A stretch of 38,596 nucleotides of DNA from Okeania sp. SIO1I7. GTDB lineage: Bacteria > Cyanobacteriota > Cyanobacteriia > Cyanobacteriales > Microcoleaceae. Of this stretch, positions 1 through 38,596 are shown one piece after another (the first letter of the stretch is position 1; each line of letters opens with the position of its first letter). The notes below the pieces were generated by a model. It had not been told where the DNA came from, did not search any database, and was given only the letters and a program-made list of their open reading frames with translations. Both the position numbers and the translations under genes were made by a program. Location: the NCBI GenBank assembly GCA_010672585.1, contig JAAHGF010000045.1, positions 1-38,596 on the forward strand, in the 5' to 3' direction.

Positions 1-71
1 AGGTTTTTTCGCATCTGATAGTTTTGGTTGATACAAGTTTCATCTAGTTAAGCTACAACTAATGTAGACCT

Positions 72-560
72 ATGCAAATTAATTCTGAAGTTACAGCTTA
101 TAGTTTTGACCGACTTATTGTTTGTGAGACTGCCGAAATTGCTCAGTTTTTAATAGCTAATAATTTCCACTTTGAACATAACTGCGCTGTACTAAGTATT
201 GATGGATATCCCCAGAATATTTGGTTTTTTAAATTCTCCACCGTGACAAATACGGCATTTTTCTTATTTTTGTTAGGTATTGGTTTAGGAATATTCTTAA
301 TTTATTTTGGTATGCGACAACTAAGTGTTCAACATAAAATACCTCAACCATTTAAGTTTAAGCAAAGTGAAATTACCCAATGGTTGAGACGTTGGGAAGA
401 AATTAATGGTGAGGTGACAAATGTTTTACCACCTTCCAGAGAAATGAGCGAACCTATACAGATTAATTCTGAAGTTACAGCTTATAGTTTTGACAGAGTT
501 ATTGTGTGTGATACTGCCGAAATTGCTCAGTTTTTAATAGCTAATAATTTCCACTTTTAA
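72..560 (+). pseudogene. 5' part of a broken cyanobacterial hypothetical gene
   Basis: I do not recognise the family. The reading frame gives 162 residues. Residues 1-50 and about 130-162 are two copies of one segment (INSEVTAYSFDR, then IVC, then TAEIAQFLIANNFHF). Between them lie a hydrophobic helix at about residues 58-80 and a basic stretch ending in LRRWEEINGEV. The frame stops early because a 23-bp stretch ending in AATTTCCAC (about 532-577) is present twice in tandem. Removing one copy joins this frame to the one that continues to 1132. Bases 75-222 are a partial direct duplication of 460-630, so the true gene probably began upstream of the helix, and the first 50 residues are duplicated debris. 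The likely product is a single-pass membrane protein with a cytoplasmic domain, but the function is unknown. Confidence 0.55.
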
Positions 561-640
561 TAGCGAATAATTTCCACTTTGAATATAATTGCGCGGTACT
601 AAGTATTGATGGATATCCCCAGAATATTTTTAGTACAGTA

Positions 641-1132
641 ATGCACATGTTAAAACAAAATCCAGATTTAAAAGTCTATGCTTTTCATAGTGCTACCCCC
701 CGTGGAGTTACAGTGATAAATGAACTGCGAAATAGTCCTAAATGGTTTAGCGGAAATAATCTAATTATTTATGATTTAGGATTATTGCCACGTCATGTAT
801 TTCCTAGTAAGAATATGTGGATTTTAAAGTCAGATGAATCAGCAAAACAAGGGCGAAAAATACCAGCAGAAGTCAAGCAAACTTTATCAACAGATGAACT
901 AGAATGGTTAGAGGCAGGATTTCATGTAGAATTAGAATCTTTTTCACCCCGTAAATTACTACAAGTAGTTTCTCAAGGTATTGCTAAAACTCAAGCAGTT
1001 GCTAATGGTTATAGTTCAGCTTCAGATAATAGTTTAGATTCTGGAGATAGTAGTGATGATGGGGTAATGTTTATTGATGTTGATGATAATAATCGAAATG
1101 TAGATTTTTTCGCATCTGATAGTTTTGGTTAA
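641..1132 (+). pseudogene. 3' part of the same broken hypothetical gene
   Basis: This 163-residue frame continues the gene that breaks at 560. Coding similarity to the duplicated segment starts earlier, at about 557 (LLIANNFHFEYN, then LSIDGYPQNI), before the first ATG at 641. The fold looks like an alpha/beta domain (LKVYAFHSATPRGV, then NNLIIYDLGLLPRHVF). It is followed by a helical stretch and a Ser/Asp-rich low-complexity tail that ends in DSFG. The last codons of the gene (GATAGTTTTGGTTAA) are also the start of the 141-bp tandem repeat unit that follows. A fragment of the same tail lies at bases 1-30, so a copy of the gene or array exists to the left of the window. No function is assigned. 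Confidence 0.5.
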
Positions 1133-1740
1133 ACACTGTAGGTTGGGTTAAGTGAAGCGCAACCCAACAAAAACATATATTTATATCTATAATTGTGAGG
1201 TTTATCCTGTGGATAAGCTACCCTAATACCGTTTCACTAAAGCAGGTTTTTCCTACCCGATAGTTTTGGTTAAACACTGTAGGTTGGGTTAAGTGAAGCG
1301 CAACCCAACAAAAACATATATCTATATCTATAATTGTGAGGTTTTTCCTGTGGATAAGCTACCCTAATACCGTTTCACTAAAGCAGGTTTTTCCTACCCG
1401 ATAGTTTTGGTTAATGTAGGTTGGGTTAAGTTAAGCGCAACCCAATAAAAACATATATATCTATATCTATAATTGTGAGGTTTATCCTGTGGATAAGCTA
1501 CCCTAATACCGTTTCACTAAAGTAGGTTTTTTCATATCTGATAGTTTTGGTTAAATATTGTAGGTTGGGTTAAGTTAAGCGCAACCCAACAAAAACATAT
1601 ATATCTATATCTATAATTGTGAGGTTTTTCCTGTGGATAAGCTACCCTAATACCGTTTCACTAAAGTAGGTTTTTCCTATCCGATAGTTTTGGTTAATGT
1701 AGGTTTGCTTAAGTGAAACCCAACCCAACAAAAACATATA
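1118..1740. repeat. 141-bp tandem repeat array
   Basis: Units begin with GATAGTTTTGGTTAA at 1118, 1259, 1400, 1540 and 1683, giving spacings of 141, 141, 140 and 143 bp; the last unit is incomplete. Each unit carries the final 15 bp of the preceding gene and a short hairpin (TTGGGTT, 10-11 nt, AACCCAA). It also carries an AT-rich ATATCTATATCT stretch and a GTGGATAAGCTACCC block. The units differ by point changes and indels, so the array is not brand new. It fills most of the gap 1133-1940. The remaining 1741-1940 holds degenerate TTGGGTT pieces and no gene. Confidence 0.9.
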
Positions 1741-1940
1741 TCTAAGCTGTTTTGCACTTAAAACATATATCCAATTTTTGTCAAAGGGAACAGAGAATAT
1801 AGAATCTAAATTATTCTTAGCTTATCTTGTCTATATGTTGGGTTTCTCCTGCGAATAAGCTCCGCTAAGATGTCTCAACCTAACCTACTAATAGCTAATA
1901 ACTGTTGGGTTTCGGGTTCCTCAAACCAACCTACGGGAGT

Positions 1941-3674
1941 CTATTTTTGATTAACTTGTAACCAAATTTCTAAACTTACTAATAACCAAAGTTGAATACC
2001 ATAACGCTTCCAAGTATCCCCACGATAATTTAACCAATCTTTGATTAAATCTTGATTGAAATAAGGAGCGATCGCTGCTTTTTTACTTAACAATAAATTC
2101 CTCGTTCGACGTTGCCAAATTTGTCGAAACCAAAAGTTAACAGGTACCATCATTCCACTTTTTGGACGAGTTAATATTTTCTCTGGTAATAAGTCTGCCA
2201 CTGCTCGTTTTAATACCGCTTTTTCATCAGCACCAGATAATTTATATTCTGGTGGAATTTCTAAACTCATCTCCACAATTCTTTGGTCAAATAATGGGGA
2301 AAGTCCGATTAAACTAGCCGCCCTAGTCATATTATTTACTTTCGTTAAAATATGGTCTGCTCCCTTAAATTTAATATTGAGTAACATCAAGCGGTTTAAA
2401 TAATCAGCATCAGAATTTAAGTCAGACTCAAATATATAAGGTTCTGTTTTTACAGCTTCCCAAATATCGGGTTTTAATAGCTTAGATAAATCTGCAAAAC
2501 ATTTATGAAAAGAACTTAGATAAGATGAAACAATATCTGGCTTTCCTGACTGCAAACCACCATAAATATTATTTAATAACATTGGTTTATTTTTCGGTCC
2601 GCCAAAACAAGGGTCCCCACCTTCACCATTCAGAATAACTCCCACATTTTCTGCTGCTAAATTTCCTAAAAGATAATTAGGAACTGTTAATGGGTCGCCA
2701 ATAGGGTCATCTAAATTTGCCATAGTAATTGGCAGTTTATTCCACATATCATCCGGCGTAATTTCTAGGATGTGATGTTGAGTTTGACAATGTTGAGCAA
2801 CTAAACTAGAAAATTCTAATTCATTGGGTAATTCTGCACCAAAATGTATTGAATAAGTATGTACCGGATAATCATGATTTTTTGCTGCTAATGCCACAAT
2901 GCAACTCGAATCTAAACCACCCGATAAATAGGCTCCCACTGGTTGATTATTTGGTAAATATTCAGGAATAATTTTATCTAGAAGAAAACGTAATTTTTTA
3001 CCATGATATTCTAAAGGTCGGTCGGCATTTTTAACTTGTTCTTGTGGTTGCCAATAAGACATTGGTGATGGAATTTTCAAATCATTAGTAAAACGGATAA
3101 AACTTCCCGGCCTTAATTCTTTTACTTCCTGCCAAAGAGTACGTTCTCCAGGCACAAAAGCACAACAAAGATAATCTCGTAAAGCTATTAAATCTAATTC
3201 ATTAGAATGGTAAGAAGAAAGAACTTTTAATCGAGGAGAAATCCAAATAGTTGAGTCTGTAGTAGTGTAATATAAAGTCCGTCCACCCACGCGATCGCGC
3301 CCAATCCATAATTCTTTTTCTTCCCTATCCCAAACAGCTAAAGCAAAAATTCCTTCTAATAACAAAAAAGTTTTTACCCCATAACTTTGCCATAATTCCG
3401 CAACTGTTTGAGTAGCAGTAAGAGAGGCAGAAATATCTAAAAGTTTTTGTAATTGTGACAGATTAGTTAAGCAAATATCCCCCACAACAACAAACCTTTC
3501 ATTAGAGCTAAAAATCGGTTGAATTTGGTGAATCAAAAAGTGGCGATCGCTCCAATAAGTATCTGCCTTTATCTGGTCTATTTTTCCCCAAGCAAGATAC
3601 CAATTAGGGGTAACTAAATTTTTATTTGTAGGAACCGATGATTGTCTATTTAATGATAAAAAATTAAACTTCAT
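1941..3674 (-). CDS. asparagine synthase-like protein without N-terminal Cys
   Basis: The frame gives 577 residues from the ATG at 3674. An in-frame extension to 3785 would translate a heptamer repeat, so I reject it. Residues about 20-200 resemble the class II glutamine amidotransferase half of AsnB, with FALAVWDREEKELWIGRDR well preserved. The C-terminal half is the ATP-pyrophosphatase synthetase domain, with the PP-loop SGGLDSS at 251-257, GEGGDPCFGG at about 350-359 and the late RPKSGMMVP segment. AsnB enzymes need a Cys right after Met1 to hydrolyse glutamine. Here the N-terminus is MKFNF and no such Cys is present, so the enzyme probably uses free ammonia or another acceptor, or belongs to an AsnB-like amidotransferase/cyclase group. 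No peptide precursor gene is visible nearby. Asparagine synthetase-related is firm; the exact reaction is not. Confidence 0.85.
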   Translation of the reverse strand: MKFNFLSLNRQSSVPTNKNLVTPNWYLAWGKIDQIKADTYWSDRHFLIHQIQPIFSSNERFVVVGDICLTNLSQLQKLLDISASLTATQTVAELWQSYGVKTFLLLEGIFALAVWDREEKELWIGRDRVGGRTLYYTTTDSTIWISPRLKVLSSYHSNELDLIALRDYLCCAFVPGERTLWQEVKELRPGSFIRFTNDLKIPSPMSYWQPQEQVKNADRPLEYHGKKLRFLLDKIIPEYLPNNQPVGAYLSGGLDSSCIVALAAKNHDYPVHTYSIHFGAELPNELEFSSLVAQHCQTQHHILEITPDDMWNKLPITMANLDDPIGDPLTVPNYLLGNLAAENVGVILNGEGGDPCFGGPKNKPMLLNNIYGGLQSGKPDIVSSYLSSFHKCFADLSKLLKPDIWEAVKTEPYIFESDLNSDADYLNRLMLLNIKFKGADHILTKVNNMTRAASLIGLSPLFDQRIVEMSLEIPPEYKLSGADEKAVLKRAVADLLPEKILTRPKSGMMVPVNFWFRQIWQRRTRNLLLSKKAAIAPYFNQDLIKDWLNYRGDTWKRYGIQLWLLVSLEIWLQVNQK

Positions 3675-3681
3675 ATCTACT

Positions 3682-3727
3682 AATAAAGTAAGGAAGAAGG
3701 AAGAGGGAAGAAGGAAGAGGGAGGAAA
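3682..3727. repeat. GAAGGAA/GAAGAGG heptamer tract
   Basis: An imperfect purine-rich tract of mainly 7-bp units lies just upstream (5') of the asparagine synthase-like gene. It reads GAAGG on the + strand, opposite to that gene. Translating it creates the false N-terminal extension of the gene. Confidence 0.7.
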
Positions 3728-4050
3728 GCTTAAAAGCTTGAAAAAACGTAAATTTTCTGTAGATATTCACCTTGGTTTTACACAAACGATACCAGTGGAC
3801 ATGAGATAATTACACTTAATTTAATTGTGTTATATAGCAATCAGGAATGAGATGTGACAATTGAGGTATTCCTTTAAAGCATAGAATATAGCAGTTATCT
3901 TATTCTTATGTATTCGTTTCTTCCCTCCATATCTATTCCCTCCATACCTAAAACAAAAGTCTCCAATATCTCACAACTAAAATCATATTGCTATACCAAG
4001 CGTGAAAAAAGAATTATGAACTTAGACGACACTTCAATTATTAAATAATT

Positions 4051-4316
4051 ATTGCTCTGCTGATTAAATCTAAAAGCATTGACATATAAAGAAAAGTGCC
4101 TTTTTGGGGCTTTTAAAAAGTGCCTGGTTTTCAGCCTAAAACGCTCAAACAGTTAGTATTTTAGGCAACAGTTGGGCAGAAAAATCAAGGGACAATTCTT
4201 GCTCCTACCTCCTTGCTCATTCCCATTTCTTCTATTTTCCCCTCCTGGGAGGGGGAGGGGCGAGGGGTGGGTTATATCCTACCCCTACTAAAAGACTTTT
4301 TCAGCAAACCCTAATT
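4051..4316 (+). mobile_element. miniature element, family B, copy 1
   Basis: This non-coding element is bounded by imperfect inverted ends of the type TAATTAGGGYTTGCTGA; here the left end is degenerate (TTGCTCTGCTGATT) and the right end reads TCAGCAAACCCTAATTA. Its interior (ATTAAATCTAAAAGCATTGA, then GTGCCTTTTT and TTAGGCAACAGTTGGGC) is shared with 4445-4875, 29988-30480 and 34309-34548. It interrupts another repeat (family F), whose uninterrupted copy is at 30640-30735. The rest of the 3675-5176 gap holds nested repeats and no gene. Confidence 0.75.
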
Positions 4317-4400
4317 AACACAGACTAAATAACTTTTTTGATAATTAGCACCCCAATTATTGTTAATTATTCTAATATTTACTTCTCCCTTGCTCCCTTG
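4317..4400. repeat. intergenic repeat, family F, copy 1 (right part)
   Basis: Bases 4317-4400 (AACACAGACTAAATAACTTT, then a TAGCACCCCAATTATTG-like stretch) match 30662-30735 closely. The left part of the repeat (ACTTCAATTATTAAATAATT) is at 4031-4050, on the other side of the family B insertion. No coding sense was found. Confidence 0.65.
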
Positions 4401-4444
4401 CTTCCCCACTCCCCTACTCCCCTACTCCTCCGCTCCTGAATAAT

Positions 4445-4875
4445 AATTAGGGTTTGCTAAAAAAGTATGAGTGGTAGGGGTAGGAGACAGGAGACAGGAG
4501 AAATTGGAATTTATAGGAGGTAGAAGTAAGAATTGTCCCTTAATTTTTATGCCCAACTATGTGCCTAAAATACGCTCCTTTTTGAGCATAAAGAGCTGAA
4601 AAATTTGCACTTTTTTCGACTCCAAAAATGCTTTAGTCGTAAGCATTCAGCTGTCAGCCATCAGCTATCAGCTATTGCTTTTAGTTTACAATCAAAGCAA
4701 TATTTAATTGTCTTACTACAAAAGTTGATTCCCTTGACCTTAAAGTCAGTTGTTAATTTAAACACTGTTCTTAAAGAGAAAATCTTTTTGCTGATAGCTT
4801 ACAGCTAATAGCTGAATGCTTACCTTTAGTCTTTATATGTCAATGCTTTTATATTTAATCAGCAAGTCCTAATTA
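4445..4875 (-). mobile_element. miniature element, family B, copy 2, interrupted
   Basis: A reverse-oriented family B copy with ends TAATTAGGGTTTGCT and AGCAAGTCCTAATTA. It is split by a family A element at 4639-4823. Without that insert and one 8-bp duplication, the sequence lines up with the reverse complement of the intact copy at 34309-34548. It is followed by five AATTATT heptamers (4870-4905). Confidence 0.8.
4639..4823. mobile_element. miniature inverted-repeat element, family A, copy 1
   Basis: This 185-bp element has ends GTAAGCATTCAGCTGTCAGC and GCTAATAGCTGAATGCTTAC. It is flanked by the perfect 8-bp direct repeat CTTTAGTC (4631-4638 and 4824-4831). It has no coding capacity. GTAA ends with 8-bp duplications are typical of the IS66 family, as I recall it, so a non-autonomous IS66-type element is the best guess. 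Confidence 0.9.
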
Positions 4876-5176
4876 TTAATTATTAATTATTAATTATTAA
4901 TTATTTTGTAGCTCACGCTTTTTAGGAATTGCTATAATCTAAAATATAGCAATCCGCGCATTGGTTGTGACAATTTTTATAATAGTTAATTTGAACTGAA
5001 AACCTTTCATCTTCTGACCCCTGTACGTCCCCAATCCAACGACTCCCCTACCTGACTCCTAACTCCTAACTCCCACCAAAATATTACAACTTAAATAGGA
5101 TTGCTATATGTAGATAAGATCGAGTCTAATAAATAGATTGAGTATCAGATTGTAAAAATACAAATATTTAAAGACT

Positions 5177-8100
5177 ATGGCATCTATAAATCAAGATTTC
5201 TCGATCCAGAATACTAGAAAAAATTCCCTGCGTAACGTTTTTATTGTGCCTTTTATTTTACAAATATTAACAACATTTGCATTAATTGGTTATCTTTCTT
5301 TTAGAAATGGAGAAAAAGCAGTTAATCGATTAGCAAGTCAATGGGAACATGAAGTTACAAACCGTGTCGAAGACCACCTAAATCATTACCTAGAATACCC
5401 TCACATTATTGTTCAAAGTAATATCAATGCTATTCAACTCGAACAACTAAATACCAGAAATATTAATACCTTAGCCTTTCATTTCATTAAACAAATTCAA
5501 TTGTATAAATTTGTTTCTGCTATTTATTTTACAGGTGACTATGAAAATGGAGAATATGCTCAAGGTAGACGAAATATAGATGGTACTCTAAATATAAAAG
5601 TATATGAAGATTTTCCCAATCGTGTCGATTATCTCGTAAATAAAGAAGGTCAGCGTATTAAAAAGCTGCAAAGTAGAGATTTTTATCCCCAAATAAGACC
5701 TTGGTATCAAGCTGCAATCAAAGCACAGAAACCAACCTGGACTGAAATTTATAATTTTGTTGGCCCTGGTGAACTAGGCATTACATTTTCTGCACCTGTT
5801 TTAGACAAAACTGGGCAATTCAGGGGAGTAATTGCTGTTGATTTGATTCTGAGTGATATTAGTGATTTTCTCAGAAAACTAGAAATTCCCTCTAGTAGTC
5901 AAGTTTTTCTGTTAGAAACTTCTGGAGATTTGATTGCTAGTTCCACACCGGAAAAGCCCTATTTTTTATCAGAAGAAAATCAAATACCACAGAGAATAAA
6001 AGCAGTAGCTAGTCAAAATCAATTAACTCAAGCAGCTGCCAAATATTTGAGCCTAAAAATAGACAACCTTTCCGAAATTAAAACAATTCAAGAATTTAAA
6101 TTTAAAGTTAATGGCCAAGCTCATTTTCTGCATATTGCTCCACTCGAACTTCAGCAAGGTTTAGACTGGATACTTGTAATAACTGTCCCGACTTCTGATG
6201 TGATGGGAGAGATTCATGCTAATACACGCACCACCATATTACTTTGTATTGGAGCTTTAACTATAGCAATTGTAGTAGTAATTATGACAGTAAGTTTAGT
6301 TACTGCACCTATTCTCAAACTTAATTCTGCTGCCAAAAAAATTACTCAAGGTAAATGGGACACTCGACTCAATATTAACCGTAACGATGAAGTGGGAGAA
6401 CTGACTCACTCTTTTAATTGTATGGCAAACCAACTAAAAAATTCCTTTAAATCTCTGGAAGCAAACAACCAACAACTCAAGCAACTCGATCGCATCAAAG
6501 ACGAATTTTTAGCCAACACTTCTCACGAACTACGAACACCCCTCAATGGTATTATCGGTATTGGTGAATTTCTTTTAGAAAGCAATACAGAAAAATTGAA
6601 TCCAGTCACCACTAGCAACTTAACGATGATAGTTTCTAGCGCTCGTCGTCTCTCCAATCTTGTCAACGACATTCTTGACTTTTCTAAAATAAAACACCAC
6701 ACACTAGCATTAGACTTTAAACCTGTTGATGTTTATGGAGTGGTAGAAGCAGTAGTCATCTTAAATCTTTTACTCAGCAAAAAGAAAAATCTCAAACTAA
6801 TAAATGCTACTCCTAAAGATTTACCCCCTGTCTATGCTGATGAAAACCGTCTACAACAAATTCTATATAACCTAATCGGTAATGCTATTAAATTTACTGA
6901 GTCTGGTCAAGTCAAAATCTCAGCAGAATTAGTTGACAACAATATGACAAACTTCGATCGACAACCCTGCACCCAAGAGCTAGATATAGATAAATCTCAG
7001 CAACTGATAATAGTCGTCTCCGATACTGGTATCGGTATTCCCGCTGATAAACTAGAGCGCATCTTTGAATCATTTGAGCAAGGAGAAGGTTCCACAGCTA
7101 GAAAATATGGGGGTACAGGTTTAGGGTTAGCAGTCACGAAACAATTAGTTGAACTCCATAGCGGTCGGATATGGGTTGAGTCTGAGGTCGGTGTCGGTTC
7201 TCATTTTCACTTTACCCTACCCATTTCTCAAAAACCTGTAACCGATCCCCCATCTCTTCCTACTCCTCAAATCAGCAGTATTCGTCATCCAGTCGAGCAA
7301 CTAGAAATACCTGTAGAAAATGAACACAACAAATGTTATTTAGCTGATGGTGATTTCCACATTTTAATTGTTGATGATGAACCAATAAACATTCAAGTTC
7401 TCAACAATCACTTAACAGCAAATCACTACAAAGTTACCCAAGCATTAAACGGAAAAAGTGCTTTAACTGCTTTAGATAAGGAAGAAAATATAGACTTAAT
7501 TTTGCTAGATGTAATGATGCCTAATATGTCTGGTTACGAAGTTTGTGCTAAAATTAGGGAAAAATATCCTGCCCAAACTTTGCCAATTTTAATGTTAACC
7601 GCAAAAAATCAAGTAGCTGATTTAGTCATGGGTTTTCAATTTGGTGCTAATGATTATCTGACTAAACCTTTTGCCAAAGATGAATTATTAACTAGAGTGA
7701 AAACTCATCTTCAATTATCAAAAATTACTAATGCTTACGGACGTTTTGTCCCCCACGAATATGTAAAATTACTCTCTAAAGAAAATATTATTGATGTTAA
7801 CTTAGGCGATCGAGTTTGTAAGGAAATGGCAATTTTCTTTTCTGATATTCGTTCTTTTACTACTCTATCTGAGAAGATGACAGCTCAAGAAACTTTTGCT
7901 TTTGTTAACGGTTATTTACAACAAGTTGCCCCAGAAATTCGCGGTCGCAATGGTTTGATTATTAAGTTTATGGGAGATGGCATTATGGCAGTATTTCCTA
8001 ATGGTGTTGATGATGCTCTACAGTCATCTATTTCTCAGCTTCATAAATTACACAAATATAATCAAACTCTACAAGCTACAGGTTTATTTCCCATTAAAAT

Positions 8101-8593
8101 TGGCGTAGGAATTCATTGGGGTCGCATGATGGTGGGTATAGTGGGAGAGAAAACTCGAATGTCGGGAGATGCAATTTCTGATAATGTCAATTTGACAGCT
8201 CGTTTAGAAGGTTTAACTAAGTATTATGGAGTTTCTTTGTTAATTTCTGAATCAGCTTTTCAGGGTTTAAAAAATCCAGAAAAATATCAAATTAGGTTTT
8301 TAGACCGAGCATCTGTTAAGGGTAGAGATGAACCAATTAATGTTTATGAAGTGATGGATGGTGAAATTGATGAAGTGCGAGAATTAAAGTTAAAAACTCA
8401 GGCAGATTTTGAAAATGCTACAAAATATTTTCGGTTGGGAGATTTAGTTTCAGCTAAACATTATTTCGACAAAGTATTAGCAGTTAATTCTTCAGATAAA
8501 ACAGCTAAACTTTATTTAGATAGAATTGATAAATTAACATCCACTGGTATACCAGAAAACTGGAATGGAGTTTGGGCATTTACTCAGAAGTAA
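5177..8593 (+). CDS. hybrid sensor kinase with receiver and adenylate/guanylate cyclase
   Basis: This 1138-residue multidomain signalling protein begins with a membrane helix at about residues 20-42. An extracytoplasmic dCache-type sensor follows (about 45-345; DFYPQIRPWYQAA and APVLDKTGQFRGVIAVD). A second helix lies at about 350-378 and a HAMP domain at 378-430. The HisKA domain has the phospho-acceptor H450 in SHELRTPLNG. The HATPase has N, G1 and G2 boxes (NLIGNAIKFTESG, SDTGIGIP, GGTGLGLAV). The receiver has phospho-Asp D778 in LLDVMMP and TKPF. The class III cyclase domain (about 860-1050) has the metal Asp in FFSDIRSFT, then KFMGDG and SGDAISDNVNLTARL. A short TPR-like tail ends the protein. 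The Lys before GDG favours ATP, so cAMP is the likelier product. It should couple an external ligand to phosphotransfer and cyclic nucleotide output. It stands alone in its transcription unit and is followed directly by a heptamer tract. Confidence 0.9.
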   Translation: MASINQDFSIQNTRKNSLRNVFIVPFILQILTTFALIGYLSFRNGEKAVNRLASQWEHEVTNRVEDHLNHYLEYPHIIVQSNINAIQLEQLNTRNINTLAFHFIKQIQLYKFVSAIYFTGDYENGEYAQGRRNIDGTLNIKVYEDFPNRVDYLVNKEGQRIKKLQSRDFYPQIRPWYQAAIKAQKPTWTEIYNFVGPGELGITFSAPVLDKTGQFRGVIAVDLILSDISDFLRKLEIPSSSQVFLLETSGDLIASSTPEKPYFLSEENQIPQRIKAVASQNQLTQAAAKYLSLKIDNLSEIKTIQEFKFKVNGQAHFLHIAPLELQQGLDWILVITVPTSDVMGEIHANTRTTILLCIGALTIAIVVVIMTVSLVTAPILKLNSAAKKITQGKWDTRLNINRNDEVGELTHSFNCMANQLKNSFKSLEANNQQLKQLDRIKDEFLANTSHELRTPLNGIIGIGEFLLESNTEKLNPVTTSNLTMIVSSARRLSNLVNDILDFSKIKHHTLALDFKPVDVYGVVEAVVILNLLLSKKKNLKLINATPKDLPPVYADENRLQQILYNLIGNAIKFTESGQVKISAELVDNNMTNFDRQPCTQELDIDKSQQLIIVVSDTGIGIPADKLERIFESFEQGEGSTARKYGGTGLGLAVTKQLVELHSGRIWVESEVGVGSHFHFTLPISQKPVTDPPSLPTPQISSIRHPVEQLEIPVENEHNKCYLADGDFHILIVDDEPINIQVLNNHLTANHYKVTQALNGKSALTALDKEENIDLILLDVMMPNMSGYEVCAKIREKYPAQTLPILMLTAKNQVADLVMGFQFGANDYLTKPFAKDELLTRVKTHLQLSKITNAYGRFVPHEYVKLLSKENIIDVNLGDRVCKEMAIFFSDIRSFTTLSEKMTAQETFAFVNGYLQQVAPEIRGRNGLIIKFMGDGIMAVFPNGVDDALQSSISQLHKLHKYNQTLQATGLFPIKIGVGIHWGRMMVGIVGEKTRMSGDAISDNVNLTARLEGLTKYYGVSLLISESAFQGLKNPEKYQIRFLDRASVKGRDEPINVYEVMDGEIDEVRELKLKTQADFENATKYFRLGDLVSAKHYFDKVLAVNSSDKTAKLYLDRIDKLTSTGIPENWNGVWAFTQK

Positions 8594-8640
8594 TGAAGAA
8601 GGAAGAAGTAAGAAGGAAGAGGGAAGAAGTAAGAAGGAAG
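8594..8640 (+). repeat. GAAGGAA-type heptamer tract after stop codon
   Basis: Purine-rich units (GAAGGAA, GAAGTAA, GAAGAGG) begin at the stop codon of the cyclase gene, purine strand as sense. Confidence 0.75.
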
Positions 8641-8643
8641 TAG

Positions 8644-8671
8644 GTTGGGTTAAGCGGCAGCGCAACCCAAC
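8644..8671. repeat. GTTGGGTT/AACCCAAC hairpin repeat
   Basis: A perfect 8-bp inverted repeat with a 12-nt loop. The same motif recurs in every unit of the 1118-1740 array. It lies between the convergent cyclase and NACHT genes and could act as a bidirectional terminator; no T-run supports this firmly. Confidence 0.6.
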
Positions 8672-8694
8672 AAAAGTGAAAAATCGGACGTGGA

Positions 8695-8993
8695 CTAATT
8701 ATCTAGTCGTCGCAATTTCTTCTTTGCCCACTCCCGCAGTTTTTCATCTGGGTCATTTTCCGCTCTGTCTTGTAATAGTGGGAGGGTTTGCGGATGGTTT
8801 GGGTAATGTTTGACTATTTCTTCTAGTGCAATTTGTCGAGGGTTGTCTTCCCAGTTTTTTTCACGTTGAAAGGGGTCATTGACGGCAGTGCGATCAAAAA
8901 ATTCAAAAATTCCGGGTTCATGTTTCCAACCAGTAGCTATTTGTTGTACTGCTTCAACTCGCACATCGTGATCATCATCAGACTCTACACATT
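8695..8993 (-). pseudogene. frameshifted C-terminal tail of the NACHT protein
   Basis: This frame encodes the end of the NACHT gene, out of phase with 8985-11882 by one base. At 8994 the repeat unit reads GTTGAG where every other unit reads GTTTGAG, and the spacing to the next unit is 101 bp instead of 102. Restoring one T joins the frames into a protein of about 1062 residues. The tail carries one more 34-residue repeat and a cap with FEFFDRTAVNDPF, WEDNPRQIALEEI and DRAENDPDEKLREWAKK. The same cap ends the repeat protein at 16663-19347. It is either a real inactivation or truncation of the tail, or a sequencing error in a short T-run. Confidence 0.85.
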
Positions 8994-11882
8994 GTTGAGT
9001 AATTCAAAAATTCCCGGCTCATGTTTCCAACCAGTAGCTATTTGTCGCACGGCTTCACGTCGCACATCCCGATCATCATCAGACTCTATCCATTGTTTGA
9101 GTAATTCTAAAATTCCCGGCTCATGTTTCCAAGCAGTAGCAATTTGTCGTACCGCTTCAACTCGCACATCCTGATCATCATCAAACTCTACCCTTTGTTT
9201 GAGTAATTCTAAAATTCCCGGCTCATGTTTCCAAGCAGTAGCAATTTGTCGTACCGCTTCAACTCGCACATCCCGATCATCATCAAACTCTACCCTTTGT
9301 TTGAGTAATTCTAAAATTCCCGGCTCATGTTTCCAAGCAGTAGCAATTTGTCGTACCGCTTCAAGTCGCACATTCCAATTTTTATCAGACTCTACCCTTT
9401 GTTTGAGTAATTCTAAAATTCCCTCCTCATGTTTCCAACCAGTAGTAATTTGTCGTACCGCTTCACCTCGCACATACGAATCAGTATCAGATTTTACCTT
9501 TTGTTTGAGTAATTCTAAAATTCCCTCCTCATGTTTCCAACCAGTAGTAATTTGTCGTACCGCTTCACCTCGCACATACGAATCAGTATCAGATTTTACC
9601 TTTTGTTTGAGCCAATTATAGCTTAAAGGGTCATCTCTCCAGGTTTCAGCCACCACTGCCAAAGCTTGAGTACGAATTTTGCGAACTAGCTCTGACTCAT
9701 AACTATAAGGTTTGTAAGAATCACCAAGGTCATACCCAGTCAAATCTTTTATCCTATTTAACAACCTATCCTCTACATCACCAATATTCTGACGACTCCT
9801 AACTTCAAACAACAACTTACCTGCCAAAAATAAATTTACAAACTTTTCCTCTTCCCCCTCTTGCTCCATCAAATAACTAATAATTTCTCCCACAAACCTA
9901 GCATCTATCATGCCAGCAATTAACCGCAAAACCTCATGCCATTTTTCATCCTGCCAGTGCTTACCAAAAACATCTTTATTCAACTCATCTATTGAAATAC
10001 TTTGTGTTTCCTTAAACTGCCAAACAAACTCCCAAGCACAAAAATATTCCAAAAAAGTTCGATGCACAAAAGCATAATATTCTGCACCAACAAAACACAA
10101 AACAAAATTCCGACTCCGCAACTGTTCCATCAACGCTCTAGCAACAGTTCTCACATCATTAATGTCTATACTTTTGAGATACTCTGAAATAATCCTTTCT
10201 AAATCATCTCCCAAAATCAAATTGCCAGCTAAACCCGCAATATTCCCCTGCATAAAATGAGCAACTCGACGCAAAATTGCCTGCTTATCTTTATAGTCAA
10301 TAGTTATCGGATCAATCTTTGCATCAACTAATGCTCTTTCCATATCCCATTGATGTAGTAAAACCCGCGAAGCTTGATTATAAAGTTCTGCTCTATCTCT
10401 CGGCAATTCTTGATGACGATTCAGAATAGCCATCATAGTTAATAACAGAGGATTTCTTGCCAATTCCTTAATAGGTGGAGAATCCTTAATTGCCCGTTTC
10501 AATCTTTCCCTTTTCCTCTCTCTTTCTGCTTCATCTGGATAAGTCAGATTATGCCAACGTTGAATAAAATCCTCAATTTGTTCGGCTGACAAATCTTGCA
10601 GTATAAAATGATTAAATTCAGCATCCCGGAGTTTTTGTGGCTTATAACCAATCACCCGCGAAGTAACAATAACCCGCACATTTTTATAGTTATTAGTAAA
10701 CCGATGAATATCAGTAATTATTTCCTCTCGTTTTGCTGGCTCGAAAACCTCATCTAATCCATCAAACATCACAATAGCATCGCCATTTTGTAATTTTGCA
10801 TGGAGTTCCTTTTGAGGTAATTGACAAGTTATTCCGCTACCTTTTTCCAGAAAATCCAGAAAATTTTGGCATTTATTAGCATCATAGTTCCTCACATAAG
10901 TCCGTAGTTCAATTAATATAGGAATTGGCTGTAAATATAAATCTTTCCGAGATAATTCTGCCCATTGTAGAGCGATATATTGTAATAAAGTAGACTTACC
11001 AGAACCAGGGTCGCCCAGAATCACTAAATATTTATATTTCTTGTCTTCTATTAACTCTAAAATCGAGCGAGTATGTTGCTCAAAATATCTGCGTCGGGAA
11101 GATTCTAATTGTTCTGGAGAAAGTTCTTCATCAAACTGCCCACTATCTTTTAACTGCTGTAAATATTCTTTAGGAATCTCATGTATTCGAGGCAGAAATT
11201 CCTGAGATTCCCGGACATTTTGAGGAATAAACATTCGCCATAATTTCAATTGATTATAGGCATAACCACTGGTATCTAAACTTTCTAATTTCAGATTTCC
11301 ATATTGTTCTCGGATTCCCTCCTGATATTTTTCTAGGTCAAAATCTGGTTTAATTTCGGTGTTTTGATTTGCCAATTTATCCAGATTTTCTGAATCCAAT
11401 ATTTTCCGTAGTTCATCCGACTCGCGAATAATTTTTTTCACCCTTCTCTGATATTGCTTGGCAACTAATTCCCAGTCAAAATCATCTGGTAAAGGTGGAT
11501 TAATTTCGTTCCAAGTAATAGCTAGTTTATTAGTATCTAAAATTTTTATATAATTATCAAAAGCTCTAATCAAAACTTCTAAAATCAACTGATTTTTAAT
11601 AAATTGTTTTAAAGGTCGGTCGTATTGCTTTAACTGACCTTCATTCAATTCAGCATTTTCTAATTCTTGCTTTACCAAATATAAAAAATATTTAATAGCT
11701 TGTGCCGTAGCTTTTTGTAAAACTTTTCCATTTGTTATCCCACCAATAGCATCAGAGAGACCTTGCTTTAAAAAATCTTTAACATAGTCTTCAGCGGCAC
11801 CCTTACCTAATTCTCCAATAACTTCCTGAGCAATAAATTTAACCGCTTCACTACCCCCCCAAGCAATTAACCATTCAATCAT
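8985..11882 (-). CDS. NACHT-domain NTPase with HEAT-like repeats (STAND family)
   Basis: The frame gives 965 residues. Residues 1-100 are an N-terminal helical domain (MIEWLIAWGGSEAV, then GELGKGAAEDYVKDFLKQG) of the kind found ahead of cyanobacterial NACHT domains. The NACHT NTPase has Walker A GDPGSGKST at 290-298, Walker B VMFDGLDEV at 371-379 and a sensor stretch VRVIVTSRVIGY at about 402-413. The winged-helix/helical part includes LARNPLLLTMMAIL and FVHRTFLEYFCAWEF. From about residue 755 there are seven 34-residue HEAT-like repeats (LLKQRVEFDDDRDVRVEAVR, then QIATAWKHEPGILE). Their DNA is nearly identical in units of 102 bp; two units (9401-9502, 9503-9604) are the same base for base. 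Proteins of this architecture are STAND NTPases, and bacterial NACHT proteins include anti-phage sensors. A defence role here is inference. The frame ends early because of the frameshift at 8994. Confidence 0.9.
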   Translation of the reverse strand: MIEWLIAWGGSEAVKFIAQEVIGELGKGAAEDYVKDFLKQGLSDAIGGITNGKVLQKATAQAIKYFLYLVKQELENAELNEGQLKQYDRPLKQFIKNQLILEVLIRAFDNYIKILDTNKLAITWNEINPPLPDDFDWELVAKQYQRRVKKIIRESDELRKILDSENLDKLANQNTEIKPDFDLEKYQEGIREQYGNLKLESLDTSGYAYNQLKLWRMFIPQNVRESQEFLPRIHEIPKEYLQQLKDSGQFDEELSPEQLESSRRRYFEQHTRSILELIEDKKYKYLVILGDPGSGKSTLLQYIALQWAELSRKDLYLQPIPILIELRTYVRNYDANKCQNFLDFLEKGSGITCQLPQKELHAKLQNGDAIVMFDGLDEVFEPAKREEIITDIHRFTNNYKNVRVIVTSRVIGYKPQKLRDAEFNHFILQDLSAEQIEDFIQRWHNLTYPDEAERERKRERLKRAIKDSPPIKELARNPLLLTMMAILNRHQELPRDRAELYNQASRVLLHQWDMERALVDAKIDPITIDYKDKQAILRRVAHFMQGNIAGLAGNLILGDDLERIISEYLKSIDINDVRTVARALMEQLRSRNFVLCFVGAEYYAFVHRTFLEYFCAWEFVWQFKETQSISIDELNKDVFGKHWQDEKWHEVLRLIAGMIDARFVGEIISYLMEQEGEEEKFVNLFLAGKLLFEVRSRQNIGDVEDRLLNRIKDLTGYDLGDSYKPYSYESELVRKIRTQALAVVAETWRDDPLSYNWLKQKVKSDTDSYVRGEAVRQITTGWKHEEGILELLKQKVKSDTDSYVRGEAVRQITTGWKHEEGILELLKQRVESDKNWNVRLEAVRQIATAWKHEPGILELLKQRVEFDDDRDVRVEAVRQIATAWKHEPGILELLKQRVEFDDDQDVRVEAVRQIATAWKHEPGILELLKQWIESDDDRDVRREAVRQIATGWKHEPGIFELLNNV
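8994..9604 (-). repeat. 102-bp tandem repeats inside the NACHT gene
   Basis: Units start with GTTTGAG (on the + strand) at 9095, 9197, 9299, 9401 and 9503, with a further edge at 9605, exactly 102 bp apart. A seventh, shortened start is at 8994. They encode the 34-residue HEAT-like repeats. The sequence identity is far higher than protein constraint needs, which points to recent unequal exchange or conversion. Confidence 0.95.
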
Positions 11883-11914
11883 AATTATTTAATCTCTTAT
11901 ATTTTAGTTATTTT

Positions 11915-12108
11915 GTAAGCATTCAGCTATTAGCCATCAGCTATCAGCAATAAGACCCTATGCTTAAGGACGAGGTCTAAATGAATATAGACTTTGGAGC
12001 TGACTTTTATAGCAAGATTTTTCGTTTCTCAATTAAATATTACTTTCATCACTCACTAAAAGCAATAGTTGATAGCTGATAGCTGATAGCTGACGGCTGA
12101 ATGCTTAC
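11915..12108. mobile_element. miniature inverted-repeat element, family A, copy 2
   Basis: A 194-bp element with ends GTAAGCATTCAGC and GCTGAATGCTTAC-type (here GGCTGAATGCTTAC). It is flanked by the perfect 8-bp duplication GTTATTTT (11907-11914 and 12109-12116). It lies 33 bp upstream of the NACHT start codon, so it could supply or disturb that gene's promoter. Confidence 0.9.
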
Positions 12109-12188
12109 GTTATTTTTTATTATATAGCGCTACGGAAATGGGGAATAGGGAATATGTTTATAGCTATACTTCAATCTCCCCAACTCCC

Positions 12189-12323
12189 TTACCGAAAAAT
12201 TGTGGTTTAAAGCCTTCCCTTTTAAGGGGATAATAAAGAAAATTTTCATTATTAGTCAATCCTCTTCTTTTCAAGGAGAGGTAATTATTAATTATTAATT
12301 ATTAATTATTCATTATTAATTGT
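12189..12323 (-). repeat. intergenic repeat, family D, copy 1
   Basis: It starts TTACCGAAAAATTGTGGTTT, carries CTTCCCTTTTAAGGGG and a GTCAATCCTC block, and ends in AATTATT heptamers. Related copies lie at 30142-30383, 32143-32350, 32430-32649, 34150-34300 and 36240-36436. The rest of 11883-12452 shows no gene. Confidence 0.6.
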
Positions 12324-12452
12324 TGACCCCCTTACCTGATGAAAATCACTCGAATTTCATTTTTAAATCACCACCACCACCAGAAATTAGGAAGATGATT
12401 AAAGTATAGAAGTTAAAAACAAAAGTCAAAAAATACGAAAAACCAAATCATT

Positions 12453-13259
12453 ATGAAACAAGCAATTCGACAACAAGCAATGCCAGGAATTCTTGGTGGA
12501 TTAGGACCACTAGCACATATTGAATTTGAACGTCGTCTAATTGCTTTAAATGCAGAACGAGGTGCTACCTCCGATAGCGATCATCCCGTTTCGATTCTAA
12601 TTAATGCAACTGATGTTCCAGACCGTACTCAAAGCTTGCTGGGAAATGCCCCAAGTTGTACTCCTTCACTGGTGAAATATGGGAAAATACTACAAATGGC
12701 AGGAGCAGATTTTTTGGTAATTACCTGTAATACAGCTCATGGATTTTACGAAGCTGTACAATCTCAGTTAGATATTCCCTGGATTAATCTGATGAATATT
12801 ACTGCACAATATATTCAAAGTCATTATCCTCATAGTCGCAGAGTAGGTGTTTTATCAACAACAGGAACATTGCAAGCTCAACTCTATCATAATAGTTTAA
12901 GTGCTTTAGGATTAACTGCGATCGCACCACCCTTAAACTCTCCATTACAAAGAGATATTATGAATGCAATTTACAATCCTGTTTGGGGAATTAAAGCTAC
13001 AGGAGTCGAAATTTTCCCACCGGCAATTTCAATTTTAGAAAATGCTATAACTTGGTTAAAAGAGCAAGGAGCAGAATTAGTCATTGCTGGATGTACTGAA
13101 ATATCAGTAGTATTGCAACAACTCAGACTTCACTCGCTGATTAATATTGACCCCCTTGATATTCTTGCCAATCTGACTTTAGATTTCGCATTTGGTCATC
13201 AAGAAATTCCAATCAATAGACCCAACTCATCTACTCAAAAATTATACCAATTCACTTAA
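12453..13259 (+). CDS. aspartate/glutamate racemase family protein
   Basis: This 268-residue protein matches the usual size of PLP-independent Asp/Glu/hydantoin racemases. It opens with the typical PGILGGLGPLAHIEFERRL strand-loop-helix. Two catalytic Cys motifs, TCNTAH (first half) and GCTE (second half), sit at the expected places for the two-base mechanism that moves the alpha proton. The expected reaction is interconversion of L- and D-Asp or Glu in the cytoplasm; the substrate cannot be fixed from the sequence. No clear Shine-Dalgarno is seen before the ATG. The gene faces a DAACS-type acidic amino acid symporter, which suggests a shared role in acidic or D-amino acid metabolism, for example peptidoglycan supply or recovery. 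Confidence 0.85.
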   Translation: MKQAIRQQAMPGILGGLGPLAHIEFERRLIALNAERGATSDSDHPVSILINATDVPDRTQSLLGNAPSCTPSLVKYGKILQMAGADFLVITCNTAHGFYEAVQSQLDIPWINLMNITAQYIQSHYPHSRRVGVLSTTGTLQAQLYHNSLSALGLTAIAPPLNSPLQRDIMNAIYNPVWGIKATGVEIFPPAISILENAITWLKEQGAELVIAGCTEISVVLQQLRLHSLINIDPLDILANLTLDFAFGHQEIPINRPNSSTQKLYQFT

Positions 13260-13327
13260 AAAATGTCACAAATAGCCAAATAATAGGCTGAAATAACTGT
13301 AAAATTCAGGTTTCAAGTCACTAAAAT

Positions 13328-13370
13328 ATAACTTCTAACTTCTGACTTCTGACTTCTAACTTCTGACTTG
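13328..13370 (-). repeat. GAAGTCA/GAAGTTA heptamer tract
   Basis: Six 7-bp units (on the + strand TAACTTC/TGACTTC). It lies about 10 bp beyond the symporter stop codon, next to the small palindrome GCGCTACGCGC. The purine strand is the sense strand of the symporter. Confidence 0.75.
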
Positions 13371-13379
13371 CGCTACGCG

Positions 13380-14684
13380 CTATAATGCAGGCGATCGCTT
13401 ATAATCAGCAACTGCTGCTGTAGCTGCAATTCCTGTATGGACAATCCCCAAAGTCCGGAACGGATCGATAATTGGGTCTACCGCAATCAATAACACCAGT
13501 ATTGCTTCTAGTGGTAATCCCAAAGGTTGCAGTACTAAATCTAATAATGTTAAAGTTAAAATTCCCGTCGCTCCTGCTGTTGCCATCCCTGCTAAAATGG
13601 AAGCAACAATAATAATTACAAAACTAGATAAGTTTAACTGATGCTGATAAAGTTGAGCTACAAATACGGAAGTTGTGGCAAAATAAACCACGGGACCGAA
13701 TCTACAAACAGTAATTGCCAGAGGAATCACTAAATTAACTGTTTGTTTATCAAATTTCAGTAGCTCAGTTAAAGCAGAAATGGAAGACGGTAAACAGGTA
13801 AAACTACTCCTAGTTGCCAAAGCTAAAATTGTTGGTTCTTTTAAACTAATCAACACTTTCCACAAAGAACAATCTGCCTTTTGCCAAACAACCAGGGTGC
13901 TAACTACATAAATAATAAAAAATATTAAAATTGTAATGATTACAAAATTTTTCATAGCAGCTAAAATACCAAAACCAGTCGTCGCTATTTGGCTAGCCAA
14001 AAGACAACATAAACCCATGGGCAAGAATAAAATTATCCAATCAATTAACTTTTTTGAAGCTTTAAATATAGTTTCTAAAATATTAAACACTTCTTCCTTA
14101 TAAGATTCTTTGAGATATCCCATTGCTACGCCAAAAACAATAGCAAAAAATAGTATTTCCAGAGCATTACCCTCACTTAAAGATGCAAAAATATTCTCAG
14201 GAACTAAATTAAATAAAAAAGATATTAAATTTATTTCTGGCTCGACCACTTCTTCAATAATTTCACCAGTAAGAGATACCTCTAAATCTAATTGTGATTT
14301 GTTAACAATTATACCCAAAGCTGTTAAACTTGAATCGTCTAAATTCCCTCCAGGATTAGTGAGTAATGTAACAATTACTCCAATTAAACTTACGCCAATA
14401 AGTCCCATTGAAAATACAATTAAAATACGTTTGACATATTTATTAGCATCCTGACTACCTATTAGCCTGCCTACACTCATTGTTATTGCCGAAAATAACA
14501 AAGGTAAAACACACATTTTCAACAGCTCAAGATAAAGATTTCCAAAAGGAGTTAAAATCGCAGCTATATCTTTTTGAAAAATTCCTATATATAATCCTAG
14601 TAAAATTCCAGGTAAAATATACCATGGATTACGCAAAACTTTAATTAATGAATAAAAATTGAATCCTTTGTTTTTTGTCATCAT
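13380..14684 (-). CDS. dicarboxylate/amino acid:cation symporter (DAACS/SDF family), variant
   Basis: This 434-residue inner-membrane transporter has about eight hydrophobic helices and two re-entrant hairpins. Family features include the N-terminal WYILPGILLGLYIG and the scaffold PFGNLYLELLKMCVLPLLFS. The HP1-like loop is TRSSFTCLPSSISAL (291-305). The HP2/TM8 region has GMATAGATGI and DPIIDPFRT (403-411), which keeps the Asp and Arg that bind acidic substrates in GltPh-type carriers. The usual TM7 sodium motif NMDGT is missing (here CRFGPVVYF, about 327-335), and the NVTGD motif is VHTGI. Coupling ion or substrate may therefore differ from GltP/DctA. It lies 288 bp downstream of a solute-binding protein gene on the same strand, suggesting that the two work together. 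Either of two adjacent ATGs (14684, 14681) could start it. Confidence 0.85.
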   Translation of the reverse strand: MMTKNKGFNFYSLIKVLRNPWYILPGILLGLYIGIFQKDIAAILTPFGNLYLELLKMCVLPLLFSAITMSVGRLIGSQDANKYVKRILIVFSMGLIGVSLIGVIVTLLTNPGGNLDDSSLTALGIIVNKSQLDLEVSLTGEIIEEVVEPEINLISFLFNLVPENIFASLSEGNALEILFFAIVFGVAMGYLKESYKEEVFNILETIFKASKKLIDWIILFLPMGLCCLLASQIATTGFGILAAMKNFVIITILIFFIIYVVSTLVVWQKADCSLWKVLISLKEPTILALATRSSFTCLPSSISALTELLKFDKQTVNLVIPLAITVCRFGPVVYFATTSVFVAQLYQHQLNLSSFVIIIVASILAGMATAGATGILTLTLLDLVLQPLGLPLEAILVLLIAVDPIIDPFRTLGIVHTGIAATAAVADYKRSPAL

Positions 14685-14737
14685 AAATAATTATAAATTT
14701 TTTTTATCTTTTATGTAGGTTTAATACCCTACTTTAC

Positions 14738-14761
14738 TGATAACTGATAACTGATAACTGA
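14738..14761. repeat. ACTGATA heptamer tract
   Basis: Three copies of ACTGATA plus a partial one, upstream of the symporter start. Confidence 0.7.
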
Positions 14762-14850
14762 AATGACAAGAGGTAATTAAAATTATTTAGGTTCATAAGA
14801 CACGAAGTGACTTGTCATTGACTATCCATAAGCAATTTTCCCTTCTACCT

Positions 14851-14869
14851 CCCCCCTTTCAAAGGGGGG
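14851..14869. terminator. C6TTT-AAAG6 palindrome, possible terminator
   Basis: CCCCCCTTT, one base, AAAGGGGGG: a perfect 9-bp inverted repeat about 105 bp beyond the stop codon of the solute-binding protein gene. Similar GC-rich palindromes are dispersed repeats in cyanobacteria, so terminator activity is only a possibility. Confidence 0.4.
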
Positions 14870-14880
14870 GTAGGGGGGGA

Positions 14881-14974
14881 TGCCTTCTGCCTTCTGCCTT
14901 CTGCCTTCTGCCTTCTGCCTTCTGCCTTCTTCCTTCTTCCTTCTTCCTTCTTCCTTCTTCCTTCTTCCTTCTTC
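14881..14974 (-). repeat. long GAAGGCA/GAAGGAA heptamer array at stop codon
   Basis: About 94 bp of perfect 7-bp units, first CCTTCTG and then CCTTCTT on the + strand. It overlaps the TGA of the solute-binding protein by two bases (stop at 14973-14975). The purine strand is the mRNA strand. Confidence 0.95.
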
Positions 14975-16166
14975 AATTAAATTTATCTGCACTAGATGTT
15001 TCTAATAACTCAGAATACTCATCCAACAAACTCTTAACACTATAATGATTATTGGTAATTTGTAGATATAAATTAACAAATTCTAACAAGTGATTGCTAG
15101 ACCATGGCAGAGCAATTGCTATCGGATCTTGAGTATCTGTTAAGGCAACAGTTTGAAAATTCAAAGCCACATTTGGTTGATTTATAACAATCTTTTTTAC
15201 TTCTAATTCATCCCGGTATGCTGCCAATATATCTCCTCGAATAGCACCTTTCACTACCTCTTCCCAACTCGGATATGTCACAATTGTAGCCTTGGGAAAT
15301 TTCTGTTTGGCAAATCCTTCATAGGAAGAACCATCAATTACTCCAATCTTTCCTTCAAAATCCCTCAAAAATTCTACTGTCTCTTTATTTTTAGCTGCTT
15401 TAGTTAATTGTATTCGGTTGAGTAATAAACCCTGGCGCATTGTCAAATAAGGATGAGAAAAAGAAATTATCTTAGCTCTATTCAAAGTTTGACTAATTTT
15501 AGAAATCCCTAAATCTGCTTGACCTCGATCGACAATTTCAACCACTTCATTAAAAGTTTTAGCACTACGATTAATCTGAAGTTCAACCCCTAAAGCTTCA
15601 GCCAAACCTCTAGCAATTTTAATATCTAATCCTTCCAATTCACCCCTATTATTTTCAACAAAAAAAGGTGAATTATCATACTCAGTCATCACAACAATTA
15701 ACTCACCTCGGTCAACAATTTTTTGTATATCCGGAGAGAGCAACTTTACTGAGGAAGATTTTTGTGGGAAGCTGCTAGTATTTCCTTGAAGCAAAGCCCA
15801 AGTTTTTTCATCAACTATTGCCGTTGCTTCTAACCCCAAACTAATTTGAAAGTTATAAACAGCATCCTGAGTTTGTTCTCCATAAATTCCATCTATAGCT
15901 CCGGGATAATAACCTTTTTGTTTTAATTTAGTTTGTAGCTGAATAACATCATATTCTTCACTATTTTCAGTTACTTGTGAATCTAAAGTATTAACATCCT
16001 GGATATCTTTTGTCTTTCTAATCTCAGCAATTTTTTCTGCTGCTTCGATGGAAACAGAATTTGCAGAATGTTCTGTTTTTATAAAAGTTGTAAAAATAAC
16101 AATTATTCCGAAAGAAACCAGAGTTAATTTGATAATTAAATATATTATTTTAGAGAATTTATTCAT
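14973..16166 (-). CDS. membrane-anchored solute-binding protein with peptidoglycan-binding domain
   Basis: The frame gives 397 residues from the ATG at 16166. I prefer this to the ATG at 16190 because AGGAAAG lies about 6 bp upstream of it. A single N-terminal helix (residues about 6-29) anchors or exports the protein. Residues about 71-126 are a PG_binding_1 domain ([20 protein letters not shown], then [13 protein letters not shown]). Residues about 145-390 are a family 3 bacterial solute-binding domain for polar amino acids ([66 protein letters not shown]). No ABC permease or ATPase gene is nearby. The next gene on this strand is a DAACS symporter, so the binding protein may feed a secondary carrier or a periplasmic sensing process. 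It should act in the periplasm, tethered to membrane and wall. Confidence 0.85.
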
Positions 16167-16190
16167 GGAATCTTTCCTGACTCCTAACAA

Positions 16191-16662
16191 TATTTAGTAA
16201 TACCATAATTTAATACTAACCTTCATAGGTAAGCATAGATTTTCAGACTTCATAATCTGGCTTTAACTATCATAAACAAGTGAACTTGTCAACTTTCCGG
16301 AAAAAAGTTTTAGGTGAGGTATTTTATCTATTTTGACAACTCTCTGGACTTAGGCAAAAAACGAAATTATACACCATTTGTAGGGGTTAACAGCCGTTAA
16401 CCCCTACCATTAAATAGCACTCAGCACTCAGCATTAGGACTTTTTTTACGTTGAGTCAGGGATTTAAATCCCTCCTAAACTATCCGGCGCAATAATTGCT
16501 GGGGATTTAACCCAAGGTCAAAAAGCTGTTAACGTTTGCGTAGCATGACCTAGGAAAGTTCCTCTGCAAGAGGCTAACTGAAATGCTGATAGCTGATAGC
16601 TGATAGCTGATAGCTGATAGCTGATAGCTAGTTAAACTTGCTGCAGATATAGCCTAGATTCG
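16191..16662. other. intergenic region with small palindromic repeats
   Basis: No gene is seen. It holds a GGGGTTAACAGCCGTTAACCCC palindrome-like stretch near 16383-16405 and a GTTTGCGTAGCATGACC-type short repeat near 16530. A GAGGCTAAC-flanked array of about six CTGATAG heptamers occupies 16585-16629. Confidence 0.6.
16585..16629. repeat. CTGATAG heptamer array
   Basis: About six 7-bp units. The heptamer also makes up the arms of the family A elements, so this may be an expanded remnant of one arm. Confidence 0.85.
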
Positions 16663-19347
16663 CTAAAATCCTTTTAAAGTTTTCAAAGCAAACTTTTGTA
16701 CTTGCTCATCTAAATCATTTTCAGCTCGATCGCACAATATCTGGAAAATTTGAGTCTTTTCTTGATATTGTTCAAGAATTACCTCTAACGCAGTTTGGCG
16801 CGGGTTATCCTCCCATTCTTCCTGACGTACAAATGGATCGGAATAGGCTCGAACGCCGAAAAATTCAAACATTTCAGGATCGTCATGCCAACCTAAAGCT
16901 AACTGCTGTATTGCTGAACGTCGTACATAAAAATTATCATCATACTCAGCTAGTTTTTTCAGCATAATAACAGCACAAGGATCGTTTTTTCCCAGCATAG
17001 CAAATAATTCTAAAGCAGTTTGTCGCACATAAAAACTACTATCACTCATAGCTACTTGTTTGATAATTGCTATCGCTTCAGGGTCATGTTGCCAACAAAT
17101 ACCCAACTCCACCACTGCTGTTTGTCGGACGCATACATCCTCATCAGAAATAGCTAATCTTTTAAATAACGCTAATGTCTCAGGGTCATCTTTCCAACCG
17201 AGAGCTAATTGCTGCATTGCTGCTTGTCGTACTTCTCGCTCATCTGTAGACTCAACCGTTTGTTTGAGAATAGTCAAAGTATCGGGGTCATCTTTCCAAC
17301 CGAGAGCTAATTGCTGCATTGCTAGCTGTTGTAAATCTGGACATTGAGCCGATACAGCCAACTTTTTGAGAGCAGATATGGTCTCAGGATCATCCTTCCA
17401 AGTAGTAGCTAATTGCAGTACTGCTGACTGTTGTAGCTCAGAACAATTGCCAGACACAACCAGTTGTTTGATAATATCTAGAGTGTCGGGATCGTCTTTC
17501 CAGTCTGTAGCTAACTGTTCCATTGTTGCTTGTTGCACATCAGAAGACGGATCGTCAACTGCTTGTTGTTTCAACCAAGCTAAGATATTAGGGTCATCCT
17601 TACCCTCATTGCCTAATTTAACAACCGCTGCTACTCGCACATCAGAACATTGGTCGGATACAGCAATTTGTTGCAGAGTTGCCAAAGTATCATTATCATT
17701 TTTCCAAGTAGTAGCTAACAATTCCATTGCTGCTATGCGTACTTCTGAAAAATTATCGGACAATGCTGCTTGTTTAATGGTAGCGATCGCCTCTGGGTCA
17801 TCTTTCCAACCTTTGACCAACATCTCCATTGCTGCAATTTGTACATCGTGGCGATCGTCAGACAAAGCAACTTTTTTGACAACTGCAAAAGTCTCAGGAT
17901 CGTCATGCCAAGTAGTAGCTAGTTGTTCAACTGCTAACTTCCTAGCGTGCCAACAATCATCTTGGAAAACAACTTGTTTGAGAATAGTCAAAGTATCAGG
18001 GTCATCTTTCCAACCTATAGATAATTCTCGTATTGCTGCCACTCGTGCATTGGAGTTAGACAAAGCCAATTTTTTCAGCAGACCTAAAACACTAGGGTCC
18101 TCTTTCCACCCAACAGTTAATTGTGCTACTGCGATCTCTCCCACCACCCAACATTCAGCAGACTCCACTTGTTGTTTGAGAAAAGTCAACACATCTGGAT
18201 CATGTTGCCAAAATGCACCCAGCTGTACCACTGCCAGTTCTCGCATCCGCCAACATTCATCTGACTGTACAACCTGTTTGAGAATAGCTACTGTATCAGA
18301 GTCTTTTTGCCAGTTTTCGATCAAATAGCCCATTGCTGCTTTTCGCACTTCTGAAGCTGTGTCTGATATCGCCAACTTTTTCATAATAGCTACTGTATCA
18401 GAATTTTCCTTCCAATCTTTGATTAACTGTTCCACTGCTGCCAGTCGGACATGAGAACACTGGTCAAATTCTGCAAGTTGTTTGAGAGTTGATAACGTAT
18501 CTGGATCGTTTTCCAAATTTTCTGCTAGTTGACTCATCGCAGCTCGTCGTACCTCTGAAGCTTGAGCAGACAAAGCCAACTGTTTCAGAATAGTTCCGGT
18601 ATCAATGTCATCTTTTGCCAGTTTGGCTAACTTGAATACTGCTTCTGAAGCCACATAAGGGCTTGGATCGGACATTGCCATTCCTTTGAGCCAGGCTAAA
18701 GTCTTACTATCGTATTTCCCATCTTGATTTAATTTTTCTATGATGATTAAACGTACTCCCCAATGTTTATCTGATTCTGCTCTTTGTCTGATCCAGGTCA
18801 GAGTATCTATATCTTGCCAACCTTCAGCTAAAAGTTCTACTGCTGTTTCCCGCAAAGCTTCATCAACATCAGAGACAGCTCGTTGTTTCAAAAATGCTAG
18901 AGTTTCTGGTTCATTTTGCCAGTTTTGGGCTAACTGTTTGAGTGCTGCATAACGTACATTTGAGGAACGATATTGATCTGCCAAAATCAGTTGTTTGAGG
19001 AAAGCGATCGTATTTGGATCGTCATGCCAACCTGCAGTTAATTTGCTAAGTATGGCTTCTTGCACCCACCAATATTCGTTGTTAGATACTACAAATTGTT
19101 TAAGAAAAGGTAAAATACTAGGATCGTTTTGCCAACCTTGGACAAGATATTCTGTTGCAGCTCTCCGCACATCTGGACATCCATCGGATATAGCTAATTG
19201 TTTAAGAATAGCTAAAGTATCCGGGTGATTTTTACATTCTATGGCTAGCTCTTCCAATGCTGCTATTCGCTGTTCTGGGTCTTCGTCAAAGACTACTTGA
19301 CGTTTCAGGGAAGATAACGTTTGAGAGTCATTTTTAAGCATTATCAT
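16663..19347 (-). CDS. 894-residue HEAT-like repeat protein
   Basis: The whole protein is a solenoid of about 25 repeats of 34 residues, each like LKQLAISDxxxxVRxAAVxQ then LAxxWKDDPDTLAI. It starts within three residues of the first repeat (MIMLKNDSQ; the ATG at 19341 is an alternative start). It has no signal peptide, membrane helix or enzymatic domain. The last 75 residues form a cap (FEFFGVRAYSDPF, WEDNPRQTALEVI, DRAENDLDEQV) closely matching the cap of the frameshifted NACHT protein at 8695-8993. Repeat length and consensus also match that protein. The repeats here are well diverged at DNA level, so this copy is old and under constraint. HEAT_PBS-type solenoids bind proteins. A scaffold, regulator or decoy partner for the NACHT protein is inference; a phycobilin lyase is unlikely at this size. 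Confidence 0.85.
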   Translation of the reverse strand: MIMLKNDSQTLSSLKRQVVFDEDPEQRIAALEELAIECKNHPDTLAILKQLAISDGCPDVRRAATEYLVQGWQNDPSILPFLKQFVVSNNEYWWVQEAILSKLTAGWHDDPNTIAFLKQLILADQYRSSNVRYAALKQLAQNWQNEPETLAFLKQRAVSDVDEALRETAVELLAEGWQDIDTLTWIRQRAESDKHWGVRLIIIEKLNQDGKYDSKTLAWLKGMAMSDPSPYVASEAVFKLAKLAKDDIDTGTILKQLALSAQASEVRRAAMSQLAENLENDPDTLSTLKQLAEFDQCSHVRLAAVEQLIKDWKENSDTVAIMKKLAISDTASEVRKAAMGYLIENWQKDSDTVAILKQVVQSDECWRMRELAVVQLGAFWQHDPDVLTFLKQQVESAECWVVGEIAVAQLTVGWKEDPSVLGLLKKLALSNSNARVAAIRELSIGWKDDPDTLTILKQVVFQDDCWHARKLAVEQLATTWHDDPETFAVVKKVALSDDRHDVQIAAMEMLVKGWKDDPEAIATIKQAALSDNFSEVRIAAMELLATTWKNDNDTLATLQQIAVSDQCSDVRVAAVVKLGNEGKDDPNILAWLKQQAVDDPSSDVQQATMEQLATDWKDDPDTLDIIKQLVVSGNCSELQQSAVLQLATTWKDDPETISALKKLAVSAQCPDLQQLAMQQLALGWKDDPDTLTILKQTVESTDEREVRQAAMQQLALGWKDDPETLALFKRLAISDEDVCVRQTAVVELGICWQHDPEAIAIIKQVAMSDSSFYVRQTALELFAMLGKNDPCAVIMLKKLAEYDDNFYVRRSAIQQLALGWHDDPEMFEFFGVRAYSDPFVRQEEWEDNPRQTALEVILEQYQEKTQIFQILCDRAENDLDEQVQKFALKTLKGF

Positions 19348-20014
19348 AGTGGCCTATGTAAGTTAATAATTTTTTTAGCTTTACTTGTAAATTGGATACT
19401 TGTAGGGAAAGTTTCACAAACTCGATCTATTATAAGCTAAATTACTTATAAATTAAATGAATAGAATTGCATCCTGAATAGATTTTATATAGACTAATAA
19501 TTGTATAAGTAAATTCCTGAAATTCGAGAATTCAGGAAAATATGTCCAGCTAGTTGCCTATACATTAATTTTGCCTATAGGTTAAAAAGGGAAGATTAAC
19601 TGTTTACTACTAAGATAATGACATCATAAAATTTATAAGTAAGTGATAGGTATCACTCCTGGAAAAAATAAAAATATAAGTATCGTATGGTATTCTGTGA
19701 ATGATTGCAGCAGTGCGATCGCTTCTATAAGGCAGAGGAAAAATCTACTTACGACGCTTTAGACGCTAACACTTTGTGTTTTTTGTATTTGTAGTTATAA
19801 ATTATTGATTTTTTGGCTTCCCTGATATGAATCTAGGGTTGTGTTAAAAATCTTTAATTTATTGCTAAAACTTTAGCAATTTATAGAACTATTTAGAATA
19901 ATATGTTACTTTTTTAATACTAAAAATTATTTTAATTAATAATTAACAGTTGAAATAAATATTATTTATCCTAAATTTTTCATAAAATATCAATATAAAT
20001 CTTCAAATATAACT
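19348..20014. other. intergenic region, no gene seen
   Basis: AT-rich region between divergent genes. It contains one GCGATCGC (HIP1) at about 19717 and short inverted matches such as CCTGAAATTCGAGAATTCAGG (about 19515-19535). It probably holds both promoters, but I see no clear -35/-10 pair. Confidence 0.5.
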
Positions 20015-20962
20015 ATGCGAGAACTTTATCCACCCATTCAACCTTATAAAGTAGGCAATCTAAAAGTTTCCGATCTTCACACTATTTATTATGAAGAATG
20101 TGGCAACCCCCAAGGTAAACCAGTAGTATTTTTACATGGTGGACCAGGTGGTGGAATTATGCCTCTTTATCGTCAATATTTTGACCCCAAAAAATGGCGA
20201 ATTATTCTATTTGACCAACGAGGTTGTGGCCGTAGTACTCCCCATGCTGAACTATCTCAAAATACTACCTGGAATTTAGTCAGCGATATAGAAAAATTAC
20301 GAGTTCATCTAAGTATTGAAAAATGGGTTGTGTTTGGAGGTAGTTGGGGAAGCACTCTAGCATTAGCTTATAGTCAAACTCATCCAGAAAATTGTATAGG
20401 CTTAATTTTACGAGGTATTTTTATGGTGCGCCCGAAAGAAATTTCTTGGTTTTATCAAGAGGGTGCAAGTAATATTTTTCCTGATGCTTGGGAGGAATAT
20501 TTAAAACCTATTCCTATAGAAGAAAGAGGTGATTTAGTTAAAGCTTATTATCAAAGATTAACCAGTGCTGATGAAAAAGTTAGATTAGAAGCAGCACGTG
20601 CTTGGTCAATTTGGGAGGGAAGTACCAGTAAATTAATTCTAAATTCAAACGTATCACAACAATTTGGGGATAGTTATTTTGCTTTAGCTTTTGCTAGAAT
20701 AGAATGTCATTATTTCATTAATAAATGTTTTTTTGAACATGAAGAACAGTTATTAAAAAATGTCTATAAAATTCGGCATATTCCAGGAGTAATTGTACAA
20801 GGAAGATATGATGTTGTTTGTCCGATGGTATCAGCTTGGGAATTACATAAAGCTTGGCCGGAATCTGAATTTATTGTAGTGCCAGATGCCGGACATTCAG
20901 TTTCTGAACCAGGAATTATAGATGCTTTAATTGGGGCAACTGATAAGTTGGCAATTCTTTGA
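20015..20962 (+). CDS. pip: proline iminopeptidase
   Basis: This 315-residue alpha/beta hydrolase is the normal length for bacterial proline iminopeptidases. It begins with the typical LYPPIQPYKVGNLKVSD. HGGPGGG (41-47) forms the oxyanion region and DQRGCGRS follows at about 67-74. The nucleophile is S110 in GGSWGS (108-113). The acid is D266 in GRYDVVCP and the base is H294 in DAGHSVSEPG. It removes N-terminal proline from peptides in the cytoplasm and thereby helps recycle peptides. It appears monocistronic; both flanks exceed 600 bp. The stop codon TGA is directly followed by GAAGGCA heptamers. Family assignment is secure; preference for proline over other residues is from the family. Confidence 0.93.
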   Translation: MRELYPPIQPYKVGNLKVSDLHTIYYEECGNPQGKPVVFLHGGPGGGIMPLYRQYFDPKKWRIILFDQRGCGRSTPHAELSQNTTWNLVSDIEKLRVHLSIEKWVVFGGSWGSTLALAYSQTHPENCIGLILRGIFMVRPKEISWFYQEGASNIFPDAWEEYLKPIPIEERGDLVKAYYQRLTSADEKVRLEAARAWSIWEGSTSKLILNSNVSQQFGDSYFALAFARIECHYFINKCFFEHEEQLLKNVYKIRHIPGVIVQGRYDVVCPMVSAWELHKAWPESEFIVVPDAGHSVSEPGIIDALIGATDKLAIL

Positions 20963-20992
20963 AGAAGGCAGAAGGCAGAAGGCAGAAGGCAA
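20963..20992 (+). repeat. GAAGGCA heptamer array at stop codon
   Basis: Four GAAGGCA units start within two bases of the proline iminopeptidase stop codon, purine strand as sense. The remainder of 20963-21677 is AT-rich with no gene recognised. Confidence 0.85.
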
Positions 20993-21677
20993 AAGGGAAA
21001 TGATAAAAAAACAGGGGAAGTTTATTTGATAATTGCCAGTATTTATCCCTGTTGCACTCTAAAGGCGTTAGCTTTTAAGTAGCGTAGTAAGCTTTTTTCA
21101 CCTAAAGCCTAAAACCTTCTTCAATATAACTTTCAATAATTCTAATCATTGCTGAAAATTCCTATTTTAGAGAATCGATTTTTTCCATATCACTATTAAA
21201 CAGATATGATATTAAACACAAAAATCATTCTAAACAAAACCACCAAATACTGCCAGTTTATAATATTTCCAAGGTACAGCTACAGGTATAAAATTAGCTC
21301 TCCTGGAAAAATATTTTGCTTTTCTAAAGGTAAATCTTAAGAATCGAAAAAATTTCTCAAGTTGCTTTCTGGATTAATATTTTCCATCAGGATTAATTAA
21401 TATGAGACCATAGCTTTAGATATCTTAATAAATTCTGTTTTTCTAGCTATATTTTTCTAGCTATAATTGATTAAAAACATTAAAGTGTATTTAATACTAA
21501 TTCAATAAAATAATGTTACAAATGAGTGATTTAAAATCCTTGTCAGGTATAGATTTTTCCATAGCAGTAATTTTGAAAATTGGTATAATAGGTTTTTAAA
21601 TTAGATGAGGTACACCAGCGCCAAACCTTAAGCATTTTGGCTGATATGGCGCACGAATTTTTTTCAGTTTGGGTATT

Positions 21678-23105
21678 ATGTATAAACTCATTCATAGAGT
21701 AAAAACTTTATTCATCCAACAACTCTACAAACGTACAGCATTAGTGTTAAGCATAATGTTCTGCATATGTATTATTGCTGGTTTATGGAATACACATCGT
21801 CTCTCATCTAAGCTAATTAAATCACAGGTACTGCAAAATGCCAGCCACTACGCCGAGACTATCCAAGCATCTCGTACACTTTATTCAGAAGTAGTAACTC
21901 GTGCTAAAACAGTTGAAGGTATTAGTATCACTCACGACTATAAAATCATAGAAGGAGGAATTCCTATACCAACAACATTTTTGATTGAATTAGGTCAATA
22001 CATCCAGCTTAAAAATCCAGGAATGTCAGTCCGTCTCTACAGCAACTATCCTTTTCCCTCCCGTCAAGCAGAAGGTGGCCCCAGAGACAATTTTGAAGTC
22101 AAAGCCATCCGCTATTTAGAAAAAAAACCTAACTCAGAATTTTATCGATTTGTCAAATTTCAGGGGCGTCCTTCATTTCGATATGCTCAAGCAGACATTA
22201 TGAAACCAAGTTGCGTTAGTTGTCATAATAACCACCCAGACAGTCCTAAAAAGGATTGGAAAGTCGGAGATGTACGAGGTGTTTTGGAAATTACTCAACC
22301 ACTCGATCGCATCATTAAGACAACTAATGCGGGATTACGAGATACATTTTTGACCTTGGCAGGATTGTCTGTATTAGGAATTATTGGTATAACTTTAGTA
22401 ATTAGCAAACTTCGACAAACTTCAAAAGAATTGGAGAAACGCGTAATTGAACGCACAGCAGAATTAGAGACAGAAAAAGAAAAATCAGAATCTCTACTAC
22501 TAAATATTTTACCAGAACAAATAGCACAGAGACTCAAGCAAGGACATCATCAAATTGCTGATGGATTTGCAGAAGTGACGATCCTATTTGCTGATATTGT
22601 TGATTTTACTCAACTCTCAGAAAAAATTCTACCAGAAGATTTGGTAATATTGCTCAATAAAATTTTTTCAGAATTTGATAAGTTGAGCGATCGCCACGGG
22701 TTAGAAAAAATTAAAACTATCGGAGATGCTTATATGGTTGCTAGTGGTCTACCTATTCCACGAGCAGACCATGCCAAAGCTGCCGCAGAAATGGCTCTTG
22801 ATATGCAGCAAGAAATCAGCAAATTTAATTTACAACATAATTTTGAACTCTGTATCCGCATTGGTATTAACACCGGACCTGTTGTTGCTGGGGTCATTGG
22901 GACTAAAAAGTATATTTACGACCTCTGGGGTGATGCCGTGAATACTGCCAGTCGCATGGAATCTCATGGAATTCCCGGTACGATTCAAGTTTCTACAAAA
23001 ACTTACGATCTCTTACATAGTCAGTATATTTTTCAGGAACGCGGTGCCATAGTAGTTAAGGGCAAGGGTGAAATGAAAACCTATTTATTAATTGGTAGAA
23101 AATAA
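21678..23105 (+). CDS. adenylate cyclase with Tll0287-like c-haem sensor domain
   Basis: The frame gives 475 residues from the ATG at 21678; a TTG nine bases earlier is less likely. A membrane helix lies at about residues 20-38. A periplasmic DUF3365/Tll0287-like domain follows, with the c-type haem motif CVSCH at about residues 179-183 and the family stretch VRLYSNYPFPSRQ. A second helix lies at about 223-243 and a coiled coil at about 245-275. The class III cyclase domain has ILFADIVDFTQLSE (metal Asp), EKIKTIGDAYMV and DLWGDAVNTASRM. The Lys in EKIKTIGD and the Asp before LWGD are the pair that selects adenine, so the product should be cAMP. Maturation of the haem needs periplasmic cytochrome c assembly. 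Likely input is redox state or a gas ligand at the haem; this is inference. No partner gene is adjacent. Confidence 0.92.
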   Translation: MYKLIHRVKTLFIQQLYKRTALVLSIMFCICIIAGLWNTHRLSSKLIKSQVLQNASHYAETIQASRTLYSEVVTRAKTVEGISITHDYKIIEGGIPIPTTFLIELGQYIQLKNPGMSVRLYSNYPFPSRQAEGGPRDNFEVKAIRYLEKKPNSEFYRFVKFQGRPSFRYAQADIMKPSCVSCHNNHPDSPKKDWKVGDVRGVLEITQPLDRIIKTTNAGLRDTFLTLAGLSVLGIIGITLVISKLRQTSKELEKRVIERTAELETEKEKSESLLLNILPEQIAQRLKQGHHQIADGFAEVTILFADIVDFTQLSEKILPEDLVILLNKIFSEFDKLSDRHGLEKIKTIGDAYMVASGLPIPRADHAKAAAEMALDMQQEISKFNLQHNFELCIRIGINTGPVVAGVIGTKKYIYDLWGDAVNTASRMESHGIPGTIQVSTKTYDLLHSQYIFQERGAIVVKGKGEMKTYLLIGRK

Positions 23106-23431
23106 TAGATAGAAAAAAAAGGAAATCAGGAAAAGGATTAAAAGAAAAATCAGGTATTTAATTAAATTCCCATCGCCACTAAACATCAGATAAAATATAA
23201 ATTGCTTCAGTTCAGAGCGATGGTCTCTTGAGTATACGTAAATACTTTTAATGTGAATTGGTTATTTCTTTTCAACAATTTCATACTGGATATATAGCAG
23301 TCAATATTACTGTATTTGACTTATGAAATAGCTGCAAACTTGGGAAGATCAATAATCAAACTTCTTCTTTCTTCCTTCTGCTATATTTTTCATGTTTATG
23401 AAAAAAGAACCTCAATTTCTCAAAATTAGAG
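23106..23431. other. intergenic region between convergent genes
   Basis: No gene is seen. A CTTCTTTCTTCCTTCTG tract (about 23360-23382) lies about 50 bp beyond the pentapeptide gene stop, purine strand as that gene's sense strand. Confidence 0.5.
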
Positions 23432-23932
23432 TTAAGGAGGACACCCCAAACTATCGCGGGTAGATACTCCTGTAATAGGATTAATACCTGAAGCATTTTT
23501 ACACATTAATTTTACCTGATAGCGGTCTACTATTGCTCCAGAAAAATCTGCCCCTGTCACCACTGCATTACCGAAGGTGCTACTACTCAACATAGCATCT
23601 ATAAAAATAGCATTAGTTAAGTTAGTTTGATCGAAAGTGACTCGATCTGCAAAAGTATCAGTAAAATCTACATCACTTAAGTTTGCCCGAAGAAAGTCTC
23701 CTTTAGTAATAATTGTTTGTTGCATATTTGCCCCTTGAAAATTTGCACCCCACATTGTTGCACCTGCAAAGGAAGTACCGTGCAAATCTTTATTAGAAAA
23801 ATCTCGATTTTTTAAATCTGTAAGAGTATAGTTTACGGTATTTTCCTGTGCTTGAGCTGAATCAATATGAATTGGCAAAATACCTACGACAGCTAATATT
23901 AAGACCAATACTAAAAATACTGTTTTCACCAC
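23432..23932 (-). CDS. exported pentapeptide-repeat protein
   Basis: I place the start at the GTG at 23932, giving 166 residues (MVKTVFLVLVLILAVVG), because GGGAG lies 8 bp upstream. An in-frame TTG at 23947 is the alternative. A clear signal peptide ends in AQA before QENTVNY. The mature part has imperfect pentapeptide repeats of the A(D/N)LXX type (NRDFSNKDLHGTSFAGATMW, then GANFQGANM and GADFSGA), forming a right-handed beta-helix. It ends with a Cys-containing tail (KLMCKNASGINPITGVSTRD, then SLGCPP) that could form one disulphide. Related small cyanobacterial and chloroplast pentapeptide proteins lie in the thylakoid lumen. Lumen or periplasm is therefore likely; molecular function is unknown. 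Confidence 0.8.
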   Translation of the reverse strand: MVKTVFLVLVLILAVVGILPIHIDSAQAQENTVNYTLTDLKNRDFSNKDLHGTSFAGATMWGANFQGANMQQTIITKGDFLRANLSDVDFTDTFADRVTFDQTNLTNAIFIDAMLSSSTFGNAVVTGADFSGAIVDRYQVKLMCKNASGINPITGVSTRDSLGCPP

Positions 23933-23992
23933 TAAAATCACTCCCAAAGTTGAGTATAACTAAATAATTAATATACCAAATTAGAGACCATC

Positions 23993-24077
23993 TTAACGAA
24001 GTCAGAAGTCAGAAGTTAGAAGTCAGATAGGGGTGGGAGCCCGTTAACGAAGTCAGAAGTCAGAAGTTAGAAGTGGG
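23993..24077 (+). repeat. duplicated GAAGTCA heptamer block
   Basis: A block beginning TTAACGAAGTCAGAAGTCAG occurs twice, at about 23994 and 24044, about 50 bp apart. Each holds four GAAGTCA/GAAGTTA units. It lies between the pentapeptide gene and lspA; the rest of 23933-24238 shows no gene. Confidence 0.8.
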
Positions 24078-24201
24078 AAGACCTTTTAGAGGCGATCGCG
24101 CTCTTTAGAATTTAATCGTATAAAAGTCAATTTATAGCAGTTGCCATTACTGTATTTAACATATCAAACGCCAAATTTTTAGTTATCTAGGAGAGAAGGA
24201 A

Positions 24202-24238
24202 AAACTTCTTCCTTCTTCCTTTTTCCTTCTTCCTTCTA
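24202..24238 (-). repeat. GAAGGAA heptamer array at lspA stop
   Basis: CTTCTTCCTTCTTCC-type units on the + strand abut the lspA TAG (24239-24241). The purine strand is the lspA sense strand. Confidence 0.85.
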
Positions 24239-24733
24239 CTATTGCGGTCTACGTTTTGGTCTTCCACTAAAAAATGTAGCAATTAGTAAACAAACAATAC
24301 CAATATTAATCGAAACATCTGCCACATTGAACACGGGAAAATCTATGAGGCGAAAGTGTATAAAATCTACAACATAACCCAAAATGAACCGATCAATACC
24401 ATTGCCCAGCGCCCCTCCTAAAATTAAACCGTAGCCCAGTTGTTCCCATTTCTCAAATCTCGGCCCAAATAAAGCCCAGGCCATGAGGCCAAGACTAACA
24501 ATCAAAGACAACCATCGCAGCCAATATACTCCACCATTGCTAAATAAACTAAAAGCTGCTCCGGTATTAGTAACATAGGTAAAGTGAAATACACCAGGCC
24601 ACAAAGCCAGACTTTCTCCAAGTTGAAAGTTTTGTACCACCCAAAATTTAGTCAAGTGGTCTAATAAAATGCTAATAATAGCAGCTATCCAGAATAAAAG
24701 ATTCTTCTGAAAACGTAATTTCAAGGTTAACAA
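24239..24733 (-). CDS. lspA: lipoprotein signal peptidase (signal peptidase II)
   Basis: The frame gives 164 residues with four membrane helices, the standard size. It removes signal peptides from diacylglyceryl-modified prolipoproteins at the outer face of the plasma membrane. Diagnostic motifs are DHLTKFWVVQNF, YVTNTGAAFSLF, GNGIDRFILGYVVDFIHF (first catalytic Asp) and FPVFNVADVSI (second catalytic Asp). The frame starts at a TTG (24733) with no strong Shine-Dalgarno; a second TTG is at 24724. It lies downstream of bioY and bioB on the same strand, but about 380 bp and a family A element separate it from bioY, so it probably has its own promoter. One client in this window would be the lipoprotein PstS at 31050. 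Confidence 0.95.
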   Translation of the reverse strand: MLTLKLRFQKNLLFWIAAIISILLDHLTKFWVVQNFQLGESLALWPGVFHFTYVTNTGAAFSLFSNGGVYWLRWLSLIVSLGLMAWALFGPRFEKWEQLGYGLILGGALGNGIDRFILGYVVDFIHFRLIDFPVFNVADVSINIGIVCLLIATFFSGRPKRRPQ

Positions 24734-24758
24734 TTACTATATTTATTTTAATTTATTC

Positions 24759-24971
24759 GTAAGCATTCAGCTGTCAGCTATCAGCCAGCCTCCTCCGGAG
24801 GAACTGCGAACTTCAGCTATTGCTTTTAGTTTTAGATAAAAGCTTTACTAATTGAGCCATAATTTATACTTACTATAAAAGCTGGCTGAAACAGTCTATA
24901 TTCATTTAAATCCCCTTATCAGCTCTGACAGCTAATAGCTGTTTGCGCAGCATTCCGCAGGAAATGCTTAC
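24759..24971. mobile_element. miniature inverted-repeat element, family A, copy 3
   Basis: A 213-bp element with GTAAGCATTCAGCTGTCAGC at the left and GGAAATGCTTAC at the right. It is flanked by the perfect 8-bp duplication ATTTATTC (24751-24758 and 24972-24979). Its right arm is interrupted by a short family C repeat (about 24940-24965). Its left arm is interrupted by a CCTCCTCCGGAGGAACTGCG palindrome near 24789-24808. Confidence 0.9.
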
Positions 24972-25110
24972 ATTTATTCTACAATTGAGCAAGAACTTTT
25001 TAAGTTAGCACTAATATTATAATTTTAGTTTTTGGAATAGGGTATATATATAGAAATTTTTTGTAGTTGTAAAAAATCTAATCTTTTTCTCTTTTAGAAT
25101 TTAGATATAT

Positions 25111-25707
25111 CTAATAAAATAGTAAACGTCGTAGTAAATAAGCCATAACTGCTACAGCACATATAATTCCTAGTTGTCCTGGTAAAGGAAAAATAGAATA
25201 TCTATAAATAGCTTCCAATAAAGATAATGAACCTGCCTCTTTCCAGCTGAAAATACTGCTAATAATTAGATAACTTAATCCAGTTACATGAATACTTAAC
25301 AAGCCACATAAACAACTAAAAGTTAATGACTCTAGTTTGGGATATGCTTGAAAAGCTAAATTCCCACATATCCATGCTCCAGGAATAAAACCCAATAAAT
25401 AACCAAAACTAGGTTCTCTCAAATAGCCTATACCACCGCCTTGACTGAAGACAGGTAATAAAGTTAGACCTAAAAATATATAAGCAATTTGAGAAATAAC
25501 AGCAGCATTTTTTCCACCCAAACAACCGACAAACAAAACAGCACCAACTTGGTAAGTTACTCCTAAGGAAAAAGTTTTAACTTCTTGTTGTTCCCAAATC
25601 CAAGTTGGACTTGCAAAAGAGGCAGGTAAAAATGTCGCAGCAATTGTCAAGAGTAAACCTGTAATTGCCCAAAGTAATTGAACTGTAATTGTCACGGCAA
25701 TTAACAA
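25111..25707 (-). CDS. bioY: biotin transporter BioY (ECF S-component)
   Basis: This protein of about 198 residues has six hydrophobic segments and the BioY signature REPSFGYLLGFIPGAWICG, which holds the conserved E-P-(T/S)-x-G-Y core. It binds biotin at the plasma membrane and works alone or with a shared energising ECF module; no ecfA/ecfT genes are in this window. The frame begins with TTG at 25707; a GTG four codons later is an alternative and no Shine-Dalgarno decides. It lies just downstream of bioB on the same strand, separated by a family A element, so synthesis and uptake of biotin are neighbours. Confidence 0.9.
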   Translation of the reverse strand: MLIAVTITVQLLWAITGLLLTIAATFLPASFASPTWIWEQQEVKTFSLGVTYQVGAVLFVGCLGGKNAAVISQIAYIFLGLTLLPVFSQGGGIGYLREPSFGYLLGFIPGAWICGNLAFQAYPKLESLTFSCLCGLLSIHVTGLSYLIISSIFSWKEAGSLSLLEAIYRYSIFPLPGQLGIICAVAVMAYLLRRLLFY

Positions 25708-25744
25708 TTATTTCTTAAATATAAATAATTATTCTACCACCTCT

Positions 25745-25863
25745 GTAAGCATTCAGCCGTCAGCAATCAGCAATCAGCTATTGTTTTTTTAGATAACAAT
25801 ATGCAATTTTCCCTTCTGCCTTCTGCAATGCTGATAGCTGACAGCTAATAGCTAAATGCTTTT
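25745..25863. mobile_element. miniature inverted-repeat element, family A, copy 4, degenerate
   Basis: The left end GTAAGCATTCAGCCGTCAGC is good. The right end GCTAATAGCTAAATGCTTTT is eroded and no 8-bp duplication is found (CCACCTCT against GGAATAGG). The right end overlaps the 3' end of bioB and supplies its last residues and stop codon. Confidence 0.8.
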
Positions 25864-26948
25864 GGAATAGGAGCTTCCCCACCTTTTAGTCCTAGAGATT
25901 CAAGCATGGCCTGGTCTGTTTCTGGAGGTTGACCAAGAGTTGTCAGATAATGGCCAATCAACATAGCATTAATACCAGCTTTAAGGCCCAAGGCTTGCAA
26001 TTCTCCCATTACAGCTTCTCGGCCACCAGCATAGCGAATAATTTGCTCTGGTAAAATCAGACGGAATATAGCGATCGCCTTTAAAGCATCGTAGGGGTCT
26101 AACTTCGGCAATTCTCCTAAAGGTGTACCTTCACGAGGGTTTAATAAATTTAAGGGTACTGATTCAACTTGTAGTTCTCGTAAAGCTAAGGCCAAATCTA
26201 TCCGGTTTTCCCAAGTTTCTCCCATACCAATAATACCTCCTGTGCAAGCTTGAATACCTGCTGCTTTCAGGTTTTTCACAGTTTCTACTCGGTCATTCCA
26301 GCTATGAGTAGTGACTATTTCGGGGTAAAACTCCTCGGAGGCTTCTAAATTATGGTTATAGCGAGTTACTCCTGCTTCTGCTAATGCTTGAGCTTGTTCT
26401 GGTGTTACTTCTCCTAAAGCACAACAAGGCTTAATATTCGTCTCTGCAATAATTTGCCTGACTGTATCTAAAATTTGCTCAAATTCTGTAGATTTGGGAC
26501 TGTTATACTTAATACCTCTACCCTGAGAAACCAAGCAAAATCTTTTGGCCCCACCAGCTTCTGCTGCCTTTGCTTGAGCTAATATTTCTTCTGTAGATTT
26601 GAGGCCATAAACTGGGGAAGCTTCTCCAGGGTGATGAGCTGACTGGGAACAGAAGCTACAGTTTTCTGAACAGCCTCCTGATTTGACATTAATTATGCTA
26701 CATAGGTCTACAACGTTACCACAGCAGGCTTTACGGACTCGATCCGCAGCTTCACAAAGTAGGAGTATATCTTCTTGTCCTGCAATCTGGGTCAGGGTAA
26801 TGGCCTCTTCTCTATTTAGACGATACCCAGAGATAATTTGCTCGGCCAAGTTTTGCAGCCATTTCTCTAGATGCAGTTTCGTATCTGATAAAGATAGGAA
26901 AGTTTTAGTGTTTGTTTGTGTATTAGTCGATGGGGGTGCTTGAACCAC
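25845..26948 (-). CDS. bioB: biotin synthase
   Basis: This 367-residue radical SAM enzyme inserts sulphur into dethiobiotin, the last step of biotin synthesis. CSENCSFCSQSAHH (about residues 93-106) holds the three Cys of the SAM-binding [4Fe-4S] cluster. Further BioB landmarks are CLVSQGRG, CCALGEVT, RYNHNLEAS, CTGGIIGMGE, NLLNPREGTPL and YAGGREAVMGE, including the Arg that ligates the [2Fe-2S] cluster. The N-terminal 35 residues are a variable Thr/Gln-rich extension. The C-terminus (PKAFSY) is encoded by the eroded end of a family A miniature element, which also gives the TAG stop; all core motifs are upstream of it, so activity should be retained. Neighbours are bioY and lspA on the same strand. 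Confidence 0.96.
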   Translation of the reverse strand: MVQAPPSTNTQTNTKTFLSLSDTKLHLEKWLQNLAEQIISGYRLNREEAITLTQIAGQEDILLLCEAADRVRKACCGNVVDLCSIINVKSGGCSENCSFCSQSAHHPGEASPVYGLKSTEEILAQAKAAEAGGAKRFCLVSQGRGIKYNSPKSTEFEQILDTVRQIIAETNIKPCCALGEVTPEQAQALAEAGVTRYNHNLEASEEFYPEIVTTHSWNDRVETVKNLKAAGIQACTGGIIGMGETWENRIDLALALRELQVESVPLNLLNPREGTPLGELPKLDPYDALKAIAIFRLILPEQIIRYAGGREAVMGELQALGLKAGINAMLIGHYLTTLGQPPETDQAMLESLGLKGGEAPIPKAFSY

Positions 26949-27112
26949 GGCTAGCCTTTTAGTTGTAATAATTTATCTAAATGCCGTAAAATTTTAGCAT
27001 TTTTTTTCCACCTTTCTACAGTATTAGCTTCAGCGCTACAAAATTCTTTACTAATTTTGACTTCTATTTTTTGAAATTATTTGAGATAGTTAGGCGATTT
27101 ATGTGACATACT

Positions 27113-27141
27113 CCCACACTAACCTTGCGGTATAGTGTGGG
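27113..27141. repeat. right-end hairpin of the IS200/IS605 element
   Basis: CCCACACTA, 11 nt, TAGTGTGGG: a perfect 9-bp stem over the tnpB stop codon. Subterminal hairpins are recognised by TnpA and form part of the TnpB guide RNA in this family. Confidence 0.6.
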
Positions 27142-28349
27142 CTTTTCGTTTCGCAGTCCCGGTACCCCGTCGGACTCCACGAGCTTTAAGGACGGAATGC
27201 CCTACCGCCCTATTTTTGATATTTATTGCTGCATTCATATCACGATCGATCGCAATACCGCAATGCGGACAAGAATGAGTTCGTATGTTTAATTTTTTGG
27301 GAACTTTTTTTCCACAGTTTGAGCAATTTTGGCTGGTATTTTTGGGGTTCACTGCTATAGTTTTCTGTCCAGCATTTTCGGCTTTGACAGTTAAAATAGT
27401 TAGAAATTGTCCCCAGCCAGCATCATTAATTGATTTACTTAAACGAGTCAATGCTTGCCCTTTAATGTTTAAATTTTCATGGGCGATAACTTCGGCTTTT
27501 GATAACAATTCATTAACTGTTTTGAAATGAAAGTCTTTACGTTTATCGGCTACCTTTTTGTGTTGTTTCGCTACAGATAGAAGAGCTTTTAACCATCTTT
27601 TACTACCTTTCTTTTTACGAGATAAACGTTTCTTTTTAGTCTTTAATCGCTGCTGAGATTTTCGATATTTTTTGGGGTATGGGGACAGATTCTCCTTCAC
27701 TTGTTACTAAGAATTCCTTCAGTCCCATATCAATTAAGAGAGTGTTTTTTAATGTAGGTTCAACTTTAGTTGTTAAAGCTGGAACTGATTTGTCTTCTAG
27801 GGATAAAGTTACATAATAACCATCTGCTTTACGGCTAATTGTTACTGTTTAAGAGTGAAAACCTTCTGGTATTGGACGATGCTGAATTAACTTTACTTTT
27901 CCTATTTTGGGCAAATTAATTTGATTTCCTTCAATACAGTTAAGTTTGATTTGAGGATAAGTAAAACGGCGATAACGTCCTTTTCCTTTAAACCTTGGTT
28001 TGCCTAATCGCTGCCCGTTTTTATCTGCTTTAAACCACCTATCAAAAGCTAGTTTTACCCGTTTAATGCAATCCTGGCATACCTGAGAATGAATTAATTT
28101 GTACTCCCGAAATTTATCTTTGGTATTGACCAAATCCTTTTTCTGAGAGTAATAATCTGGATTATCTCTTAGTTGAGGAATTGGCATCACTAAGGGGCAA
28201 GCGTTAACCGGACAACGGTTTTCTGACCACCATGAAAACCGCTCGCCTAATCTATAGTTGTACTGCCGACGTAACAATTCTAACCACAGTTCTATTGTGG
28301 CTATTTGTTCTTTGTTCGGCCTTAACTTGTATTGGTAGGCAGTGCGCAT
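27119..28349 (-). pseudogene. tnpB: IS200/IS605-family tnpB, decayed
   Basis: An RNA-guided nuclease gene of the TnpB family broken at two points. The first part (28349-27849) runs MRTAYQYKLRPNKEQ through KPRFKGKGRYRRFTYPQIKL and stops at an in-frame TAA (27849-27851) after EGFHS. The same frame then continues as TVTISRKADGYYVTLSLED and TLLIDMGLKEFLV, which carries the first RuvC Asp. A 1-bp shift near 27680 moves it into the frame of 27119-27700. That last part holds the second RuvC residue ([10 protein letters not shown]), the zinc finger (CSNC and CPHC pairs) and the last RuvC Asp ([12 protein letters not shown]). All catalytic residues are still recognisable, so decay is recent. Confidence 0.88.
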
Positions 28350-28357
28350 ATCTGCTT

Positions 28358-28474
28358 AATGCTATTTACTGGAAAGATGTTTTATGGAATGGCTCTTATT
28401 TTATTGCGAATTGCGGTGGGGTAACAATTTCCACTTTGAAAAAGTACATTGAAAATCAGAAAACCCCAGAATAA
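28358..28474 (+). pseudogene. tnpA: 3' remnant of IS200/IS605 tnpA transposase
   Basis: The last 38 residues (YWKDVLWNGSYFIANCGGVT, then ISTLKKYIENQKTPE) match the C-terminal end of Y1-type IS200 transposases. The N-terminal two thirds, including the HUH motif, are gone. The remnant abuts the tnpB start and points the other way, as in IS605-type elements with divergent tnpA and tnpB. An internal deletion therefore removed most of tnpA. Confidence 0.7.
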
Positions 28475-28479
28475 TATTG

Positions 28480-28565
28480 TAAATTAGTGGGACATCGAGT
28501 CCCACTAATTTACCGCCAAGAAGCCTCACACCAAATTAAAATTATGGTGTGAGGCTTCTTGGCGG
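28480..28565. terminator. two adjacent perfect hairpins
   Basis: 28480-28512 is a 14-bp perfect stem with a 5-nt loop (AGTGGGAC/GTCCCACT core). Directly next to it, 28513-28565 is a 21-bp perfect stem with an 11-nt AT loop (GCCTCACACCA/TGGTGTGAGGC core). They follow the tnpA remnant stop and precede the Pho box. They may be the left-end hairpin of the IS, a terminator, or both. There is no T-run after the second stem on the + strand. Confidence 0.6.
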
Positions 28566-28578
28566 GTCAGCTAAATTT

Positions 28579-28619
28579 GTTAACTTTTACTTAACCTATT
28601 TTTTACTTATTTTTTACCT
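28579..28619 (+). promoter_or_regulatory. Pho box upstream of pstS (four half-sites)
   Basis: Four 8-bp half-sites with 3-bp spacers, an exact 11-bp period: GTTAACTT, CTTAACCT, TTTTACTT and TTTTACCT. Cyanobacterial SphR (PhoB-type) operators are tandem CTTAACCT-like 8-mers at 11-bp period, so this is a strong match. It ends 65 bp before the pstS ATG. Confidence 0.88.
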
Positions 28620-28684
28620 TTATATGTTCAACTTGCATTAATGTTATGTCTTGTGTTTAAAGTCAATATCACAATTTATTAGTT

Positions 28685-29770
28685 ATGCCACCTAGTATCA
28701 ATTTTAGTCAAATAATTCGTAATACTTCTAAAGTATCCTTAGTAGCTCTAACAATTGGTCTGGCTACTACAATTACTGGAATTAAATATGGCCTTGCTCA
28801 ACAAAAAGTCGCCCTAGTTGGTGCTGGGGCATCTTTTCCAGCTCCTTTATATCAGCGTTGGTTTGCTGATATGAGAGATAGTCGTTCCGATGTTCAGGTA
28901 GATTATCAATCAGTTGGTAGTGGTGCTGGTGTCGAGAGATTTACTCAAGAATTGGTAGATTTTGGTGCTAGTGATGTGGCCATGAAAGATGATGAAATTG
29001 CCAAAGTTGGTAGGGGAGTAATGATGTTACCTATGACTGCAGGTAGCGTTGTCTTGGCTTACAATTTACCAGGTGTATCCGACATAAAATTATCCAGAGA
29101 GGCTTATGTAGATATCCTTTTGGGTAAAATTACAAATTGGAATGACCCAAAAATTGCTTCTGCTAATTCTGGTGTAAGTCTACCAGATTTACCAATTACT
29201 GTAGTTCATCGTTCTGATGGTAGTGGAACTACAGGAGTTTTTACTAAGCATCTGAGTGCTATTAGTCCAGAGTGGAAGCAGAAGGTAGGCGAAGGAAAAA
29301 CTGTTCAGTGGCCTACAGGTGTAGGTGGTGCAAAAAATGATGGTGTAGCTGCTTTAATTCGTCAAACAGAGGGTGGCATAGGTTATGTAGAGTTTGGCTT
29401 TGCTAAGAGTGCTGGTCTCCCCACTGCAGCTTTGGAAAATAAATCTGGCAGTTATATAAAAGCTTCTTTGGAGTCTGCTAAGTCTACTCTGGCCGCAGTG
29501 AAATTACCAGGAAATCTCCGTGCTTTTATTAGCGATCCTGAAGGTAGTGGTTCTTACCCTATTGTTACTTACACTTGGATGCTGATTTATGGCCAATATG
29601 ATGATGCAGCTAAAGCTCAGGGTATTGAGAAAATGATTGAGTATGGCTTAAATGAGGGTCAAAAGGTAAGTGCTGATTTAGGTTATATTCCACTCCCTGA
29701 CAATGTTCGTCAAACAGTTGCATCTGCTGCTGATAAAATTAGCTCAGGCTACCAAATAAGTCTCAAGTAG
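28685..29770 (+). CDS. pstS: phosphate-binding protein PstS, non-lipidated paralogue
   Basis: This 361-residue periplasmic phosphate receptor belongs to the PstSCAB ABC transporter. The N-terminal signal peptide (VALTIGLATTITG, then YGLA before QQ) has no lipobox Cys, so the mature protein is predicted to be soluble. Phosphate-binding loops are visible: GAGASFPAPLYQRW, YQSVGSGAG, DFGASDVAM and HRSDGSGTTGVFTKHL. It is closely related along its whole length to the PstS at 31050, which is lipidated. It has its own Pho box and lies 1.3 kb from the second copy, so it is probably transcribed alone on phosphate starvation. It could also be named sphX, the second binding protein of some cyanobacteria, but I cannot separate the two by eye. 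Confidence 0.93.
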   Translation: MPPSINFSQIIRNTSKVSLVALTIGLATTITGIKYGLAQQKVALVGAGASFPAPLYQRWFADMRDSRSDVQVDYQSVGSGAGVERFTQELVDFGASDVAMKDDEIAKVGRGVMMLPMTAGSVVLAYNLPGVSDIKLSREAYVDILLGKITNWNDPKIASANSGVSLPDLPITVVHRSDGSGTTGVFTKHLSAISPEWKQKVGEGKTVQWPTGVGGAKNDGVAALIRQTEGGIGYVEFGFAKSAGLPTAALENKSGSYIKASLESAKSTLAAVKLPGNLRAFISDPEGSGSYPIVTYTWMLIYGQYDDAAKAQGIEKMIEYGLNEGQKVSADLGYIPLPDNVRQTVASAADKISSGYQISLK

Positions 29771-29834
29771 AATTTCCTACGGAATGCTCCGCAAACAGAA
29801 TTTAGAATTTCCTACGGAATGCTCCGCAAACAGA
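29771..29834 (+). repeat. two tandem family C short repeats after pstS
   Basis: TTTCCTACGGAATGCTCCGC followed by AAACAGAATT occurs twice, starting one base after the pstS stop. Related copies (GCTGCGCAAACAG form) are at 33979-34005 and 35921-35947, and inverted at about 24940-24965. Confidence 0.85.
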
Positions 29835-29987
29835 ATTCAGAATTTATCAGAATATAGAGGAGTTAGGGAGAAGAAATATCCGTTGATTTTTCTATCCTTA
29901 TCTACTCATAACTCTAACTTTTTTAGCTTTTTAGACCGAAAATCTTGCACCTTTTTTCACTCTAAAAATTCTCAAATTTTTAGGAGT

Positions 29988-30480
29988 TACCGATTAAATC
30001 TAAAAGCATTGACATATTAAAGATCAGTGCCTTTTTGGGGTCGAATTGCAGTGCAAATTTTTCAGCTATTTATGCTCATGCATGGAGCGTATTTTCGGCT
30101 CATAATAGTAGTTAGGCAGAAAAATTCCAAATTGACAATTCTTACCGAATAATTAAGTTCAAGAATTAAGAATTAAGAATTTAGAATTACCTTTCCTTTA
30201 AAACGGATAGGATTGACTCAAAGGAAAATTTTTCTTTTTATCCTCTTAAAATAGGAGGCTTTCAACCACAATTTTTCGGTAAAATTTCTCTTATGAGCAA
30301 GGAGAAACAAGAAAAATTTTTCATTATTAGTCAATCAATTCCGTTTTTACTCTTGAGGTAATAATTAATAATTAATAATTAATTTTTGAATCCTATATCT
30401 TCCCTCCTGACCCATTTCTCCTGTCTCCTGTATCCTGTCTCCTATCCCTACTAAAAAACTTTTGAGCGCAAACCCTATTT
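29988..30480 (+). mobile_element. miniature element, family B, copy 3, with nested insert
   Basis: The left part (ATTAAATCTAAAAGCATTGA, then GTGCCTTTTTGGGG) and the right part (CCCTACTAAAAAACTTTTG, then GCAAACCCTA) match family B. They are separated by family D-like sequence (30142-30383) with TTACCGAATAATTAA and TTTTTCGGTAA ends. The rest of 29771-31049 holds repeats and the promoter region of the next pstS; no gene is seen. Confidence 0.65.
30142..30383. repeat. family D repeat(s) nested in family B
   Basis: TTACCGAATAATTAAG with GAATTAA heptamers, then TTACCTTTCCTTTAAAACGG, and TTTTTCGGTAAA near 30275. A second, reversed piece ends in AATTAAT units. The block is bounded by AT-rich heptamers as in the other family D copies. 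Confidence 0.55.
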
Positions 30481-30533
30481 ACAGATAAAGGCTTTGAAAG
30501 TTAATCAGCAAGCCTTAATTCTGAGATTGACTT

Positions 30534-30600
30534 TTCCCCGCTCTTAAAGAGACGGGGATTCTCTTATCGCTAAGAGAGCTTTCTCTTTCAACGAGTCGGA
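30534..30600. repeat. solo hairpin sequence resembling an IS200/IS605 end
   Basis: TCCCCG, 12 nt containing CTCTTAAAGAGA, CGGGGA gives a strong stem-loop. It is followed by ATTCTCTTATCGCTAAGAGA, a second stem. No tnpA or tnpB lies next to it. I recall such sequences at the ends of cyanobacterial tnpB elements; a solo end or non-autonomous derivative is inferred. Confidence 0.4.
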
Positions 30601-30639
30601 TTATTTGTCTGAATAAATATTTCCCAAATACTCTAAAGT

Positions 30640-30735
30640 GATACTTCAATTATTAAGTGATTAACACAGACTGAATAACTTTTTTGATAACTAGCACGCC
30701 AGTTATTATTAATTATTTTTATTTTTACTTTTCCC
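30640..30735. repeat. intergenic repeat, family F, copy 2 (uninterrupted)
   Basis: ACTTCAATTATTAAGTGATT runs directly into AACACAGACTGAATAACTTT here. At 4031-4400 the same two parts are separated by a family B element. Confidence 0.65.
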
Positions 30736-30968
30736 CTACTATTCCGCTCAATAAAATGTAGCAAACATTTATCAAATTGGTATTAATTTAGGATAGATAG
30801 CCTACTACCATGACAACTTAATATTAACTATTTCCTATTTTTTAGCCAATTATGATCAATAATCGCCCTACGCATTAAGGTGTTTGACATGAATATAAGC
30901 TGGAACCCTTTTGTCTTCATATGTTGCCTATTGCCTGTTGCCTTGCGCTTAGGGCTATATCAAGAACT

Positions 30969-30999
30969 ATTAACCTTTCCTTAACCTGAGTAGGTTAAG
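30969..30999 (+). promoter_or_regulatory. Pho box upstream of second pstS
   Basis: ATTAACCT, 3 bp, CTTAACCT (30969-30987) is a near-perfect two-half-site Pho box at 11-bp period. A third CTTAACCT lies inverted at 30992-30999 (AGGTTAAG on the + strand). It ends 50 bp before the ATG. Confidence 0.88.
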
Positions 31000-31049
31000 C
31001 TTTCATCTATTCCTTTTAACGTATAGAGAAATATAGAAACCTAATAGTT

Positions 31050-32141
31050 ATGCAATGTAGTCTAAATCTTTTTGGAATAACTCGTATTACTGCTAAAATC
31101 TCTGCAGTAGCTTTAACAATTGGTTTAGTTGCCTGCGGTGGTGGCGGTGACACTGACGGTACAGCTCCAGGCGCTCAAGTCAACCTGGTTGGAGCAGGAG
31201 CTTCTTTTCCAGCACCTCTCTATCAACGTTGGTTTCAAGAGCTGAGTCAGAGTGACCCTGACCTACAGGTAGATTATCAGTCAGTAGGTAGTGGTGCTGG
31301 TATTGAAAGATTTACTCAAGAATTAGTAGATTTCGGTGCTAGTGATGTGGCAATGACAGATGAGGAAATTGCTCAGGTTAGCAGAGGAGTAATTTTGTTA
31401 CCGATGACTGCTGGTTGTGTTGTATTAGCTTACAATTTGCCTGATGTTTCTGGTCTGAAGCTTTCGAGGGAAGTTTATGTAGACATATTATTGGGTAATA
31501 TTACTAACTGGAATGACCCTCAGATAGCTGCAATTAATCCCGATATAACTTTGCCAGACCAAACAATTACGGTTGTATATCGTTCTGATGGTAGTGGTAC
31601 AACCGGAGTTTTCACGAAGCATTTGAGTGCTATTAGTCCAGAATGGAAGGAGAAAGTTGGGGAAGGTAAAACTGTTCAATGGCCAGTAGGTATTGGTGGT
31701 GCCAAGAATGATGGTGTAACTGCTAGCATCCGTCAAACCGAGGGAGCAATAGGTTATGTTGAGTATGGGTTTGCTAAGAGTGCTGGTCTGAATATGGCTT
31801 CCCTGGAAAATAGTTCTGGTAATTATATAGAAGCTACTGCTAAATCAGCAACTGCCACTTTAGAAGCAGTAGTATTACCTGAAAATCTACGAGCTTTTAT
31901 TACTGACCCAGAAGGAGATAATTCTTATCCAATTGTGACTTATACTTGGATGCTTGCTTATGGTCAATATGATGATGCAGGTAAAGCTCAGGGAGTAGAA
32001 AAAATGATTGAATTTGGCTTAAATGAAGGTCAAAAAATTAGTGGTGAAATAGGTTATATTCCTCTACCTAATAATGTACGTCAAAAAGTTTTAGAAACTG
32101 CCGATAAAATTAGCCCAGATTACAACATTACTCTCAAGTAG
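31050..32141 (+). CDS. pstS: phosphate-binding lipoprotein PstS
   Basis: This 363-residue phosphate receptor has a lipobox LVAC with Cys29, followed by a Gly/Asp-rich linker (GGGGDTDGTAPG). The mature protein should therefore be membrane-anchored after processing by LspA. Phosphate-binding loops are as in the first copy: GAGASFPAPLYQRW, YQSVGSGAGIERF, DFGASDVAM and YRSDGSGTTGVFTKHL. It delivers periplasmic phosphate to the PstC/PstA channel. The promoter carries a Pho box, so induction by phosphate limitation is expected. The next gene, pstC, starts 845 bp downstream after two family D repeats, so read-through is uncertain. The high similarity to the upstream copy points to a tandem duplication followed by change of the export signal. 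Confidence 0.95.
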   Translation: MQCSLNLFGITRITAKISAVALTIGLVACGGGGDTDGTAPGAQVNLVGAGASFPAPLYQRWFQELSQSDPDLQVDYQSVGSGAGIERFTQELVDFGASDVAMTDEEIAQVSRGVILLPMTAGCVVLAYNLPDVSGLKLSREVYVDILLGNITNWNDPQIAAINPDITLPDQTITVVYRSDGSGTTGVFTKHLSAISPEWKEKVGEGKTVQWPVGIGGAKNDGVTASIRQTEGAIGYVEYGFAKSAGLNMASLENSSGNYIEATAKSATATLEAVVLPENLRAFITDPEGDNSYPIVTYTWMLAYGQYDDAGKAQGVEKMIEFGLNEGQKISGEIGYIPLPNNVRQKVLETADKISPDYNITLK

Positions 32142-32142
32142 C

Positions 32143-32350
32143 ATCAATTCATTAATTAATAATTGATAATGGATAATTGATAATTACCTCTGGTTTTAAC
32201 CGTTACGGAATTGAATATAAGGAAATATTATTTCTTCTCTTGTTCCATTGGATATGGCGAGGTACTCTCACCATCCCTCGACGGCTTTTTTCCCCTTAAA
32301 AGGGTCGGCTTGAAACCAGAATTATTTAATTATTAATTATTCGGTAAATA
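32143..32350 (+). repeat. intergenic repeat, family D, copy 3
   Basis: It runs from ATCAATTCATTAATTAATAA to TTATTCGGTAA. It contains an inner inverted pair (ATAATTACCTCTGGTTTTAA, and CTTGAAACCAGAATTAT) and a CCTTAAAAGGG hairpin. It is very similar to the next copy 80 bp downstream. Confidence 0.75.
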
Positions 32351-32429
32351 AGGTGGTAGGTGTTAGGTGAGTAATCTAAAATATGCTTAGAGAAACCACA
32401 GATTGATGATGTTATTTTAAACCTAAGCG

Positions 32430-32649
32430 ATCAATTCATTAATGGATAATGGATAATGGATAATTGATAATTACCTCTGGTTAAAACCGCTACGGAATTG
32501 AATATAAGGAAGTATTATTTCTTTTCTCTTGGTCAATTGGATATGGCGAGCTACCCTCACCATCCCTCGGCCGCTTTTTCCCTTTCAAAGGGTCGGCTTG
32601 AAACCAGAATTATTTAATTATTAATTATTAATTATTAATTATTCGGTAA
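32430..32649 (+). repeat. intergenic repeat, family D, copy 4
   Basis: It starts ATCAATTCATTAATGGATAA with three GGATAAT heptamers and ends with several AATTATT heptamers and CGGTAA. Together with copy 3 it fills the gap between pstS and pstC. The remainder (32650-32986) holds a TTAACCAGTTAGGTTAA inverted motif (32721-32737) and a family E motif at 32805-32829; no gene is seen. Confidence 0.75.
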
Positions 32650-32986
32650 GAGTTCTACACCTATCACCTTTGAACGATAGTGACATTAAATGAGGTAGTC
32701 AGTTAGAGGAGATGTCAGATTAACCAGTTAGGTTAACGCTTATACAGTAGGACCGAAAATGGAATCGATGGGAATTCTTGCTCCACAAACTGTATTAGCA
32801 TTGTGTAGATGGTGGGGTATTAAACCCACTCAGGAAAAATATAATTCTGAATTATAAATTCAGTTCATTGCACTAATTTTGAGATAAAATAACATCAAAA
32901 TTTGTCCGATAAAATCCTTGAAGTTGACTCAATAATTCCTTGAAAATGTATATACATATTTTAGGTAAATAAAGGTAAACAATTTT

Positions 32987-33961
32987 ATGGTTGCACAATC
33001 TAAAGTTAAACAAGATAGTAGATCTCGGACTAAAAAAGAAAGACAGTTTGATGATGGTTTTATTACTGTAACTAAAATTTTTGCTTGGGGTATTGCAGTT
33101 ATTTTAATATTGATAGCTTTAACAGTAGCTTGGCAAGCTATACCAGCTATTAATGAATTTGGTCTAAGCTTTTTATTTAAAAGTGTTTGGAACCCTGTTG
33201 CTAATGATGGAAAGGGGGATTATGGCGCATGGCCAATGATTGTGGGTACTTTAATTAGTTCATTCCTCGCCCTATTGATTGCAGTCCCCCTCGGTCTAGG
33301 TACAGCAATATTTTTGAGTGAAGGATTTCTTCCTCCAAAAATTACTACTCCATTAACTTTTATGGTGGAATTATTAGCAGCTATTCCTAGTGTAGTTTAT
33401 GGTTTATGGGGTATTTATGTTTTACTTCCTTTACTCAAACCAGTTGAGGCTTTTCTAGGTAATTATTTAGGCTGGATTTTTATTTTTTCTCTTCCTAAGG
33501 GTGTTAGTGCGGGGGGTCCGGGAATGTTCCCTGCAGCTCTAGTTTTATCAATAATGATTTTACCTATTATTACAGCAATTTCTCGTGATTCTCTTGCTAG
33601 TCTTCCTCCCGATCTAAGACAAGCTTCTATGGGTATAGGAGCTACTCGTTGGGGTACTATTATTAGGGTATTAATTCCAGCAGCTTTTTCGGGAATTGTT
33701 GGTGGAATTATGCTAGGTTTGGGTCGAGCTATGGGAGAAACTATGGCTGTAACAATGTTAATTGGTAATGCTAACTCGATTAAACCTACTCTTTTTGCTC
33801 CGGCAAATACTATTGCTTCTTTGATGGCTAACCAATTTGCTGAAGCTTCTGGTTTACAACTTTCTGCTCTGATGTATACAGGGATAATTTTGTTTGTTTT
33901 AACCCTACTCGTAAATATATTAGCTAATTGGATTGTTAATCGAATTAAAGCCAAGTATTAA
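32987..33961 (+). CDS. pstC: phosphate ABC transporter permease PstC
   Basis: This 324-residue inner-membrane permease has a hydrophilic N-terminal 25 residues and six predicted helices. The ABC permease (EAA) loop is recognisable at DSLASLPPDLRQASMGIGATRWGTI, followed by GIVGGIMLGLGRAMGETMAV. With PstA it forms the phosphate channel and contacts PstB through the EAA loop. The ATG is preceded by AAAGGTAAACAATTTT, a weak ribosome site. No Pho box lies close upstream (only a partial TTAACC inverted motif 250 bp away), so it may depend on a longer transcript or a separate promoter. Confidence 0.95.
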   Translation: MVAQSKVKQDSRSRTKKERQFDDGFITVTKIFAWGIAVILILIALTVAWQAIPAINEFGLSFLFKSVWNPVANDGKGDYGAWPMIVGTLISSFLALLIAVPLGLGTAIFLSEGFLPPKITTPLTFMVELLAAIPSVVYGLWGIYVLLPLLKPVEAFLGNYLGWIFIFSLPKGVSAGGPGMFPAALVLSIMILPIITAISRDSLASLPPDLRQASMGIGATRWGTIIRVLIPAAFSGIVGGIMLGLGRAMGETMAVTMLIGNANSIKPTLFAPANTIASLMANQFAEASGLQLSALMYTGIILFVLTLLVNILANWIVNRIKAKY

Positions 33962-33978
33962 TTACTGTTCAAGTCATC

Positions 33979-34005
33979 ATTTCCTACGGAATGCTGCGCA
34001 AACAG
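33979..34005 (+). repeat. family C short repeat after pstC
   Basis: ATTTCCTACGGAATGCTGCG then CAAACAG, 18 bp beyond the pstC stop codon. Confidence 0.8.
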
Positions 34006-34149
34006 CATTCAGTGGTTAGCTATCAGCTATGAGTTATTAACTGATTATCGAACGGAAGTCTCTAAGGGGAATTAAAAGTTGTGTTTGGTTCAGCTATGAA
34101 TGAAATAAAAAGAAAATATTTTCCTTAAGTTTAATCCTATCCGCTTTCA

Positions 34150-34300
34150 AAGAGAGTTCAGCAATTAACAATTAACAATTTAAAATTAATAATTACCTCT
34201 TCTTAAAACGGAATTGATTGACTAAAATGATTTTTTTATTTTCTCCTATTAAAAAGGGAGGCTTCAAGACATGAATTGTTGAATTAATAATTATTAATTA
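34150..34300 (+). repeat. intergenic repeat, family D, copy 5
   Basis: CAATTAACAATTAAC heptamers, then AATAATTACCTCTTCTTAAA, ACGGAATTGATTGAC and an AAAAAGGGAGGCTTCAAG block as in the other copies. It is the left part of the 33962-34801 gap, which contains no gene. Confidence 0.6.
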
Positions 34301-34308
34301 TCAACTAT

Positions 34309-34548
34309 TAATTAGGGCTTGCTGATTAAATCTAAAAGCATTGATGTATAAATACTAAAGCCTTTTTAGAGTCGAAAAAAGTGCAGATTTTTCAGCTCTT
34401 TATGCTCAAAAAGTTAGTATTTTAGGCGCATAGTTGGGTAGAAAAATCACTATATCCAAAACTTAGCTCCTACCTCCTATAAATTCCAATTTCTCCTGTC
34501 TCTTGTCTCTTACCCCTACCAAAAGACTTTTTCAGCAAGCCCTAATTA
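34309..34548 (+). mobile_element. miniature element, family B, copy 4 (most intact)
   Basis: A 240-bp element with near-perfect inverted ends: TAATTAGGGCTTGCTGA at the left and TCAGCAAGCCCTAATTA at the right. No coding capacity. It is the reference copy that shows the uninterrupted target of the family A insertion at 4639-4823. Confidence 0.85.
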
Positions 34549-34580
34549 TTAATTATTCGGTAATTATCCATTATTCATTG

Positions 34581-34756
34581 GTAAGTATTCAGCCGTCAGC
34601 TATTAGATATCAGCTATTAATTTTTGGTGTGGGTAAAAGCAACCTTTGAAATGGAAAAAGAATAAAAAATTACTGCCAAAGTCTCTAGATAAAACCTTAT
34701 AAGTAATTATTCATTACTAATTGCTGATGGCTGACTGCTGATAGCTGAATCCTTAC
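34581..34756. mobile_element. miniature inverted-repeat element, family A, copy 5
   Basis: A 176-bp element with ends GTAAGTATTCAGCCGTCAGC and GCTGAATCCTTAC. It is flanked by the perfect 8-bp duplication ATTCATTG (34573-34580 and 34757-34764). It ends 45 bp before the pstA start codon. Confidence 0.9.
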
Positions 34757-34801
34757 ATTCATTGTTCATTATCAATTGTTGAATACTATCTTGAATTAAT
34801 C

Positions 34802-35695
34802 ATGGCAGACATGACCTATAATCAACAACAACCAGAATCTATTGTGAGTTTGAAAAGAAACCCAAGCAGACCAAGGGAAATATTCAATAAAGTGATGACT
34901 ATACTATCAGGTGCTTGTATTGGCATCACTCTTATTCCTCTATTTGCTGTATTAATTTACGTTTTTATTAAGGGATTATCTCGTTTAAATTTAGATTTGT
35001 TTACTAAGTTACCACCTGCAGCAGGTCAAACTACTGGTGGTATTGCTAATGCGATTTTAGGCACAATTATGGTGGTGGCAATTGCTAGTTTAATTGCTGT
35101 TCCTTTTGGTGTTTTAGCAGCAGTTTATTTATCAGAATTTAGTGATGAGGAAACTGCCCGTCCAATTCGATTTGCTACTAATGTTTTGAGTGGTGTACCA
35201 TCAATTATTGCTGGGGTATTTGCCTATAGTTTATTGGTACTATCTATGGGGAAATTTTCAGCATTTGCAGGTGGAGTTGCTTTAGCAGTTTTGATGCTAC
35301 CGACCATTGTTAGAACTACTGATGAGGCTTTACAAATAGTTCCAAGGGATATTAGATGGGCATCGGTGGGAGTTGGTGCTTCTAATTATCAAACTGTTTT
35401 ACAAATAGTTTTACCTGCTGCTTTACCGGGTATTATTACAGGTATTACTCTTGCTATTGCTCGTGCTGCTGGAGAAACTGCTCCATTACTTTTTACTGTT
35501 GTTTATTCTAATAATTGGCCTCGCGGTCCGTTCGCTCCGACTGTACCATCTTTGGCTTATTTAGTATATGAGTTTGCTCGTAGCTTTGATGTTGTTTTAC
35601 AGGAGTTTGCTTGGGCAGGTTCTTTAGTTCTGGTTTTATTGGTTTTAATTACCAGTATTCTTTCTCGTTGGGCAACGAGTCAAAAACAGTTTTAA
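34802..35695 (+). CDS. pstA: phosphate ABC transporter permease PstA
   Basis: This 297-residue permease has six predicted helices. PstA features include the FTKLPPAAGQTTGGIANAIL loop and VPFGVLAAVYLSEF. The EAA loop is TTDEALQIVPRDIRWASVGVGASNYQTV, followed by GIITGITLAIARAAGETAPLLF. It pairs with PstC to form the phosphate channel. A family A element inserted 45 bp upstream separates it from older upstream DNA, so its promoter may lie within or beside that element. The stop codon is followed within six bases by a GAAGGAA/GAAGGCA array. Confidence 0.95.
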   Translation: MADMTYNQQQPESIVSLKRNPSRPREIFNKVMTILSGACIGITLIPLFAVLIYVFIKGLSRLNLDLFTKLPPAAGQTTGGIANAILGTIMVVAIASLIAVPFGVLAAVYLSEFSDEETARPIRFATNVLSGVPSIIAGVFAYSLLVLSMGKFSAFAGGVALAVLMLPTIVRTTDEALQIVPRDIRWASVGVGASNYQTVLQIVLPAALPGIITGITLAIARAAGETAPLLFTVVYSNNWPRGPFAPTVPSLAYLVYEFARSFDVVLQEFAWAGSLVLVLLVLITSILSRWATSQKQF

Positions 35696-35699
35696 TTAA

Positions 35700-35775
35700 A
35701 GAAGGAAGAAGGAAGAAGGAAGAAGGAAGAAGGCAGAAGGAAGAAGGCAGAAGGCAGAAGGCAGAAGGCAGAAGG
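35700..35775 (+). repeat. GAAGGAA/GAAGGCA heptamer array after pstA
   Basis: About ten 7-bp units begin five bases after the pstA stop codon, purine strand as sense. A family E motif (GACGGCGGGGTATTAAACTT, about 35826) follows. Confidence 0.9.
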
Positions 35776-35900
35776 TTTAATTGCTTATGGACTCAAAACC
35801 TAAACAATATTTAAGCATTCCTGTTGACGGCGGGGTATTAAACTTGCAAAAAAAAAGATAAATAATAGCGATTAATTAATGATGCTTTATTTATTATTTG

Positions 35901-36103
35901 GTAAGCATTCAGCTATTAGCATTTCCTACGGAATGCTGCGCAAACAGCTATCAGCTTTTGAACATATTCAAGAAATTACTAAGGTTAGCTGAAGACATTT
36001 TTTTTATAAGTTTTAATTATCCTTGGAGACTAATCCTCTTTTGAGCTGATAATGAGCTAATAACTCATAGCTGATAGCTGATAGCTGACGGCTGAATGCT
36101 TAC
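35901..36103. mobile_element. miniature inverted-repeat element, family A, copy 6
   Basis: A 203-bp element, GTAAGCATTCAGCTATTAGC to GGCTGAATGCTTAC. It is flanked by the perfect 8-bp duplication ATTATTTG (35893-35900 and 36104-36111). A family C repeat (35921-35947) is inserted in its left arm. Confidence 0.9.
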
Positions 36104-36239
36104 ATTATTTGATATCGCAAAATCACTTCTTTTTTGAGTATTTTAATATCAATCAATTGGCTAATAAAGATTGATTAATTTGTGGAATTCAATTATGTAT
36201 TCCTAAAAGGCGTAAATTTTTACCTCAATTTAATGAATA

Positions 36240-36436
36240 AAGGTTATTTCATGAATGGATAATGGATAACGGATAATGGATAATTACTTCTGGTTAAAAC
36301 CGAGAGGATTGAACATAAGGAAATATTATTTCTTTATTTTCCCCTTGTAGAGCGACAGCTCGCGGCGTAGCCAAGGGGAGGCAGAGTAAGCTGAATTATT
36401 TAATTAATAATGATTAATGATTAATTATTCGGTAAA
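36240..36436 (+). repeat. intergenic repeat, family D, copy 6
   Basis: It opens with GGATAAT/GGATAAC heptamers, then ATTACTTCTGGTTAAAACCG, and ends ATTATTCGGTAA. A short palindromic insert (GTAGAGCGACAGCTCGCGGC, then GTAGCCAAGGGG) sits at about 36346-36378. No gene is seen in 35696-36580. Confidence 0.65.
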
Positions 36437-36565
36437 AGATAATTACAGCACTATGAAAAGAGAAGAAAAACAGCGATTAAACCCTATAACTTGTATAGGT
36501 AAATGATTGAGGTGAAGCTGATAGTTATAAATAGCAAATAAACAAATAATTTTTAGACTAAATTT

Positions 36566-36572
36566 AGGAGGT
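36566..36572 (+). promoter_or_regulatory. strong Shine-Dalgarno for pstB
   Basis: AGGAGGT lies 8 bp before the pstB ATG and is the strongest ribosome site in the window, fixing this start. Confidence 0.85.
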
Positions 36573-36580
36573 AATATCTC

Positions 36581-37402
36581 ATGCCAGAATTTCAACAAAA
36601 TATTTCTCTGCAAAAATCTGCTCCCGCTCTTTCGGCAGAAAATGTCAGCGTTTTTTACGGAGATTTTAAAGCAGTAAAAGATGTTTCTATGGAAATTCCA
36701 AGGAATAAAGTAACTGCTTTTATTGGACCTTCAGGTTGTGGTAAAAGTACATTATTAAGATGTTTTAATCGTCTAAATGATTTGATTAGTATTTTTCATT
36801 TAGAAGGTCGTATTCTTTATCATAATCAAAATATTTACGACTCAGATATTGACCCTGTAGAAGTACGGCGACGTATTGGAATGGTATTTCAAAAGCCTAA
36901 TCCTTTTCCTAAGTCAATTTACGATAATATTGCTTATGGGGTGAGAATTAATGGTCTGGCTCAGTCCAAAGAAGAAATGGATGAGATAGTAGAGCGATCG
37001 CTACGACAAGCTGTTCTCTGGGATGAGGTTAAGGATAAACTGGGACAAAGTGGTTTTGCTCTTTCTGGGGGTCAGCAACAACGTTTATGTATTGCTCGTG
37101 CGGTTGCTATTAGTCCCGATGTGGTTTTGATGGATGAACCTTGTGCTTCTCTTGACCCTATTTCTACTATTAAGGTTGAGGAGTTAATTAATGAACTTAA
37201 GGAAAATTACACTATTATTATTGTGACTCATAATATGCAGCAGGCCACTAGGGTAGCGGATGTAACTGCCTTTTTTAATGCTAAAGCTGCCGAGGGTGGT
37301 AAACGTTTCGGTTATTTGGTTGAATTTGACGAAACTCACAATATTTTCCAGAACCCAAAAGAAGAATCTACTCAACAATATGTAAGTGGTCGTTTTGGTT
37401 AA
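36581..37402 (+). CDS. pstB: phosphate ABC transporter ATP-binding protein PstB
   Basis: This 273-residue ATPase powers the Pst transporter at the cytoplasmic face of the plasma membrane. It has Walker [10 protein letters not shown] (49-57), the Q-loop [16 protein letters not shown] (101-116), signature LSGGQQQR (161-168), Walker B VVLMDEP (181-187) and the switch His in [24 protein letters not shown] and the C-terminal [20 protein letters not shown] are typical of PstB rather than other ABC ATPases. The strong AGGAGG site contrasts with the weak sites of pstC and pstA. The stop codon is followed directly by heptamer repeats. Confidence 0.97.
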
Positions 37403-37404
37403 TT

Positions 37405-37437
37405 GAAGAAGGCAGAAAGCAGAAGGAAGAAGGAAGA
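37405..37437 (+). repeat. GAAGGCA/GAAGGAA heptamer tract after pstB
   Basis: Four or five units start within four bases of the pstB stop, purine strand as sense. A family E motif (AGATGGTGGGGTATTAAACC, about 37484) follows. An oppositely oriented CTTCCTT tract lies at about 37762-37802. No gene is seen in 37403-37912. Confidence 0.8.
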
Positions 37438-37835
37438 AAAAATGGATGGGGGCTCAAACCCCAACCAATTGTCAACACCGTATAGATGGTGGGGTATTAA
37501 ACCCAAAATAAAAAGATAAATTTTTATCATTATTTTTTTCTGGATTTGATAATCATCAATTCCAGTTTTTTTTATTTAAAAAACTTTAAATTTACAGCAC
37601 TTTTGAGGATGGTGAGGTACAGTTGAAGATTAATCTCTATCTTTGTAAGGCTTCTAGCCTGTAACAAGCAGGATGCTTACCAAAATTACTAAATTTTTGT
37701 ACCTCACTAACTCCGAAATTGCTGTAATTAAATTTAGGTTTTTTCTGGCTCAATAACCTTCCTCTCTCTTCCCTCTTCCTTCTTCCTTCTTCCTTCTTCC
37801 TTTTTGGAATTGACCGAAAAAATGGGCCTCAAGCC

Positions 37836-37852
37836 TCGCCCTTCTAGGGCGA
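37836..37852. repeat. left-end hairpin of second IS200/IS605-type element
   Basis: TCGCCCT, TCT, AGGGCGA: a perfect 7-bp stem with a 3-nt loop, 61 bp before the tnpB start. Its position fits the subterminal hairpin of the family. Confidence 0.55.
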
Positions 37853-37912
37853 CTTTTTAGTTGATTTTTGTCTATAAATATGTTATTATATTATTAGTTT
37901 GAAAGTCAGGTT

Positions 37913-38596
37913 ATGAAAGCTAGATTTAAGTACCGTATATATCCAACCCCGGGACAAAAATACCGAGAGCGCCAAGCTATTTGGCTGTGTCCGTGTGGTT
38001 TGGAATGATAGTCTAGCTTTCTGCCAACAGAGGTATAAATCAGGAGAAAAGAAATCTTCTAATTCAGAACTACAAAAGCTTTTTATTACATCTGCTAAAA
38101 AGACTCAATACAGAGAATGGTTGTCAGAGGTTTCTAACATACCATTGCAGCAATCATTGAATGACTTAAACCAGGGCTACCAAAACTTTTTTAAATCAAC
38201 AAAAAACCAGAGAAAAGGTAAACCTGTTAAACCTCCTAAATTCAAAAGCAGGAAATCAAAACAAACTGCAAGATTTACAAAAGGAGGGTTTAAAGTTGGT
38301 CAACATAAAGTCTATTTAGCCAAGATAGGAAAGTTGAAAATAGTTTGGTCAAGAGAGTTACCTGCTGCTCCATCATCAGTAACAGTAATCAAAGATTCAG
38401 CTCATAGATATTTCTTGAGTTTTGTAGTAGAAATACAACCAGAAATCTTACCTCAAACTGATAATTCATTAGGTATAGATTTAGGTATTAAAACCTTTGC
38501 TACATTTAGTGACGGTACAAAGGTTGATGCTCCTAAGCCACTAAAGAAAGGAATTAAGAAATATAGAAAGTTAAGCAAGTCATTATCTAAGAAAAC
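37913..38596 (+). pseudogene. tnpB: IS200/IS605-family tnpB, partial at window edge, frameshifted
   Basis: The start is MKARFKYRIYPTPGQKYR; at about 37966-37972 the frame is lost (extra or missing bases). It continues one base over as AKLFGCVRVVWNDSLAFCQQ, LNQGYQNFFK, KPPKFKSRKSKQTARFTKGG and SLGIDLGIKTFATFSDGTK, which holds the first RuvC Asp. The reading frame is open to the end of the window, so the zinc finger and last RuvC Asp lie outside. It is a different TnpB lineage from the one at 27119-28349, and this copy is not interrupted again within view. Confidence 0.85.

What the first reader, a model, noticed from the sequence alone, without database searches (positions are those of the whole stretch)
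8695..19347. NACHT protein and a free-standing copy of its repeat-plus-cap domain
The NACHT NTPase (8985-11882, with its displaced tail 8695-8993) and the 894-residue protein at 16663-19347 share the same 34-residue repeat and a nearly matching C-terminal cap (WEDNPRQxALE, DRAENDxDE). One has N-terminal and NTPase modules; the other is only solenoid. In STAND proteins the repeat domain usually senses the trigger, so a separate copy could be a regulator, decoy or second sensor. The repeats of the NACHT gene are almost identical at DNA level while those of the other gene are diverged, so only one is evolving quickly. Known: bacterial NACHT proteins include phage defence sensors. A two-part system is inference.
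Basis: partly seen in the sequence, partly recalled or inferred. Interest (0 to 1): 0.72.

Follow-up and report, generated by a model that had tools for sequence, protein, structure and literature searches.

The report
Immune-like NACHT gene near unlinked solenoid
A fast-changing, immune-receptor-like gene of an Okeania-type cyanobacterium lies near an old, slowly changing protein that shares its repeat-and-cap module, and comparison with relatives suggests two separate genes rather than a dedicated pair.

Summary
In detail: the NACHT gene (NNH2-NACHT-connector-HEAT array, cap out of frame) and the 894-residue protein (24 HEAT repeats plus cap) share repeat and cap; the caps are about 49% identical. 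The two-part reading is mostly not supported. In relative G002 twelve window genes keep their order but the NACHT is absent; 2 of 8 solenoid orthologues have such a NACHT within 20 kb, both at one ancestral site. NACHT-free repeat-plus-cap proteins form three lineages; in one, 8 of 27 genomes showed no NACHT of this kind. The contrast in evolution is real. NACHT repeats are 72-83% identical in DNA within a gene, vary in number, and show excess amino-acid change at residues 12, 13, 16 and 20 of the 34-residue unit, all on the second helix. The solenoid keeps its length and near-gapless alignment down to 71% identity, dN/dS 0.16-0.25, like its housekeeping neighbours. A genuine two-gene arrangement does exist in this NACHT family, but it is another one: a solenoid-less NACHT just upstream of a NACHT-HEAT gene (seven genomes, two lineages; not in the window). 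Functions remain inferred; the window's NACHT is frameshifted and may be decaying, or mis-assembled.

The parts
8985..11882 (-). NNH2-NACHT-connector-HEAT protein, 965 aa, cap lost by frameshift
11271..11810 (-). NNH2, NACHT N-terminal helical domain 2 (residues 25-204)
   Evidence: Pfam PF22734, E 1.4e-60
10548..11030 (-). NACHT NTPase domain (residues 285-445)
   Evidence: Pfam PF05729, E 1.4e-10; GDPGSGKST and VMFDGLDE present
9699..10034 (-). connector between NACHT and repeats (residues 617-728)
   Evidence: own profile of 30 relatives; also heads the second class of NACHT-free solenoids
8900..9611 (-). 102-base HEAT repeat array, 7.0 copies
   Evidence: Tandem Repeats Finder; unit identity; per-residue variation
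8695..8994 (-). displaced tail: last repeat plus cap, out of frame with the NACHT gene
   Evidence: cap in frame in the paralogues at C25 and C33
8698..8889 (-). cap of the NACHT gene (NPRQxALE, DRAENDPDE)
16663..19347 (-). free-standing solenoid protein (called type I here), 894 aa
16891..19326 (-). 24 HEAT repeats, 48 helices (residues 8-819)
   Evidence: register by script and AlphaFold2 model, mean pLDDT 84.4, pTM 0.50
16666..16890 (-). cap of the solenoid protein (residues 820-894)

Best explanation
The two genes share an old sensor module (HEAT array plus cap) that has had two fates. (1) The NACHT protein is an NLR-like STAND switch. Its HEAT array turns over by recombination between near-identical units and varies at a few surface residues, as expected of a target-binding sensor in an arms race. 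Inferred steps: a ligand binds the array, the NACHT domain is released and oligomerises, and the helical NNH2 domain carries out or recruits the effect. The window copy has lost its cap by a frameshift and is probably decaying, unless the assembly is wrong. (2) The 894-residue protein is an old, NACHT-free, 24-repeat scaffold with a fixed surface under ordinary purifying selection. It most likely binds a fixed cellular partner in its own right. Its nearness to the NACHT gene is a property of one site in part of the genus, not a conserved pair. Shown: anatomy, rates, residue pattern, presence and absence. Inferred: ligand binding, switching, effect, and the solenoid's partner.
For: Empty NACHT site in G002 with gene order kept. 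Orthologues in 7 relatives at 71-95% identity, 897 columns for 894 residues; dN/dS 0.16-0.25 against 0.16-0.25 for two neighbours and 0.27-0.41 for NACHT comparisons (its repeat part failed and was redone). 17 of 23 units match best at the same place in G011. NACHT units in six genes: 0.72-0.83 DNA identity, 7 to 23 units. In 146 units of 13 genes, pN at residues 12, 13, 16, 20 is 0.37 against overall pS 0.21, ratio 1.46-2.22 by bootstrap over genes, above 1 in 12 of 13 genes; four positions chosen on the three own-genome genes (10, 12, 13, 16) give 1.51 in the other ten. The four lie on helix B of the modelled repeat (14 of 24 units mapped). At the same positions the solenoid keeps 76% identity to the three distant orthologues. 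Second NACHT-free class keeps the connector (E 1e-22 to 1e-31) and sits by a transporter pair in 8 of 9 contexts, by nirB in 6.
Against: All 8 genomes with the solenoid have such a NACHT. Contigs are short: G001 (7.4 kb) and G021 (8.0 kb) say nothing on linkage, and none of the others shows a full 20 kb on both sides except G004. The cap has about 98 columns: one common origin of all NACHT-free caps is not rejected (p 0.21), nor is type I as sister of the Okeania/Trichodesmium NACHT caps (p 0.27). The four residues were first picked on the same data; at all nine variable positions pN 0.30 is close to their own pS 0.27, and gene conversion disturbs such ratios. In the solenoid those nine positions are slightly less conserved than the rest (0.715 against 0.768, p 0.02). 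Between the window and G004 the NACHT has dS 0.24 but neighbours 0.11, so that pair may not be strict orthologues. No function was tested.
Confidence: 0.66

Rival explanations
1. Two-part system: the free solenoid-cap protein works in trans on the NACHT protein as decoy, guardee, co-sensor or brake.
For: Shared cap; all 8 genomes with the solenoid carry such a NACHT (Fisher p 0.007 over 61 genomes); adjacency in the window and in G004.
Against: NACHT absent at the site in G002 and G003 and from the stretches read around the solenoid in G016 and G011; all 14 genomes of the genera concerned have such NACHTs with or without the solenoid; one case in eight within 20 kb has chance probability about 0.09; slow evolution unlike that of the NACHT array.
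Confidence: 0.15
2. The NACHT gene is dead or dying, and its sequence features are relics; only the solenoid is a working gene.
For: Frameshift before the cap; broken relatives with stops inside are listed in several genomes; extra partial caps downstream of three caps.
Against: NTPase motifs intact and dN/dS of 0.27-0.41 still below 1; two intact paralogues in the same genome; the displaced tail is still open. A sequencing or assembly error in a repeat would look the same.
Confidence: 0.4
3. The repeats are near-identical only because of recent unequal crossing-over without selection; the variable residues are simply the unconstrained surface.
For: At all nine variable positions pN is near their own pS (0.30 and 0.27); homogenisation needs no selection.
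Against: The core four exceed overall pS in 12 of 13 genes and four positions chosen on three genes exceed it in ten others (ratio 1.51).
Confidence: 0.3

Closest known systems
Bacterial NACHT (bNACHT) anti-phage proteins, e.g. bNACHT25 (PMC12169576, passages seen)
   Same: central NACHT module with N- and C-terminal modules
   Different: here NNH2 at the N-terminus and a HEAT array with cap at the C-terminus; the passages name a nuclease and an NCH1 domain for bNACHT25; no defence function tested here
Fungal NLRs with highly conserved internal repeats (PMC4986451, abstract and passages seen)
   Same: near-identical repeats, repeat-number differences, a few positively selected residues per repeat
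   Different: bacterial, HEAT array with a cap; the fungal paper reports WD, ANK and TPR classes (its TPR class includes HEAT) and uses over 85% protein identity, which the arrays here do not reach on average (0.56-0.75)
DGR-diversified NACHT-linked sensors of multicellular bacteria (PMC10907252, passages seen)
   Same: NACHT-linked sensor with targeted variable residues
   Different: here variation lies in a repeat array; a reverse transcriptase or template repeat was not searched for
HEAT scaffolds such as CAND1 and karyopherins
   Same: long HEAT superhelix
   Different: best TM-score about 0.3 and 13% identity: a fold likeness only, no kinship shown
NCBIfam NF058535, antiphage EruA
   Same: NACHT region matches, 28.9 bits
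   Different: far below its cut-off of 1000 bits

Membership tests
NACHT-type STAND NTPase | NACHT domain above the curated cut-off with Walker A and B | tested here: met
   PF05729 41.7 bits against cut-off 26.7; GDPGSGKST, VMFDGLDE
NACHT-type STAND NTPase | C-terminal superstructure-forming repeats | tested here: met
   HEAT_2 at 790-879 and further stretches
Known anti-phage system in PADLOC | convincing full-length match to a system model | tested here: not met
   only partial matches, best HEAT-ARM_XIII E 1.5e-8 over part of a 1972-position profile
Anti-phage NLR | protects against phage | not testable with these tools
   needs an experiment
NLR with highly conserved internal repeats (fungal definition, over 85% identity) | mean internal protein identity over 85% | tested here: not met
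   mean 0.56-0.75 in six genes, maximum 0.88-1.00
NLR with highly conserved internal repeats (fungal definition, over 85% identity) | few residues per unit with excess amino-acid change | tested here: inconclusive
   excess at four core positions, held-out ratio 1.51; near neutral over all nine; no codon model on alleles
Dedicated two-gene NACHT plus solenoid system | conserved linkage | tested here: not met
   2 of 8, one site; G002 and G003 lack the NACHT there
Dedicated two-gene NACHT plus solenoid system | physical interaction | not tested

The most novel reading that the evidence does not exclude
Filamentous cyanobacteria run an NLR-like network in which recombining HEAT arrays with a few variable residues per unit are the recognition surface; solenoid-less NACHT twins, encoded directly upstream of a NACHT-HEAT gene, act as helper or executor to that sensor, an arrangement evolved at least twice; and NACHT-free solenoid-cap proteins are former sensors taken over as fixed scaffolds.
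Probability: 0.25. Interest if true: 0.78.

Novelty: new variant of a known kind. Interest (0 to 1): 0.5.

Why it matters
If the NACHT reading is right, these arrays are a bacterial case of the repeat turnover seen in fungal NLRs, in HEAT form, with residues named for testing. The solenoid-less twin beside a NACHT-HEAT gene would give a bacterial setting in which to test paired-receptor logic like that of plant NLR pairs (the plant comparison is recalled). The NACHT-free solenoids show how a sensor module can become a slowly evolving protein, which warns against reading every free-standing copy as a decoy.

Tried and rejected
Tried: NACHT remnants beside the solenoid in the window and in six relatives: none (best E about 0.1). 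PADLOC and NCBIfam: no telling match. Connector in type I or the Moorena type at a relaxed threshold: none. Virus-borne relatives of the cap (a decoy carried by phage): 13 pattern matches in viral contigs, none a relative (that collection only). Fold search for the solenoid: generic HEAT scaffolds, TM about 0.3. NNH2 model: mean pLDDT 66.7, no match at E 0.001 or better, so no effector type can be named. Literature: eight searches in the open library; none of the listings showed a paper on these NACHT-HEAT-cap genes, their free solenoids or the twin arrangement; preprints and most subscription journals are not held, so this is no proof of absence.

Rejected or corrected: first cap tree carried L172 under the wrong label (it has a connector and lies at a contig start); rebuilt without it. 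In the first tree starred branches forced 3 changes for the NACHT label, in the second only 1, so the number of origins is left open. Searches stopped with script errors after part of their output; redone.

Rows left out: one search used 97 of the 105 cap matches (8 second or partial cap pieces beside a listed one dropped) and 73 NACHT matches; the distant rows at 31-35% identity were dropped, and one row at 42% (G075:C131), whose genome was counted anyway. Type II was called by frame length 690-770 without a NACHT nearby; 9 of the 27 were looked at with flanks. The cap trees left out 27 of 28 unclassified fragments.

Full report
What is there. The window is a whole contig (C50) of a 9.48 Mb genome. 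Four genomes of its genus group match contigs of named Okeania records by length and place, so the genus is taken as Okeania by inference. The NACHT gene at 8985-11882 (-) has NNH2, NACHT, a connector and HEAT repeats; its last repeat and cap lie in another frame at 8695-8994. The genome holds two more NACHT genes of the same build with the cap in frame, 1198 and 1571 aa.

Is the solenoid a copy of this NACHT's domain? The caps are 49% identical, while the three NACHT caps of the genome are 72-76% identical. In a tree of 65 caps the window's NACHT cap and 15 other NACHT caps form a branch (100/99) without the solenoid; the type I solenoids form their own (100/99). The solenoid is therefore not a recent copy. 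Its deeper place is unsure: sisterhood with that NACHT branch is not rejected (p 0.27).

Is it linked to the NACHT? Full-length orthologues occur in the four other genomes of the genus group (91-95%) and in three others of the family (71-77%). In G002 the twelve window genes from 1941 to 26948, NACHT excepted, keep their order, with one extra open frame; between the racemase and the histidine kinase there are 810 bases and no NACHT. In G003 that stretch is rearranged and also without NACHT; in G004 an intact NACHT of 1171 aa lies there. The stretches read in G016 and G011 hold none. Contigs of G001 and G021 are too short to tell. So 2 of 8 are within 20 kb, at one site; chance alone gives at least one of eight with p about 0.09. 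The alpha/beta hydrolase at 20015 is next to the solenoid in 5 of the 7 relatives.

Survey. With a profile of 14 caps, 46 of 61 family genomes have a cap at E 1e-14 or better, and 70 of 195 genomes drawn from the order. From 97 cap matches I counted 40 with a NACHT upstream, 8 type I, 27 of a second NACHT-free class (type II, about 700 aa) and 22 fragments. Type II begins with the NACHT connector, which shows kinship with NACHT proteins beyond repeats and cap; whether it lost the NACHT or the NACHT was added to it is not shown. In 9 contexts it lies next to an ABC-2 transporter pair in 8 and follows nirB on the same strand in 6, nirD in 5 (Pfam names for one of them, L128). 19 of its 27 genomes have a NACHT of this kind and 8 do not; none lies within 20 kb. 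A third class is in four Moorena records (505-507 aa in three, a 289-aa frame in the fourth). The three classes are separate branches, yet one origin is not rejected (p 0.21).

Rates. dN/dS of type I against seven orthologues is 0.16-0.25, the same as for the racemase and hydrolase neighbours; NACHT heads give 0.27 (G004), 0.31 and 0.41 (own paralogues). Units within NACHT genes are 0.72-0.83 identical in DNA and number 7 to 23 in the six genes measured; in four type I genes 0.39-0.42 and in two type II genes 0.33 and 0.36.

Variable residues. Over 146 units of 13 NACHT genes from seven genomes, scaffold residues hardly change while residues 5, 7, 11, 12, 13, 16, 20, 28 and 30 change more than the overall synonymous level. 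The strongest, 12, 13, 16 and 20, are on helix B of the modelled repeat. Bootstrap over genes: 1.46-2.22 for these four, 1.19-1.75 for all nine, 0.25-0.43 elsewhere. Because they were picked on the same data, I chose four positions on the three own-genome genes (10, 12, 13, 16) and tested the other ten genes: 1.51; the wider set of 14 positions gave 1.03. One gene of 13 is below 1. In the solenoid the same positions differ between repeats but are kept between orthologues (0.76 for the four; 0.715 for the nine against 0.768 elsewhere, p 0.02).

A different two-gene arrangement. In G001, G010, G025 and G028 a NACHT of 784-789 aa (605 aa where the contig ends) with NNH2, NACHT and connector but no solenoid lies 67-68 bases upstream of a longer NACHT. 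The four short ones end alike. The long partner is complete with cap in G028; in the other three it runs off the contig, with repeats seen in two. Short and long genes form sister branches (100/100 and 100/99, together 100/98), each with the Okeania copy outside the three others, as expected of one tandem duplication inherited together. In the order survey 4 of the 48 genomes with a NACHT match show the arrangement, but only five candidates a genome were scored. The window's NACHT has no such twin: the next gene upstream is the racemase, and the genome has only three NACHT matches of this kind.

Mechanism, with what is shown and what is inferred. Shown: build, presence and absence, rates, residue pattern. 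Inferred: the array binds a variable target, the NACHT switches, NNH2 acts. The NNH2 model is poor (pLDDT 66.7) and matches nothing solved at E 0.001, so the effect is open. For the solenoid I commit to a fixed-partner scaffold; the partner is unknown.

Known or new. The NACHT gene is a member of the STAND NACHT class by domain and motifs; it fits no PADLOC system and not EruA. Repeat turnover with selected residues is described for fungal NLRs (PMC4986451, abstract and passages seen), and variable sensors tied to NACHT proteins for DGR systems (PMC10907252, passages seen). I saw no paper on the NACHT-HEAT-cap genes or the twin arrangement in eight searches, which cover open papers only. Hence: new variant of a known kind.

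Noticed in passing
L213, L214, L215, L121, L190, L219, L221: Solenoid-less NACHT genes directly upstream of NACHT-HEAT genes, in seven genomes and two lineages.
   Followed up: partly
L123, L125-L128, L132: NACHT-free HEAT-cap protein of about 700 aa following nirB (6 of 9 contexts) and nirD (5 of 9), and beside an ABC-2 transporter pair in 8 of 9.
   Followed up: partly
L103, L104, L112: Extra copies of the last part of the cap 200-1000 bases downstream of the main cap; remnants of tandem duplication or donor pieces.
   Followed up: no
L218:2384-5473: NNH2-NACHT head joined to DUF1822 instead of HEAT repeats: swapped C-terminal module.
   Followed up: no
L165, L169, L182, L210: Other NACHT genes whose cap lies in another frame than the NACHT, as in the window; decay, assembly error or frameshifting not told apart.
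   Followed up: no
L066:17974-19578 and L067:1090-2088: In G004 a capsule-type gene set (PGA_cap, CapC) lies between the solute-binding gene and the solenoid.
   Followed up: no
1118-1741: Tandem repeat of a 141-base unit, 4.4 copies, 92% matches.
   Followed up: no
window, many places: Many short arrays with a 7-base period, e.g. 4870-4905, 14883-14974, 16585-16629, 35699-35775.
   Followed up: no
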